This document shows, one piece after another, positions 1-64,000 of a stretch of 64,000 nt of DNA. The stretch covers positions 1 through 64,000 of the forward strand of contig DAIDMQ010000009.1 in assembly GCA_027448945.1 (NCBI GenBank), written 5' to 3'. The notes beneath the pieces are model-generated. The model made no database searches. It saw only the letters and a list, made by a program, of their open reading frames with translations, and was not told the DNA's origin. This DNA comes from Gallionellaceae bacterium (lineage in GTDB: Bacteria > Pseudomonadota > Gammaproteobacteria > Burkholderiales > Gallionellaceae). The position numbers were made by a program, and so were the translations under genes. The first letter of the stretch is position 1. Each line of letters starts with the position of its first letter.

Positions 1-75
1 CTGTCCAGACTGAACTCGCTTGACTGACAATTCTCTGAATTCGGGGGTATATGCCTGCTTCGGTATCTTCTTCAT
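1..75 (-). CDS. IS3-family transposase OrfA, N-terminal fragment (runs off the left edge)
   Basis: Manual translation of the minus strand from position 75 gives MKKIPKQAYTPEFRELSVKRVQSGQ, the typical N-terminus of IS3-family OrfA HTH proteins. A GGAG Shine-Dalgarno lies just upstream. Not in the ORF track because it is truncated. Confidence 0.75.
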   Translation of the reverse strand, partial: MKKIPKQAYTPEFRELSVKRVQSGQ

Positions 76-108
76 CTTCATCTCCAATATGTGCGTAATT
101 TTACGTCA
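1..108 (-). mobile_element. Left end of an IS3-family insertion sequence (truncated by the window edge)
   Basis: OrfA start plus a candidate terminal sequence 5'-TGACGTAAAATTACGCAC (minus strand, from 108), which begins with TG as IS3-family ends usually do. The exact boundary is inferred. Confidence 0.55.
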
Positions 109-385
109 CCATTGGAAGACGATTTTTCGGGGGAAGGTCACTAACGCCTTTCTTGACAACGTAGACACCGATCATCAAGCCAGCTACAGCTAAAATGCCG
201 AGAGACACGTCAGCAAAGCTGATACCAGTGGTCAGGTCTGCCAATGTTGCGGGAGCAACAGCGAAAGAAGGAGTTGCAGCAACCAAAGCTGTACCACCTA
301 CGGTAATTTTGACGAGAGTGCCGTCAACATAATCATAAGTTGCAGCAGCTGCGCGTTGACCCATTTGTCTAGCTTTTTTAAACAT
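101..385 (-). CDS. Inovirus major coat-like protein (signal peptide plus single TM helix)
   Basis: 94 aa: hydrophobic leader ending ..TPSFA, short acidic/amphipathic segment, TM helix LGILAVAGLMIGVYVV and basic KK tail. This is the filamentous-phage coat architecture. Last codons and stop come from the adjacent IS end. Confidence 0.6.
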   Translation of the reverse strand: MFKKARQMGQRAAAATYDYVDGTLVKITVGGTALVAATPSFAVAPATLADLTTGISFADVSLGILAVAGLMIGVYVVKKGVSDLPPKNRLPMVT

Positions 386-456
386 GATTCACCTCACTTA
401 AGTTTTGGTATACGTCCGGCATACCAGCGGATTGCAGGGTGTCTATCCCTGAATTC

Positions 457-762
457 TCAAAGTCGCTTAATCGCTGACAAAATCATTCCAGCGTTCTTTG
501 CAATCAAATAACAGCCAAGCGAAAACGTCAGCGCAAAGGACCAGTAAGATGCGGCAAGAACCGCGTCAAATGGGGCACTTGTAACAGCAACCACACCAGA
601 TGCAGCGGCACCTGATCCAGCAATAGCCGCATTTGTATATGTAGCAAGTTCAGATGTTGTGAAAAGTGAAAAACCTGTACCGCAATCTGCCATGCCTTGT
701 GTGTAACTTTGAACAGTTGCCCAGATAGCAGGAGCAGAAAGTGTTACGCAGGTGAGAGCCAT
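457..762 (-). CDS. Inovirus small membrane/minor coat-like protein
   Basis: 101 aa with two hydrophobic segments; RBS AAGTGAGGTGA matches that of the coat gene; sits in the phage gene cluster. Confidence 0.4.
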   Translation of the reverse strand: MALTCVTLSAPAIWATVQSYTQGMADCGTGFSLFTTSELATYTNAAIAGSGAAASGVVAVTSAPFDAVLAASYWSFALTFSLGCYLIAKNAGMILSAIKRL

Positions 763-942
763 TTAAATCACCTCACTTAGAGAGTTTGTATATGAAGAAT
801 CAATGGTTACTTCATACCCTTGGCGACGATATGAATCACGTACCGCTTGAGCGATGCGAATATCAGTAGTCCTACGAATAAGAACGCCTTCGATCCTTAC
901 GAAGTACTCAGATAAAAGAGGTGATAAGACGTAATGGATCAT
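763..942 (-). CDS. Small inovirus protein (59 aa) missed by the ORF track
   Basis: Manual translation: MIHYVLSPLLSEYFVRIEGVLIRRTTDIRIAQAVRDSYRRQGYEVTIDSSYTNSLSEVI*. Its start overlaps the upstream stop (ATGA at 939-942) and its stop abuts the next ATG (TAAATG). Confidence 0.6.
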   Translation of the reverse strand: MIHYVLSPLLSEYFVRIEGVLIRRTTDIRIAQAVRDSYRRQGYEVTIDSSYTNSLSEVI

Positions 943-1181
943 GCTGACCTCAACTTTAAGCCAGAATCAGCAGTCCATTCGAAAGCTTCAATAGACCTTA
1001 TAAGACGTAATTTTTGAAAATCTCTTTCACCTTGTTTGAGAAGAGAGAGAGTTCGTAGACAATCTGGACAATCACAAACATCACCACCACAAGTACATAG
1101 TGAGCAGCCATCATTCATTAGATTTGAATTATCAAAAACCAATTCAGCTAAGCAATCCTGACACATAGTGGAATGTTTCAT
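939..1181 (-). CDS. Cys-rich small phage protein
   Basis: 80 aa, CxxC-rich (MCQDC, CSLCTCGGDVCDCPDC). Start overlaps the rep stop as ATGA. Confidence 0.5.
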   Translation of the reverse strand: MKHSTMCQDCLAELVFDNSNLMNDGCSLCTCGGDVCDCPDCLRTLSLLKQGERDFQKLRLIRSIEAFEWTADSGLKLRSA

Positions 1182-2245
1182 GCCGCAATCCTGATGTCAG
1201 ACCATGAAAGCACAGGCTCATTCAGCACTAAAGATTTGCGACGAAACGGCAAAACCACACCCGCGCATAAATCGGCACTTGAGATACCAGCCGCTTTCAA
1301 AAATGCTTGATGCCGCATAAACGTTGCCTTCGGCATTGTGTTTTTTACTTGGTCATAGCCGATTGTTTTAATCAAAGCCCATGTGCGATGGGCGGCCAGC
1401 GCTTGACCTTTGGTAGGACAAACTTTTTCAAGTTCAAGTAATAGTGTTCCCATATCGTGTACCTCCACGTCGCCGCCACCAATCAGCGAATTAAAGAATT
1501 TATGGTGGATTTCGGTTAACTCATAAGGCGTTAAGGTGTGCCAATCATCGCGGTCTTCATAGCGACGAAACCAACGCGCACCGAGCTTGAGCTCAAGTCG
1601 AAGGAGATTGTCAGCAAGATCCAGCGTTTCATCATCGATGATGATGTCGCCACGACGCGACAACATGCGCAAATGCGCGCCCTTGTGATATGCCTTACCG
1701 CATTGCAGGTCAGACGACGGATTCCAATAAACCGTGTCACCACCTTTTTTGTCAGAGTTGGTGCGGCGACGTGGTGCATCGGTCCCAAGCAACAAGCGCA
1801 GTCCTTGCTTAACCTGAGCGGCATTACCCATATCGTAATTCGCGGTCACATCGAGGCGACGACATTGCCAGTTATCCCAATTCGGCAAGATTGCATCGAG
1901 TGCAAGACCTGCACGCTCAATCAGCACTTCCGCGCAATGCTGGATGTAGAGCGAACCGAAAACATTCAAGCCATCGTTCTCAATGCTTGAAGGCGATGCG
2001 CCGATGGTGAGATAACGCTGAGACTGTCCATCGGCAGTGATAGACCAGTACAAGCCAGGTGCATCAGAACGCAGCTTGTCGATGTCTAGCGCGTGCTTGC
2101 GCCATTTTTCAACACCGTTTGAATCTACGCAGACAGTCATGCCCATGCAGCTCAAGATACGCTCCATGAGATTTTTACCAAGAAGACCTTGTGGATCATC
2201 AGGATGATTAAGCTTGATGCGGAGAGTGAGCCAGTCGATTAGCAT
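1178..2245 (-). CDS. Phage replication initiation protein (inovirus gpII/RstA-like)
   Basis: 355 aa, IDWLTLRIKL N-terminus and RLDVTANYD / LRLELKLGARW segments resembling phage replication-initiation proteins; position in an inovirus cluster. Confidence 0.65.
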   Translation of the reverse strand: MLIDWLTLRIKLNHPDDPQGLLGKNLMERILSCMGMTVCVDSNGVEKWRKHALDIDKLRSDAPGLYWSITADGQSQRYLTIGASPSSIENDGLNVFGSLYIQHCAEVLIERAGLALDAILPNWDNWQCRRLDVTANYDMGNAAQVKQGLRLLLGTDAPRRRTNSDKKGGDTVYWNPSSDLQCGKAYHKGAHLRMLSRRGDIIIDDETLDLADNLLRLELKLGARWFRRYEDRDDWHTLTPYELTEIHHKFFNSLIGGGDVEVHDMGTLLLELEKVCPTKGQALAAHRTWALIKTIGYDQVKNTMPKATFMRHQAFLKAAGISSADLCAGVVLPFRRKSLVLNEPVLSWSDIRIAA

Positions 2246-2772
2246 AATTCAGACTCACATTTTTCTTCTGACCAAGCGCCGGATGAAAATGTCTCGTCCA
2301 TGGCACTTTGTCCGCCCGTTTTTTGGTGTTTAGTCTCACCCATGGGACTTTGTCCGGGTATTACATACGTACCCGGAGATTTTTCGCCGTCTTCCGCTCC
2401 GTGCTCGCTACGCTGCGCGCGGTGCTCATTTGGCGAAAATTCGTTCAGGGCAACGCCTTCACCCTCGAAAGGCTGTTCAGTCGCAGAAACACGACTGGAA
2501 GGCGTTGCCTTGAACGAACTAACAGGGCGAAGCGTGACGTAACCGAAGTTGACGGTAATCATGCGTCGAGTAGACGCATCCCAAAAATGCCCCATACAAG
2601 TGGACGAAAGAGTACGTCCGCTTGCACGAGATTCTTGATAGTCAGCACGATCAGAGGCGGCGCGGTTAATGACAGCAGAAGCTATTGCTCCACCGCCTTT
2701 AAGTGGGTTCAAATTCTGCCGAAAAAATCTATCCGGCAGAACTGGCCTTGGTGCTTTGGCAAGGGTCGCCAT
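2239..2772 (-). CDS. Hypothetical phage ORF containing repeats and a large hairpin
   Basis: 177 aa open frame between the SSB-like gene and rep. The C-terminal half contains direct and inverted repeats and may be functional DNA rather than (or as well as) coding. Confidence 0.35.
   Translation of the reverse strand: MATLAKAPRPVLPDRFFRQNLNPLKGGGAIASAVINRAASDRADYQESRASGRTLSSTCMGHFWDASTRRMITVNFGYVTLRPVSSFKATPSSRVSATEQPFEGEGVALNEFSPNEHRAQRSEHGAEDGEKSPGTYVIPGQSPMGETKHQKTGGQSAMDETFSSGAWSEEKCESELC
2291..2356. repeat. Pair of 24-bp direct repeats, 42 bp apart
   Basis: gtctcgtccatggcactttgtccg (2291-2314) and gtctcacccatgggactttgtccg (2333-2356), 21/24 identical. Confidence 0.85.
2440..2518. repeat. 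Large imperfect inverted repeat (hairpin/cruciform candidate)
   Basis: Left arm ttcgttcagggcaacgccttc (2440-2460) and right arm gaaggcgttgccttgaacgaa (2498-2518), complementary with one mismatch; nested cagtcg/cgactg stem (2478-2483/2492-2497). Confidence 0.85.
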
Positions 2773-2778
2773 GACCGT

Positions 2779-3114
2779 TTAGGCTTTTGGTTGAGATGGA
2801 ACGTGCGAAATGATTGTCGGCAGACAATCGCGAAGAATGTAGAGACCGGGCTTTCGAGTTTCAGGGTCTACCCACATACCGACAGGAACAGTTACTTCTT
2901 TGCCTATTGCTTTTTTGTACTGTTCGCCAAGTGCACGAACGTTGAAATCTTTCAGCACCAATTTCGTGCCGCTTTCCTGTTTACCTTTTCCAACAACTGG
3001 CTCTTCGTACTGAAGCTGAACTTTGTGTCCAGCTTCAGTAATTTCACCAGTCTTTTGGTCTTTAAATTCGTTGGTAGGAAATACGTTTAAAACTTTACCT
3101 GTGAGCGTAAGCAT
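2779..3114 (-). CDS. Phage ssDNA-binding protein (gpV-like)
   Basis: 111 aa, small OB-fold-like composition (MLTLTGKVLNVFPTNEFKDQKTGEITEAGHKVQLQYEEP...), located upstream of the replication initiator as in many inoviruses. Confidence 0.5.
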   Translation of the reverse strand: MLTLTGKVLNVFPTNEFKDQKTGEITEAGHKVQLQYEEPVVGKGKQESGTKLVLKDFNVRALGEQYKKAIGKEVTVPVGMWVDPETRKPGLYILRDCLPTIISHVPSQPKA

Positions 3115-3174
3115 TTTAATTCCTTTCGAGGGTTAAACCAGTGTCCGACTGGCGGCAGTGATACAAAATCATTT

Positions 3175-3399
3175 TCATAGATGAAATGCTTTATCTAGTG
3201 CCATCTTGTTGAGCAATGCGACGTTGATCAGGGTGTACTTGCCTATTGAATAAGTCGGGACATAGCCCTTCGAAATCCAACCTCTCAAAACACCCTCTTC
3301 AATGCCAGAAAGTTCAGCAAAACGCTTAGGCGAAATCAAAGGCAATGCCATTGCGGCGGCATTAAATTGACTAGCTTCTGATGGTGCGTTCATAATCAA
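3175..3399 (-). CDS. Small HTH (MerR/excisionase-like) DNA-binding protein
   Basis: 74 aa: ISPKRFAELSGIEEGVLRGWISKGYVPTYSIGKYTLINV, a winged-HTH Xis/MerR-like pattern. Confidence 0.5.
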   Translation of the reverse strand: MIMNAPSEASQFNAAAMALPLISPKRFAELSGIEEGVLRGWISKGYVPTYSIGKYTLINVALLNKMALDKAFHL

Positions 3400-3428
3400 G
3401 AACCTTTCGTTACGTTGCTATACAGCAC

Positions 3429-3457
3429 TATAAGACAGTTGAAGTATAAGACAGTTG
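3429..3457. promoter_or_regulatory. Tandem operator-like repeats in the divergent phage promoter region
   Basis: Two exact copies of tataagacagttg at 3429-3441 and 3445-3457 between the divergent 74-aa HTH and XRE repressor genes. Confidence 0.55.
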
Positions 3458-3482
3458 CGATATAACCATAAACGGGATTTAT

Positions 3483-3758
3483 GTGTCAAGCCCTATAGGA
3501 AAAAAAATTAGAAACGTTCGCGAAGCCCTTGGTATCGGGAGGCAGGAATTCGTCGATAAAACAGGAATTCCAAAAGGAACAATCATCGGGATAGAACAAG
3601 GCTTACGCGAACCAAAAGCAGGAGTGCTAATTGCAATAGCACAAGCATGGCCAGAGTACGCAGCCTATCTTTTGACAGACGAAATTAACGTAAAACAGAG
3701 AGACCCCGAAGCCGAAGAATTAGCTAAGGAGTTGCCGATAGCGAAGAAGGCGAGCTAA
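3483..3758 (+). CDS. XRE-family phage repressor
   Basis: 91 aa, IRNVREALGIGRQEFVDKTGIPKGTIIGIEQGLREPK is a canonical HTH_XRE. Confidence 0.7.
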   Translation: MSSPIGKKIRNVREALGIGRQEFVDKTGIPKGTIIGIEQGLREPKAGVLIAIAQAWPEYAAYLLTDEINVKQRDPEAEELAKELPIAKKAS

Positions 3759-3792
3759 TCGCACAGCAAGTATTGAGGCGCTGGTTTAGGAG

Positions 3793-4320
3793 GTGAAACA
3801 GATGTCAATTGATGAACGCGATTACTACTACAATCCAAAAGAATTTCGAGACGAAAAAATTCCAGAACCAGAATTTCAATCATCTACCAATAGCAATTAT
3901 CCGAGACAAACGGCAAGTCAAGAAGTCATCAAAAAAATGATGCTTTATCTTGCTTCAATCGCAGTAATTATCATCGTCGTAATCGTTGCGATGCAGCTGA
4001 TAAACAAGGTTGCAAATAACACGCTTAATGGAATGAAAAAAAATCTCATCGCACAAGAGCAACAACGTCAGCAAGACATCAAAATTCAAACTGCAATTCG
4101 ACAACAATCAATCGAAACTCAAGCCGCAACACAACAGCAGAAACTTGTTAAAGATACCGCCTTGCAGCAAAGAATCGAAACAGCAAAACCAAGGTTTGAA
4201 CGTGTACTTGTCAAAGGCAAATCAGCAAAGGAATGTGGCGCAGCAGGCATCATCACCAATCAAACTATTCTGTGTAAAAACGACCACTACGAGATAGTTC
4301 AAATCAATGGCAATCAGTAA
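3793..4320 (+). CDS. Single-pass membrane protein, unknown function
   Basis: 175 aa, TM segment LYLASIAVIIIVVIVAMQLI followed by a Gln-rich coiled-coil-like region; preceded by an AGGAGGTG RBS; overlaps the integrase start. Confidence 0.55.
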   Translation: MKQMSIDERDYYYNPKEFRDEKIPEPEFQSSTNSNYPRQTASQEVIKKMMLYLASIAVIIIVVIVAMQLINKVANNTLNGMKKNLIAQEQQRQQDIKIQTAIRQQSIETQAATQQQKLVKDTALQQRIETAKPRFERVLVKGKSAKECGAAGIITNQTILCKNDHYEIVQINGNQ

Positions 4321-5335
4321 AGCCGCATCAGGATGGTTGGTTGACATACAGCCAGCAGGCCGAGGCGGTAAACGGTTTAGAAAAACACTATCCACCAAAG
4401 CCGAGGCGTTAGCCTGGGAGACTTGGATTAAGGCGCAAATCCAGCAGTCACCAGACTGGAAACCAGCGAAAGGCGATAGTCGCAAATTATCCGAGCTGGT
4501 GGATCTGTGGCACAAGCTACACGGCATCAATCTACGCGCCGAAAAAAACACTTTGTCGAGATTGAAACTGCTATGCGAAGCACTAGGTAATCCAATCGCC
4601 GAGCAGATGAAACCTGACACCTTCGCGGAGTATCGCGCACTTCGTTTAAAGAACGGAATCTCACCTAACAACCTGAATCGTGAACACGCTTATCTACGCG
4701 CAGTATTCAACGAACTTATACGGCTTGGACAGTGGACAACAGAAAATCCACTCACCAAGTTGCGCCAGTTCAAAATCACAGAACGCGAGTTGTCGTTTTT
4801 GTCATTAAATGAAATCAAGCTACTACTGGATACCTTGAAAGAAGGACGCAGCCGTGATGCCTGGTTAATTGCGCAAATCTGCCTTGCGACAGGAGCGCGC
4901 TGGAGTGAGGCTGAAGGATTGAGATCATCACAAGTCAGAAATTGCGCATTGCATTTTACCGGGACGAAGTCTGGCAAAAATCGCAGTGTACCTATATCAG
5001 ATGAATTGATTGCTTTGCTCGATGCGCACCTAGTCGAAAAATGCGGAGAAGAAAAAACAGTCGCTACGCGGTTTTTTATATACGGCTATGCCGCATTCAG
5101 AGAGGCGGTAGATAAATGCGGTATCGAGCTACCCAAAGGTCAAATGACGCATGTATTGCGCCACACCTTCGCTTCGCACTTCATCATGGCAGGCGGCAAT
5201 ATTTTAGTGTTACAGCGCATCCTGGGCCACAGCAGCTTAACCATGACAATGCGCTACGCACACCTTGCACCTGAACATCTACAGGAAGCAAAAACCTTCA
5301 ATCCACTGACCAAGCTGAACGAGTCAACAAACTGA
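4307..5335 (+). CDS. Tyrosine recombinase/phage integrase
   Basis: Catalytic motifs ATGARWSEAEGL, HVLRHTFASH, LGHSSLTMTMRYAHL. Confidence 0.9.
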   Translation: MAISKAASGWLVDIQPAGRGGKRFRKTLSTKAEALAWETWIKAQIQQSPDWKPAKGDSRKLSELVDLWHKLHGINLRAEKNTLSRLKLLCEALGNPIAEQMKPDTFAEYRALRLKNGISPNNLNREHAYLRAVFNELIRLGQWTTENPLTKLRQFKITERELSFLSLNEIKLLLDTLKEGRSRDAWLIAQICLATGARWSEAEGLRSSQVRNCALHFTGTKSGKNRSVPISDELIALLDAHLVEKCGEEKTVATRFFIYGYAAFREAVDKCGIELPKGQMTHVLRHTFASHFIMAGGNILVLQRILGHSSLTMTMRYAHLAPEHLQEAKTFNPLTKLNESTN

Positions 5336-5374
5336 CAACTAAAATCCGTTGACAGATTGTTGACGGCGTAAAAA

Positions 5375-5404
5375 AAGGAGCTGCGAAAAACTCCGCAACT
5401 CCTT
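5375..5404 (-). terminator. Rho-independent terminator downstream of tRNA-Phe (minus strand)
   Basis: Arms aaggagctgcg/cgcaactcctt with one mismatch, followed on the minus strand by a T tract (cctttttt). Confidence 0.6.
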
Positions 5405-5410
5405 GATATT

Positions 5411-5486
5411 TGGTGGCCCGGGGCGGAATCGAACCACCGACACAAGGATTTTCAATCCTCTGCTCTACCGACTGAGCTACCAGGCC
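5411..5486 (-). tRNA. tRNA-Phe(GAA)
   Basis: Minus strand GGCCTGGTAGCTCAGTCGGTAGAGCAGAGGATTGAAAATCCTTGTGTCGGTGGTTCGATTCCGCCCCGGGCCACCA; full cloverleaf; CCA encoded. Confidence 0.95.
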
Positions 5487-5688
5487 ATTTTCTACATTTC
5501 ACTAACTGTATGATGCCGTTTCGCGAAGTCGCGCATTATACCGAGAAGTGCAAAAAGCACAAATGTAGTTTGTGATTTATTTTTACCTGCCGGAATGCAA
5601 ACGTTCGATGATGCTTTGTTGGGACTAAAGTGCGGCTATAGCATACAATTTTCCGCTGTTCCTTAATTTATCCTGCCCCGACTAGAAC

Positions 5689-6951
5689 ATGTCCAATCTG
5701 ACCCGCCGTGATTTCCGCACACTTGCGCTTGCTGCCTTGGGTGGTGCGCTGGAGTTTTACGACTTCATCATCTTCGTCTTCTTCGCCGTGGTCATCGGCA
5801 AGTTGTTCTTCCCGGCAGACATGCCGGATTGGTTACGCCAATTACAGACCTTTGGCATCTTCGCGGCGGGTTATCTGGCGCGACCGTTGGGCGGTATCGT
5901 GATGGCCCACTTTGGCGACTTGCTGGGTCGCAAGCGTATGTTCACCCTGAGCATTTTTCTGATGTCAGTGCCTACGCTGGCGATAGGTTTGATGCCCACC
6001 TATGCCAGCATCGGTATCTGGGCACCGATATTATTGTTGGCATTACGTGTGATGCAGGGTGCTGCTATAGGGGGTGAGGTGCCGGGGGCGTGGGTGTTCG
6101 TCTCCGAGCATGTACCGGCACGTCATGTGGGTTTCGCCTGTGGCACGCTGACTGCCGGTTTGACCGGCGGCATCTTGCTGGGTTCGCTGGTCGCGACGGC
6201 GGTGAATCGCGCCTATAGTCCGGAGGCTTTGTTGAGTGAGGGTTGGCGCGTGCCTTTCATCATTGGTGGAATATTCGGTTTCATTTCAGTGTGGTTGCGC
6301 CAGTGGTTGCACGAGACGCCGGTATTTCAGGAGATGCAAGCACGCCAGGCTTTGGCGAATGAGTTGCCGCTCAAGCAGGTGATACGCGCGCACAAGCCGG
6401 CCATCGTAGAGACCATGTTGATGACTTGGTTGTTATCGGCGGCCATCGTGGTGATGATCTTGATGACACCGACCCTGGTGCAGAAGCTCTACGCGATTCC
6501 GGCAACCGCCGCTTTGCAGGCGAACAGCATCGCGACGCTGTTTCTGAGTCTGGGTTGTGTGGTGTTCGGTGCTCTGGCTGACAGATATGGTGCGGGACGT
6601 GTGTTGATGGTCGGCTGTGCGATGTTGGGTATCAGTGCCATGGTCTTCTATCAGCAAATGGCGGTGGCACCGCAGAATATAGACATCTTATATGCGGTGA
6701 CGGGCTTTTGCGTGGGGGTGATAGGGGTGGTGCCCAGCACCGCAGTCCGAGCCTTCCCGCCGGAAGTGCGTTTTTCCGGATTGTCCTTTTCTTATAACGT
6801 GGCGTATGCGGTGTTCGGCGGATTGACCCCTATCATGGTCAGTATGATGTTGCCGCTGGACCGTATGGCGCCCGCGCATTATGTGTTGGCGCTGAGCCTG
6901 GTGGGGATAGGCATAGGGGCGACTTTGCGCAAGCGCGAGCGGGTCGTTTAG
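5689..6951 (+). CDS. MFS transporter (metabolite:H+ symporter, ProP/ShiA-like)
   Basis: 420 aa, 12-TM MFS pattern with GGALEFYDF, ARPLGGIVMAHFGDLLGRKR. Confidence 0.8.
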   Translation: MSNLTRRDFRTLALAALGGALEFYDFIIFVFFAVVIGKLFFPADMPDWLRQLQTFGIFAAGYLARPLGGIVMAHFGDLLGRKRMFTLSIFLMSVPTLAIGLMPTYASIGIWAPILLLALRVMQGAAIGGEVPGAWVFVSEHVPARHVGFACGTLTAGLTGGILLGSLVATAVNRAYSPEALLSEGWRVPFIIGGIFGFISVWLRQWLHETPVFQEMQARQALANELPLKQVIRAHKPAIVETMLMTWLLSAAIVVMILMTPTLVQKLYAIPATAALQANSIATLFLSLGCVVFGALADRYGAGRVLMVGCAMLGISAMVFYQQMAVAPQNIDILYAVTGFCVGVIGVVPSTAVRAFPPEVRFSGLSFSYNVAYAVFGGLTPIMVSMMLPLDRMAPAHYVLALSLVGIGIGATLRKRERVV

Positions 6952-7053
6952 GCATGGAAGGCGAGTGGCGTGATTTATGAGACAATGCGCGCCACAAAAA
7001 ATCAGGCAGGATAGCTAGTGCTTGTTGTTCAGGAGAAATGATCGGGATGGAAA

Positions 7054-8022
7054 GTGTTTTTAGATAATTTCAAAAAATTGCTGGCCAGTGATATGGCCGC
7101 TGTAGACCAAGTCATACGTACACGCTTGCACTCCGAAGTGTTGTTGGTAAATCAGATCGGCGAATACATCATCGGCGGTGGCGGCAAACGCCTGCGTCCC
7201 GCGCTGGTGGTTTTGTCGGCTCACGCTTTCGGCTATCAGGGCAAACAGCACCATGATCTGGCGGCGGTGGTGGAGTTTATCCATACCGCGACGCTGCTGC
7301 ATGACGACGTGGTCGATGAATCAGACTTGCGTCGTGGCAAAGCTACCGCCAGCGCCCTGTTCGGTAACGCTGCCAGTGTATTGGTCGGTGACTTCTTGTA
7401 TTCGCGTGCCTTCCAGATGATGGTTGAGGTGGGCGAGATGAGTGTGATGCAGACGCTGGCCGATGCGACCAATCTGATCGCCGAGGGCGAGGTGTTGCAG
7501 TTGCTCAACTGTCATGATGCCGATGTCGACACCGAGAACTACATGCGAGTGATCCACTGCAAGACTGCCAAGCTGTTCGAGGCGGCGATGCGCTTGGGGG
7601 CCATCCTGGGAAAGTCTGCGATCGTCGATCGGGAAGCCGCAGCCAAGTACGGCATGCATCTGGGAACGGCATTTCAATTGGTGGACGACGTACTGGATTA
7701 CTCTGCCGACGAAGCACAGACCGGCAAGCATCTGGGAGACGATCTGGCAGAAGGTAAGCCGACCTTGCCGTTGATCTACGCCATGCAGCACGGCACGCCC
7801 GGGCAGGCGGCCGTGGTCCGTCAGGCGATTGAGATGGGGGATGTGACGCAGTTCTCGTCAGTGCTGGAGATCATCCATGCCACTGGCGCCCTGCAACACA
7901 CCAGAAGTGTGGCGCAGCGCGAGACTGAGTTGGCATGTGCCGCGCTGGCAGGCTTGCCCGATTCGGCACATAAACAGTGTTTGCTCGATCTGGCCCGCTT
8001 TGCAGCGGATCGTGAATTCTAA
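7054..8022 (+). CDS. ispB: Octaprenyl diphosphate synthase
   Basis: DDVVDESDLRRG and DDVLDYSADEAQTGK aspartate-rich motifs, GGGKRLRP; GTG start. Confidence 0.9.
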   Translation: MFLDNFKKLLASDMAAVDQVIRTRLHSEVLLVNQIGEYIIGGGGKRLRPALVVLSAHAFGYQGKQHHDLAAVVEFIHTATLLHDDVVDESDLRRGKATASALFGNAASVLVGDFLYSRAFQMMVEVGEMSVMQTLADATNLIAEGEVLQLLNCHDADVDTENYMRVIHCKTAKLFEAAMRLGAILGKSAIVDREAAAKYGMHLGTAFQLVDDVLDYSADEAQTGKHLGDDLAEGKPTLPLIYAMQHGTPGQAAVVRQAIEMGDVTQFSSVLEIIHATGALQHTRSVAQRETELACAALAGLPDSAHKQCLLDLARFAADREF

Positions 8023-8115
8023 CCAGCCGCTACACAGACCGGCTAGCTGGTAGCATATACGCCACGGCTAAGTGCTGTTGCCTACCCGCGCAAATTTCAC
8101 AGGAGCCCACTTTTC

Positions 8116-8340
8116 ATGAGTCGTTTACTTTTCTTTTTTGCGATAGCGGCGGTGGTCTATCTGCTGCTGAAATCTTATCGTCGAAATTCCACGCCTCCGC
8201 CTGAGAATGCACCCAAGACTGAAGATATGGTGCGTTGTTTGCAATGCGGTGTGCATGTACCCAAGAGTGAGAGCGTGCAGGCTGAGGGTCGCAATTTCTG
8301 TTGTATTGCGCATCGCGACAGTTACCAAAAGCAACACTGA
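8116..8340 (+). CDS. PP0621-family small protein
   Basis: N-terminal TM and MVRCLQCGVHVPKSES...GRNFCCIAHRD Cys motif; lies next to pilS. Confidence 0.65.
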   Translation: MSRLLFFFAIAAVVYLLLKSYRRNSTPPPENAPKTEDMVRCLQCGVHVPKSESVQAEGRNFCCIAHRDSYQKQH

Positions 8341-8357
8341 GAGTCTTACGCTGAGAA

Positions 8358-9947
8358 ATGAATGACAAAGTGAGTGCTCAGCAATATACGGGTGACTACT
8401 GGCGTTCGCTGAGCTATTACAACGTATATCGTTTTGCACTGGCCCTGTTGTTTGTCCTGCTGGCGGGCGTAGTCGGTACACGTTTGTCGCTGGGCGCCGA
8501 GAACTTGCTGGTGTTCTATTCGGTCAGCGTGTTCTATCTTGCCGCAGCCCTGGTTTCCTTCATCCTGTTGCGTATCCGCAAGCCGCGCTTCACTTTGCAA
8601 CTCGCCTTGCAAGTGTGCGGGGACATTCTGGTATTGCCGATACTTTCCTACGCCAGTGGCGGTGTACAAAGCAACATTGGTTTATTGCTACTGATTTCTT
8701 TGGCAGCCGCAGGTTTGACCAGTCGCGGTCGTATCACTCTGTTTTTTGCCGCGCTTGCGAGTATCGCAACGCTGCTGGTGCAGTCTTATGCAGCCTTGCA
8801 TGACGAAGCGTCAGCGGCACAATTCATACAAGTAGGTTTGCAGTGTGCCGCATATTTTGCGGTGGCATGGATGGCGCACAGTCTGGCGAAATATGCGGTG
8901 GACAGTCAGTTGCTGGCGCAACGACGAGGTAGAGATTTGGTGAGTATGTCCGAGGCCAATCGTTTGGTGATGCGCGATATGCAGGACGGCATACTGGTGG
9001 TAGATGCCAACGGGGTGATTATGCAAATGAATCCCAGCGCCTCGCGTTTGTTGCGTCATACGCCCATCTCGGGCGAAACGATGTCCCAGACTTTCCCTAT
9101 TCTGTACGGACAATATGCGATCTGGAAGATGCATGGCAGGAGCAGTCGAGATACCTTGCAACTGGACGTCGGGATGCAAGCACGTCTGCGATTTGTTGCC
9201 GTGGAGCGCGATGCCGCGCATGGTGTGGTGATCTTCCTGGAGGATATGCAACGGGTTCAGGCAGAGGCACAGCAATTTAAGCTGGCGGCCTTGGGGCGGT
9301 TGACGGCCAATATCGCCCACGAGGTACGCAACCCGCTTTCGGCGATTAGTTATGCCACTGAACTTATGCAAGACGGGAATATAGACCCTCAACAACAGCG
9401 ATTGTTGAAGATTGTGTTGGACAATACACAGCGTATTAATCGTATCGTGCACGATGTCATGCAACTCAATCGCCGTGACCGTGCCGAGCCCGAGCGCTTT
9501 GATTTGCATGAATTGATGCAGACTTTCGTTGAGGAATTTATACGTTCTGAAAAGCTGGAAAGTGGCGTGGTCGTGCTGTTGGCGGCGGGAGCTCATCAAG
9601 TGGATTTTGATCGCGGACATTTGCGTCAAGTGCTGTGTAATCTGTGCGGGAATGCATTGCGTTATGGTCAGGGTAAACAGGGCAGTCTGATGCTGATACT
9701 GGGAAATGAAGATGAGTCGGTGGTGTTGGATGTGCAGGATGACGGTGCCGGCATCCCCGCCGAATATAGCGGCCGATTGTTCGAGCCTTTCTTTACTACT
9801 GCCGCACAGGGTACTGGGCTGGGCTTATATATCGCCAAGGAGTTGTGCGAGGCCAATGGTGCCCGCTTGAATTATCGGGCACGGGAAGGACATGCGGGTG
9901 CATGCTTCCGTATCACTTTTGGAGAGTTGTATGAGTCCGACGAGTAA
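8358..9947 (+). CDS. pilS: Sensor histidine kinase PilS-like
   Basis: TM N-terminus, PAS, H-box AHEVRNPLSAISYA, N/G boxes NALRYG, DDGAGIP, GTGLGLYIAKEL; followed by pilR-like gene. Confidence 0.85.
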   Translation: MNDKVSAQQYTGDYWRSLSYYNVYRFALALLFVLLAGVVGTRLSLGAENLLVFYSVSVFYLAAALVSFILLRIRKPRFTLQLALQVCGDILVLPILSYASGGVQSNIGLLLLISLAAAGLTSRGRITLFFAALASIATLLVQSYAALHDEASAAQFIQVGLQCAAYFAVAWMAHSLAKYAVDSQLLAQRRGRDLVSMSEANRLVMRDMQDGILVVDANGVIMQMNPSASRLLRHTPISGETMSQTFPILYGQYAIWKMHGRSSRDTLQLDVGMQARLRFVAVERDAAHGVVIFLEDMQRVQAEAQQFKLAALGRLTANIAHEVRNPLSAISYATELMQDGNIDPQQQRLLKIVLDNTQRINRIVHDVMQLNRRDRAEPERFDLHELMQTFVEEFIRSEKLESGVVVLLAAGAHQVDFDRGHLRQVLCNLCGNALRYGQGKQGSLMLILGNEDESVVLDVQDDGAGIPAEYSGRLFEPFFTTAAQGTGLGLYIAKELCEANGARLNYRAREGHAGACFRITFGELYESDE

Positions 9948-11298
9948 GAAGAAGAGTACTACGCCCCATGTCCTGCTCGTAGATGACGAGCAGGACATAC
10001 TTGAGCTGTTAGAGATGACACTACTCAAGATGGGTTTGCAAGTGGATAAGGCCTGCAATGTTAAGCAGGCTTTGGTCAAGTTGGCGGAACAAAGTTATGA
10101 CCTTTGTCTGACCGACATGCGTATGCCCGACGGGGATGGTCTGCAGATTGTTCAGTACATCAGCCAGCATAATCTGGATGTGCCGGTTGCCGTGATAACT
10201 GCCCACGGCAATATGGAAAATGCCATCACCGTACTAAAGGCGGGTGCCTTCGATTATCTGGCCAAGCCTGTAGCTTTAGATCAGTTGCGCAGTTTGATTA
10301 AATCGGCATTAAGCTTGCCTCAAGTTGCACCGAGTGGTGACAAGGTCTTGTTGGGACATTCTCCGGCCATGCAAAAAGTGCGTGATCTAATAGAGCGCGT
10401 GGCACGCAGTCAGGCACCGGTGCATATCAGCGGTGAGTCGGGTAGTGGCAAGGAATTGGCTGCACGCCTCATCGTCGCAAGAGGGCCGCGTCACGAACAA
10501 GCCATAATCGCAGTGAATTGCGGTGCTATCCCCGAGAATCTTATGGAAAGTGAGTTCTTCGGTTACAAGAAGGGCGCGTTCACGGGTGCAGAAAGAGATA
10601 GGGAGGGCTTCTTCCAAGCGGCTAATGGTGGAACGTTATTCTTGGATGAGGTCGCCGATCTGCCTTTGGCGATGCAGGTCAAACTGTTGCGCGTCATCCA
10701 AGAGAAGCAGGTACGCAAAGTTGGGGCAACCAATGAAGAGCCTGTTGATGTGCGCATCATCAGTGCCACCCATAATAATCTTGCCGAGCGGGTCAAGCAG
10801 GGTAAGTTCAGGCAGGATCTTTATTACCGACTCAATGTAATTCCCATCAATATGCCGCCCTTGCGCGAATTGCGTGAGGATGTGCGCGAGATTGCGCAGC
10901 GCACCTTGGACAGATTGCGTGGAAATTCCGCAGTGGCTTTCTCTGAATCTGCAATGCGCAAATTGTGTGCTTATGCCTTCCCTGGCAACGTGCGGGAGTT
11001 GGAGAACATCATTGAACGCGCCTTGGCATTATGTTTGGACGGCGTGATTACTGAGCATGACTTGCAACTGTCTCCAGACGACAGCGAGTCCGCTGCTTCC
11101 ACCCTGCCGGGTGGTAAGTACTCATTGACAGAGCATCTGGATCAAGTCGAGCGTCAGGCCTTGTTAGCTGCCTTGGAACAAACTCGCTTCAATCGCACCG
11201 CAGCCGCCAAGTTATTGGGACTGACTTTCCGTACTATGCGTTACCGCATGGAAAGATTGGGTATCAAGGGACCTGATGGTGAAGATGATGAAGGTTGA
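9931..11298 (+). CDS. pilR: Sigma-54-dependent response regulator PilR-like
   Basis: REC domain, AAA+ GESGSGKELAAR and GAFTGA motif, Fis-type HTH C-terminus. Start ATG at 9931 preferred over the longer ORF-track start. Confidence 0.88.
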   Translation: MSPTSKKKSTTPHVLLVDDEQDILELLEMTLLKMGLQVDKACNVKQALVKLAEQSYDLCLTDMRMPDGDGLQIVQYISQHNLDVPVAVITAHGNMENAITVLKAGAFDYLAKPVALDQLRSLIKSALSLPQVAPSGDKVLLGHSPAMQKVRDLIERVARSQAPVHISGESGSGKELAARLIVARGPRHEQAIIAVNCGAIPENLMESEFFGYKKGAFTGAERDREGFFQAANGGTLFLDEVADLPLAMQVKLLRVIQEKQVRKVGATNEEPVDVRIISATHNNLAERVKQGKFRQDLYYRLNVIPINMPPLRELREDVREIAQRTLDRLRGNSAVAFSESAMRKLCAYAFPGNVRELENIIERALALCLDGVITEHDLQLSPDDSESAASTLPGGKYSLTEHLDQVERQALLAALEQTRFNRTAAAKLLGLTFRTMRYRMERLGIKGPDGEDDEG

Positions 11299-11827
11299 TG
11301 AGTCAGGCTGGGTGAGTGAGGCCGAGCATTTTCCTTCGCCTAATCATGATGACCGGCCTTGCGGCGAAATACCTTTATTGGTGATACATAACATCAGTCT
11401 GCCGCCGGATGAGTTTGGTGGTGACGGCGTGCAGCGTCTGTTCACCAATACGCTGGATGTGAACGCACATCCCTATTACCGGACTATAGCGGGGCTCACG
11501 GTCTCATCGCATTTCTATATACGTCGCGATGGCCATCTGATTCAATTTGTCTCCTGCCAGCAACGTGCTTGGCATGCGGGAGCATCCTGCTGGCAGGGTG
11601 TTGAACGCTGTAATGACTACTCTATAGGGATAGAGCTGGAAGGTAGTGACTTCGTGCCCTTTACCGATGAGCAATACTCGGTTTTGCGTGAACTGACTTT
11701 AGCTTTGCGTAAGCACTTTCCCTTGCAGGGCATCGCTGGTCATAGCGATATCGCCCCCCAGCGCAAGACCGATCCCGGCCCCTATTTCGACTGGCTGCGT
11801 TATCTCGCCAGCCTGAGCGGAAAATAA
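11276..11827 (+). CDS. ampD: 1,6-anhydro-N-acetylmuramyl-L-alanine amidase
   Basis: LLVIHNISLPPDEFGG, AWHAGAS, SIGIELEGSD, GHSDIAPQRKTDPG. Confidence 0.92.
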   Translation: MVKMMKVDESGWVSEAEHFPSPNHDDRPCGEIPLLVIHNISLPPDEFGGDGVQRLFTNTLDVNAHPYYRTIAGLTVSSHFYIRRDGHLIQFVSCQQRAWHAGASCWQGVERCNDYSIGIELEGSDFVPFTDEQYSVLRELTLALRKHFPLQGIAGHSDIAPQRKTDPGPYFDWLRYLASLSGK

Positions 11828-11842
11828 ATTCCCAAGTGTAAG

Positions 11843-11872
11843 AACGGCCTAACTATCTAGGCCGTTTTTTTT
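11843..11872 (+). terminator. Rho-independent terminator after ampD
   Basis: acggccta...taggccgt stem followed by a T-rich tract. Confidence 0.85.
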
Positions 11873-11891
11873 CTTGCAATATTCTCGATGA

Positions 11892-11939
11892 ACACTACAA
11901 TTAGCGCTCAAGCCAATAATAAATACTATATATAGTGGT
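11892..11939 (+). promoter_or_regulatory. Tandem NrdR boxes upstream of nrdAB
   Basis: acactacaattagcgc (11892-11907) and tactatatatagtggt (11924-11939) resemble the NrdR box; start-to-start spacing is 32 bp, about three helical turns. Confidence 0.75.
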
Positions 11940-11990
11940 TTTGATCGCCAGCCGAATTATCTTTCCAACCCAACTCACAGGGAGAAATAC

Positions 11991-14852
11991 ATGCTACAAG
12001 CCTCTACCGACAGCGCTACGCCTACACAAATGCCCATCAGAAAAATGTCCGATTCAGTCATTTCATCAGCAACACCTTCTACACCACTCGATCAATATAA
12101 AGTGATACGCCGTAATGGTTCGGTTGTGTCCTTCGAGCCATCTAAGATCGCCGTCGCATTGACCAAGGCGTTCATCGCGGTAAGTGGTGCTCAAGGTGCA
12201 GCCTCTGCTCGTGTTCGTGAGTTGGTTGATCAACTGACAGCTGCGGTTGTGAATGCCATGCTGCGCCGCATGCCACACGGCGGCACGATGCATATCGAAG
12301 ATATCCAAGATCAGGTTGAGTTGGGACTGATGCGTTCGGGTGAGCACGATGTGGCGCGTGCCTATGTGCTGTACCGTGAAGAGCGTTCCCGCAGTCGTGC
12401 CAAATCCAAACATTTGGAGCCGGTACAAGTAATCAACGTGAAGCATGCCGATGGCCAGTTGTTGCCTTTGGATATTGAACGCCTTACTGCTGTGGTGACT
12501 TCTGCTTGTGTGGGTTTGGGTGATGTGGTCGATGCGGAAGCGGTAATCAAGCTGACGCTCAAAGATCTTTACGATGGCGTGCCTCAAGTTGAGGTCGATA
12601 AGTGTTTGATTATGTCGGCACGTTCTTTAATCGAGAAAGAGCCTTCTTATGATTTCGTGACTGCCCGTCTGTTGTTGAATAGTTTCTGCAGTGAAGTCTT
12701 GGGTGAAGAAGTCATACAGGCAGATATGTCCGCGCGTTACGCAGACTATTTCCCCAAGTACATCAAGCAAGCGGTCGCCGCTGAGCTGCTGGACGTGCGT
12801 TTGTCGCAGTTCGATCTACAACGTTTGGGTCAAGAGTTGGACGCACAGCGAGATCTTCAATTCGGCTATTTGGGCCTGCAAACGCTGTATGACAGATACT
12901 TCTTGCACATCAAACAGAAGCGGATCGAGTTGCCACAGGCATTCTTCATGCGCGTAGCGATGGGCTTGTCGCTGAATGAAATTGACAGGGAAGAGCGCGC
13001 AATCGAGTTTTATCGCCTGCTGTCCAGCTTCGATTTCATGAGCTCCACGCCGACTTTATTTAACTCTGGCACGCAACGTTCGCAATTATCTTCATGCTAT
13101 TTGACTACGGTGGCAGATGATTTGGATGGTATCTACGAGGCAATCAAGGAAAATGCACTGCTGGCGAAATTTGCAGGCGGTCTGGGTAACGATTGGACAC
13201 CCGTTCGTGCTTTGGGCGCGCACATCAAGGGCACCAATGGTGAATCGCAGGGTGTCGTTCCCTTCCTTAAGGTCGTGAACGATACGGCTGTCGCGGTGAA
13301 CCAAGGCGGCAAACGTAAAGGCGCAGTTTGTGCATATTTGGAAACATGGCATCTGGATATAGAGGAATTCCTCGATCTGCGCAAAAACACGGGTGACGAT
13401 CGCCGCCGTACTCACGACATGAATACAGCGAACTGGATCCCTGATCTGTTTATGAAGCGGGTCATGGAAGGCGGTGAATGGACACTGTTCTCCCCTAATG
13501 ATGCGATTGATTTGCACGACAAGTTTGGCGCGGATTTTGAGCGGGCCTATGTGGCATATGAGGCCAAGACTGTAAGTGGTGAGCTGAAGTTGTTTAAGCG
13601 CGTTCAAGCAGCGGGATTGTGGCGCAAGATACTTACTATGTTGTTCGAAACCGGTCACCCATGGATCACTTTCAAAGATCCTTGCAATATCCGTTCGCCT
13701 CAGCAGCATGTAGGCGTTGTCCATAGTTCCAACCTGTGTACCGAAATCACCCTCAATACCAATGAAAGTGAGATTGCGGTCTGCAATCTGGGCTCGGTTA
13801 ATCTGGCGGCCCATTTGTATCCTCGCGGCCATGAGAAGTTCGGTCAGTTGGATCATGAAAAGTTGCGTCACACCATCAATACTGCGATGCGCATGCTGGA
13901 TAACGTCATCGATATCAATTACTACGCTGTTCCTAAGGCGCGCAACTCAAATTTGAAGCACCGCCCGGTCGGTATGGGCATCATGGGCTTTCAGGATTGT
14001 TTGCATGAATTGCGCATTCCTTACTCTTCGCAAGAGGCTGTGGAGTTCGCGGATCGTTCCATGGAGGCTGTGTGCTATTTCGCTTACTGGGCTTCTACAG
14101 AATTGGCCGAGCAACGTGGTCGATATGCAAGCTATCGCGGCAGTCTGTGGGATAGAGGGATATTGCCTCAAGATACATTAGATATGTTGCGTGCAGAACG
14201 TGGCGGCTATGTGGAGGTGGATACCTCGGTGAGTATGGATTGGGATGCCTTGCGTTCCCGCATCAAGCAATTCGGTATGCGTAACTCCAATTGTGTGGCG
14301 ATTGCGCCAACCGCGACCATCTCCAACATCATCGGAGTGTCCGCATGCATCGAACCTACCTACCAGAACATTTTTGTGAAATCGAATCTGTCGGGTGAGT
14401 TTACGGTGATGAACGAACACTTGGTTAGGGATTTGAAGCAACTGGGTCTTTGGGATGAAGTGATGATTGCCGATCTGAAGTACTTTGACGGCAGCTTGTC
14501 TAAGATTGATCGTATCCCGGCCGAATTGCGCACCCTGTATGCGACTGCATTTGAAGTCGAACCAAGCTGGTTGATCGAAGCGGCTTCGCGTCGTCAAAAG
14601 TGGATCGACCAAGCTCAGTCGTTGAACATCTACATGTCTGGTGTGTCGGGCCGCAAGCTAGATGAGACCTACAAGTTGGCTTGGTTGCGCGGCTTGAAGA
14701 CAACTTACTATCTGCGCACTTTGGGTGCGACTTCGGCAGAAAAATCGACAGGGAAAGCGGGTGCTTTGAATGCTGTTCCGAGCGACGGCGGTGTCGTGGA
14801 GGAGACTAAATTCTGCTCAATTGACAACCCTGAATGCGAAGCTTGCCAATAG
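11991..14852 (+). CDS. nrdA: Ribonucleoside-diphosphate reductase, alpha subunit (class Ia)
   Basis: Two N-terminal ATP-cone-like regions, STPTLFNSGT, NLCTEI, C-terminal FCSIDNPECEACQ redox tail. Confidence 0.95.
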   Translation: MLQASTDSATPTQMPIRKMSDSVISSATPSTPLDQYKVIRRNGSVVSFEPSKIAVALTKAFIAVSGAQGAASARVRELVDQLTAAVVNAMLRRMPHGGTMHIEDIQDQVELGLMRSGEHDVARAYVLYREERSRSRAKSKHLEPVQVINVKHADGQLLPLDIERLTAVVTSACVGLGDVVDAEAVIKLTLKDLYDGVPQVEVDKCLIMSARSLIEKEPSYDFVTARLLLNSFCSEVLGEEVIQADMSARYADYFPKYIKQAVAAELLDVRLSQFDLQRLGQELDAQRDLQFGYLGLQTLYDRYFLHIKQKRIELPQAFFMRVAMGLSLNEIDREERAIEFYRLLSSFDFMSSTPTLFNSGTQRSQLSSCYLTTVADDLDGIYEAIKENALLAKFAGGLGNDWTPVRALGAHIKGTNGESQGVVPFLKVVNDTAVAVNQGGKRKGAVCAYLETWHLDIEEFLDLRKNTGDDRRRTHDMNTANWIPDLFMKRVMEGGEWTLFSPNDAIDLHDKFGADFERAYVAYEAKTVSGELKLFKRVQAAGLWRKILTMLFETGHPWITFKDPCNIRSPQQHVGVVHSSNLCTEITLNTNESEIAVCNLGSVNLAAHLYPRGHEKFGQLDHEKLRHTINTAMRMLDNVIDINYYAVPKARNSNLKHRPVGMGIMGFQDCLHELRIPYSSQEAVEFADRSMEAVCYFAYWASTELAEQRGRYASYRGSLWDRGILPQDTLDMLRAERGGYVEVDTSVSMDWDALRSRIKQFGMRNSNCVAIAPTATISNIIGVSACIEPTYQNIFVKSNLSGEFTVMNEHLVRDLKQLGLWDEVMIADLKYFDGSLSKIDRIPAELRTLYATAFEVEPSWLIEAASRRQKWIDQAQSLNIYMSGVSGRKLDETYKLAWLRGLKTTYYLRTLGATSAEKSTGKAGALNAVPSDGGVVEETKFCSIDNPECEACQ

Positions 14853-14930
14853 CCGTGATACAGAAAAGTAAGAGGTGGATTACGTGCCTCTTGCAAAATT
14901 AAAAATCAAGAATTAGGAGGAAATAAAAAT

Positions 14931-16097
14931 ATGTTGACTTTTGATGAAGAAATTAAACCTAACGCTTCAGCTTTAGGTATGATGCGCACATCGACGATAG
15001 ACGATGTTCCGGGGATGCAATTACAACAAGCAAGAGTGACAGCAAGCATAATCCCACCGACACCCGAAAAGACAGTGTCTACCGGACGTATTCGCGTCGA
15101 AGATAAACGCATTATCAATTGCAACGCCGACGTGAATCAGTTGGTGCCTTTCAAATATAAATGGGCTTGGGAAAAATATCTTTCTGCGTGCGCGAATCAT
15201 TGGATGCCGCAAGAAGTGAATATGACTGCCGACATCGCGCTTTGGAAGAGTGACAAGCTCAGCGACGATGAGCGTCGTCTGATCAAGCGTAATCTGGGCT
15301 TCTTTACGACAGCAGATAGTCTTGCTGCCAACAACATCGTACTGGGTACTTATCGCCACATCAGCAATCCGGAATGCCGCCAGTTTCTGTTGCGCCAAGC
15401 TTTCGAAGAAGCGATTCACACACACGCATACCAATACATCGTTGAGAGTCTCGGCCTGGATGATGGCGAGATATTCAATATGTATCACGAAGTGGATAGT
15501 ATCCGTGCCAAAGACGAGTTCTTGCTTCCCTTCATTGATGTACTTACTAATCCAGCCTTTAAAACAGGTACGCCGCAAGCAGATCAAGCATTGTTGCGTA
15601 GTCTGATTGTGTTCGCTTGCATTATGGAAGGCCTGTTCTTCTATGTTGGTTTTGTTCAGATACTGGCTTTGGGTCGTCAGAATAAGATGACTGGCGCCGC
15701 AGAACAGTATCAATATATTTTGCGTGATGAATCTATGCACTTGAATTTTGGTGTGGACGTTATTAATCAGATCAAGATGGAAAATCCGCATCTGTGGACT
15801 TCGGAGTTCCGTGAAGAGATACGCGTTCTGTTCCAAAAAGGTGTGGAGCTGGAATATGCATATGCCGAAGATACGATGCCACGCGGAGTGTTGGGTCTGA
15901 ATGCAACGATGTTCAAAGAATATTTGCGCTTCATTGCCAATCGTCGTTGTCAACAAATCGGTGTCGACATCCTTTACCCGGGAGCGACTAATCCTTTCCC
16001 ATGGATGGCAGAGATGATCGATCTGAAAAAGGAAAAAAACTTCTTTGAGACACGTGTCACTGAATATCAAACAGGTGGCGCATTGTCTTGGGATTAA
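14931..16097 (+). CDS. nrdB: Ribonucleoside-diphosphate reductase, beta subunit
   Basis: Ferritin-like ligands: [25 protein letters not shown]; follows nrdA. Confidence 0.95.
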
Positions 16098-16303
16098 TCA
16101 TAAGCTCGGCTTATGAGGTTTGGCGATTAAAGATTCTGCCGCATCACTAGTGTGCTGGTGATGACGAAGCACTGGTGATTTTCAGTACAGGACTGGATCC
16201 CAGTTGTGTGGCGTAGGCTTTGGGTCGTGCCTGAAATTGGGCACGGGCTGAGGGTGTAGTAGTCGTAGGTGTTGTTTTTTAACTTTCATCGAAGGAGAGC
16301 AAA

Positions 16304-16618
16304 ATGGCAGCAGTAAAGAAAACTAAACCAGCAGCAAAAAAAGCCGTGGCAGCTAAGAAGCCGGTGGCTAAAAAGGCAGTAGCAGCTAAGAAGCCAGTGG
16401 CTAAAAAGGCAGCTCCGGCTAAGAAGCCAGCAGTCAAGGCGGCAGCTCCAGTTAAGAAGCCAGTAGCTAAAAAGCCAGCAGCCAAGCCAGCCGTAAAGGC
16501 AGCAGTTCCAGCTCCAGTGGTAAGCAAACCAGCTGCGCCTGCTCCATCGGCACCAGCTCCTGTTCGTCCGGCAGCATCTTGGCCTTTTCCGACACCAGGT
16601 ATCGGCAAGCCAAACTGA
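16304..16618 (+). CDS. Histone H1-like Lys/Ala/Pro-rich protein
   Basis: 104 aa with degenerate AAKKPVAKKA repeats and a Pro-rich C-terminus; AAGGAGAG RBS. Confidence 0.8.
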   Translation: MAAVKKTKPAAKKAVAAKKPVAKKAVAAKKPVAKKAAPAKKPAVKAAAPVKKPVAKKPAAKPAVKAAVPAPVVSKPAAPAPSAPAPVRPAASWPFPTPGIGKPN

Positions 16619-16684
16619 TCAGGGCGTTAAGGGGTAAGCCCCTGAAAGTTTTTTGATGGGGCCCACCTAGGGGCTTGAATATTT

Positions 16685-16714
16685 GGCGCACTACCCGGTG
16701 CGTGCGCCTTTTTG
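16685..16714 (+). terminator. Putative terminator after the histone-like gene
   Basis: ggcgca...tgcgcc stem followed by tttttg. Confidence 0.45.
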
Positions 16715-16783
16715 TTTGCTTAAATTAAGGTAATTAGATGCACTTACAGTACTTTTTAGAGTACGTGAGTGGTTTTTTTCGTC

Positions 16784-17359
16784 CTAAATATGATGTTTCA
16801 GTGCCACGCTATATAGCGTAATTGGTGCCGCGCTATTTTTGTCTAGTGCAATTCCTGCTTCTACTCCCGCCATCGCTATAACCGTCGAATCATCGAATTG
16901 ACTGTACGCCAGATGTAATGCGCCTAGGGAGAATTCGTGCCCAGAGCCTATCGCCCAATATTGCGTGTACTCGAATACTTCGCGCATGGAATAAATGCCA
17001 AATATGCCGGATTGATTTGCAATCAGTGCGGTGATCTGACTGGATTCATATGGATCTTCCTCGTCTTCTTTGGGATTAAGAAAACACTCTTCTTTGAGTA
17101 CGGGGTGTAGTTTGCGAAACGTTTCGTAAATCTCGGCCTTGCTGTTAAGCTTCACATCAGGTGTCTTGGCCAAAAGATTGGCCAGTACCAAGTGATGGGC
17201 CGCACTGCCACACACGCCGACATAGCTTTCTCCGATGTGCAATATCTTGTCGTGAGAGGCATCAAGATGAGAAGGTAAGCGGGTGTTGCCAAAGGTGGTC
17301 AGTGTATCTGCGGCAATAGTGGCGATACCATGCTTTCTGACAGCGACGATCGTGGTCAT
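16784..17359 (-). CDS. Ntn-hydrolase proteasome-like protein (betaproteobacterial proteasome homologue, BPH-like)
   Basis: 191 aa: M-TTIVAVRKHGIATIAADTLTTFGNTR, giving N-terminal Thr after Met removal, plus conserved Asp/Lys and GSGHEFSLGALHLAY. HslV-like, but no hslU nearby. Confidence 0.75.
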   Translation of the reverse strand: MTTIVAVRKHGIATIAADTLTTFGNTRLPSHLDASHDKILHIGESYVGVCGSAAHHLVLANLLAKTPDVKLNSKAEIYETFRKLHPVLKEECFLNPKEDEEDPYESSQITALIANQSGIFGIYSMREVFEYTQYWAIGSGHEFSLGALHLAYSQFDDSTVIAMAGVEAGIALDKNSAAPITLYSVALKHHI

Positions 17360-17424
17360 GATGAGTATCCTAGGATTTAGATGATGGTGACATTATCCCC
17401 GATTAAAACGAGATTGAATTTCCC

Positions 17425-18762
17425 TTGAGCTTCTTTAGTCTAGAATTACCTTACGTTCGTGATGCGTCACGATATTTTTCTCCACTACGCGATATGCATG
17501 GTGCAATCTGGTTGGATAGCGGCAACCTGTCTCGCTACGACATCATCAGCGCCTCTCCTCAACATTCACTTAAGATCAGTGACGCGAAAGTAGATCCTTT
17601 TGTTTGGCTGCGAGATATATTGGGTGTGTCCATTCCTCCGGTCGCAGATGTACCATTCGCAGGAGGAGCATTGGGTTACTGGAGCTACGAACTTGCTAGA
17701 AACCAAATGAATCTGCCTGAAGGGCATAGTCAATTTGACAGCATTCCATTGATGTACATGGGTATCTATGATTGGGCATTGCTAATAGACCATGAAACTA
17801 AACGAGCTCGCTTGGTCTCGCACAAAAGATATGCGGAAACCGATCAGAAGCTCGTGGAAGTCCAATCCCGACTAAAACATGGGACCCCATCTCCTCCAAG
17901 CGCCTTCAGTTTGAAGAGCGATGTGGTATCCAACTTTAGTCGTGCAAGCTATCAAGGCGCATATGAGCAAATACAGCAGTATCTGTGGGCGGGTGATTGT
18001 TATCAGATCAATTTGGCGCAATGCTTTAGTGCTGCGGTGAGTGGTGATGCGTTCGGGGCATATCAGAAGTTACGGGAGCTAAGTCCTGCACCCTATTCTG
18101 CTTTTATGGATATTGATGATGTGCAGGTTTTGTGTGCTTCACCAGAACGTTTTCTTAGTGTGGTCAATGGTGAAGTCGAAACTAAGCCTATCAAAGGTAC
18201 TCGTCCGCGCAGCGCGAATGCGGTGCAAGATAAGGCAAACGCTGTTGACTTGGCCGGGCATCCCAAAGATAGAGCGGAAAACTTGATGATAGTAGACTTG
18301 CTGCGAAATGATTTGGGTAAGAGTTGCGAGCCTGGTTCGGTAAGTGTGCCGAGTTTATTTGCAGTTGAGAGCTATGCCAATGTCCATCATCTGGTGAGCA
18401 CCGTGCGAGGTAAGTTGGCGCCCGGGTGTGATGCCATAGATGTTTTGCAAGATTGTTTTCCTGGCGGTTCAATCACGGGTGCTCCCAAGAAACGCGCCAT
18501 GGAGATCATCGATCAGTTGGAACCAGATAGGCGCGGCATTTATTGCGGGGTGATTGGTTATATAGGCTTTGATGGCAATATGGATACCAATATCGTGATT
18601 CGTACTATGGTGTGTTGTGCCGGCGAGATACGCTGTTGGGCGGGTGGGGGCATTGTGGCAGATTCGCTATGTGCGGAGGAGTATCAAGAAACTTTAGATA
18701 AAGCATCTGTGATGCTTGCGGTGCTGGCACATTTTGGCGGGAAATTTTCTGCACAAAATTGA
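17425..18762 (+). CDS. pabB: Aminodeoxychorismate synthase component I
   Basis: Chorismate-binding domain: ASPERFLSVVNGEVETKPIKGTRPR, ENLMIVDLLRNDLGK, GGSITGAPKKRAMEIID. Confidence 0.9.
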   Translation: MSFFSLELPYVRDASRYFSPLRDMHGAIWLDSGNLSRYDIISASPQHSLKISDAKVDPFVWLRDILGVSIPPVADVPFAGGALGYWSYELARNQMNLPEGHSQFDSIPLMYMGIYDWALLIDHETKRARLVSHKRYAETDQKLVEVQSRLKHGTPSPPSAFSLKSDVVSNFSRASYQGAYEQIQQYLWAGDCYQINLAQCFSAAVSGDAFGAYQKLRELSPAPYSAFMDIDDVQVLCASPERFLSVVNGEVETKPIKGTRPRSANAVQDKANAVDLAGHPKDRAENLMIVDLLRNDLGKSCEPGSVSVPSLFAVESYANVHHLVSTVRGKLAPGCDAIDVLQDCFPGGSITGAPKKRAMEIIDQLEPDRRGIYCGVIGYIGFDGNMDTNIVIRTMVCCAGEIRCWAGGGIVADSLCAEEYQETLDKASVMLAVLAHFGGKFSAQN

Positions 18763-18786
18763 AAATGAGTGCGCCACAAGCGGCGA

Positions 18787-20898
18787 CTATACGCTGTTCT
18801 TGACCCGTATGATGCGTACCACCTCGGGTATTCTGCGCAAGCTGCGCATCACGCGGGCCAGATGCAATCTGTGGCTGACTTCAAGTGTGAAATAGAGTGC
18901 AGTGTACTCACCCTCGTTGTTGAAGTTGATGTTCTCGATGTTGGACTCCGCATCAGAGATCGCCGCAGCGACCTTGGCCAGCACACCACGTTGGTTGGAA
19001 ACCAGTAACTTGATACTCACCACGAAGGTGCGGTTGATATTTTTGTCCCAAGCTACATCCAACCATTGTTCACCACTGCGCCCACGCCGCAATGAAGTGC
19101 AGTCGTGAGTGTGCACTATTAGTCCCTGACCACTTTTGATGACGCCTATGATAGGGTCGCCCGGGATAGGGCGACAGCACTTGGCGAACTGTATCGCCAT
19201 GCCCTCAGTACCTTGTATAGTAATGACTGATGCCACGGGGGCTTCACCATTCTGTGCGTCATTGACTTGAGCCAATTGACGGGCGACCACCATATTCAAT
19301 CTGCGTCCCAAGCCTATATCGGCAAGCAAGTCTTGTTTGCTCTTGATGCCGGTATCGCGCAACAGCTTTTGCCATTGAGTCTCTTCTATGTCCTGTAATC
19401 GCAACCCCAAGGAATGGAATGCCTGACTTAGCAGTCTCTCGCCCAACTGGGATGACTCACCAGACTGCTGAACCTTCAAGAAATGGCGTATATGGCTACG
19501 CGCTTTGCTAGTCGTGACGTAGCCCAGCCAAGCCGGATTGGGTTTTGCGTGTGCAGCGGTGATGATCTCTACACGATCACCGTTTTTCAGCTCGCTACGT
19601 AAGGGGACTAGTTCAAAATTGACTTTCACCGCAACGCAACGGTTACCAATGTCCGTGTGTACGTTGTAAGCGAAGTCAACCGCAGTCGATCCTCTGGGTA
19701 ATGACATGATCTTGCCTTTGGGGGTGAATACATAGACTTCATCCGGGAAGAGGTCGACTTTGAGGTGTTCTAAGAATTCCGCCGAGTCACTACTTTGACT
19801 CAAGCTTTCCAATAGATCCTGTAGCCACTGATGTGTCTTCTGGTGCAGGTCGTTGATGCTATCGTGACCACTTTTGTATAACCAATGTGAGGCGACACCA
19901 GCGTCGGCAATCTTGTGCATTTCATGTGTACGTATCTGTATCTCTATGGGCGTGCCAAAGGGGCCGAACAGCGTGGTGTGGAGCGATTGGTAACCATTCA
20001 CTTTGGGAATGGCGATGTAGTCTTTGAATTTTCCTGGTATTGGTTTGTACAAACCATGCAATGCGCCCAAGGTGATATAGCAAGAATCTATGTCTTCTAC
20101 CAATACACGAAAGCCATAGATATCCAGTACTTCGGCAAATGCCAATGACTTGCTTTGCATCTTTTTGTAGATACTAAAAATATCCTTTTCACGTCCGGTG
20201 ACGTCAGCAAGGATATGTTGCTCGGCCAAGCGTCTCTGCACGGAATCCAATATCTTGTTGACGACCTCGCGGCGATTACCGCGCGCGACCTTGAGCGCCT
20301 TGCTGAGTACCGAATAGCGGTTCGGATGTAGATATTTGAAGCTCAATTCCTGCAGTTCATGATGAAAATCATTTAGTCCAAGACGATTTGCAATGGGGGC
20401 GTAGATATCCATCGTCTCCTTGGCAATACGCGCACACTTTTCGGGAGCCATCGCACCCAAGGTGCGCATATTGTGGAGGCGATCGGCCAGCTTGATCAGA
20501 ATGACGCGTACATCGCGAGCCATCGCCAACAGCATCTTGCGAAAGTTCTCGGCTTGCGCATCTTCGCGCGTCTCGAATTGGATTTTGTCCAGCTTGCTCA
20601 AGCCCTCGACCAGTTCGGCAACGGGGGTGCCGTAGCGCTCTGCGACTTGTGCTGCCGTGATAGGTGTATCTTCGATTACATCATGCAGTAAGGCTGCAAT
20701 GATGGCTTGTACGTCTAGGTGTAGCGGGGTGAGGATGCGTGCTACTGCGATGGGGTGTGTTACATAGGGGTCGCCGGAATGGCGCATCTGACCTTCATGC
20801 GCTAACCGGCTGAATTCAATGGCATCGCGGATGTACTCGACATCCTGTGTTTTGAGGTAAGTGGATACTTCCTCTAGGAGTCTTTCTGCGTCCGCCAT
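18787..20898 (-). CDS. spoT: Bifunctional (p)ppGpp synthetase/hydrolase
   Basis: Intact HD motif (LLHDVIEDTPIT), RelA/SpoT synthetase domain, TGS and ACT domains; downstream of rpoZ/gmk. Confidence 0.92.
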   Translation of the reverse strand: MADAERLLEEVSTYLKTQDVEYIRDAIEFSRLAHEGQMRHSGDPYVTHPIAVARILTPLHLDVQAIIAALLHDVIEDTPITAAQVAERYGTPVAELVEGLSKLDKIQFETREDAQAENFRKMLLAMARDVRVILIKLADRLHNMRTLGAMAPEKCARIAKETMDIYAPIANRLGLNDFHHELQELSFKYLHPNRYSVLSKALKVARGNRREVVNKILDSVQRRLAEQHILADVTGREKDIFSIYKKMQSKSLAFAEVLDIYGFRVLVEDIDSCYITLGALHGLYKPIPGKFKDYIAIPKVNGYQSLHTTLFGPFGTPIEIQIRTHEMHKIADAGVASHWLYKSGHDSINDLHQKTHQWLQDLLESLSQSSDSAEFLEHLKVDLFPDEVYVFTPKGKIMSLPRGSTAVDFAYNVHTDIGNRCVAVKVNFELVPLRSELKNGDRVEIITAAHAKPNPAWLGYVTTSKARSHIRHFLKVQQSGESSQLGERLLSQAFHSLGLRLQDIEETQWQKLLRDTGIKSKQDLLADIGLGRRLNMVVARQLAQVNDAQNGEAPVASVITIQGTEGMAIQFAKCCRPIPGDPIIGVIKSGQGLIVHTHDCTSLRRGRSGEQWLDVAWDKNINRTFVVSIKLLVSNQRGVLAKVAAAISDAESNIENINFNNEGEYTALYFTLEVSHRLHLARVMRSLRRIPEVVRIIRVKNSV

Positions 20899-20921
20899 AC
20901 ATCACTCGATTCTTCGGGTGA

Positions 20922-21128
20922 CTAAGCCATGCCGCGATTCAAGATCTCTTTGCCAACTTTACCTTCGCTGATTTCTCGCAGTGCAACCACGGTTGGTTTA
21001 TCCTTACTCTCTTCAACAAGGTGAGTCGCACCATTGGAAAGCTGGCGAGCGCGGTAGGCGGCTGCCAGTGTCAATTCGAAACGGTTAGGGATGTGTGACA
21101 GACATTCTTCGACAGTGATACGAGCCAT
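20922..21128 (-). CDS. rpoZ: RNA polymerase omega subunit
   Basis: [30 protein letters not shown], canonical; between gmk and spoT. Confidence 0.95.
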
Positions 21129-21131
21129 AAT

Positions 21132-21749
21132 TTACTCCGGTTTTTGCAATTGATTGATAAGGGATTCATAACGGGACAGCTGTTTTGCGCAAGTCAGTTT
21201 TGCGCTTAATACAACCGCATTTAACTCACGCAATGCCTCGTTAAGATTGTCGTTGATGATAACATAATCGAATTCGGCTACATGCGCGACGTCATCACGT
21301 GCCGCAGCTATGCGGCGGGCGATTACATCAGCATGGTCGGTGCCGCGCCCAGTCAGCCTTTGTCTGAGCGCTGCTAGAGAAGGTGGCAGGATGAAGATGC
21401 TGATTGCACGTGGAAATTGTGTGCGTACCTGCTGTGCACCTTGCCAGTCTATTTCCAACAGGATGTCCCTGCCCTTGGCATTTTCTTGTTCGATCCAGGT
21501 CTGGGATGTGCCGTAATAATTGCTATATACCTCCGCACTTTCCAAAAACTCTCCGCGTTTCTGCATCTCGATGAAATTTTCACGACTGATGAAGTGATAA
21601 TCCTTGCCATCCACCTCTCCCTTGCGCGCTGCGCGTGTCGTGTAAGACACAGACAAGTCAATCTGCGGATTGATGTTAAGCAGCGCGTGAACCAGGCTGG
21701 TCTTGCCTGCACCGGACGGTGCGCTGATGATGAATAGATTTCCTGACAT
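21132..21749 (-). CDS. gmk: Guanylate kinase
   Basis: GNLFIISAPSGAGKTSLVHALL, SYTTRAARKGEVDGKDYHF. Confidence 0.95.
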   Translation of the reverse strand: MSGNLFIISAPSGAGKTSLVHALLNINPQIDLSVSYTTRAARKGEVDGKDYHFISRENFIEMQKRGEFLESAEVYSNYYGTSQTWIEQENAKGRDILLEIDWQGAQQVRTQFPRAISIFILPPSLAALRQRLTGRGTDHADVIARRIAAARDDVAHVAEFDYVIINDNLNEALRELNAVVLSAKLTCAKQLSRYESLINQLQKPE

Positions 21750-21838
21750 ATAAAACCTCGTTACTTAATTGTCTTGTGGACTGGAGTGGCACCCATGATG
21801 CGCACTTCACCCCCCGGTATTTGACACTGTATGGCAAA

Positions 21839-22702
21839 TCACTCCAGATTCTGGATTTGCTCGCGCATTTGTTCGATCAGAATCTTCATTTCCATCGCGC
21901 TACGTGACACTTCGGCATCCACGGACTTGGAGCCCAGTGTATTGGCCTCGCGGTTAAGCTCCTGCATCAGAAAGTCCAGACGCTTACCTACGGCACCACC
22001 TTGCTTAAGGATGCGACGCATCTCGGTCAGGTGACTGGCTAGTCTGGATAATTCTTCATCCACATCGATCTTGCTGGCGAACATTATGATCTCTTGGCGT
22101 ATGCGTTCGTCATCCGTGTTTTGCATCGCGTCACGCAAACGGCCTATGAGTTTTTGCTCATAGGCCGCGATGGCCGCTGGCACATTGGGCATGACGGCGG
22201 TACGCAGTGCCTCGATCTTGTCCACGCGCTGCAGCAAAAAATCCTTGAGTTTCTCCCCTTCTCGGGCGCGGCTGGCAGAGAATTCTTGCAGCGCAGCTTT
22301 GAGTAAGTCGAACAGTGTAGTGCGTAATGATTCATTGTCATCGTTGGCGGTGACCATCATGCCGGTCCAGCGCAAAACATCGATCACGCTAAGACTGGCC
22401 GAGCCCGGTATGGTGGTCTGGACTTGGCGGTTCCACGTGGCCAATTGCTGTAATAGTTCATGGTTAAGTTGAGCGCTGCCCAGTTGGCTACGAGCGGCGT
22501 AGTTGATACGGCATTCGACTTTGCCGCGTTGCAACTGTGCGCTGATGGACTCGCGCATCGCGCCTTCAAAACCACGCAACTCATCAGGCATACGCAACTG
22601 GATGTCCAAGTAACGATGGTTTACTGCGCGTAACTCCACACTCAAGGTGCCGCTGGAGAAATCAGCGCTGGTGTTAGCGTAGCCTGTCATGCTCAGTATC
22701 AT
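21839..22702 (-). CDS. yicC: YicC family endoribonuclease-like protein
   Basis: MILSMTGYANTSADFSSGTLSVELRAVNHRYLDIQLRMP; start taken at internal ATG 22702. Confidence 0.9.
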   Translation of the reverse strand: MILSMTGYANTSADFSSGTLSVELRAVNHRYLDIQLRMPDELRGFEGAMRESISAQLQRGKVECRINYAARSQLGSAQLNHELLQQLATWNRQVQTTIPGSASLSVIDVLRWTGMMVTANDDNESLRTTLFDLLKAALQEFSASRAREGEKLKDFLLQRVDKIEALRTAVMPNVPAAIAAYEQKLIGRLRDAMQNTDDERIRQEIIMFASKIDVDEELSRLASHLTEMRRILKQGGAVGKRLDFLMQELNREANTLGSKSVDAEVSRSAMEMKILIEQMREQIQNLE

Positions 22703-22905
22703 GGTTTGCCTCTTTGGGTCGATCCGATCGGTGCGCGCCACTCCTTGTTAATCAACCAAAAGTGGCGGATGTACCTGTTGTCTGTCTTAGACCTGTGTAG
22801 ACAGGAAAAGCAGACACCAAATAAAGGACTGGGCGGCGGGCGCGCATTATATTACGATTGCGACCTTATCCGATTCGATAAGTGATACTTACGCCGCTTC
22901 CATAC

Positions 22906-23694
22906 ATGAAATTTTCCGTTCACCAAGCCAGTTTGATCGGCAATCGCAAATACAATCAAGACAGGGTTGCATACGCCTATCGCAATGATGCATTGCTGCT
23001 AGTCTTGGCTGACGGTATGGGCGGCCATCTTCATGGCGAGTTGGCGGCAACGTTGGCGGTAGCGGCCTTCGTGGAACTTTTCACTCTGCATGAAGGGCCA
23101 TTCGGCGATCCGCAATCCTTTCTCAATGAGACTATGCGTGAGGCGCATCAGCGCATCATGCAATTGCCTCACGATAAGGATGTCGGTTTCCCGGGCACCA
23201 CTTGTGTTGTTGCATTGATACAGGACGGCAAGATGTATGGTGCGCATGCGGGCGACTCACGTTTGTACGTCCTGCGTGAACAGGCTGTATACAGCCGTAC
23301 CCGCGATCATTCCATGGTGCAACAGTGGTATGAATGGGGCGTAATCTCGGAAGAAGAGGCGCGCGTCCATCCCAGACGCAATCAGATCACCAATTGTCTG
23401 GGTGGCATAGAGGATATGTTCTATGTCGAGTCCACTCCCGCGATGCAATTGCAGCACGGTGATGTGTTGTTGCTCGGTAGTGATGGCCTGTGGGGGCCGT
23501 TCACCGATGAGGAGCTGGCGGAGTCTTTCTTTGTAAGGCCACTTGAGCAGGCGCTGGATAATCTGATGATACGAGCTTACGAGCGTGAAGAAGGTCATTC
23601 TGACAACATCACAGGTGTCGCTATAGCGTGGGGCGACAGCGAGCAAGATCGCGAAACGGACGGCACAGTCAGCTATGAACTGGATATTGGCTGA
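22906..23694 (+). CDS. PP2C-family protein serine/threonine phosphatase
   Basis: GNRKYNQDRV, LVLADGMGGHLHGE, AHAGDSRLYVLR, LLGSDGLWG. Confidence 0.9.
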   Translation: MKFSVHQASLIGNRKYNQDRVAYAYRNDALLLVLADGMGGHLHGELAATLAVAAFVELFTLHEGPFGDPQSFLNETMREAHQRIMQLPHDKDVGFPGTTCVVALIQDGKMYGAHAGDSRLYVLREQAVYSRTRDHSMVQQWYEWGVISEEEARVHPRRNQITNCLGGIEDMFYVESTPAMQLQHGDVLLLGSDGLWGPFTDEELAESFFVRPLEQALDNLMIRAYEREEGHSDNITGVAIAWGDSEQDRETDGTVSYELDIG

Positions 23695-23904
23695 TAGCAG
23701 GTCGGGTCGACCCTTCGACAAATAAATCATTATTTCAGGGTGGCGCCAAAAATTCAAAATCTTAAGTGAGGCAAGGCGCGGGAAAAAATTACACCGCCGC
23801 ATATTGCGGAGAGGTAAAAAGTAATTTTTTTAAGCAACGCCGCTTGCAACGGAGTTTTGATTATCAGAGGCGGCCTTAATTTAGTTCAACAAGACAGGAT
23901 AGAC

Positions 23905-24627
23905 ATGCGCCCAAGTAATAGAACCGCCGATCAACTTAGAGCCATACGCATCACACGCAACTACACCAAGCATGCGGAAGGTTCGGTATTGATTGAATGT
24001 GGCGATACCAAAGTGATTTGCACAGCCAGTGTCGAAGAGCGTGTGCCACCGCACAAAAAAGGTTCTGGTGAGGGTTGGGTTACGGCTGAATACGGCATGC
24101 TGCCACGCTCCACCGGCAGCCGTATGCAGCGCGAATCTGCAAAGGGCAAACAGTCTGGACGCACACAAGAGATACAACGCCTGATTGGACGCAGCCTGCG
24201 TGCAGTGGTTGATCTGAAAAAACTGGGCGAGCGCACCATACAGATTGATTGCGATGTGATTCAAGCAGACGGCGGTACACGAACCGCTAGTATCACAGGT
24301 GCTTACGTTGCCCTCCATGATGCGGTGACAGGCTTGTTGGGCCAAGGCCTGATTGCCGAATCGCCATTGAAGGACTTCATCGCCGCCATCTCGGTCGGCA
24401 TCTATGAAGGTACGCCAGTACTGGATCTGGACTATGTTGAAGACTCAGCCTGTGATACCGACATGAACGTTGTGATGCTGGGCAGCGGCCATTTTGTCGA
24501 AGTGCAGGGTACAGCGGAGGGCCATGCGTTCAGTCGTGGCGAAATGGATGCGCTGTTGAACCTGGCGCAAGCGGGTATCGCGGAATTGATTGTTAGACAG
24601 CGCGCGGCGCTAGGCTTGCAGAAGTAG
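23905..24627 (+). CDS. rph: Ribonuclease PH
   Basis: [45 protein letters not shown], canonical RNase PH; ATG at 23905. Confidence 0.95.
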
Positions 24628-24741
24628 TCGTAATATGTAAGTTACCGCGCTCCGTCATTTTATTGCAGCCAATTATTCCCAAAAGCCCGCGTAGCGGATA
24701 AAACCAACTTATGACCCCAAGCTTACTCCTTGCGTCCAATT

Positions 24742-25326
24742 ATGAAAAAACTCGTCATCGCATCCAATAACCCCGGCAAGCTGGCGGAGTTCCAGCGTTT
24801 GCTCGCACCGCTTGGCACAGAGGTCATGACTCAAGCTGAGTTAGGCATCTCTGAAGCCGAGGAGCCGCATCTGACCTTCGTCGAGAACGCACTCGCCAAG
24901 GCGCGTCATGCCAGTCGTGAGAGTGGTTTGCCCGCGCTGGCGGATGACTCTGGTATCTGCGTGACTGCGCTCAATGGTGCGCCCGGGGTGATCTCGGCAC
25001 GTTATTCGGGCTTCCCAAAGTCAGACGAGCGCAACAACCGCGCATTGTTGGAAGCGATGAAGAGCGCCACGGACCGACGTGCTCATTACACGTGTGTGCT
25101 GGTGTTGATGCATTCTGCAGGCGATCCGCAACCCCTGATTGCCGAAGGTGAATGGCATGGTGAGATCGCAAGCGTTCCATGTGGCAATGGTGGCTTTGGC
25201 TATGACCCCTTGTTCTGGTTACCCGATTTGGGCAAGACGGCAGCCGAATTGAGTCACGATGAGAAACAGGACATCAGTCACAGAGGCAAGGCCATGCAGG
25301 CTTTGCTGGCGCGATTGAAAGCCTAA
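24742..25326 (+). CDS. rdgB: XTP/dITP diphosphatase
   Basis: MKKLVIASNNPGKLAEFQRLL, ALADDSGICVTALNGAPGVISARY. Confidence 0.95.
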   Translation: MKKLVIASNNPGKLAEFQRLLAPLGTEVMTQAELGISEAEEPHLTFVENALAKARHASRESGLPALADDSGICVTALNGAPGVISARYSGFPKSDERNNRALLEAMKSATDRRAHYTCVLVLMHSAGDPQPLIAEGEWHGEIASVPCGNGGFGYDPLFWLPDLGKTAAELSHDEKQDISHRGKAMQALLARLKA

Positions 25327-25382
25327 CTAGTTCACTTGGCTAGGAATAGAATCACCTCCCCTCTACCCATTAGGAGACTCAG

Positions 25383-25937
25383 ATGAAACATATCTTGTTC
25401 AGTGTCGCATTGTCACTTGCTTGTAGTGCTGCTGTTGCAGCCGACTTCAAACTCTCCAGTCCTGAAATTAAGCCTCATGCCTTGATGGATCAGCGCTTCG
25501 AGTTCAATAGTTTCGGTTGCTCGGGTCAGAATAAATCTCCCGCTTTGAAGTGGAGTGGTGCGCCCAAGGGCACCAAGAGCTATGCGCTCACCGTTTATGA
25601 TCCAGATGCACCCACGGGTTCAGGTTGGTGGCATTGGATGGTCATCAACCTCCCGGCCGACACTCAGGGATTGCCCGCCGGAGCCGGTGATTTGAATAGC
25701 ACGACCCTGCCAGCTGGCGCAGTACAAAATCGTATCGACTACGGTTTCGCAGCTTGGGGTGGTACTTGCCCACCCAAAGGCGATAAACCGCATCACTATA
25801 TCTTCACTATATACGCGCTGAAGACCGACAAGCTGGAAGTCCCCGCAGATGCGACTGCCGCGCTGACCGGCTTCATGATCCATGCCAACGCCATTGGCAA
25901 AGCGAGCTTCACCGCACGCTATGGTCGCGCAAAATAA
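25383..25937 (+). CDS. YbhB/YbcL (PEBP) family periplasmic protein
   Basis: Signal peptide; YDPDAPTGSGWWHWMVINLP, GYGFAAWGG-like core and HHYIFTIYAL. Confidence 0.9.
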   Translation: MKHILFSVALSLACSAAVAADFKLSSPEIKPHALMDQRFEFNSFGCSGQNKSPALKWSGAPKGTKSYALTVYDPDAPTGSGWWHWMVINLPADTQGLPAGAGDLNSTTLPAGAVQNRIDYGFAAWGGTCPPKGDKPHHYIFTIYALKTDKLEVPADATAALTGFMIHANAIGKASFTARYGRAK

Positions 25938-25987
25938 TCGGCTTGGCCGCACTATAGGGGGATGCATCACATCCCCCGCTTTTCCAG

Positions 25988-27190
25988 ATGATTCCTATCA
26001 CACTGCATGCCCCGACCTCGAAACGTTCGCGGTCACTAAACTTCAAAGCTTTACCCCCTTTGTCGTTATATATCCACATCCCGTGGTGCGTACGTAAATG
26101 TCCCTATTGTGATTTCAATTCGCACGAAGCCAAGGCAGATATACCAGAGCAGGCCTATGTGGCTGCACTGGTACGTGATTTGGAGATGGCCTTGCCTCAG
26201 ATATGGGGGCGCAAGGTGTATACGGTGTTTTTCGGCGGTGGTACACCCAGCCTGTTGAGCGGTGATGCCATCGGCGAAATTCTGCGTAATGTGCGCATGT
26301 TGTTACCCTTGGATTTGAATGCGGAGATCACACTGGAGGCGAATCCCGGCACTGTGGAAGCGGATAAGTTCGCGGCTTTTCGAGATGCGGGTGTAAACCG
26401 ACTGTCGATGGGAATCCAAAGTTTTAATGATGAACATCTGCAAGCTTTGGGGCGCATCCACTCTGCCGATGATGCACGTCGTGCTATCGAAATTGCACAA
26501 CAGCATTTCGATAATTTTAATCTCGATTTGATGTATGCCTTGCCTAATCAGTCTTTAGAGCAAGCCTTGGCAGATGTGCGCACTGCGTTGTCGTTTGCGC
26601 CGAATCATTTGTCTTGTTATCACTTTACGCTAGAGCCGAACACTTTGTTCTATCGCAATCCACCTTCTTTGCCAGACGATGATGCGAGTAGCGAAATGCA
26701 GCAGCGCATCGAGGAATTGTTGGCTGAAAATGGCTATGAACATTACGAGACTTCGGCGTTTGCAAAATCCAATCGTCGCGCTAAGCACAACATCAATTAT
26801 TGGAAATTTGGCGACTACTTAGGCATAGGCGCGGGCGCACATAGCAAGCTCAGTTTTCCCGATAAAATCATCCGTCAGGCGCGCTACAGACAGCCGCAAG
26901 CCTATATGCAGCAGGTCATGCAGGGTGCGGCTATACAAACTGAAAATGAGGTGAGCCGCGAGGAACTCGCGTTTGAATTTATGTTGAATGCCTTGCGTTT
27001 GAACCAAGGATTCGATGCGACTTTGTTCAACGAACGCACCAGTTTGTCTTTGCTCAATATCCAGCGTGAATTGAACGAGGCACAGCAGCGCGGATTGCTG
27101 TTTCGTGACCACCAGCGCATTGCCCCGACCGAGTTGGGGCAACGCTTTCTGAATGATTTGCTGGAGATATTTCTGAACGAAAAACAATGA
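25988..27190 (+). CDS. hemW: Radical SAM heme chaperone HemW
   Basis: SLYIHIPWCVRKCPYCDFNSH, FFGGGTPSLL, SMGIQSF. Confidence 0.92.
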   Translation: MIPITLHAPTSKRSRSLNFKALPPLSLYIHIPWCVRKCPYCDFNSHEAKADIPEQAYVAALVRDLEMALPQIWGRKVYTVFFGGGTPSLLSGDAIGEILRNVRMLLPLDLNAEITLEANPGTVEADKFAAFRDAGVNRLSMGIQSFNDEHLQALGRIHSADDARRAIEIAQQHFDNFNLDLMYALPNQSLEQALADVRTALSFAPNHLSCYHFTLEPNTLFYRNPPSLPDDDASSEMQQRIEELLAENGYEHYETSAFAKSNRRAKHNINYWKFGDYLGIGAGAHSKLSFPDKIIRQARYRQPQAYMQQVMQGAAIQTENEVSREELAFEFMLNALRLNQGFDATLFNERTSLSLLNIQRELNEAQQRGLLFRDHQRIAPTELGQRFLNDLLEIFLNEKQ

Positions 27191-27214
27191 GGCTGTGATG
27201 ACGGCCTCGGCGGT

Positions 27215-27745
27215 TTATTTGCTATTGCGGCATTGGATCAAAAACTTGCGACGTTCTTTGCCCTTCAGACCGTCATTGCTTGCTTCCTTGCTGCAATTAC
27301 GTTTCTGCTTGGCGGCTCTTGCTTCTTGCTTCTTAGCCGCCTTATGTTGGTGGGGAGTCTCAGCTTGACGCTTTTCGACAGTAGCTCTGTTGACATGCTG
27401 GGGGCGTGCAGTTGGTGTGCTCTGGTCATCTATGCCGTAACGTTTCGCTTCTGCGACCGCTTCGTTTTTATTTGCGCATGAGTTTATGTAGTCACCTTTG
27501 CGACCACCTTCCATTTTCATGTTCTTGGCGTTTTGTTCGCAAGTAGCTCGCTTTTCCGCAGCGGTTATTGCGCGTACGTGCTCGGGGGTATTGGTTTGAG
27601 CCAGACAGTCTTGCATGAATACATGGCGATTGTTCGCGGGTTCACGCATGCTGCGTTCTTCACAGCTTGCTTGGCCGGCAGCCAAAGCAATAGAACTGGC
27701 CAAAAACAGCAATAAAAATTGAAAGATTTGTGAAATGCGATTCAT
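27215..27745 (-). CDS. PsiF-repeat secreted protein
   Basis: Signal peptide and three Cys-spaced PsiF-like repeats (CEERSM.., CEQNAKN.., CSKEASN..). Confidence 0.65.
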   Translation of the reverse strand: MNRISQIFQFLLLFLASSIALAAGQASCEERSMREPANNRHVFMQDCLAQTNTPEHVRAITAAEKRATCEQNAKNMKMEGGRKGDYINSCANKNEAVAEAKRYGIDDQSTPTARPQHVNRATVEKRQAETPHQHKAAKKQEARAAKQKRNCSKEASNDGLKGKERRKFLIQCRNSK

Positions 27746-27860
27746 GATGATCGTCCTCCTGTTCTGAGAAGCCGCACTCTAACACCACAAAAATCAACAA
27801 CTCAAGTTTTATTATGGCCTATATATTCATTAAATCAGAGTAAAAACATCAACTTATAGC

Positions 27861-28208
27861 CTACCAACTACGCCCGTCTACTAGGCTAATTTTGAGTGTG
27901 GTGAGATCCACAGCCTCAAGGCAGCGCGCATTGATACTGAACATCTCCACGCCTTTGTACGAGCCTGTGCCCATAGGTGCACAGCCGCAGATGGCGCAGA
28001 AGTGATGGCTGATGGACTTTTTGCCAAATTGATAAGTGGAGAGATTGCTCTCGGGGGTCAGGAAGCGCACCTGGCTGCGTGGGACGAACCAGCGCAAGGC
28101 ACCTAATCGTTGACAGATAGAGCAATTGCATTGCTTGACGCCATGCAGATCGCCTTCAACTTCGAACTTGATATGTCCGCAATGACAACTTCCTTGATAG
28201 ATCATCAT
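27861..28208 (-). CDS. GFA (glutathione-dependent formaldehyde-activating) family protein
   Basis: GSCHCGHIKFEVE, CNCSICQRLGALRWFVP, CAICGCAPMG. Confidence 0.88.
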   Translation of the reverse strand: MMIYQGSCHCGHIKFEVEGDLHGVKQCNCSICQRLGALRWFVPRSQVRFLTPESNLSTYQFGKKSISHHFCAICGCAPMGTGSYKGVEMFSINARCLEAVDLTTLKISLVDGRSW

Positions 28209-28229
28209 GCGCCCCTTGATGGTTGAGTA

Positions 28230-28916
28230 TCAGATGCGAGTGTAGACCAGATCCCACACGCCATGCCCCAAGTTCAAACCGCGTTTCTCGAATTTAGTGA
28301 GCGGGCGATATTCGGGGCGGGGCGCGTAATCGCTGACGGTGTTTTTCAATCGGGCTTCATCGTTCAAGACTTGCAGCACCTGCTCGGCATATTCATGCCA
28401 ATCAGTCGCAACATGGATGTATCCACCTGCCTTGATCTTCTGTACTAGCGCGGCGATGAATGGCGACTGTATCAAACGGCGTTTGTTGTGACGCGCTTTA
28501 TGCCACGGGTCGGGAAAGAAAATATGCACGCCATCTAATGCGCCGTCGGCAACCATATCGCGTAATACTTCCACGGCATCGTGCTGGATGATGCGGATGT
28601 TTTGTATCTGATTTGACTCTATGAGCTTGAGCAGATTACCTACACCCGGGGTATGCACTTCCAAGCAAAGATAATCATTCCCGGGGTTTGCTTGCGCGAT
28701 GGTTGCGGTGCTGTCGCCCATGCCAAAACCAATCTCCAAAATTTTCGGCGCGGTGCGTGAAAATGCAGATTCAAGATTGAGCAATTTATTCGAATAGTTG
28801 ATGCCAAACTGCGGCAGCAAGGTCTCGCAAGCGCGCTGTTGTGCAGGCGAAACGCGGCCCTGACGGCGCACGAAACTGCGGATGTGACGGTGAGTGTTAG
28901 CTGTTGTGTCAGTCAT
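28230..28916 (-). CDS. trmB: tRNA (guanine-N7)-methyltransferase
   Basis: [39 protein letters not shown]. Confidence 0.93.
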
Positions 28917-28931
28917 GGTGTCAACGGTAAT

Positions 28932-29726
28932 TTAAGCGCGGGTCGAAGTGATGATGCCCGCTGTCGGCGAACTGGGGCTGGCACTGTAAAGCTTCTTCGG
29001 CATGCGTCCCGCGAGGTAAGCGGAGCGGCCTGCCTCTACGGCTTGCTTCATCGCCTTCGCCATCAGCACAGGCTGTTGCGCACCCGCGATCGCGGTGTTC
29101 ATCAACACGCCAGCGCAACCGAGTTCCATTGCAATCGCCGCATCGGAAGCCGTGCCCACGCCCGCATCGACGATGACGGGAACGCTGACTCTGTCCATGA
29201 TGAGTTGCAGATTCCATGGATTCAAAATGCCCATGCCCGAACCGATCAACGAAGCCAGCGGCATGATCGCCACGCAACCAATGTCCTCCAATTGTTTGGC
29301 GATGATAGGGTCGTCCGAGGTGTAGACCATCACCTGAAAACCTTCTGCCACCAGCGTTTTTGCGGCAGCAATCGTTTCGATGACGTTGGGATACAGCGAT
29401 TGCGGGTCGCCCAATACTTCCAGTTTCACCAAGCTATGACCGTCCAATAATTCACGTGCCAAACGCAACGTGCGCACCGCATCGTCGGCGGTATAGCAGC
29501 CCGCCGTATTCGGCAGCAGAGTGTATTTGGACGGTGGCAAGATTTCCAGCAAGCTAGGCTCGTTGGGATGCTGTCCGATGTTGCTGCGACGAATTGCGAT
29601 AGTGATAATCTCCGCGCCGCTGGTCTCGATGGCATTTTTTGTCTCGGTAAAATCTTTGTACTTGCCCGTGCCGACCAACAGGCGCGAATCATAAGATTTA
29701 CCGGCGATGATTAGTTTGTCGTTCAT
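28932..29726 (-). CDS. thiG: Thiazole synthase
   Basis: [49 protein letters not shown]. Confidence 0.95.
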
Positions 29727-29778
29727 GTTTATTTCCTTAAACTTTGATTACAGCGTATCAGATTACATCTGAATTTAT

Positions 29779-29982
29779 TTAGCCCCCGCCAACTGCAACC
29801 ACCACCTCAAGCTGATCGCCCTCTGCCAACAGCACATTCGCGTAATTGCTGCGCGGCACAATCTCGCCGTTGCGTTCCAGCGCGATGCGTTTGCCGGTGT
29901 ATCCCAGTTGTTCGATTAAATCCGCCGCGCTCAATACGGCGGGAAAGGTGCGGCTCTCGCCGTTGAGTTTTAAGGTTATCAC
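29779..29982 (-). CDS. thiS: Sulfur carrier protein ThiS
   Basis: 67 aa ending in GGG (VVVAVGGG), RIALERNGEIVPRSNYANVLLAEGD. Confidence 0.93.
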   Translation of the reverse strand: MITLKLNGESRTFPAVLSAADLIEQLGYTGKRIALERNGEIVPRSNYANVLLAEGDQLEVVVAVGGG

Positions 29983-30038
29983 TGCGTGGTGTCCGTGTTA
30001 GAATTCGCGCCGCATTTTACACGATGCGTTTTATCCAG

Positions 30039-30112
30039 GCGGGTGTAGTTCAATGGTAGAACGGCAGCTTCCCAAGCTGCATACGAGGGTTCGATCCCCT
30101 TCACCCGCTCCA
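30039..30112 (+). tRNA. tRNA-Gly(CCC)
   Basis: GCGGGTGTAGTTCAATGGTAGAACGGCAGCTTCCCAAGCTGCATACGAGGGTTCGATCCCCTTCACCCGCTCCA; anticodon loop TTCCCAA. Confidence 0.95.
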
Positions 30113-30122
30113 AATTCCTTTT

Positions 30123-31358
30123 TTACTTCAACGCCACGTCTGGAATGACCACTGTATGGTCATGCATGGCGATGCGCGAGACAAACCAAATAGCTATTCC
30201 GTTCGCAACCAGTGCGACCAAGCCCACCGTTCCGTAATCCACCAACGCGCCTGTGGCATCTTGCGTGATGAGGTAGCCTGCAAGTGTGCTGGCGAGTGCC
30301 ATTGCCAGTGATTGCACGGTGGCGTTGAGTGACATGAATGTGCCGCGCAGTTTGGGTTGTGCGGCGGAGGTGATGATGGCCATCGCGGGAATCATGCGAC
30401 CTGAAACCAGGACGAAAAATATCGTGGTGTAGATCAGCCATGCCCATAGCGGTGCGGCGGTGACTTGGGTGAGCAGTACCAGCGGCACGGATGCGGCTAT
30501 GGCGACCAGTCGATAGATTTTCACTTTGCCATGCAGATCGGCCTGATGACCGATAAAGCGCGCGGTGAATAGCGTTGCAGCACCGCCTGCGAGGTAGATG
30601 AACGGAATGTCATGCTGATGGATGCCGATGTTATGCACGGCATACAGGGTGATGTATGGAATCACGGTGAAGCCGGCAAAAATAATTAACGCGGAAAATA
30701 ATAGCGCGCGCAAATGATTGGCTTCGCGTAATACTTCAAACATCGGCACAAAAGGATGGGCGCGCTTTTGCGCGCTGATGTGGTGGCGTAATTGCGGCAA
30801 GACTTGTTGACCGATGATGACGAATATCACCGTCAAGAATGCGACTAATACGAAGGGTGCGCGCCAGTTTAGCCAGTTTGCCAACCACAAAGAAATCGGC
30901 ACGCCCGCGATGGTGGAGAAAGAGAACGCCGACATCACCACGCCACTGGCGCGCGCGCGTCGCTCGAAGGGAATCACGTCGCCGATGATGGTCTGTACCA
31001 TCGCGCCCATCACGCCGCCGAATGCGCCCGCGAAGGCACGGGCGATGATCAGCGTCGCATAGCCGGGGGCGAGTCCGCAGGCGAGTGAGGCGATGCCGAA
31101 CAGTGCGAACATCAGGAGCAGCAAGCGTTTGCGCTCGAATCTATCCACGAAGGTCGCGCCCAACAAACCCGACACTGCAGCGCTAAAACTATAGCTTGCG
31201 ACCAGCAGACCAAACTGATGCGTGCTGATGCCGAAAGTCTGAATCAGTATTGGGCCGAGCGGCATCATGATCATGAAATCCAGGATGTGCGAAAACTGTA
31301 TGCCCGCGAGGGTGAGCAGCAGTCGGTTTTCTTGTTTGAGTGTCAGGGTCGGGTGCAT
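30123..31358 (-). CDS. MFS transporter
   Basis: 411 aa, 12-TM MFS pattern with FGLLVASYSFSAAVSGLLGATFVDRFERKRLLL. Confidence 0.85.
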   Translation of the reverse strand: MHPTLTLKQENRLLLTLAGIQFSHILDFMIMMPLGPILIQTFGISTHQFGLLVASYSFSAAVSGLLGATFVDRFERKRLLLLMFALFGIASLACGLAPGYATLIIARAFAGAFGGVMGAMVQTIIGDVIPFERRARASGVVMSAFSFSTIAGVPISLWLANWLNWRAPFVLVAFLTVIFVIIGQQVLPQLRHHISAQKRAHPFVPMFEVLREANHLRALLFSALIIFAGFTVIPYITLYAVHNIGIHQHDIPFIYLAGGAATLFTARFIGHQADLHGKVKIYRLVAIAASVPLVLLTQVTAAPLWAWLIYTTIFFVLVSGRMIPAMAIITSAAQPKLRGTFMSLNATVQSLAMALASTLAGYLITQDATGALVDYGTVGLVALVANGIAIWFVSRIAMHDHTVVIPDVALK

Positions 31359-31413
31359 GGCGAACAGGGTTATTGTGCGAGCGGCATTCTAACAGCGTGA
31401 CGCTGAACGGGTT

Positions 31414-32109
31414 TTAAAACCGTTCACTTTGTACCAGGTAACGCCATTGACCTTGCGGCAATTTGGACATCGCGACGCGACCGATGCGGAGTCTTTTGTA
31501 ACTGATGACTTGCAGGCCTACGGTCTCACATGCGTGTTTGATCTGGCCGGTGACGATGCCTTTGATGGCGAAACGTAGACGAGTCTCGTTCTGCCAGCTG
31601 ACTTTGCAGGGTGTCAGTGCGCGGTCTCTGTATGTCAGGCCGTGATTCAACAGTTTCAGGCCCTCGGCACTCAAAGTGCCCGCGACCTCGACGAGGTATT
31701 CCTGTTCCAGTGTCGCGGCGTCCGCTTTTAGTTTGCGTTCCACGCGCCAGTCTTGGCTGTAGACCGTTAAGCCATCTGCGCCAGGTTCTAGCGGTGCGAA
31801 CTGCGAAAGTCTGTGGTGGTATTTGAGAATGCGGATTTCTGATGCGTCATCGCTACTGCGGGTCGATGTCTCCAAGAGTTGAGGCGCGATGCCGGATATT
31901 TGATGGGCGATGAGGGTAATGGGCGGCAAGGGTAGGGGCTGTGCACCCGCTTGCAGTTCGACATGCTCATCGCCCACCATGAATTGCGGCTCTTCGATGA
32001 TCACACCATCCACCGTCACATTGCCGGCAGTGATAAGAAGTTCGGCTTCGCGGCGCGAACAGCCTATAAGTGCGATCAATTTTTTGGCGAGGCGTATGGA
32101 TTCAGTCAT
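31414..32109 (-). CDS. RsuA/RluF-like S4-domain pseudouridine synthase homologue
   Basis: S4 domain (LAKKLIALIGCSRREAELLITAGNVTVDG), C-terminal KRLRIGRVAMSKLPQGQWRYL. The catalytic GRLD motif appears altered (see findings). Confidence 0.75.
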   Translation of the reverse strand: MTESIRLAKKLIALIGCSRREAELLITAGNVTVDGVIIEEPQFMVGDEHVELQAGAQPLPLPPITLIAHQISGIAPQLLETSTRSSDDASEIRILKYHHRLSQFAPLEPGADGLTVYSQDWRVERKLKADAATLEQEYLVEVAGTLSAEGLKLLNHGLTYRDRALTPCKVSWQNETRLRFAIKGIVTGQIKHACETVGLQVISYKRLRIGRVAMSKLPQGQWRYLVQSERF

Positions 32110-32195
32110 GGTAGTAGCGAATGCGAAGAGGTGAGCATTGTAATTGCTCGGCTGGACTAAGGTGTGTATCAGAACAGTTGCGGGAGTCAGGCCGT

Positions 32196-32387
32196 TCAGT
32201 TAGCGCTTCTGTCGGCTTCTTTGGGGGTGTGTAGCTCACAAACGTCGCAGTAGTCGGCAGGCATATTTTTAAGGTGTGGCACGCACACGACGACATCATG
32301 GCTACATTTTCGTCTGAAGGTATGCGCGCACAAGCCGCAACTGGGTTCCAGTTCCACAACATCAATCTTCTTCACTTCTTGACCCAT
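32196..32387 (-). CDS. Small Cys/His-rich protein (63 aa)
   Basis: Internal ATG at 32387 with strong RBS (tggaggggcgATG): MGQEVKKIDVVELEPSCGLCAHTFRRKCSHDVVVCVPHLKNMPADYCDVCELHTPKEADRSAN. Confidence 0.5.
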   Translation of the reverse strand: MGQEVKKIDVVELEPSCGLCAHTFRRKCSHDVVVCVPHLKNMPADYCDVCELHTPKEADRSAN

Positions 32388-32750
32388 GCGTCGCCCCTCC
32401 AGAGGGCTGTGATGTTTAGCGTTCCGGTGAGCTAACGAGGGAGATTTAAGACTGCCAGGGCCGGGATAAGGTGCCTGATGCCGCAGTCCCGCTACCACAG
32501 TTACCCTGAGGCCGGAGATCTTGCGCCCATATCTTTCGATAGCTTTGCCAGTGGGCGGCAACATACTCTGGGTGTGTCGAGTGGTCAATCAAAACCGCAT
32601 ACTTGAATGGGTCGTATGGGGCATCCTAAAAATTCATCTCCTTATTAAACAGTGACATCAGTTGGTCATGTGTAAGTGTGCTCAGAATGAGTCCGCCATC
32701 GCTGCGTGCTCGGTGTAAAATTCGAGACGAAATATTTTCTTCTTTACCAC

Positions 32751-35700
32751 ATGTCAGCTCCCTCTTTCGTCCATTTGCGCCTGCACAGCGAGTACTCCAT
32801 TGCCGACGGCATGGTGCGTGTAGACGAGGCCGTTGCTGCAGCAATCGCTGATCGGATGCCGGCGCTCGCGTTGACTGATCTTAGCAATGTGTTCGGTCTG
32901 ATCAAGTTCTATAAAGCTGCACGCGGCAAGGGTGTTAAGCCGGTGATAGGCTGCGATGTCTTCATCAGCAACGAGGTGGATAGGGATAAGCCGCAGCGCA
33001 TGTTGTTGTTGTGCCAGTCGCGTGAGGGTTATCTGCTGTTATGCCAATTGCTGTCGCGGGCATATCTGGAGAACCAGTATCGTGGCCGCGCCGAGTTTAG
33101 GCGCGAGTGGTTCCATGAAACGGGGACAACAGGGCTGATTGCCCTCTCTGGCGCGCATCAGGGTGATGTTGGCAGTGCCTTGGTGACGGGCAATCTGTTA
33201 TTGGCCAAGCAATACGCAAATGAGTGGGCTGCCTTGTTCGGTCAGCGTTATTACATCGAAGTGCAACGCGTTGGCCATCCCGAAGAGGAGAACCACATCG
33301 CGGCGGCAGTGACATTGGCTGCCGAATTGGCGCTGCCTGTGGTTGCCACCCACCCTGTGCAATTTTTAAGCGGCGACGATTTCAAGGCGCATGAGGCGCG
33401 GGTGTGTATCGCCGAGGGGTATGTGCTGAACGACAAGCGTCGCGTCAAAGCCTTCACCGAGCAGCAATATTTCAAGACACAGGCCGAGATGGTGGAATTA
33501 TTCGCCGATTTGCCCGAGGCCTTAGAGAACAGCATAGAGATCGCGCGACGCTGTAATCTCTCGCTGGTACTGGGCAAGCCGCACCTCCCTGATTTCCCTA
33601 CGCCGGATGGGCAAGGTTTGGATGACTTTCTGCGTGCCGAGAGCCAGCGTGGTTTGTTGCAGCGTATGAAATTCCTTTATCCGGACGAGGCGGTGCGTGT
33701 CGCCAAGATGCCCGAATATCAGGCGCGACTGGATTTCGAGAACGAGACCATCATCAAGATGGGTTTCCCCGGCTATTTTCTCATCGTGGCGGACTTCATC
33801 CGCTGGGCGAAGGCCAACGGTGTGCCGGTCGGGCCGGGTCGCGGTTCAGGCGCTGGCTCTCTGGTGGCATACAGTCTGAGCATCACCGATCTGGACCCAT
33901 TGCGTTATGACTTGCTGTTCGAGCGCTTCCTTAATCCCGAGCGCGTATCCATGCCCGATTTCGACGTGGACTTTTGTCAGGACGGGCGCGAACGCGTCAT
34001 CGACTATGTGAAGCAAAAATACGGCGCGCAATGCGTGTCGCAGATCGCCACCTTCGGCACCATGGCGTCCAAGGGGGTGATCCGCGATGTGGGGCGTGTG
34101 CTGGACTTCCCCTATGGCCTGTGTGATCGACTGTCCAAGCTGGTGCCATTGGATGGCGTGAAGCCAGTCTCGCTGAAGAAGGCGCGTGAGATGGAACCCG
34201 AGTTCAATGCCATCATCGATAACGAAGAGGGCGTGGACGAATTTCTGGAACTAGCCGAGCGTCTGGAAGACATGACGCGTAATGTCGGTATGCATGCTGG
34301 TGGTGTGTTGATCGCACCAGGCAAGCTTACCGATTTCTGCCCGCTGTATAGCGCGGAGAATGTGCAGGCCGGGCAAGACGGTAAGGCGGTGAGTCAATAT
34401 GACAAAGACGATGTCGAAGCCATCGGTTTGGTCAAGTTCGACTTCTTGGGTTTGCGCACGCTGACCATCATAGATTGGGCGGTACGGTATATAAAAGGAT
34501 CGGGGATACAGGGAGGTAGCTCATCCGCACCCGCTGATCTGTTGCTTCCTGCCTCCTGCATCCTGAATCCAGACTTCAATATCGATGCCATTCCGCTAGA
34601 CGACAAGCCGACATACGACAAGATATTCAAGACCGCGAACACCACGGCGGTGTTCCAGTTTGAATCGCGCGGTATGAAGGACACATTGATTAAGGCCAAG
34701 CCGGACTGTCTGGAAGACTTGATCGCGCTGAACGCCTTGTATCGTCCGGGTCCTATGGATTTCATCCCCGATTACATCAATCGCAAGCACGGCAAGGAGA
34801 ACGTTGTTCTTCCGCATCCGCTGCTGGGGAAAGTGGTCAACAGCACCTACGGCATCATGGTGTACCAAGAGCAGGTGATGCAATCGGCGCAGGTGATCGC
34901 TGGATACACGCTGGGCGGTGCGGATATGTTGCGCCGTGCGATGGGTAAGAAGAAGGCCGAGGAGATGGCCGAGCAACGTGCCATTTTCGTTTCGGGTGCG
35001 GAGAAGAATAATCAGATTGGCGAGAAGATTGCTAACGAGATTTTCGACACGATGGAGAAGTTCGCGGGTTATGGCTTTAACAAGTCGCACGCTGCCGCCT
35101 ACTCATTGGTTGCCTATCAGACCGCTTATCTAAAGTGTCACTTCCCGGCAGCCTTTATGGCGTCGACCATGACCTCGGAAATGGTCAACACCGACAAGAT
35201 CAGTTTTTTCTATCAGGACACGTTGCTGCAGGGCTTGCAGATCCTCAAGCCTGACATCAATGCCTCCTGCTTCCGCTTTCAACCTGTGGACGAGAAGACC
35301 ATCGCATATGGTCTGGGTGCGGTCAAAGGTGCGGGTGAGGGCGCGGTTGAGAACATCGTGCAGGCACGCAATAAGGCTGGCCCATTCAAGGATATCTTCG
35401 AATTTTGTCGTCGCGTGGATAAGCGCGTGGTCAATCGCCGCACCATAGAGGCGCTGATACGTGCTGGCGCCTTCGATGTCATCAACGATCATCGCGCACA
35501 ATTGCTGGCCTCACTGGATGCGGCCTTGAGTAGTGCTGATCAGCTCGCGCGTGCCGCCAACCAGAACAGTTTGTTCGGTGAGGATGAGGCCGATGCGGTT
35601 TTGATCGAGCAGATGCAGGATGTACCGCGCTGGTCTATGCGCGAGCAATTGGCGAATGAGAAACTCAGTCTGGGCATGTATCTGGGGGGCCATCCCTATC

Positions 35701-36311
35701 AGGAGTATCAGGAAGAGCTCGCCAATTTCGTCAAGGTGAAGTTGGCGGATCTCACGCCGGCCTTTGTCGGCAAGGGTAATGATGGCAACGGTTATGGCGG
35801 TGGACAGCGTCGCGGTGTCCCCGTACTGCTGGCGGGTATCGTTTCGTCCTTGCGGCTACAACAGACCAGAAGAGGTCGCATGGCAGTCATCACCTTGGAG
35901 GATGGCGCGGGTCAGACCGAGCTCACTGTGTTCAATGAAATCTATGAAGCCAACCGCCCCTGGATCAAAGAGGACGAGGTGTTGGTGGTGCAAGGTAAGG
36001 CCAGTCTGGATGAGTATTCAGGCAGCATACGTGTCAGCGGAGAGGCGTTATACGACCTGGCGACTGCACGTTCACACTTCGCCCAACAATTGTCATTGCG
36101 CTGCGATTGCAAGGCGGACATCGCAAAACTTAAAGCTTTGCTTGCGCCCTACAAAGAAGGCAAGTGTGTCGTGCAGCTCTATTACCGCAATGCCACTGCG
36201 GTGTGTCAGATGCGTTTGGGCGAAGCTTGGCAGGTAACCCTGCAAGATGAGTTGATGCAAGATTTACGCGGCCTGCTCGGCAATCAGAATGTCCAGGTGG
36301 AGTACGGTTAA
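32751..36311 (+). CDS. dnaE: DNA polymerase III alpha subunit
   Basis: FVHLRLHSEYSIADGMV PHP domain, PDFDVDFCQDGRERVI, GPGRGSGAGSLVAY; ATG at 32751. Confidence 0.95.
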   Translation: MSAPSFVHLRLHSEYSIADGMVRVDEAVAAAIADRMPALALTDLSNVFGLIKFYKAARGKGVKPVIGCDVFISNEVDRDKPQRMLLLCQSREGYLLLCQLLSRAYLENQYRGRAEFRREWFHETGTTGLIALSGAHQGDVGSALVTGNLLLAKQYANEWAALFGQRYYIEVQRVGHPEEENHIAAAVTLAAELALPVVATHPVQFLSGDDFKAHEARVCIAEGYVLNDKRRVKAFTEQQYFKTQAEMVELFADLPEALENSIEIARRCNLSLVLGKPHLPDFPTPDGQGLDDFLRAESQRGLLQRMKFLYPDEAVRVAKMPEYQARLDFENETIIKMGFPGYFLIVADFIRWAKANGVPVGPGRGSGAGSLVAYSLSITDLDPLRYDLLFERFLNPERVSMPDFDVDFCQDGRERVIDYVKQKYGAQCVSQIATFGTMASKGVIRDVGRVLDFPYGLCDRLSKLVPLDGVKPVSLKKAREMEPEFNAIIDNEEGVDEFLELAERLEDMTRNVGMHAGGVLIAPGKLTDFCPLYSAENVQAGQDGKAVSQYDKDDVEAIGLVKFDFLGLRTLTIIDWAVRYIKGSGIQGGSSSAPADLLLPASCILNPDFNIDAIPLDDKPTYDKIFKTANTTAVFQFESRGMKDTLIKAKPDCLEDLIALNALYRPGPMDFIPDYINRKHGKENVVLPHPLLGKVVNSTYGIMVYQEQVMQSAQVIAGYTLGGADMLRRAMGKKKAEEMAEQRAIFVSGAEKNNQIGEKIANEIFDTMEKFAGYGFNKSHAAAYSLVAYQTAYLKCHFPAAFMASTMTSEMVNTDKISFFYQDTLLQGLQILKPDINASCFRFQPVDEKTIAYGLGAVKGAGEGAVENIVQARNKAGPFKDIFEFCRRVDKRVVNRRTIEALIRAGAFDVINDHRAQLLASLDAALSSADQLARAANQNSLFGEDEADAVLIEQMQDVPRWSMREQLANEKLSLGMYLGGHPYQEYQEELANFVKVKLADLTPAFVGKGNDGNGYGGGQRRGVPVLLAGIVSSLRLQQTRRGRMAVITLEDGAGQTELTVFNEIYEANRPWIKEDEVLVVQGKASLDEYSGSIRVSGEALYDLATARSHFAQQLSLRCDCKADIAKLKALLAPYKEGKCVVQLYYRNATAVCQMRLGEAWQVTLQDELMQDLRGLLGNQNVQVEYG
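34497..34570 (+). repeat. In-frame repeat-like insertion within dnaE
   Basis: Imperfectly palindromic ~74 nt ggatcggggatacagggagg...cctgcctcctgcatcctgaatcc, encoding GSGIQGGSSSAPADLLLPASCILNP. Confidence 0.5.
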
Positions 36312-36382
36312 CAGAGAGGTGATAAGAGGCCTTGCTTCGGTAAGAAAACTCTGGCGATCTACTGCTTCTGGTATCGGGGTGT

Positions 36383-36556
36383 GTGGGGATAGCGAGGCAG
36401 AGGAATAAGTTATTGCCGGGTGTCGCTGCAATCAGCGCAATAATGACCCTTGCAGTCATGCTAGCGACTTCCTTAGTGATCAGTCATCAGTTCCTGGACG
36501 AATTGAATACGCTGTTGAAAAATGCATCTGACATCATCAATGATGCGTCTAGATAA
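36383..36556 (+). CDS. Possible small membrane protein (57 aa, GTG start)
   Basis: Manual translation MGIARQRNKLLPGVAAISAIMTLAVMLATSLVISHQFLDELNTLLKNASDIINDASR*: positive N-terminus plus one TM helix. Below the apparent ORF-track length cut-off. Confidence 0.3.
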   Translation: MGIARQRNKLLPGVAAISAIMTLAVMLATSLVISHQFLDELNTLLKNASDIINDASR

Positions 36557-36810
36557 GCGTAGGGGAGTTGAATGGGATACATCTTGTCACGCTTAGCGCA
36601 GATACACGAAGGTCACATCACGGCTATATCAGTCACGGGGAATACTTAACTGCCGCGCTGCGTGATACCGGTGACAGGCCTGGCCAGTATTCCATAAGCC
36701 GCTCAACATGAACCAGTTGATAACCCCCTTGCTTGCCAAAGTGGTCAAAATTTAGCGTCACGCTGCTGGCGTACAAGTTTTATTCAACAGTGCTCCGTAC
36801 CGAGTTATGA

Positions 36811-38730
36811 CTAGCGCCCTTCGGTACGATTGCGACCGCCACGTTTGGCCTCGTACATATTTACATCGGCTCTTTTGAGTAGATCATCTAGCGTGTCAGT
36901 GCCGGCCAATTTTTCGGCGATGCCTATGCTTACGGTCATTTTTAACTCGATATTGTCAGGAATGAGTAGGCGTTGTGCAGCGATTTCGAGACGTATGCGC
37001 TCTGCGAGTAGAAACGCCTGATCTAGGGGCGTGTTGGAGCAGAGGACTAAAAATTCTTCGCCTCCATAACGGCACACTAGATCTGTCGTTCGTGATGTCC
37101 GCTTCAGGGATTGGGAGACACGTTGCAGGGCCTCATCGCCGACTTGATGCCCATGATTGTCATTGATGGATTTGAAATGATCGATATCCAGCATCAAGCA
37201 GCTGAGTGGTAAATGACTGCGTTCCGAGAATTTCCATTCCTGGGACAAGCGCTCCATAGCCATACGTCTATTAGGGAGTTCTGTCAGTGCATCGGTTTGG
37301 GATTGATGTTGCAACTGTGCATTGGTCTCGGAAAGTTCAATGGAAAAACGCACCATCTGCTCACGCTCATTCGCGAGCTCCTCTTGCAATTTGATCACCC
37401 GCTGGGCGGCGCGCATTCTTGCAAAGAGAATCTTGGGGATAATGGGTTTGACGAGATAGTCATCTGCACCCGCCTCAAATGCATCCACCAACTCCTCTGC
37501 CGATTCATGTGCAGTGACGACTGTAATGTATATGGCCCGATTCTTGAATCGGGCCCTTGTTTCCCTGCATAAAGTGATGCCGTCCATCAGTGGCATCTGC
37601 CAGTCAGTGATGACCAGTTGAGGATGCTCTTTCTCGATTTTCTGCAAGGCTTCGACACCGTTGGTCGCGGTGATAACTTTGTGCCCCACAGAATTGAGCA
37701 TATTGCTCAGCAAGGTCAGCATCAATCTGTCGTCGTCTATCACCAGCACACGTAAGGCGTAGTCTTGGGTTGAGTAAGTCGGCACTGCCAGTTCGAGTTT
37801 TGGAGTCGTATTTTCAAGCTCGTCAAACAATTCGGAAAATGACGGTATGGTGCGCGGCGGGAGACTGAACAGTGCTGTCCACTGTGGCCAATTGCTACTG
37901 CAAATTTCAGCGATCTTGATAATCGTTTGCTCTTCTACTGCGACCTCGGCTGCTTTGAGTTTAAGTGCTTCAACAAGTTTTGGTCGTTGTGAAGGCAAGG
38001 CCAAGCTGATCCGTGCAATCAACGAGGAAACTTGCAGCATCTTGAGTAGTTTCCATTCGCGTGAACCTTCGGTCCAACCCTCGATTCCGATTAATTGAAA
38101 TTGGCGCGCTAGTCGTTGGAATATCTCGGGGAAACTCAATTCTGCCATGATGGCCGCGCTCGCCTCGGCATGATCAAAGCCAAAAATGCTTTGCTCCGCG
38201 GCTAGCAGTTCGGTGATTTCGGTCTTGTTAGTACTGGCTACCATGCTGGCAAATTGTTCCGGGTAAGCTGACGCTATGGCCAATTCGCCAATCTCTGACA
38301 GTAGGCCGACAACAAAAAGCTCATCAGCAGAGGCTACTTTTGCTTCTTGCGCTAGATGCCGCATGGCGATGCCGGTTAGCAGGGAGCATGACCAAAAATA
38401 TTCGTAATCGTATTGTTTGCATGCCCCTTGCTTGTTGTCATGCACGATGGAGATCGACAGCACCAATTGTCTTAAGGTACGCATCCCCAAGATGGCTATG
38501 GCATCAGAGATCGAGACAACGGAATGACGTAAACCAAACAACATGGCATTGGCCGCCTTGAGGATGCGTACGCTGAGAGCCGGGTCGCTCGCTATCAATT
38601 CTATTACTTCAGCACTGGAGTACTCTTCCTTGGCGGTGAGTTTAATTAATTCCAGTGCAATTCCTTTAGGCGTGGGCAATTTTCCGCCAGCGTCGAGGTT
38701 TCTGATTATCGATTGTTGTTTTATATCCAT
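36811..38730 (-). CDS. HDOD - REC - GGDEF multidomain protein (diguanylate cyclase)
   Basis: HDOD N-terminus (LPTPKGIALELIKL..SVRILKAANAMLFGL), REC domain (VLVIDDDRLML...ITDWQMPLMDG), GGEEF with RTTD I-site. Confidence 0.9.
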   Translation of the reverse strand: MDIKQQSIIRNLDAGGKLPTPKGIALELIKLTAKEEYSSAEVIELIASDPALSVRILKAANAMLFGLRHSVVSISDAIAILGMRTLRQLVLSISIVHDNKQGACKQYDYEYFWSCSLLTGIAMRHLAQEAKVASADELFVVGLLSEIGELAIASAYPEQFASMVASTNKTEITELLAAEQSIFGFDHAEASAAIMAELSFPEIFQRLARQFQLIGIEGWTEGSREWKLLKMLQVSSLIARISLALPSQRPKLVEALKLKAAEVAVEEQTIIKIAEICSSNWPQWTALFSLPPRTIPSFSELFDELENTTPKLELAVPTYSTQDYALRVLVIDDDRLMLTLLSNMLNSVGHKVITATNGVEALQKIEKEHPQLVITDWQMPLMDGITLCRETRARFKNRAIYITVVTAHESAEELVDAFEAGADDYLVKPIIPKILFARMRAAQRVIKLQEELANEREQMVRFSIELSETNAQLQHQSQTDALTELPNRRMAMERLSQEWKFSERSHLPLSCLMLDIDHFKSINDNHGHQVGDEALQRVSQSLKRTSRTTDLVCRYGGEEFLVLCSNTPLDQAFLLAERIRLEIAAQRLLIPDNIELKMTVSIGIAEKLAGTDTLDDLLKRADVNMYEAKRGGRNRTEGR

Positions 38731-38833
38731 ACGTCATGATGCTGCGCAAGGTTCGTGGCCGATATCAAGAAAAGCTAGGTGTTTTGGGGCTATTTGCGGG
38801 AATAAAGCCGCAATCTTTAGGCGACAAGAGGGT

Positions 38834-40621
38834 TCAATAGCCCAATAGACGTGCGCCTTGATAGAAGACGAAACTGATCAGCCAGGCTAAGCCTAATGAC
38901 CAGAAGATGGAGAAAGTGGTGAACCATTTGTCTTTGGACTCGCTGCGTAATGTCGCGATAGTCGACAAGCAGGGCGTGTAGATCAGGGTGAACAACATGA
39001 AGCTATACGCTTGTACCCAGTCTATCTGATGTGCCAATGCGCCACCCAGTGCGTCACCCGACATGCCATAGATGACGGCCAGCGATCCGATGACGATCTC
39101 TTTGGCGACAAATCCGAAAATCAGTGCGATGGTGAGTTCAGGCGTGATACCCACAGGCGAAAACAAGGGATGTAGCCATGCACCTATCATGCCCGAGAGG
39201 GTGTCTGCACTGGCAGGTACGGCCGAGAACGGCACATGGGTCAGAAACCAAACCAGGACCACGCCGGCGATGATGAACTGTGTGGCACGGCGCAGGAAGT
39301 GGGTGACTTCCAGCCAGCCGCGCAACACCATCTGGCGCGCGGTGGGGAAGCGGTAGGGGGGCAGTTCCAGCACGAAGGGTTCATTATTCTTGAACTTATT
39401 CTTGAACAACAGTGCGGTCAGAATGGCGGTGGCGAAGCTAAACAGATATAGGCTGAACAACACCAGGGGCGCTGCGTGCGGAGAGAACAGGGCGGCAGTG
39501 ATGAAGACGAATACTTGCAAGCGTGCCGAACAGAGCGAGAAGGGGATGACCAGCATGGTGAGCAAGCGCATGGCACGCGAGCGCATCACTCGCGTACCCA
39601 TCAGAGCGGGTACGTTGCAACCGAAACCCATCAGCAACATCACGAAGCCGCGACCATCCAAGCCCAACTTGGCCATGAGTGCATCCATCAGGAACGCGGC
39701 ACGAGACAGATAGCCGCTGTCTTCTATGATGGCCATAAATAGGAAGAATAATATGATGATGGGGACGAAGGCGGCGACAGTTGCCACGCCGTTGTAGACA
39801 CCATCCAGTAATAAGCCTTGTATGGCAAGTGGCAAACCGCTGAGTGCGGGTTCAAGCGCGCTCTCGCGCAACCAAGTGAATAGTTCGGCGATACCGATCT
39901 GTAAGGGTTGACCGAATAGGAAGATGGCTTGGAACAAGAGATACATGATGCCGAAGAAGATGGGCAATCCCAGTACGGGATGCAGCATCACCTGATCCAA
40001 TTTTTCGGTCAGGTTTTCGGGCAAGCGTGCGGGAATCTGTACGGCATGTTTCATCACACGCGCCATTTCTGCGGCGATGTGCTCGTCCTGTTCCAATTGG
40101 TCGCGCAATTGCTCGGCCATGCCGGGCGTGGGATAACGCAGGGCTTTGGTGATGGCTTGTAGTGCTTCGCCATAACCGTTGCCATATTTGCCACTGAGCA
40201 AAAATATCGGCATGCCCAGCATCTCGGTCATTTTGCCGATGTCTATGGTGATGCCGTATTTCTTGGCTTCATCTGACATATTCAGCAGCACCACGAGATT
40301 CATATTGAGTTGCTTGAGTTGTAGCAACAGACTCATTTGGCGTTCAATCTGGGTCGCGTTGAGGATCACCAGCGCGAGGTCGGGGACGTTGTCATGCAGG
40401 AAATGACGCACCACTTGCTCGTCGTCTGAAAATCCGTGCAGATCATAGATGCCGGGTAGATCGATGATCTCCACCATGTCGCTGCCTAGCAATATCTTGC
40501 CGCTGAGCAACTCGACGGTGATACCCGGCCAATTGCCGACACGCGCCGAACCACCCGTCATGCGGTTGAAGAAGGTGGACTTGCCGGTGTTGGGCATGCC
40601 CAAAAGAGCGATGCGCTTCAT
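38834..40621 (-). CDS. feoB: Ferrous iron transport protein B
   Basis: G1 GMPNTGKST, G3 DLPGIYDL, Gate domains FGCNVPALMGTR. Confidence 0.95.
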   Translation of the reverse strand: MKRIALLGMPNTGKSTFFNRMTGGSARVGNWPGITVELLSGKILLGSDMVEIIDLPGIYDLHGFSDDEQVVRHFLHDNVPDLALVILNATQIERQMSLLLQLKQLNMNLVVLLNMSDEAKKYGITIDIGKMTEMLGMPIFLLSGKYGNGYGEALQAITKALRYPTPGMAEQLRDQLEQDEHIAAEMARVMKHAVQIPARLPENLTEKLDQVMLHPVLGLPIFFGIMYLLFQAIFLFGQPLQIGIAELFTWLRESALEPALSGLPLAIQGLLLDGVYNGVATVAAFVPIIILFFLFMAIIEDSGYLSRAAFLMDALMAKLGLDGRGFVMLLMGFGCNVPALMGTRVMRSRAMRLLTMLVIPFSLCSARLQVFVFITAALFSPHAAPLVLFSLYLFSFATAILTALLFKNKFKNNEPFVLELPPYRFPTARQMVLRGWLEVTHFLRRATQFIIAGVVLVWFLTHVPFSAVPASADTLSGMIGAWLHPLFSPVGITPELTIALIFGFVAKEIVIGSLAVIYGMSGDALGGALAHQIDWVQAYSFMLFTLIYTPCLSTIATLRSESKDKWFTTFSIFWSLGLAWLISFVFYQGARLLGY

Positions 40622-40917
40622 GGTCTGGACACCTTGATTTTGCCGGCTTCGCTGCGGCGCAGCATCACATCTGTTGTGCCGATGCGAACTTGTAAGGGAC
40701 CTGAAAAACTCGCTTTGCGTATAACTTCAATTTGTTTCCCGGTGCGAAAGCCCAGCGCGAGTAAACGCTGATGCAAGGCTTCTTCGGCGTGTATCGAGAC
40801 GATGGTGGCGATGTCACCGGGATGCAAAGTGGCTAGGGTGTTGGCGGGCATGACAGCGGTTGAATTCAACAGTGTCACCATTATTCCACAGCCACGCCGT
40901 TCTTGTCGCGCCGTCAT
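40618..40917 (-). CDS. feoA: Ferrous iron transport protein A
   Basis: SH3-like FeoA: TLATLHPGDIATIVSIHAEEALHQRLLALGFRTGKQIEVIRKASFSGPLQVRIG; overlaps feoB. Confidence 0.92.
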   Translation of the reverse strand: MTARQERRGCGIMVTLLNSTAVMPANTLATLHPGDIATIVSIHAEEALHQRLLALGFRTGKQIEVIRKASFSGPLQVRIGTTDVMLRRSEAGKIKVSRP

Positions 40918-41198
40918 TTCCCACCTGTCTTAAATCAGCCGATTCTGCACTGTCATCTCGCGCACGCGTGCGAATTTCAGCAACTGGGTCATGCCTGCCG
41001 CCTTGTCGTCATACCTAAGAGCACGCAGGATGCACATCTAGCCTATTCAGGCATCGCATAAACGTTGATGTGTGCCTTGTAGGTACAGGCGGTTAAAACG
41101 CTATATTCAAGAGTATCTCGTGTCAGCACGAGGGGAAATCAATAGGATTGGGAGGCAAAAGGGATATTTCTATTTAGCGTTGGCAGTAGTAAGTCGTG

Positions 41199-42728
41199 TC
41201 AAATAGAGCGACACCTCGCCACTATTTCTTCATTCTCGATTTTGTAGCCATGCGCCCGTTGTATTGAAGAGCCTACACCCTTGATGAGCATGTCGCCCTT
41301 GCCCAACAATAACTCTGCTCCTGACTCATCAAGAATAATGTTTGACTCGGTAGATTTCTGTACCTTAAGCGCAATGCGTGCAGGGCAATTGCTACGCAGT
41401 AGTCCGCTGAAAGTTTTGGCATCCGGTCGTTGCGTGGCTAGAATCAGATGTATGCCTGCAGATCGTGCCTCTTGTGCTAATTGCACCAATTTTTCCTCGG
41501 CACTTTTGCCAGATTTACCTTGCATAACCAGATCAGCTAATTCATCCACTGCAACTACGATCCAGCCCCCATCAAAGCCGCGATCGCGTGCCTCTACTAA
41601 ATTTTTTACGCCCAACAATGCAAATTGCGAATAACGATTTTCCATTTCGTCAACTAACTCACTGAGTAAGTTAATGGCTGTCGAAGTCGATGTGGCTATG
41701 TCTGAGTACAGCAACCCACATTTTCGCCAAAGTGCAAACTCAACTTGCTTGGGATCAATCAAGGCCAGCTTGATTGGTCGAGTACGTGAGGCAAGTACAA
41801 GGCTTAGCAACAGTGAATTGACGCATACGCTTTTGCCGCTGCCCGTTGTGCCGCCGACCAGTAGATGTGGCGCATCAGCCAAGTCAAATACAACTGGCGT
41901 ACCGATTACATCTACGCCGGGACTAACTGGCAATAACATATTGGAAGCGCAGAAATTGCTAGCAGCTTTGTCGAAGCAATCAACGACAACGGTCTGCCAA
42001 TCAGTTGGTTTGCGAGGTATTTCGAGAAAGCAGGTTTGTGGCTCGTTTGCCTGATAAAGTTTGATGCTGCCCACTCCTAAAGAAAATTCCAACTCATCTA
42101 GGCGGCCATCAAGCAAAGACAAATCGCCTGAATCTGACAAAAATAGGCAATAACGTATGAGGCGCGGGCCGATCGCGGAGTTACGAACTTCTGCCGCAAC
42201 ACCTAAATCCTTTAATTTTTTTAGCAGATTGGTGCAATCCATTTCTGTGGCAGAAATAAGCGGCGCGGACACACCAGTATCACCGTTGTCTGTCGAAGAT
42301 AACGTTTCTGGCAACGCCGCACGCCGTGCGAGTAAATCGATAAATTTGGCTTCGTCCTCGCCTGCACTTTGCCAGTCTGCTTCCAGTAAATACACGCCAC
42401 GATGCCAATGATTTCGTACCAGTTGCTGCAAAGCTTCCAAAGAGAATTGCGGCTGCCCATACAAGCGTAATTGTTCACCGAGGAGTGCTATCCACAAATA
42501 ATTGCCGTCATCTTCGCTACCAAACAATGTCGCACCTTTTATTGATAACCCCTTGCCATCGGGTGCTGATGGTGGAGCTTCTTCAAGCATGAGTGAGCGC
42601 CCGAGTGCCAATCTGGCCACTTCGTAGTTTGCTTCACATCCCAGCCATTTTTTCAGATTTTTACTGACGGAATCTGCGTCTTTACTTGTCGAGTAGGATG
42701 ACGTGACAATGTCGCTGATTGTATTCAT
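41199..42728 (-). CDS. FtsK/SpoIIIE-type ATPase with N-terminal DndE-like domain
   Basis: C-terminal motor: HLLVGGTTGSGKSVCVNSLL, VVAVDELADLVM, LILATQRPDAKTFSGLLRSNCPARIALKV, LLGKGDMLIK. N-terminal ~120 aa (VARLALGRSLM...RNHWHRGVYLLEAD) shows the DndE-like pattern. Confidence 0.8.
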   Translation of the reverse strand: MNTISDIVTSSYSTSKDADSVSKNLKKWLGCEANYEVARLALGRSLMLEEAPPSAPDGKGLSIKGATLFGSEDDGNYLWIALLGEQLRLYGQPQFSLEALQQLVRNHWHRGVYLLEADWQSAGEDEAKFIDLLARRAALPETLSSTDNGDTGVSAPLISATEMDCTNLLKKLKDLGVAAEVRNSAIGPRLIRYCLFLSDSGDLSLLDGRLDELEFSLGVGSIKLYQANEPQTCFLEIPRKPTDWQTVVVDCFDKAASNFCASNMLLPVSPGVDVIGTPVVFDLADAPHLLVGGTTGSGKSVCVNSLLLSLVLASRTRPIKLALIDPKQVEFALWRKCGLLYSDIATSTSTAINLLSELVDEMENRYSQFALLGVKNLVEARDRGFDGGWIVVAVDELADLVMQGKSGKSAEEKLVQLAQEARSAGIHLILATQRPDAKTFSGLLRSNCPARIALKVQKSTESNIILDESGAELLLGKGDMLIKGVGSSIQRAHGYKIENEEIVARCRSI

Positions 42729-44785
42729 GCTCGTTCCTCGAAATATGAATTTTCCTGTGCGCTACTTGAGCCAACACCTTCACGCACTTGGCGATGGTCA
42801 AGTAAATATGTTTTGTTTACTGAACCGGCTAATTTGCGGTAATCGTCGGCACTGATTTCTTTGTCTTGAGCCAGCAGAATGACCTGTCGCTCAGGATCAG
42901 ATGCCCAGTATCTCAATAAATTTTTGCAGTGTATTTCAGAGAGCCTTGCCAATGGTGTGTCAATAATCATTGGTACGCGATAGCCTGTTACTTCTGCTAA
43001 TGCCCCAACCAGTGCAAGGACAAAGAGTTGAGACTCACCCGAAGATTTTGGCAAATTAATTACCGCTCCTTCATGGCTAAACAAGGTAGCGCTACCTTCA
43101 CGCGAGATTTCAATGCGTGCCACTTGGTCTTTGTGGTGTAACTCACGGTAAATACGAGTAACAGTCTCTGATAGCTCTTTGAGCTTCAAATCAAATAGAC
43201 GCGGTAATAGCTTGTCTATCATGTTCACCACTTTCTCTGCTTCCTGCGCTGCTTGCCGCTCTGGGTGTCCTTCTACTAGCTTTTTGCGTTCTCGCTCGTA
43301 GGTTGCTGCCTGGTTACTGATTTCACCTTGTAGCGCGCGGTGTTCATTTTCTTTTGCGCCCAGCTCTCGACCCAGCAAATCTACCTTTTCTTGTGCGATT
43401 GGTAACTCTTTTCTAAGCTGCGCTATCTGTTGCGCCTTACCTTCACCACTTACCCCCTCCAAACGAATCAGCTCTTGCTGCAAACGCCATTGTTCGTCTT
43501 CGGCTTGTTTATGTGCTTCCAATGCTTGACGTAAATCACCTGCTGAGATTTGGTTTTTTGAGCGCATGTCAGTTAGTTTGCGGCGCTCATTTGCTTGCAT
43601 GTAGTTGTGCCAAATATCGTTAGCGCATTCCGTGGGGCGCGGATAGTGCAAACTTTCCCAAGCCTCTAAAAGTGTGGTTTCTAATGATTCTCGTGCACCG
43701 GGTAAATGACACACGCCATTGATCCATTGCGAATTGAAAAAAGTATGGTGAAATTTCTCCCAGTTTGGCTGCATACGCGCTTTGCTTTGCTCCCACTCCA
43801 TCAGTGATTGCTCGCCACTCATAGCACTTTCTAATGCCCTGTATAGCTGTGGGCGAATTAATTGTAGAGGCAATTGCACCGCATAGAGTTCGCGTAATTT
43901 TTTCCAGCACAGATCAACCTTTTGTGCCGCTCTCCCCCTATTTTCGGCGACCTCTGCTACCGTGCGAGCATCACTTCCTTGCGCCAATCCGGTAAGTTGA
44001 TTACTGAGCCTGTCACGCTCCTCTTTGGTGTCGCTGATCTGCTGGCGTAATGTAGCAATTGTTCCAGACAGGGTGGCTTCACTTTCCTTTTCAATTTCCA
44101 GTTTGTGTTTCAACTCTGCGATGCGTTGCTCGTCTATGCCGCCAGCCTTATTTATTTTTTTGAGGCTATATTCAGCAAGCTGTTCGCGTAAACCTTTTAC
44201 CAGACCTACGCCGAGTAAGTTTTCAAGCCCAGACTGTATCCATCCGGTTCGATCCTCTTCAGCCAATCCCGCAATTTTTTCGCCGTCAAAAAAGAAAAAT
44301 GATGCTAGCCAAGGCGGCGTAGCATAACTTTCTAGTAACTCAGGGAGCCTTTCTTCTTTTTGCGGCATCCAGTCGCCAGATTTTGCGCGTGTTTCGACTA
44401 CTACTTTTTGGTCGTTGTATTTTCCCTTGCCGTTGAAAAACCATCGGCGTGTTACACGTAACGCACCATCGTCCTCGCGTGAGAATTCAACGCAAACCTC
44501 CATGCGTTCCTGCTCATCCGCTGGAGCAAGGCGATTAAATGCTGTTTCGAGAAAATGCCCATAGCTTTTTGCTTTTAGCCCAGCACTATCTAGCGCCTTT
44601 TGCTTGATTGCTTCTTCTCCATAAAGGCCAACATAAATGGCCTCAAGCAGAGTGGTTTTACCATAGCCATTAACGCCGCCAATAAGCACCATATTTTTCC
44701 CCGCTTGCGGCTGCGGGAACTCAAATACTTGTTGGCGGTAACTCTTGAAATTTTTTAATTCGATACGTGATAGCCACATAATCAA
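42725..44785 (-). CDS. dndD: DNA sulfur modification protein DndD (SMC-like ATPase)
   Basis: NFKSYR.., GGVNGYGKTTLLEAIYVGLYG Walker A, FFFFDGEKIAGLAEED, central coiled coil, LPKSSGESQLFVLALVGAL signature. TTG 44785 or ATG 44779 start. Confidence 0.9.
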   Translation of the reverse strand: MIMWLSRIELKNFKSYRQQVFEFPQPQAGKNMVLIGGVNGYGKTTLLEAIYVGLYGEEAIKQKALDSAGLKAKSYGHFLETAFNRLAPADEQERMEVCVEFSREDDGALRVTRRWFFNGKGKYNDQKVVVETRAKSGDWMPQKEERLPELLESYATPPWLASFFFFDGEKIAGLAEEDRTGWIQSGLENLLGVGLVKGLREQLAEYSLKKINKAGGIDEQRIAELKHKLEIEKESEATLSGTIATLRQQISDTKEERDRLSNQLTGLAQGSDARTVAEVAENRGRAAQKVDLCWKKLRELYAVQLPLQLIRPQLYRALESAMSGEQSLMEWEQSKARMQPNWEKFHHTFFNSQWINGVCHLPGARESLETTLLEAWESLHYPRPTECANDIWHNYMQANERRKLTDMRSKNQISAGDLRQALEAHKQAEDEQWRLQQELIRLEGVSGEGKAQQIAQLRKELPIAQEKVDLLGRELGAKENEHRALQGEISNQAATYERERKKLVEGHPERQAAQEAEKVVNMIDKLLPRLFDLKLKELSETVTRIYRELHHKDQVARIEISREGSATLFSHEGAVINLPKSSGESQLFVLALVGALAEVTGYRVPMIIDTPLARLSEIHCKNLLRYWASDPERQVILLAQDKEISADDYRKLAGSVNKTYLLDHRQVREGVGSSSAQENSYFEERA

Positions 44786-45006
44786 TTTATCCCACCAATG
44801 GATTGAAAGATTTCATCAAACTCGACTGTCGTATGAATTTTTTGTTTATGAGCGTTTCCGCGATAGGCAGATAACAAGCGGGCAAAAACTTCTTCATCTA
44901 CGCCTTGGGTTGATAACGATTCCAGTAGCACGTTGTGCGAGCCAGAATCACGCCAAAGAGGTAGATCATCCACGTCATGGCGTATTGAGATTTCATTAGT
45001 AGTCAT
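44782..45006 (-). CDS. Small protein of the phosphorothioation-type operon (74 aa)
   Basis: Overlaps dndC (ATGA) and dndD; acidic, MTTNEISIRHDVDDLPLWRDSGSHNVLLESLSTQGVDEEVFARLLSAYRGNAHKQKIHTTVEFDEIFQSIGGIN. Confidence 0.75.
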   Translation of the reverse strand: MTTNEISIRHDVDDLPLWRDSGSHNVLLESLSTQGVDEEVFARLLSAYRGNAHKQKIHTTVEFDEIFQSIGGIN

Positions 45007-46166
45007 TCATTTTCTCCCTGAGTTTGTATGGCAATTAAATCCGTTGCCCAAATACGTTTGATTGTTTCGATTTCTTGGTCGGAAATTAAGGTATCGCCAT
45101 ATTCGTTTTGGGTTTGAAGCAAACGATCCAAAATCATTCGGCGTGCATCCAACGTGAAAGGACCTGGGATTATTTTTCCGTTGTCCATGATGCTAATTTT
45201 TCCGTTGCGTCGCCTGCCTTGACGATGAGATAAGTCATTGCGTATTCCGCGCAGCCAATCGCGGAAGGTAATCAGTGGCGCATATTGATGGTTTCCGCTG
45301 TCCACAAAACCTTGCAAGCTTTTGTCTTTTTCTACTACGGTGCAAGTCCAACAACCAAAGCGACTGGAGTTTGTTCCGCAACCAGGCGCATCTTCGTGGG
45401 ACATGACAACAGGACATTCGCCACCCGAAGCATCTCGATAAAGTTTTATTAAGCGATTATGTGATCCACCCCAAGGAGGGGCTTTGCTAGCTAAAATTTC
45501 CCAGACATCATCAGTTGCAAGTTCGACTATCGGTCGATAGACATATGCCCCTTTTAATTCTTTGTGTGGATGCAGGCGAGTGCCGACATCATTTTGAAAG
45601 CTTTCCACACTACGCCGCCGCGATGAGGACTCATCTTTTCGCACACCTAACACGATGATGGCGGATCCGCAGGCTGCAACTTGATCGAGAATGTAGCGAC
45701 TAGTGGGTTGAATTTTTAGGCGGTCAGTACACCAGCGCATGGTTGAATTTGGGCTGGGATAACCTTTGCCGATCAGCAATACCCAGAATGTGTTTTCCTT
45801 ATTGGGATTGGTCGTGGCGACAGTGACAGGAAGCTTTAGCGTCTCAGCCGCGTTTCTAAGTTCTTCCAGCGATTGGTGCAAATGCGAAACTACCAAAGGA
45901 CTCTCCACCAGCGTGTCATTGGCAATGATGTGAACGGGTCTTGTCAAACGACTGGGTGAAATATCAAGTAATGCAGCAAAAACTGCGTGCGCGACTAAGG
46001 TGCTGTCCTTTCCGCCGGAAAATCCAACGATCCAAGGAAATGACTGCGTGTCCGATAGATATTCGTCGCGCACATCCGCAACGACTTGATTGAAAATTTC
46101 TTCACTAGTAGCGGGAGGTGTGGAATCAACGGTGTCTCTCAAGGAATTTAACTGATTTTTGGACAT
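45003..46166 (-). CDS. dndC: DNA phosphorothioation sulfurtransferase DndC (PAPS reductase-like)
   Basis: P-loop WIVGFSGGKDSTLVAHA, TMRWCTDRLKIQP, GVRKDESSSRRRS, Cys cluster CGTNSSRFGCWTCTVVEKDKS. Confidence 0.93.
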   Translation of the reverse strand: MSKNQLNSLRDTVDSTPPATSEEIFNQVVADVRDEYLSDTQSFPWIVGFSGGKDSTLVAHAVFAALLDISPSRLTRPVHIIANDTLVESPLVVSHLHQSLEELRNAAETLKLPVTVATTNPNKENTFWVLLIGKGYPSPNSTMRWCTDRLKIQPTSRYILDQVAACGSAIIVLGVRKDESSSRRRSVESFQNDVGTRLHPHKELKGAYVYRPIVELATDDVWEILASKAPPWGGSHNRLIKLYRDASGGECPVVMSHEDAPGCGTNSSRFGCWTCTVVEKDKSLQGFVDSGNHQYAPLITFRDWLRGIRNDLSHRQGRRRNGKISIMDNGKIIPGPFTLDARRMILDRLLQTQNEYGDTLISDQEIETIKRIWATDLIAIQTQGENE

Positions 46167-46213
46167 CGTGATTTCATGGTATGAGTCGAAAAAATATCTG
46201 CAACTTTACCATT

Positions 46214-46266
46214 AGTTACGTTAATTGCGTAACTTGTTATTAAGCCGCACTTTACCTTTGCAAAGG
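46214..46266. promoter_or_regulatory. Palindromic operator candidates between dndC and the divergent HTH gene
   Basis: agttacg-ttaattg-cgtaact dyad (46214-46234) and perfect palindrome cctttgcaaagg (46255-46266). Confidence 0.6.
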
Positions 46267-46288
46267 CATACGTCAGTAATTTCGCGGC

Positions 46289-46720
46289 ATGGAAAAATCA
46301 AGTGAAAAATTTGCCAAACGATTACGTGCCGCGATGAAGTCCTGTGGCTACGAAGCCAAACCATCGGTGCTGGAACGTGAATTTAATCTTCGCTACCTCG
46401 GACAACCAATGACGTTGCACGGTGTGCGTCGTTGGTTGTTGGGGGAGTCGTTGCCCAAGCAGGATAAAGTGGAGGTGCTTGCGGAATGGTTATGTATACC
46501 GCCGCAACAGTTACGTTATGGTGTGGAAATAGAGCAACGTATAGAGCAGCAAAAATCGCGCTGGGAAGATGGCATCGGTTACCGAGAACGGGAAGTGTTC
46601 GAGGCCTTCCTCGCACTGCCGCCAACCCAGCGCAAAGTGGTGCGCGAAGTGATACAGGCTTTTTCCAAAGCCTTTCCCGCCGAGGTTGTGGTCAAACATC
46701 CTCACGTTAAAAAGCATTAG
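46289..46720 (+). CDS. HTH transcriptional regulator divergent to the dnd operon
   Basis: 143 aa; FAKRLRAAMKSCGYEAKPSVLEREFN...GVRRWLLGESLPKQDKVEVLAEWL, lambda-repressor-like HTH. Confidence 0.7.
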   Translation: MEKSSEKFAKRLRAAMKSCGYEAKPSVLEREFNLRYLGQPMTLHGVRRWLLGESLPKQDKVEVLAEWLCIPPQQLRYGVEIEQRIEQQKSRWEDGIGYREREVFEAFLALPPTQRKVVREVIQAFSKAFPAEVVVKHPHVKKH

Positions 46721-46831
46721 GTGTCGTGCGCTAAGGCATTTTTTCTCTACAAAGACCAAGCTAGGAATACGCATTCACTTTTTGTAAACCCCTGCCTTGA
46801 GTTAGAATGCGCGCTTTCGATTTAAGCGAAG

Positions 46832-47740
46832 ATGAAAATGATTAAGGGCAGCATAGTTGCAATCGTTACGCCGATGTTAGAAGACGGTAGTCTGGACATG
46901 GTGGCGTTCAAATCACTCATCGACTTTCACATCAAAGAAGGCACGGATGGCATCGTCGTGGTGGGTACGACAGGCGAATCGCCGACGGTCAATGTGGAAG
47001 AGCATGAGTTGCTCATCGCTGAAGCGGTTAAGCACGCGGCAAAACGTATTCCCATCATCGCGGGGACGGGCGCGAACTCGACCAAGGAAGCGATCGAGCT
47101 AGCGACCTTCTCTAAAAAAGTCGGCGCGGATGCTTCGCTGACGGTTGTGCCTTACTACAACAAGCCCACGCAAGAAGGGTTGTATCAGCATTTCAAAGCC
47201 ATCGCCGAAGCTGTAGATATGCCGCACATTTTGTATAACGTGCCGGGGCGTACTGTTGCAGATATGCACAATGACACGGTGCTGCGTCTGGCGCAGATTC
47301 CGAACATCGTGGGTATCAAAGATGCGACGGGCAACATCGAACGTGGTAGTGATTTGCTGGCGCGCGCGGCTTTGTTGAAGCGTGCCATTGGAGACTTTGC
47401 CATTTATAGCGGCGACGATGCCAGCACGCTGGCGTTGATGTTGCTTGGTGCGCACGGCACGATTTCTGTAACGGCGAACGTCGCGCCTAAGTTGATGCAC
47501 GAGATGTGTGTCGCGGCGTTGAATAACGATGTGGTGACGGCGCGTGGAATTAATTTCAGACTGCTCGGTTTGCACAAACATTTGTTTGTCGAAGCCAATC
47601 CGATTCCTGTTAAATGGGCGGTGTCGCGCATGGGTATGATGCAAAACACTCTGCGTCTGCCACTCACCCCTTTATCCAATACAGCACATGCAGTCGTCGA
47701 ACAGGCGATGCTGCAGGCTGGTGTCATTGCACCCCTATAG
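46832..47740 (+). CDS. dapA: 4-hydroxy-tetrahydrodipicolinate synthase
   Basis: [55 protein letters not shown]. Confidence 0.96.
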
Positions 47741-47756
47741 TTGCTGGAGGAATTAA

Positions 47757-48299
47757 ATGAAGTTATTGCAAGGTGTGATCGCCACGGTGTGTCTATTTTC
47801 AGTGACGGGCTGTGGGCTGCTCGCTCAGAAAGATATCGACTATCGTTCAGGCTCGGAATATGTCCCGGCTTTGGAAATCCCGCCGGGAATGAGTCAGCCA
47901 CCCAGCGTTGATACCTTTAAAGTGCCACAGCCTGTTAGCGCGCCAGCCGAGATTGCCACGAGCGATGTCGTCAAACAAGTTGGCGAGAATGGTGTCAATA
48001 CCCTGCGTGTAAGTGATAGCTATGACAAGACTTGGCGCAGGGTGGGTTTGGCGATAGAGGCACTTAAGCTGGAGGTCGCAGATATGGATCGCAGCAAAGG
48101 TATCTATTATCTTGCCGCAATCAAGGCGGGGGCTAGTTTGGTTCTCCCCAAAGAGGCGAGTGATACGCCAACCACATATCGTGTGTTGGTTCAACAAAAC
48201 AAGGCGTTTTGTTCGGTGTTGGTTACGGCAGCCGATGGCATTAGCGATGATTCCAGTAAAGCCATCTTAGATGCGCTATATAGCAATATTCAACCTTGA
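47757..48299 (+). CDS. bamC: BamC-like lipoprotein (short)
   Basis: Lipobox FSVTGCG; DYRSGSEYVPALEIPPGMSQP; DKTWRRVGLAIEALKLEVADMDRSKGIYYL; downstream of dapA. Confidence 0.85.
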   Translation: MKLLQGVIATVCLFSVTGCGLLAQKDIDYRSGSEYVPALEIPPGMSQPPSVDTFKVPQPVSAPAEIATSDVVKQVGENGVNTLRVSDSYDKTWRRVGLAIEALKLEVADMDRSKGIYYLAAIKAGASLVLPKEASDTPTTYRVLVQQNKAFCSVLVTAADGISDDSSKAILDALYSNIQP

Positions 48300-48302
48300 G
48301 CC

Positions 48303-49079
48303 ATGCGCTTTGCTTCCTTAGGTAGCGGTAGCGAAGGGAATGCATTACTTGTCGAGGCAGGCCAGACTCGGGTGTTGATGGATTGCGGCTTTGGCCTGCA
48401 AGATTGCATCACGAGGATGGGTAAGCTGGGTGTGAAGCCGGAGCAATTGAGAGGCATCGTTGTTACACATGAACACGGCGACCACATATCAGGCGTCGCA
48501 AGACTAGCGCGAAAATTTGGATTACAGGTATGGCTGACCCATGGCACGCTATGCGCTCAACTCAAGGCATTCTCCAACATCACCACGTTGCAAGAGATAG
48601 ACGCACACGCTCCCTTTCAAATTGACGACCTTCTAGTCCTACCCTATCCCGTTCCACATGATGCGGCTGAACCTGTGCAATATGTGTTTAGTGATGGCCG
48701 CCACAAGTTAGGTGTGTTGACCGATGTGGGATGCAGTACACCTCATGTAGAGTCTATGTTGAGCGGTTGCGAGGCCTTGGTACTGGAGTGTAATCACGAT
48801 AGTGAGATGTTGGCCAACGGTGACTACCATTACAGTTTAAAGCAGCGTGTGGGCGGACGTTACGGGCACCTGAATAACCAGCAGTCGGCGCAGATATTGG
48901 CAAGCTTGGATGTGAGTCGCTTGCAGCATTTGGTCGCTGCACATTTGAGTCACAAGAATAACAAGCCAGAGCTGGCTGTTGCTGCATTGAGTGCGGTATT
49001 GGGATGCGAGCCGGAATGGGTGGGCGTTGCGACTCAGCAAGAGGGATTCGCTTGGCGGGAGATTTTCGCGATGTCATAA
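48303..49079 (+). CDS. MBL-fold metallohydrolase (YycJ/WalJ-like)
   Basis: FASLGSGSEGNALLVEAGQTRVLMDCGFG, VVTHEHGDHISG, LECNHDSEML. Confidence 0.9.
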   Translation: MRFASLGSGSEGNALLVEAGQTRVLMDCGFGLQDCITRMGKLGVKPEQLRGIVVTHEHGDHISGVARLARKFGLQVWLTHGTLCAQLKAFSNITTLQEIDAHAPFQIDDLLVLPYPVPHDAAEPVQYVFSDGRHKLGVLTDVGCSTPHVESMLSGCEALVLECNHDSEMLANGDYHYSLKQRVGGRYGHLNNQQSAQILASLDVSRLQHLVAAHLSHKNNKPELAVAALSAVLGCEPEWVGVATQQEGFAWREIFAMS

Positions 49080-49116
49080 ACACTGAGCCTATCTGTGATA
49101 GGCCGTGAGTACAAAT

Positions 49117-49146
49117 GAAAAAAGCACGCCTAGGCGTGCTTTTTTG
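49117..49146. terminator. Bidirectional rho-independent terminator
   Basis: aaaaaagcacgcctaggcgtgctttttt perfect palindrome between convergent genes. Confidence 0.9.
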
Positions 49147-49163
49147 CGCTTCGTATGAAGAGA

Positions 49164-49370
49164 TTACTTCTTCATCGCTTCATCAGCAGTTGCAGCCACT
49201 TCGGAAACAGCAGCAACGCCGGATTCACCAGCAACAGCAGAAGCAGCTTCAGCAGCTACTGGTGCAACAACGGCAACAGTAGTTGCTACTTCAGTAACTG
49301 CAGGTGCTTTTTCGCCACAAGCAGTCAAAGTCAGAGCCAACAAAGCAACAAGGAGAGCAGATTGTTTCAT
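49164..49370 (-). CDS. Small Ala-rich lipoprotein
   Basis: 68 aa, lipobox LTLTACGEK, Ala/Val-rich mature region. Confidence 0.65.
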   Translation of the reverse strand: MKQSALLVALLALTLTACGEKAPAVTEVATTVAVVAPVAAEAASAVAGESGVAAVSEVAATADEAMKK

Positions 49371-49572
49371 TTTTAAAATTCCAGTTAAGTGTATAAAAAA
49401 GTATAAAAATTATGCTTAGAAATAGGTGTATTTATCGCCAGATTTCAAAGTTGGCACATTCTATCAGCGGCTTTTGGAAAATCTAGTGGGTGATGGGTAT
49501 ATATATTTTTGCAAGTTCAAGGGCTTAGCATCTAGCCAAGCGCCTCGCATTGTGTTATGGCTTACGGATTCC

Positions 49573-50064
49573 TTACAAGCCTAGGGTGGTCGCTGCTACG
49601 GAAGGATGAGAGCTAGCCCACATTTCCAAAAAACGCGCTTTGAGTGCTCGCGCTTGCTCGGGGTCATGTTGCGCCAAGATGCCGCGTGGGTCATCGAAAT
49701 GAAAGCGGCGTACATAGTGTTCGTTGTCTGCGACGGAAAATGGCTCGGTGATACTTTGCAGGTTTTTGGGCGTCTGATATATGAAAACGCTATGGCCGAA
49801 CTGTTTAAGTAGCATGGTCATGCGTGCACATTGTGTAGCCAGATAGTGCGTGTCGTGCGCCAAAATGTAGAGTCGATTGGCAGAATTGGCTAATAGAAAG
49901 TGTCGCAAAGTATTGAATCGCGCTTCGGTGTTGAAGCCTAAGCCGTCGAAATTTTTTTCGAAGATATGGAGGTCATGGTGGGCGAGTCGGCACAGTGTAT
50001 CGAGTGCGGTTCGGTAGTCATCAACACCATCTAGTTTGGTGTGCTGTAAGGTAGGTTCGTTCAT
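49573..50064 (-). CDS. Conserved hypothetical protein
   Basis: 163 aa, well-formed frame next to the roxA-like gene; ILAHDTHYLATQCARMTMLLKQFGHSVFIYQTP. Confidence 0.6.
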   Translation of the reverse strand: MNEPTLQHTKLDGVDDYRTALDTLCRLAHHDLHIFEKNFDGLGFNTEARFNTLRHFLLANSANRLYILAHDTHYLATQCARMTMLLKQFGHSVFIYQTPKNLQSITEPFSVADNEHYVRRFHFDDPRGILAQHDPEQARALKARFLEMWASSHPSVAATTLGL

Positions 50065-50079
50065 GATATCCCCCTCTAA

Positions 50080-51207
50080 TTATCTCCTTGGTAACAGATA
50101 TCCATCTAGATACCACGGGTAAAGTGTAGCGCAAATCTCGGCGGAGTTCTCGCTGATGTTTTCGAGTTTGCGATCGTCTGCTAATTGACGAAGTTGCTTG
50201 TAGAGCTTGTTAGCGTAAATTTGTGACTCGCCATTCATGAAGATACTGTTGTCATGGCATAACATCTGACATTTTAGATCCAGCACCACGCCGTTTTTCT
50301 CAGCCGTAGCTTGAAATTTGGAATAACTGAGTGGACGTGATGGAGGATCGAAAAATATGTGTGATTTTGGATCGCTCAGATAACAACCTAAGAAATTGGC
50401 GATGTCTTCTTTGTCCCATGCAATTTTTTTGATTGCGCGCGCTACTTGATTGATCATTGCGGTGCTGATTTCTGAGGGATGTTTTTGTGTCTTTAAGTCA
50501 GGATCTGCATACATGCCATCGATACAGATTCTATCTTGTAGGTAAACCAAAAATTGCTCGGCAAGTTCCTGATAGGCCGGAGTGCGGAAGCCTATGGAAT
50601 ATGTCATGCATTCATCCTCTGCGATGCCGTTGTGAGCGCATTGTGGTGGAAGATAGAGCATGTCACCAGCTTCCAATATCCATTCTTGTTCTACTTTGAA
50701 ATCACTCAAAATACGCAATGGCGCACCTTCTATCAGTGTGCGGTCTTTTTGCGTAGAGATCTGCCAGCGTCTATGACCAAGGCCTTGTAATAGGAATACA
50801 TCATATGAGTCAAAGTGTGGGCCTACGCCGCCGCCCTTGGGGGCATAGCTGACCATTAAGTCATCTAATCTGGTATGCGGGATGAAATTGAAGTGCTCGA
50901 GTAGTTCGGTTGCGGAAGATAAATGATGATTCACACCTTGCACAAGAACTGTCCACTTGGATTTACCTAGGCTTGCAAAGTCTTCTTCGAAAAATGGAGA
51001 TTGCTGTAGCGCGAATTTACCACGCTGTTGGGTGACCAGTCTGGCTTGCGTATCTTCAGTACAGGCCAGCGCTATAAGCGCTTGGGCATCTAGTAGGCCA
51101 GTAAAGTCAGGTATTGCCTTGCGTATGAGTAGAGGCTTTTTTTGCCAGTAGTCGCGAAGAAATTCTTCGATGCTGAGGCCGCCAAGTAGGGTAAGAGGTA
51201 TTTTCAT
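50080..51207 (-). CDS. roxA: JmjC/cupin ribosomal oxygenase (RoxA/YcfD-like)
   Basis: LRDYWQKKPLLIRKAIPDF, PHFDSYDVFLLQGLGHRRWQIS (HxD), LEAGDMLYLPPQCAHNGIA. Start at internal ATG 51207. Confidence 0.88.
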   Translation of the reverse strand: MKIPLTLLGGLSIEEFLRDYWQKKPLLIRKAIPDFTGLLDAQALIALACTEDTQARLVTQQRGKFALQQSPFFEEDFASLGKSKWTVLVQGVNHHLSSATELLEHFNFIPHTRLDDLMVSYAPKGGGVGPHFDSYDVFLLQGLGHRRWQISTQKDRTLIEGAPLRILSDFKVEQEWILEAGDMLYLPPQCAHNGIAEDECMTYSIGFRTPAYQELAEQFLVYLQDRICIDGMYADPDLKTQKHPSEISTAMINQVARAIKKIAWDKEDIANFLGCYLSDPKSHIFFDPPSRPLSYSKFQATAEKNGVVLDLKCQMLCHDNSIFMNGESQIYANKLYKQLRQLADDRKLENISENSAEICATLYPWYLDGYLLPRR

Positions 51208-51331
51208 GGACGCGATTATAGCCTTGCAAATTGAGGGTGGTGGTGCTGTGAAAAATATATTTAGCGTGCGTGGAAAAATTATATAGGCACTTGCAAAAAG
51301 CATTTACAATGCCAAGAAGGGAGAGCCAATT

Positions 51332-51811
51332 ATGCAAACTGAAGCACTTAGCGCAGGAATGGAGGCGCCACATTTTGAGTTGCCCGATGCAGATATGGAG
51401 ACATTTGCGCTGACCTCACAACACGGCGCGAATAAAGTCGTGCTGTATTTTTACCCGCGCGATGACACACCAGGTTGCACGATGGAAGCTAATGAGTTCA
51501 GTGATCTGGAAGAAGAATTCAGCAAGCATGAGACGGTTGTGATCGGCATCAGTCGGGATGACTGTCTAAGTCACGCCAGCTTTAGAGATAAATACGGTTT
51601 GTCAGTGCTGTTGTTGTCCGATCCGGATGCGCGCGTTTGCAAACGTTATGGCGTGATGTATGAGAAGGAAGTCGATGGACATAAGAAATTGTCTATCAAG
51701 CGCTCAACCTTCGTCATCGGTAAAGACGGCAAATTGCAACATGTTATGTACGGAGTGCAAGCTCATGGGCATGCGCAAGAGATTTTGAATTTAATAAAGG
51801 AAATGAAATGA
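51332..51811 (+). CDS. bcp: Thioredoxin-dependent peroxiredoxin (Bcp)
   Basis: VVLYFYPRDDTPGCTMEANEFSDL, peroxiredoxin Cys motif. Confidence 0.93.
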   Translation: MQTEALSAGMEAPHFELPDADMETFALTSQHGANKVVLYFYPRDDTPGCTMEANEFSDLEEEFSKHETVVIGISRDDCLSHASFRDKYGLSVLLLSDPDARVCKRYGVMYEKEVDGHKKLSIKRSTFVIGKDGKLQHVMYGVQAHGHAQEILNLIKEMK

Positions 51812-52293
51812 AAATCATTAAAGACTCGGTAGTGTCACTACGTTACGAATTGGTGGATTCGACTGGCGAGATGGTGGAGAAAGTTGAGGATCCTATTAGC
51901 TATCTTCATGGTGGCTATGATGGCATCTTCCCTTTGGTAGAGGAAGCTCTGCACGGCAAAGGTGTGGGCGATAAAGTCAGCGTGACACTGCAGCCTGATG
52001 ATGCATTCGGTCAATACGAACATGAGATGGTCGAAGTTGAGGCACGCAGCTCCTTTCCCAAAGATGTAGCTGTTGGTATGCAGTTCGAAGGTGCGCCGGA
52101 AGAGTCGGATGATGAGGATTTCATTCTCTATACCGTAGTTGAGGTGAATGAAGATGAGGTTACCGTGGATGGCAATCATCCTTTGGCGGGCAAGACGCTG
52201 ACATTCAATTGCGAAGTGACTGGTGTGCGTGTGGCGACAGAAGAGGAGTTGGAGCACGGCCATGTGCATGAAGAAGGTGGTCATCTGCACTAG
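51808..52293 (+). CDS. slyD: FKBP-type peptidyl-prolyl isomerase SlyD
   Basis: YELVDSTGEMVEK..PISYLHGGYDGIFPLVEEALHGKGVGDKVSVTLQPDDAFGQYEHEMVEVEAR; His-containing C-terminus. Confidence 0.92.
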   Translation: MKIIKDSVVSLRYELVDSTGEMVEKVEDPISYLHGGYDGIFPLVEEALHGKGVGDKVSVTLQPDDAFGQYEHEMVEVEARSSFPKDVAVGMQFEGAPEESDDEDFILYTVVEVNEDEVTVDGNHPLAGKTLTFNCEVTGVRVATEEELEHGHVHEEGGHLH

Positions 52294-52409
52294 GCGCATA
52301 CATGTAAGGGTGCTATTGATAAGCTCCTTGTCGTATGTAATGTTTGAAGTAGGGGACTCTGAATGGCATTGATGCTATTCGAGTCCTTGTTCATTTGAGC
52401 GGTGATTTC

Positions 52410-53234
52410 ATGCAAATAATAAACACCATTGCCGAACTGCGAGTACGACTTCGCAGTGAAGGCCGCATCGCATTCGTGCCCACCATGGGGAATTTGCACG
52501 AAGGTCATCTCACCCTGATGCGAGAAGCTAGGCAGCATGGTTCTTGCGTGGTGGCGAGTATCTTTGTCAATCCTTTGCAATTTGGTCCGAATGAAGATTT
52601 TGATCGCTATCCGCGGACCTTGGCTGCGGATTGTGAGCGTATGCAAGATTTGGTGGATGTGGTGTTTGCGCCTACGGTGCAAGAGATATATCCGTGCCAG
52701 CAAGAGATATACATCGAACTGCCCGAGATTGCGAACGAGTTGTGTGGTGCATCCAGGCCGGGCCACTTTCGTGGCATGGCGACCGTGGTGCTCAAGCTAC
52801 TGAACATCGTGCAGCCGCAGGTCGCATTGTTCGGGAAGAAGGATTATCAACAGTTGCACATCGTTCGTGCATTAGTGACGCAGTTCAATCTGCCTATCAC
52901 TCTCGTGGGTGGTGAGACTGTTCGTGCCGATGATGGTTTGGCCTTGAGCTCGCGTAATCAGTATCTGCTTGCAGCTGAGCGCGAGGAAGCGCCCAGACTT
53001 TACCGCAGCCTGCAGCTTATGCGTGATGGATTGCTGGCGGGGCATTCATTGCAGTCGCTGCAGCAAGAGGCGGTGAATGTGCTCGCGAGTCATGGCTGGG
53101 AGGTGGAATATGTGTCGGTGCGCCAGCGTGTTGATTTGCGACCCGTAAAAGAAGAGGTTGGGGATCTGGTGATATTGGCGGCGGCAAAATTGGGACAGAC
53201 GCGATTGCTGGATAACTTGGAAGTGATGTTGTAG
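52410..53234 (+). CDS. panC: Pantothenate synthetase
   Basis: [56 protein letters not shown]. Confidence 0.95.
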
Positions 53235-53293
53235 CGGCTTGTATTTTCGAGTGTCACATATATAATCCGCGCCCTGTTGAAAAGGAGTCTCCT

Positions 53294-53674
53294 ATGCAAA
53301 GAATCATGCTTAAAGCCAAGCTGCATCGAGTGAATGTCACGCATTCCGAATTGCACTATGAGGGCTCATGCGCGATTGATGACGATTTGCTGGATGCTGC
53401 CGATATACGTGAATACCAACAGATCGATATTTATAATGTGACAAATGGAGAGCGCTTCACGACCTATGCAATTCGTGCGCAGCGAGGTTCGGGTGTGATT
53501 TCCGTGAATGGCGCTGCCGCACATAAGGCGAACCCCGGTGACATATTGATCATTGCGACTTACGCAATGTATACCGAGCTGGAACTAGAAAAATTTCACC
53601 CCAAGCTGGTATATGTTAATGAAATGAATCGCATCGTGGCACAGCGCGATGAAATCCCCGTTCAGGCGGCATAA
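53294..53674 (+). CDS. panD: Aspartate 1-decarboxylase
   Basis: [34 protein letters not shown] (ESGS-like GSC processing site), [19 protein letters not shown]. Confidence 0.95.
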
Positions 53675-53771
53675 CATGCACTGAAAATGTGCTTTTCCCG
53701 CCGAGTTTAATTGACCGTAATCTTGTTCACGGGTAGGATTGCACGCTTTGGTGCATAGCGGAATAAATATA

Positions 53772-54527
53772 ATGCGACGCAAATTGGTAGTTGGAAATTG
53801 GAAGATGTATGGTCGTCTTGCGCGCAATAAGTCGTTGCTGGAGGGGGTGTTGGCGGGCGTTCGTGCGATGACAAGCGCAGACTATGCGGTTTGTGTTCCG
53901 TATCCTTACTTGGGTCAAGCGCAGTCTATGCTGCAAGGCAGTAATGTGGCATGGGGTGCGCAGAACGTCAGTCAGAATGAAGAAGGTGCCTTTACAGGGG
54001 CTGTGGCGCCTGGCATGTTGGTGGATTTCGATTGCAAATACGTCATCATCGGTCATTCCGAGCGTCGTGGTTTGTTTCATGAAAGCAATGAGATTGCTTC
54101 AGCCAAATTCGAGGCCGTACAAAAGGCGGGCATGACGCCTATTTTCTGTGTGGGCGAGACCTTGGCTGAGCGCGAGGCGGCCGTCACTGAGCAGGTTGTC
54201 GCAACTCAGCTTGATGCCGTGTTACGCCGTTTTGGTGCTCAAGCGCTAGTTAATTCGGTCATCGCTTACGAGCCGGTGTGGGCAATTGGTACGGGCAAGA
54301 CGGCCAGTCCGGAGCAGGCGCAAGCGGTGCATGCATTTATTCGTCAGCGAGTTGCAGCGCAGGATGCCAAGGTCGCTGAAAAGCTGTGTATACTCTACGG
54401 TGGTAGCGTAAAGGCGGCGAATGCTAATGCTTTGTTCGGGATGGCGGATATCGATGGGGGTCTCATTGGTGGTGCGTCACTGGTAGTGGAAGATTTTGTG
54501 GCAATCTGTCGCGCAGCGCAGAAATAA
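53772..54527 (+). CDS. tpiA: Triosephosphate isomerase
   Basis: MRRKLVVGNWKMYG, VIIGHSERR, AYEPVWAIGTGKTA, YGGSVKAANA. Confidence 0.95.
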   Translation: MRRKLVVGNWKMYGRLARNKSLLEGVLAGVRAMTSADYAVCVPYPYLGQAQSMLQGSNVAWGAQNVSQNEEGAFTGAVAPGMLVDFDCKYVIIGHSERRGLFHESNEIASAKFEAVQKAGMTPIFCVGETLAEREAAVTEQVVATQLDAVLRRFGAQALVNSVIAYEPVWAIGTGKTASPEQAQAVHAFIRQRVAAQDAKVAEKLCILYGGSVKAANANALFGMADIDGGLIGGASLVVEDFVAICRAAQK

Positions 54528-54549
54528 TTTGATAGTTTTGGGGTGAAGT

Positions 54550-54876
54550 GTGGAAACATTGGTTTGGGTAGTGCACGTATTGACCGCTGTAGTGTTGATC
54601 GGTTTGGTGTTGATGCAGCATGGTAAGGGTGCTGATATGGGCGCTGCTTTCGGTACCGGTTCGGCTGGTAGTCTGTTTGGCTCCAGTGGCTCGGCAAACT
54701 TTTTAAGTCGTAGTACGGCTGTAGCTGCAACCGTATTCTTTTTGACTAGTCTCTCGTTGACTTATATCTATGCGCATCCCGCGCAGCAAAATGGTGTCAT
54801 GGATAAAGTGAATGCTGCAGCAAGTGTTGCTGCTCCTGCAGTGGACGCTTCAAAGTCTAAGGAAATACCTAAGTAA
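54550..54876 (+). CDS. secG: Preprotein translocase subunit SecG
   Basis: LVLMQHGKGADMGAAFGTGSAGSLFGSSGSANFLSRSTA; GTG start. Confidence 0.95.
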   Translation: METLVWVVHVLTAVVLIGLVLMQHGKGADMGAAFGTGSAGSLFGSSGSANFLSRSTAVAATVFFLTSLSLTYIYAHPAQQNGVMDKVNAAASVAAPAVDASKSKEIPK

Positions 54877-54882
54877 AAAATC

Positions 54883-54969
<87 letters not shown>

Positions 54970-55095
54970 AATATCAGGCCGATATGTGATGTATCGGTGA
55001 ATTAAAAAAATCAATATCGATAATAATAACGACAATAACGATAAAAAATAATGCGTCCGGGTTATCCGGGGGTCTATACAGAGGGGGGAAGCTCT

Positions 55096-55452
55096 ATGTT
55101 GGAAAATTATTTTCCGGTGCTGCTATTCATATGCGTCGGTTTGGCTATCGGTGTTGTGCCTGTGATACTTGGCAGGCTGGTCGCCCCAAATCGTCCTGAT
55201 AGTAAAAAGCTCTCGCCCTATGAGTGCGGCTTCGAGGCTTTCGAGGATGCGCGTATGAAATTCGACGTGCGTTACTATCTCGTCGCTATCTTGTTTATTC
55301 TGTTTGATCTCGAAATTGCATTCCTGTTTCCTTGGGCGATTGTGCTCAAAGAAATCGGGATGTTCGGCTTTGTTTCCATGATGATATTTCTGGCTATTTT
55401 GGTTGTCGGCTTTATCTATGAATGGATGAAAGGGGCATTGGAATGGGAATAG
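55096..55452 (+). CDS. nuoA: NADH-quinone oxidoreductase subunit A
   Basis: [68 protein letters not shown]. Confidence 0.95.
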
Positions 55453-55919
55453 AAGGCGTATTGGAAAAAGGCGTCGTCACGACGACCTTGGATACCATCA
55501 TCAATTACACTCGTACGGGTTCCTTGTGGCCCATGACATTTGGTCTCGCATGTTGTGCGGTAGAGATGATGCAAGCAGGTGCTGCGCGATATGACTTGGA
55601 TCGTTTTGGTATCGTGTTTCGCCCCAGTCCGCGTCAGTCTGATGTGATGATTGTGGCGGGCACACTGTGCAACAAGATGGCGCCTGCTTTGCGTAAGGTC
55701 TACGATCAAATGGCCGAGCCGCGCTGGGTGATCTCGATGGGATCTTGCGCCAATGGCGGTGGTTATTATCACTATTCCTATTCGGTGGTGCGCGGATGTG
55801 ATCGCATCGTTCCGGTGGATGTCTATGTGCCCGGTTGTCCTCCGACTGCTGAAGCCTTGCTGTACGGCATCATCCAGTTGCAAAACAAAATCAAACGTAC
55901 CAATACCATTGCGCGCTAG
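55443..55919 (+). CDS. nuoB: NADH-quinone oxidoreductase subunit B
   Basis: [59 protein letters not shown]. Confidence 0.96.
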
Positions 55920-55927
55920 GGTGAATT

Positions 55928-56533
55928 ATGGCTGCTGACTTGACTGTATTGCGCGACCACTTGACCCAGGCTTTGGGTGATAAGTTGGTGAGTGTGCAAG
56001 AAAAATTGCAAGAGTTGACCGTGGTGGTGCGAGCCGCTGATTTGTTGTCGGCAATGACGACTTTGCGTGATTCCGACGCACTTCGTTTCGAGCAGATGAT
56101 AGATTTGTGCGGTATGGACTATTCCGAATATGGCGGTGAAGGCGAATGGATGGGCAAGCGTTTTGCGGTTGTCTACCATCTGATGTCTGTTTCACGCAAT
56201 CAGCGACTACGTGTGCGTGTTTTTGCCGAAGAGGATAGCTTTCCGGTGCTGCCTTCAGTGGTGAATATCTGGTCGGTTTCGAACTGGTTTGAGCGTGAAG
56301 CTTTCGACTTGTACGGCATCGTATTCACGGGCCACCCGGATTTGCGTCGCCTGTTGACTGACTATGGATTTGTCGGCAATCCGTTCCGCAAGGACTTCCC
56401 ATTGTCTGGTCATGTGGAAATGAAATATGACCCTTCCCAGCAGCGTGTGGTCTATCAGCCGGTGTCTATTGATCCGCGCGAAGTGACTCCACGTATTGTT
56501 CGTGATGCGCTGTACGGTTCGGTTCGAGGATAA
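55928..56533 (+). CDS. nuoC: NADH-quinone oxidoreductase subunit C
   Basis: [42 protein letters not shown]. Confidence 0.95.
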
Positions 56534-56537
56534 CGCC

Positions 56538-57791
56538 ATGCCAGAAATCAAGAATTACACGATGAACTTCGGTCCACAGCACCCTGCTGCGCACGGTGTG
56601 TTGCGATTGGTGTTGGAGTTAGATGGTGAGGTGATCGAGCGTGCCGATCCGCATATTGGTTTGTTGCACCGCGCTACCGAGAAGTTGGCTGAGCACAAAA
56701 CTTTCTTGCAATCTGTTCCCTATATGGATCGTCTGGATTACGTATCCATGATGTGCAACGAGCATGCATATGTGATGGCCATCGAAAAATTGGCTGGCAT
56801 CGAGGTTCCGTTGCGTGCGCAGTATATGCGTGTGATGTTCGATGAAATCACTCGTATATTGAATCACTTGTTGTGGTTGGGTGCTCACGGTCTTGATATA
56901 GGCGCGATGACTATGTTCTTGTATTGTTTCCGTGAACGCGAAGACCTGATGGATGTCTATGAAGCCGCCTCGGGTGCGCGTCTGCACGCGGCATACTATC
57001 GTCCGGGCGGTGTGTATCGCGATTTGCCAGACGTCATGCCGCAATATCAAGCCTCCAAGATTCACAATGCTGCAGCAGTCGCCAAGCTTAATGAGAATCG
57101 TCAGGGTTCGGTACTCGACTTCATTGCCGATTTCACCAAGCGTTTCCGCAAGTGTGTAGACGAATACGAGACGCTGCTGACAGATAACCGCATCTGGAAA
57201 CAGCGCACGGTCGGTATTGGTGTGGTCACGCCTGAACGTGCTTTGGCAATGGGCTTCTCCGGTCCTATGTTGCGCGGTTCGGGTATCGAATGGGATCTGC
57301 GCAAGAAGCAGCCCTACGAAGTTTACGACCGTTTGGATTTCGACATCCCGGTTGGCAAGACTGGTGACTCGTATGACCGTTATCTGGTGCGTGTGGAAGA
57401 GATGCGCCAGTCCAATCGCATCATTGAGCAATGCGTGACTTGGTTGAAAGCCAATCCGGGCCCGGTGATGACTAGCAATCACAAGTTCGCTCCTCCAAGC
57501 CGCGTGGCAATGAAGGAAAACATGGAAGAATTGATTCATCACTTTAAGCTGTTCACTGAAGGCATGCATGTGCCGGCCGGTGAGGCGTATGCGGCGGTTG
57601 AGCATCCCAAGGGTGAGTTCGGTATTTATCTGGTTTCTGATGGCGCCAACAAGCCATATCGTATGAAGATTCGTGCACCAGGTTTTGCGCATCTCGCTGG
57701 TTTGGATGAGATGTCGCGTGGTCATATGATTGCTGACGTGGTGACCATCATTGGTACGCAGGACATCGTTTTTGGAGAGATAGACCGCTAA
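56538..57791 (+). CDS. nuoD: NADH-quinone oxidoreductase subunit D
   Basis: [36 protein letters not shown]. Confidence 0.96.
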
Positions 57792-58270
57792 TGTTATCCG
57801 CACATATACAAGAACAGATCAACCGCGAACTGATTAAGTATCCGGCTGAGCAGAAACAATCCGCAGTGATGGCCGCTTTGCGCTTCGTGCAAGACGAAAA
57901 GGGCTGGATCTCCAACGATGATATGACCGAAGTGGCTGCCTTCCTTGGTATGCCGCAGATGGCTGTCTATGAAGTGGCGACTTTCTATCACATGTACAAC
58001 CTTAAGCCGATGGGGAAGAACACCCTGACCGTGTGTACCAACCTGTCATGTACATTGTGCGGCGCTTTGGATACGGTCAAATACATCGAGAACAAGCTGG
58101 GTATAGGCATAGGTGAAGTCACGGCAGATGGCAAGTTTGGTCTGCGCGAAGGCGAATGCATGGGTGCATGCATAGACGCACCTTTGCTTACTATTAACAA
58201 CAAGAAGATGTGCGGTCGCCTGACACCGCAAAAGATCGATGCAATGTTGTCTGAATTGGATAAATCATGA
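57791..58270 (+). CDS. nuoE: NADH-quinone oxidoreductase subunit E
   Basis: 2Fe-2S ligands [11 protein letters not shown] and [11 protein letters not shown]. Confidence 0.95.
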
Positions 58271-59532
58271 GAGGTCCGGTCACGCAAGCCACGATGGATT
58301 TCGATCAACCGTGGACGCTAGAGAATTATCTGAAGGTTGGTGGTTACCAAGCATTGCGCAAGGTGCTCACCGAAAAATTGTCACCCGAAGCGATCATCGC
58401 TGAAGTCAAGCTGTCGGCGCTTCGCGGTCGTGGTGGTGCGGGCTTCCCTACGGGTCTGAAGTGGAGCTTCATGCCACGCGGTTTTGCCGGCGACAAATAC
58501 ATCGTCTGTAACTCCGATGAAGGCGAGCCGGGCACATGCAAAGACTGGGATATCCTGCGTTACAACCCGCATCTGTTAATAGAAGGCATGGCGATCGCCG
58601 CATACACCATGGGTGTGAAGGTGGGTTACAACTATGTGCACGGTGAAATCTTTGAAGCCTATGAGCGTATGGAAGCTGCCGGTGAAGAGGCGCGTGCTGC
58701 CGGATTCATGGGCAAGAACATCATGGGCTTGGACTTCGACTTTGAGTTGCATAATCATCTGGGCTTCGGTGCCTACATCTGCGGCGAGGAAACCGCATTG
58801 CTCGAATCCATAGAAGGCAAAAAAGGCCAGCCGCGCTTCAAGCCGCCTTTCCCTGCAAGCTTTGGTTTATATGGCAAACCGACCACCATCAACAATACCG
58901 AAACTTTTGCAAGCATCCCTTACATCATCAACAACGGCGGTCAAGCGTTTTTGGATTTGGGCAAACCTAATAACGGCGGCACGAAATTGTTTTCGGTATC
59001 CGGTCATGTAAATAATCCAGGCAACTTTGAAGTGCCTATGGGCACACCGTTTGCCAAGCTGCTGGAAATGGCGGGCGGTGTGCGCACCGGCCATAAGTTG
59101 AAAGCGGTTATTCCTGGCGGTTCATCCATGCCTGTGCTGACCGGTGATGTGATGATGGATCTGACCATGGATTACGACGCCATCTCCAAGGCGGGTTCCG
59201 GGCTGGGTAGTGGTGCTGTTATCGTAATGGATGACACAACTTGTATGGTGCGTGCGCTGGAGCGCCTGTCCTATTTCTATTACGAAGAATCATGCGGTCA
59301 ATGCACACCGTGCCGCGAAGGTACCGGTTGGCTGTATCGCATCGTGCATCGTATCGAGCATGGTGAAGGTCGCAAGGAAGATCTGGACCTGTTGTTAAGC
59401 GTGGGCGAGAACATCGCGGGCCGAACTATTTGTGCATTGGGTGAAGCGGCAGTGTGGCCAGTACAGGGCATGCTGAAGAACTTCCGCGATGAATTTGAAT
59501 ATCACATCGAACACAAGCGTTGCTTGGTGTAG
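58267..59532 (+). CDS. nuoF: NADH-quinone oxidoreductase subunit F
   Basis: [49 protein letters not shown]. Confidence 0.96.
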
Positions 59533-59543
59533 CACACGGGTGA

Positions 59544-61904
59544 ATGGACATGATTAAAATCGAAATTGACGGCAAGCAGGTCGAGACCGCTAAGGGCTCG
59601 ATGGTTATAGAAGCCGCGCAGCAGGCAGGGGTATACATCCCGCATTTTTGCTACCACAAAAAATTATCCATTGCAGCCAGTTGCCGCATGTGTCTGGTTG
59701 AAGTGGAAAAAGCGCCTAAGCCTTTGCCTGCATGTGCGACACCTGTTGCTGAGGGTATGAAGATTCATACGCACTCTGATATGGCGGTCAAGGCGCAAAA
59801 GGGCGTGATGGAGTTTCTGCTCATCAACCATCCGCTGGATTGCCCGATCTGCGATCAGGGTGGCGAATGTCAGTTGCAAGACTTGGCGGTTGGTTACGGC
59901 GGCGGAGACTCGCGCTATCAAGAAGCTAAACGTATTGTCATGCATAAGTCTATAGGCGAACTTGTTTCTACCGAAGAAATGAGCCGCTGCATACATTGCA
60001 CGCGTTGTGTACGTTTCGGTCAGGAAGTGGCTGGCATTATGGAATTGGGCATGGCCTTCCGTGGCGAGAACGCCGAGATCATGAGTTTTGTGAACAGCAC
60101 GGTCGATTCGGAACTGTCCGGCAACATGATAGATTTGTGTCCAGTCGGTGCACTGACCAGCAAACCTTTCCGTTACACCGCACGCTCGTGGGAGTTGTCA
60201 CGTCGCAAGTCGGTCAGCCCGCATGACAGTCTGGGCGCCAACCTCGCAGTGCAGACCAAAGATAATAGAGTCGCACGTGTAGTGCCGATAGAGAACGAAG
60301 CGATCAACGAGTGCTGGTTGTCCGATAAGGATAGATTCAGCTACGAAGGTCTGAATGCACCAGAACGTCTGACCAAGCCTATGATCAAGCAAGATGGCAA
60401 ATGGTTGGAAGTGGAATGGCAAGCAGCGTTGGAGTACGTGGCCAACGGTCTGCGCCAGATCAAGAATTCGGCGGGTTCGGAACACATCGGCGCCTTGGCA
60501 ACACCCCACAGCACGTTAGAAGAGTTGTCCTTGTTGCAAAAACTGATGCGCGGCATGGGTAGCAATAACGTCGATTTCCGTCTGCGCCAGGCAGATTTCA
60601 GTGCCGATGGTCATCAAGCTGGTATCCCTTATCTGGGAATGAACATCGCTGAAATTAATACGCGTGATCGATTTTTATTGGTGGGTAGTTTCCTGCGTAA
60701 AGACCATCCCTTGTTGGCACAGCGTATCCGTGCTGCCATTAAGAAGGGCGCGCAAGCCAACGTTATACATTCTGCTGCCGATGATTTGCTGATGAAAGTG
60801 GCGAATCAAGCGATTGTCGCACCGAATCAGATGGTCAATGAGTTGGCGCAAGTGCTCAAAGCCTTGGCTGAGATTACGCAGACAGCTTTGACTGCCGAAG
60901 TACAAGCATCCGTTGCGCATGTCACAGTGACACCTGAGGCTCACGCCATGGCATTGAACATGAGCTGCGGCGTTCATGGTGCGGTGTTGCTAGGCAATTT
61001 CGCACAACAACATCCACAAGCCACACAATTGGCTTTACTCGCATCCAATATCGCGACACTGTGCAAGGCGAGTTTCGGCTACTTGGGTGAAGCGGCCAAT
61101 AGCGTGGGTGGCTATGTGGCGCAGGCCGTACCTTTCGCTGGTGTCGCTCGCGGTATGAATGCAGCGCAGATGTTGATGGTGCCGCGCAAAGCATATCTGC
61201 TGCTGAACGTCGAAGCGGAGTTGGATATGCACAACTCCCAGCAGGCGATGGCTGCGATGCAGTCCGCTGATATGGTAGTGGCATTGAGCGCCTTTAAGCA
61301 CAACGCCACTCAGTATGCTGATGTACTGCTGCCTATCGCGCCCTTCAGCGAGACTTCCGGTACTTATGTGAACACTGAAGGTCGTGCACAAAGCTTCAAG
61401 GGTGCAGTGAAGCCTTTGGGTGAAGCACGTCCGGCATGGAAAGTATTGCGCGTGCTGGGTAATCTGATGGAAGTGGCGGGTTTCGACTACGACACCAGTG
61501 AAGCGGTGCGTGACGAGGTTTTAGCTTCATACAGCACTGCCGCTTTGAACAATGGTATCAACGGCGTGAAGCTGGATACGGTTGCTGTCATGCCAGTGGA
61601 TGGTTTGCAACGCGTCAGTTACGTGCCTATCTACAGCGCGGATGCAGTTGTGCGCCGTGCTGTATCTTTGCAGAAGACAGCAGATGCGGCTACTCCGCAG
61701 ATCGTGATGAACAGCAGCCAGATGGCCAAGCTGGGGCTCAGCGCCGGGGATAACGTCAAGGTATCTCAAGGCAATGGCTCTGTGCGTTTGGTCGTGCAAG
61801 CTGACGACAAGTTACCAGAGCAAGCAGTGCGTGTGGCGGCAGGTCATGCCGCGACTGCGGCACTGGGTGCGATGTTCGGAACAATTAGCGTGGAGCGTGC
61901 ATGA
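59544..61904 (+). CDS. nuoG: NADH-quinone oxidoreductase subunit G
   Basis: 2Fe-2S ferredoxin-like N-terminus, [25 protein letters not shown]. Confidence 0.96.
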
Positions 61905-62941
61905 TGGATTTGCTACTCAGTTTGGAACAAGCCGGACAAAATTTATTGGGCGTATTCTGGTTGCCGCTCTGGACGCTGGTCAAGATCATGCTCATTGTCG
62001 GTCCCTTGATGGGCGCGGTGGCTTATCTGACTCTCGCAGAACGCAAGGTTATCGGTTGGATGCAGATTCGTATTGGACCCAACCGTGTGGGTTACTTCGG
62101 TTTGCTGCAACCGTTGGCGGACGGCATCAAGCTGTTGATGAAAGAGATCATCATTCCCACCGGTTCGAACAAATTCCTGTTCGTGTTGGCACCTGTCATG
62201 GCATTGATGCCGGCGCTAGCCGCATGGGCGGTTGTGCCTTTCAATGGTGAGATGGTGTTGTCCAATGTCAATGCGGGTTTGCTCTACATCTTGGCGATGA
62301 CCTCGTTGGGTGTATACGGTGTGATCATCGCGGGTTGGGCATCCAACTCCAAATACGCTTTCCTGGGTTGTTTGCGATCTGCTGCGCAGATCGTGTCTTA
62401 CGAGATCGCGATGGGCTTTGCGCTGGTGACTGTGTTGATGGCGGCACAGAGCTTGAATCTGGGCGACATCGTCAACGGTCAAAAGGGTAGTTACGGTGCC
62501 TTGAACTGGTACATCATCCCGCTGTTTCCGATGTTCATGGTCTACCTGATTTCGGGCGTGGCTGAAGCCAACCGTGCACCATTCGACGTGGCCGAAGGTG
62601 AGTCTGAGATCGTTGCGGGTTTCCACGTGGAATACTCGGGCATGACTTTCGCGCTGTTCTTCTTGGCCGAATACGCCAACATGATTCTGATTGCCTTCCT
62701 GACTTCCATCATGTTCATGGGCGGTTGGTTGTCCCCACTGCCATTTCTGCCAGACAGCATGGTTTGGTTATTGGCTAAAGCATCGTTCGTATTGTTCTTG
62801 TTTTTGTGGTTCCGCGCGACCTTCCCGCGTTATCGCTATGACCAATTGATGCGTTTGGGTTGGAAAGTGTTCATACCAATCGCGATTATATGGGTGGTAG
62901 TTGTAGGTGCGTGGATGCAGACTTCCTTGTGGGTTTGGTAA
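61901..62941 (+). CDS. nuoH: NADH-quinone oxidoreductase subunit H
   Basis: [37 protein letters not shown]. Confidence 0.96.
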
Positions 62942-62950
62942 GCGCCGGAG

Positions 62951-63445
62951 ATGAATATGGAAAAAATCAAACACTATTTCAAGACCTTCCTGCTGTTCGA
63001 ATTGCTCAAGGGTATGGCGCTGACCGGACGTTATATGTTCGCACGCAAGATCACGGTGCAATTCCCGGAAGAAAAGACGCCACAAAGTGGCCGTTTTCGC
63101 GGACTGCACGCACAACGTCGTTACGCCAATGGCGAAGAACGTTGCATCGGTTGCAAGCTGTGTGAGGCGGTCTGCCCAGCTTTGGCGATCAAGATTGAAG
63201 TCGCCGAGCGAGAAGATGGCACCCGTCGCACTACCCAATATGACATCGACCTGACCAAGTGCATCTTCTGTGGTTTTTGTGAAGAGTCCTGCCCGGTAGA
63301 TGCCATCGTCGAGACTCGTATCTTCGAATATCACGGCGAGAAGAAAGGTGACCTGTACTACACCAAGCCTATGTTGTTGGCCGTGGGTGATAAGCACGAA
63401 GCACAGATCGCCAAAGATCGCGCTGCCGACGCCAAATACCGGTAA
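62951..63445 (+). CDS. nuoI: NADH-quinone oxidoreductase subunit I
   Basis: Two 4Fe-4S motifs [12 protein letters not shown] and [12 protein letters not shown]. Confidence 0.96.
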
Positions 63446-63499
63446 CAGCCAGTCAAGCATGCGCACAGCAACTTGCCACTGACTTTGAGAGGATAAGAG

Positions 63500-64000
63500 A
63501 TGAATTTTTTGGATATAGTTTTTTACGTGTTTGCAACCATCACCGTGTTTGCGGCGATGGGTGTGATTACGTCGCGTAACCCGGTGAACGCGGCACTGTT
63601 CTTGGTATTGGCATTCTGCAGTTCTGCGGGTATCTGGATGACACTGGAAGCCGAGTTTTTGGCTATCGTGCTGGTGTTGGTCTACGTTGGAGCGGTAATG
63701 GTGCTGTTCCTGTTCGTGGTGATGATGCTGGATATCAATCTGGTGCGTCTGCGCGAGGGTTTCTGGCGCTGGTTCCCATTTGGCGCTGCGATTGCTGGTG
63801 TGATGGTGTTCGAGATGATTTATGTGCTGGGTGCGCGTCAAACGTCTGACACTGTGAACGCGGTCGCTCATCCTGCCAATTACAGCAACACCAAAGAACT
63901 GGGCCGATTGCTGTACACACAGTATGTCTACCCCTTTGAGTTGGCAGCGGTATTGTTGCTGTTGGCGATGGTCGCTGCGATTGCATTGACTTTGCGCCGT
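63500..64000 (+). CDS. nuoJ: NADH-quinone oxidoreductase subunit J (truncated by the window end)
   Basis: ATG at 63500 (ATGAATTTTTTGGATATAG), open for 167 codons to the window end; FLAIVLVLVYVGAVMVLFLFVVMML. Confidence 0.92.
   Translation, partial: MNFLDIVFYVFATITVFAAMGVITSRNPVNAALFLVLAFCSSAGIWMTLEAEFLAIVLVLVYVGAVMVLFLFVVMMLDINLVRLREGFWRWFPFGAAIAGVMVFEMIYVLGARQTSDTVNAVAHPANYSNTKELGRLLYTQYVYPFELAAVLLLLAMVAAIALTLRR

Follow-up and report, generated by a model that had tools for sequence, protein, structure and literature searches.

The window, which is the whole stretch of 64,000 nucleotides that was analysed, starts at a contig end that lies within an inovirus prophage, in the genome of a member of the Gallionellaceae (iron bacteria). 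The element belongs to the Inoviridae (Tubulavirales): it encodes a G2P-type Rep and a coat-like protein, and its relatives carry Zot and secretin, which supports its identification as an inovirus. The matches to Zot (PF05707) and Secretin (PF00263) come from the relatives, the phage of the window itself being cut at the contig end. The genes and features discussed here are listed in Table 1. A direct repeat, TATAAGACAGTTG, is found at window positions 3429-3460, between the excisionase-like and repressor genes, and probably represents repressor operators.

Table 1. Genes and sequence features of the inovirus prophage in the window
Feature	Position	Strand	Basis or remark
Rep, 355 aa, G2P / f1 gpII family	1178-2245	-	PF05144, E 1.8e-15; PF05155 weak; phrog_702
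ORF2, 177 aa, bears the hairpin and the origin stem	2239-2772	-	Stop TGCTAA across the Rep ATG
SSB-like gene, 111 aa	2779-3114	-	Predicted OB fold
Coat-like gene		-	phrog_2186
Excisionase-like gene		-	In the window prophage
Repressor-like gene, then tyrosine integrase		+	Adjoining tRNA-Phe
Y-shaped hairpin	2440-2518	- (coding: mRNA / presumed viral strand)	Folds; arm covariation in 8 phages
Inner hairpin branch	2478-2497	-	Fold; 6-bp stem 2478-2483/2492-2497, 8-nt loop 2484-2491
Anti-RBS motif in the 17-nt bulge, 5'-CCTTTCGAGGGT-3'	2461-2472	-	Exact reverse complement of 3122-3133
Target: RBS of the SSB-like gene, 5'-ACCCTCGAAAGG-3'	3122-3133	-	19 to 8 nt before the ATG
Small hairpin CCAGT CGGAC ACTGG in the leader, immediately 5' of the target	3138-3152	-	Also in L002 and L012
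Plus-origin candidate: iterons and stem CCGGGTA/TACCCGG	2291-2376	-	Sequence and relatives; iterons 2291-2314 and 2333-2356, stem 2354-2376

The 111-aa protein has no match in Pfam (PF02303 included) and no sequence match in the PDB. It was modelled with AlphaFold2 (pLDDT 82, pTM 0.70), and the model has an OB-like order of strands. Its best structural matches are the OB folds of PriB and SSB, with E about 0.01, together with viral SSBs, and these matches support its assignment as a putative SSB. In more distant relatives (for example L029) the same slot holds a gpV-type protein (PF02303). Within the Gallionellaceae inovirus clade, the gpV-type SSB is replaced by an OB-fold SSB-like family that lacks a Pfam match.

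The hairpin lies inside ORF2, with the SSB-like gene on one side and the origin stem on the other; ORF2 in turn adjoins Rep. An earlier note on this DNA had described it as a two-tier structure, with 21-bp arms containing one mismatch that enclose a 6-bp stem, an 8-nt loop and a 17-nt bulge, and this geometry was confirmed exactly. The arms of the closing stem (2440-2460 and 2498-2518, 21 nt each) are 95% complementary, and the bulge is one-sided, occupying 2461-2477. Both strands were folded as ssDNA, and both gave structures far better than shuffled sequences, with -29.6 kcal/mol (z -6.6) for the plus strand and -30.0 kcal/mol (z -7.3) for the minus strand; none of 200 dinucleotide shuffles folded as well. 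As RNA, the hairpin of the minus (coding) strand folds with -48.7 kcal/mol (z -6.3). In most folds the bulge is itself partly paired, in a weak mini-hairpin of 3-5 bp, so that the overall shape is a Y or three-way junction. No intrinsic terminator (a GC-rich stem with a T run) was called at 2440-2518, and a terminator reading was rejected on this ground. When positions 1-6000 of the window were searched with Rfam covariance models, only tRNA reached the gathering score, and the hairpin has no Rfam family.

Relatives of the phage were collected by searches with Rep, which yielded L002, L004/L007, L005/L008 and L010-L016. L010, L011 and L025 have the sequence of L007 in the hairpin region, and L016 is cut by a contig end. 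The distinct members of the clade number eight, namely the window phage, L002, L007, L008, L012, L013, L014 and L015. Two of the relatives lie in Gallionellaceae/Gallionellales genomes, and no source other than IMG/VR contigs and genomes of Gallionellaceae yielded members of the clade. A tblastn search of 50,697 phage records gave no match to Rep, and likewise none to the SSB. Among 369 genomes of the class, the 16-mer of the origin was present in the window itself only; as a query against viral contigs it was useful, but it also brought four or five unrelated chance hits. The SSB profile found nothing beyond the window in 399 genomes of the phylum and 399 of the order, and single-sequence searches with the Rep of L008 and the SSB of L068 gave nothing relevant. 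L072 is an unrelated phage.

In every one of the eight clade members a Y-shaped hairpin follows the SSB-like gene and precedes the origin stem, its sequence differing considerably from phage to phage (z -1.7 to -6.2 as DNA and -2.6 to -7.1 as RNA, L008 being the weakest). The inner hairpin branch differs among the relatives in both length and sequence. In the closing stem, the 11 inner pairs of the eight phages comprise 87 standard pairs out of 88, counted on a hand-made alignment (a MAFFT alignment shifted two rows), and most columns contain two to four types of pair. There are 40,320 ways to assign the 3' arms to the 5' arms, and only the true assignment reaches 87. G-T pairs occur seven times in the closing stem on the coding strand and once on the other, and it is therefore the coding strand that folds and is under selection. 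The more distant L044 and L056, which have gpV-type SSBs, show a weaker hairpin at this spot that lacks the complementarity described below, and the hairpin may thus have had another role first. In L047, L051 and L052 there is almost no space between the SSB gene and the origin stem, and a hairpin here is therefore not obligatory in the wider group.

The function proposed for the hairpin in the earlier note was that of a packaging signal or a strand origin. A packaging signal of the f1 type is required in cis for assembly and is recognised by pVII/pIX. A minus-strand origin primed by RNA polymerase is an ssDNA promoter hairpin that gives rise to the primer RNA. A plus-strand origin for a G2P-type Rep would have a nick site together with iterons of that Rep. 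The features expected of a Rep-type plus origin, namely candidate iterons and a strictly conserved stem, fall outside the hairpin, and the candidate plus-strand origin is a separate element (Table 1), which speaks against the hairpin in that capacity. Within this candidate, TATGTAATACCCGGAC is conserved in the relatives. The origin stem CCGGGTACGTATGTAATACCCGG and the iterons GGACAAAGTNCCATGG are almost invariant in the clade, lie within ORF2 and are read as PGxYVIPGQ. In L007 the origin stem recurs in inverted orientation, together with an iteron remnant, at about 9844-9890 and some 1.4 kb from the first copy. The inverted copy adjoins genes that were not seen in the other phages, and is possibly a scar of recombination or insertion.

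The bulge of the hairpin contains the exact reverse complement of the ribosome-binding site (RBS) of the SSB-like gene. The target includes the Shine-Dalgarno-like sequence GAAAGG, and in the window it lies 660 nt upstream of the bulge motif, in the same transcriptional direction. Across the phages the distance from RBS to bulge is about 450-680 nt, with the RBS upstream. In place of the small hairpin in the leader, other relatives show different hairpins or none clearly. The match between RBS and bulge is 12 nt long in the window, 13 in L002, 11 in L012, 12 in L007, and 10 in both L014 and L015. In these six phages its offset is constant (-19/-20 to -8 before the start), and the partner always lies in the 3' bulge. 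For comparison, other 36-nt windows from the same phages were examined, in which an equally long match was found in 0 of 302 for the window, 0 of 361 for L002, 0 of 257 for L012, 4 of 400 for L007, 2 of 261 for L014 and 4 of 299 for L015. The longest exact matches are those of the cognate leader/bulge pairs, and in every sequence searched a given motif is present a single time per orientation. The net pairing energy was estimated as -4.9 to -11.9 kcal/mol after subtraction of opening costs and with the long-loop penalty left out; it is about -10 to -12 in four phages and a modest -4.9 in L014 and L015.

The link between RBS and bulge holds in all seven testable phages of the clade, at the same place and in four sequence versions: CCCTCGAAAGG in the window, L002 and L012, CCACGAAAGG in L007, CCCAGAAAGG in L014 and L015, and CCGTGAAAGG in the genome of L008. 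The complementarity covaries, in that all four Watson-Crick pairs occur at one pairing position and three at the position after it. The covariation score was 0.244, compared with 0.078 for shuffled pairings, of which none of 500 scored as high; the sample consists of eight distinct phages with four motif classes, and two to three columns carry the covariation. The CCTTTC half of the motif is invariant, being complementary to a Shine-Dalgarno sequence as well. In relatives whose SSB is of another kind (L044, L047, L049, L050, L053, L054, L056 and L024) the matches are only 5-7 nt long, which is the chance level, and therefore the pairing and this type of SSB go together.

L008 provided a prediction that could be checked. 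Its contig begins between SSB and Rep, and the bulge of its hairpin reads CCTTTCACGG. A leader of CCGTGAAAGG was predicted from this hairpin alone, and the prediction was recorded before the SSB gene of L008 was found. The gene was located with the SSB-family profile on another contig of the same genome (G117:C7). Its leader is ...CTAACCCGTGAAAGGTAAAAATCATG, which matches the prediction exactly. The four free bases were what this comparison tested, CC among them being common to all, and GAAAGG itself is invariant.

ORF2 is open in all seven phages in which it is readable, and four of them, namely the window phage, L002, L007 and L012, share a conserved N-terminal part (for example the FWD motif). 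Both observations would suit an ordinary coding region, in which the repeats stem from the amino-acid sequence of ORF2. However, dN/dS is 0.37-0.70 for ORF2 compared with 0.03-0.12 for SSB and Rep, the latter range being from non-saturated pairs, and synonymous differences are fewer in ORF2 (for L014/L015, pS is 0.17 compared with 0.34 and 0.27 in the neighbouring genes). The reading frame of the bulge motif varies, being CCT TTC GAG in the window and CTT TCG AGG in the others, and the arms carry compensatory changes. The open frame has another explanation in coupling to Rep: the ORF2 stop TGCTAA overlaps the Rep ATG (2239-2245 in the window) in seven phages, while ORF2 ranges from 75 to about 185 aa in length, which suggests that the frame is kept open for translational coupling. 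A purely coding origin of the repeats is therefore very improbable and was rejected, given the weak constraint on ORF2 and the reduced synonymous change. The weak protein constraint, the smaller number of synonymous changes and the different frames of the motif indicate that the constraint acts mainly on nucleotides. The view of the earlier note that the structure matters rather than the 177-aa protein is supported by these results: the hairpin is kept in all eight phages with covarying arms, so that neither its loss in close relatives nor coding constraint without compensatory changes was found.

Within the SSB-ORF2-Rep operon, the hairpin is probably a structured RNA element whose bulge would pair over a long range with the RBS of the SSB gene and close it. 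The covarying closing stem and the inner hairpin would serve to present a short bulge complementary to the RBS. Pairing would hide the Shine-Dalgarno sequence and stop translation of SSB, the two partners most likely belonging to one mRNA molecule. Because ORF2 starts beside the stop of SSB and its end overlaps the start of Rep, ribosomes passing through ORF2 would melt the hairpin, and the SSB site would then stay open. The pairing could in this way form a traffic-sensitive switch on SSB and, via coupling, also on Rep. Three observations suggest action within the SSB-ORF2-Rep message: both partners are in sense orientation, the overlap with the RBS is exact, and the coding strand is the one that folds. 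That the element acts as RNA, in cis and repressively is what we infer from the sequences. The proposal of the earlier note was thus retained as far as a nucleic-acid structure is concerned, while a packaging or origin role is unsupported in the form in which it was put, the bulge pointing to control at the level of RNA. A dual function, in which the hairpin has an additional role in DNA as a packaging signal or minus-strand origin, is a distinct though tentative possibility.

The viral ssDNA is assumed to be identical in sequence to the mRNA, and sequence cannot separate pairing of RNA from pairing of ssDNA. The hairpin might act only as viral-strand DNA, as a packaging signal of the f1 kind or a minus-strand origin, with an incidental match to the RBS. 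In its order of hairpin, plus-origin stem and Rep the locus is similar to the intergenic region of f1, and the hairpin shares with the f1/M13 packaging signal its length, its imperfect pairing and its place close to the origin, here on the strand presumed to be viral. The fold of that (coding) strand is the preferred one, the long stem is stable as DNA, and the weaker hairpins of L044 and L056 occupy the same place in phages with gpV-type SSBs. In f1, pV leaves the packaging hairpin exposed, and the tip proteins recognise it (PMC10175506). However, the Y shape and the conserved bulge complementary to the SSB RBS are unlike the f1/M13 signal, and in M13 the longest match between the gene V leader and the whole intergenic region is 7 nt, which is at the chance level. 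An exclusive role in viral DNA leaves unexplained both the exact, covarying match to the RBS in its four versions and the confirmed prediction, and the phages with almost no room for a hairpin (L047, L051 and L052) also speak against it. We consider it unlikely.

Pairing might also occur at the level of viral ssDNA, such that the exposed genomic hairpin binds the RBS of the SSB mRNA or holds two parts of the ssDNA together. The bulge would in the former case be an ssDNA antisense to the SSB mRNA and would tie SSB synthesis to the state of replication or packaging, and the hairpin could also be the packaging or minus-strand start. The identical sequence assumed for viral strand and mRNA is compatible with this, as is the finding that the f1 packaging hairpin is the part of the genome that stays free of SSB (PMC10175506). 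Against it, more free ssDNA should demand more SSB and not less, and the overlap with the Shine-Dalgarno sequence is most simply explained by translational control of the mRNA itself, so that pairing of this kind, the antisense form included, is doubtful. A shared duplex-DNA operator was considered too, in which the two places are sites, in opposite orientation, for one phage or host protein whose specificity the pair tracks. Binding of a protein would likewise account for matching sequences in the two locations. The motif is near-palindromic, and repressor type and motif class are partly correlated (the window phage and L002 share both). The site lies exactly on the Shine-Dalgarno sequence, however, and not on a promoter, and the operator-like palindromes of L007, L014, L015 and L068 are found elsewhere in the leader and are unlike the motif. 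The SSBs of L002 and L007 are 85% identical, yet their motifs differ, which speaks against a site that tracks the specificity of the SSB itself. A duplex-DNA site would moreover have no need of the covarying hairpin in whose bulge the partner always lies. This explanation was judged less likely and is in our view quite improbable.

In MS2, pairing with a distant stretch inside a coding region keeps a downstream start site closed, and it opens when ribosomes pass. RNA phages of the MS2 type are known for translational coupling and for interactions over long distances (PMC9894550). The arrangement proposed here resembles theirs in that an RBS would be closed by a distant stretch of coding region in the same polycistronic message, and could be opened by the passage of ribosomes. 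It differs in that the genome is DNA, that the closing element lies downstream of its target gene and in the bulge of a branched hairpin, and that the effect is proposed from sequence. In phage T4, gene 32 (SSB) is under autogenous control through an mRNA pseudoknot, bound by the SSB protein near its own start (PMC535899). Both cases would involve translational control of a phage SSB gene through RNA structure, but here a distant hairpin would pair with the RBS and no protein is implicated. As indicated by references cited in the same source, the gene V protein of f1/M13 represses gene II at translation, which links the SSB level with Rep synthesis (PMC535899). There the SSB protein represses the Rep mRNA, whereas here an RNA or ssDNA element would target the SSB gene. 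A search of open-licence papers found no report of a contact between a hairpin and an RBS in inoviruses.

If this interpretation is correct, a filamentous DNA phage would control its SSB by a long-range nucleic-acid contact, located beside the origin and inside a coupling frame. SSB is a key switch protein, which in f1 decides between replicating and packaging. Such a contact in a DNA phage would parallel the long-distance interactions known from RNA phages, and it offers a concrete pair of sites that can be tested by swapping. For conserved hairpins in intergenic-like regions of inoviruses, position alone is insufficient to call them packaging signals. Additional simple hairpins are present in ORF2 upstream of the Y-shaped hairpin, at about 2593-2620 in the window, 2657-2745 in L002, 908-950 in L012 and 835-880 in L014. 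Their sequences differ among the relatives, and they are alternative candidates for the packaging signal or minus-strand origin.
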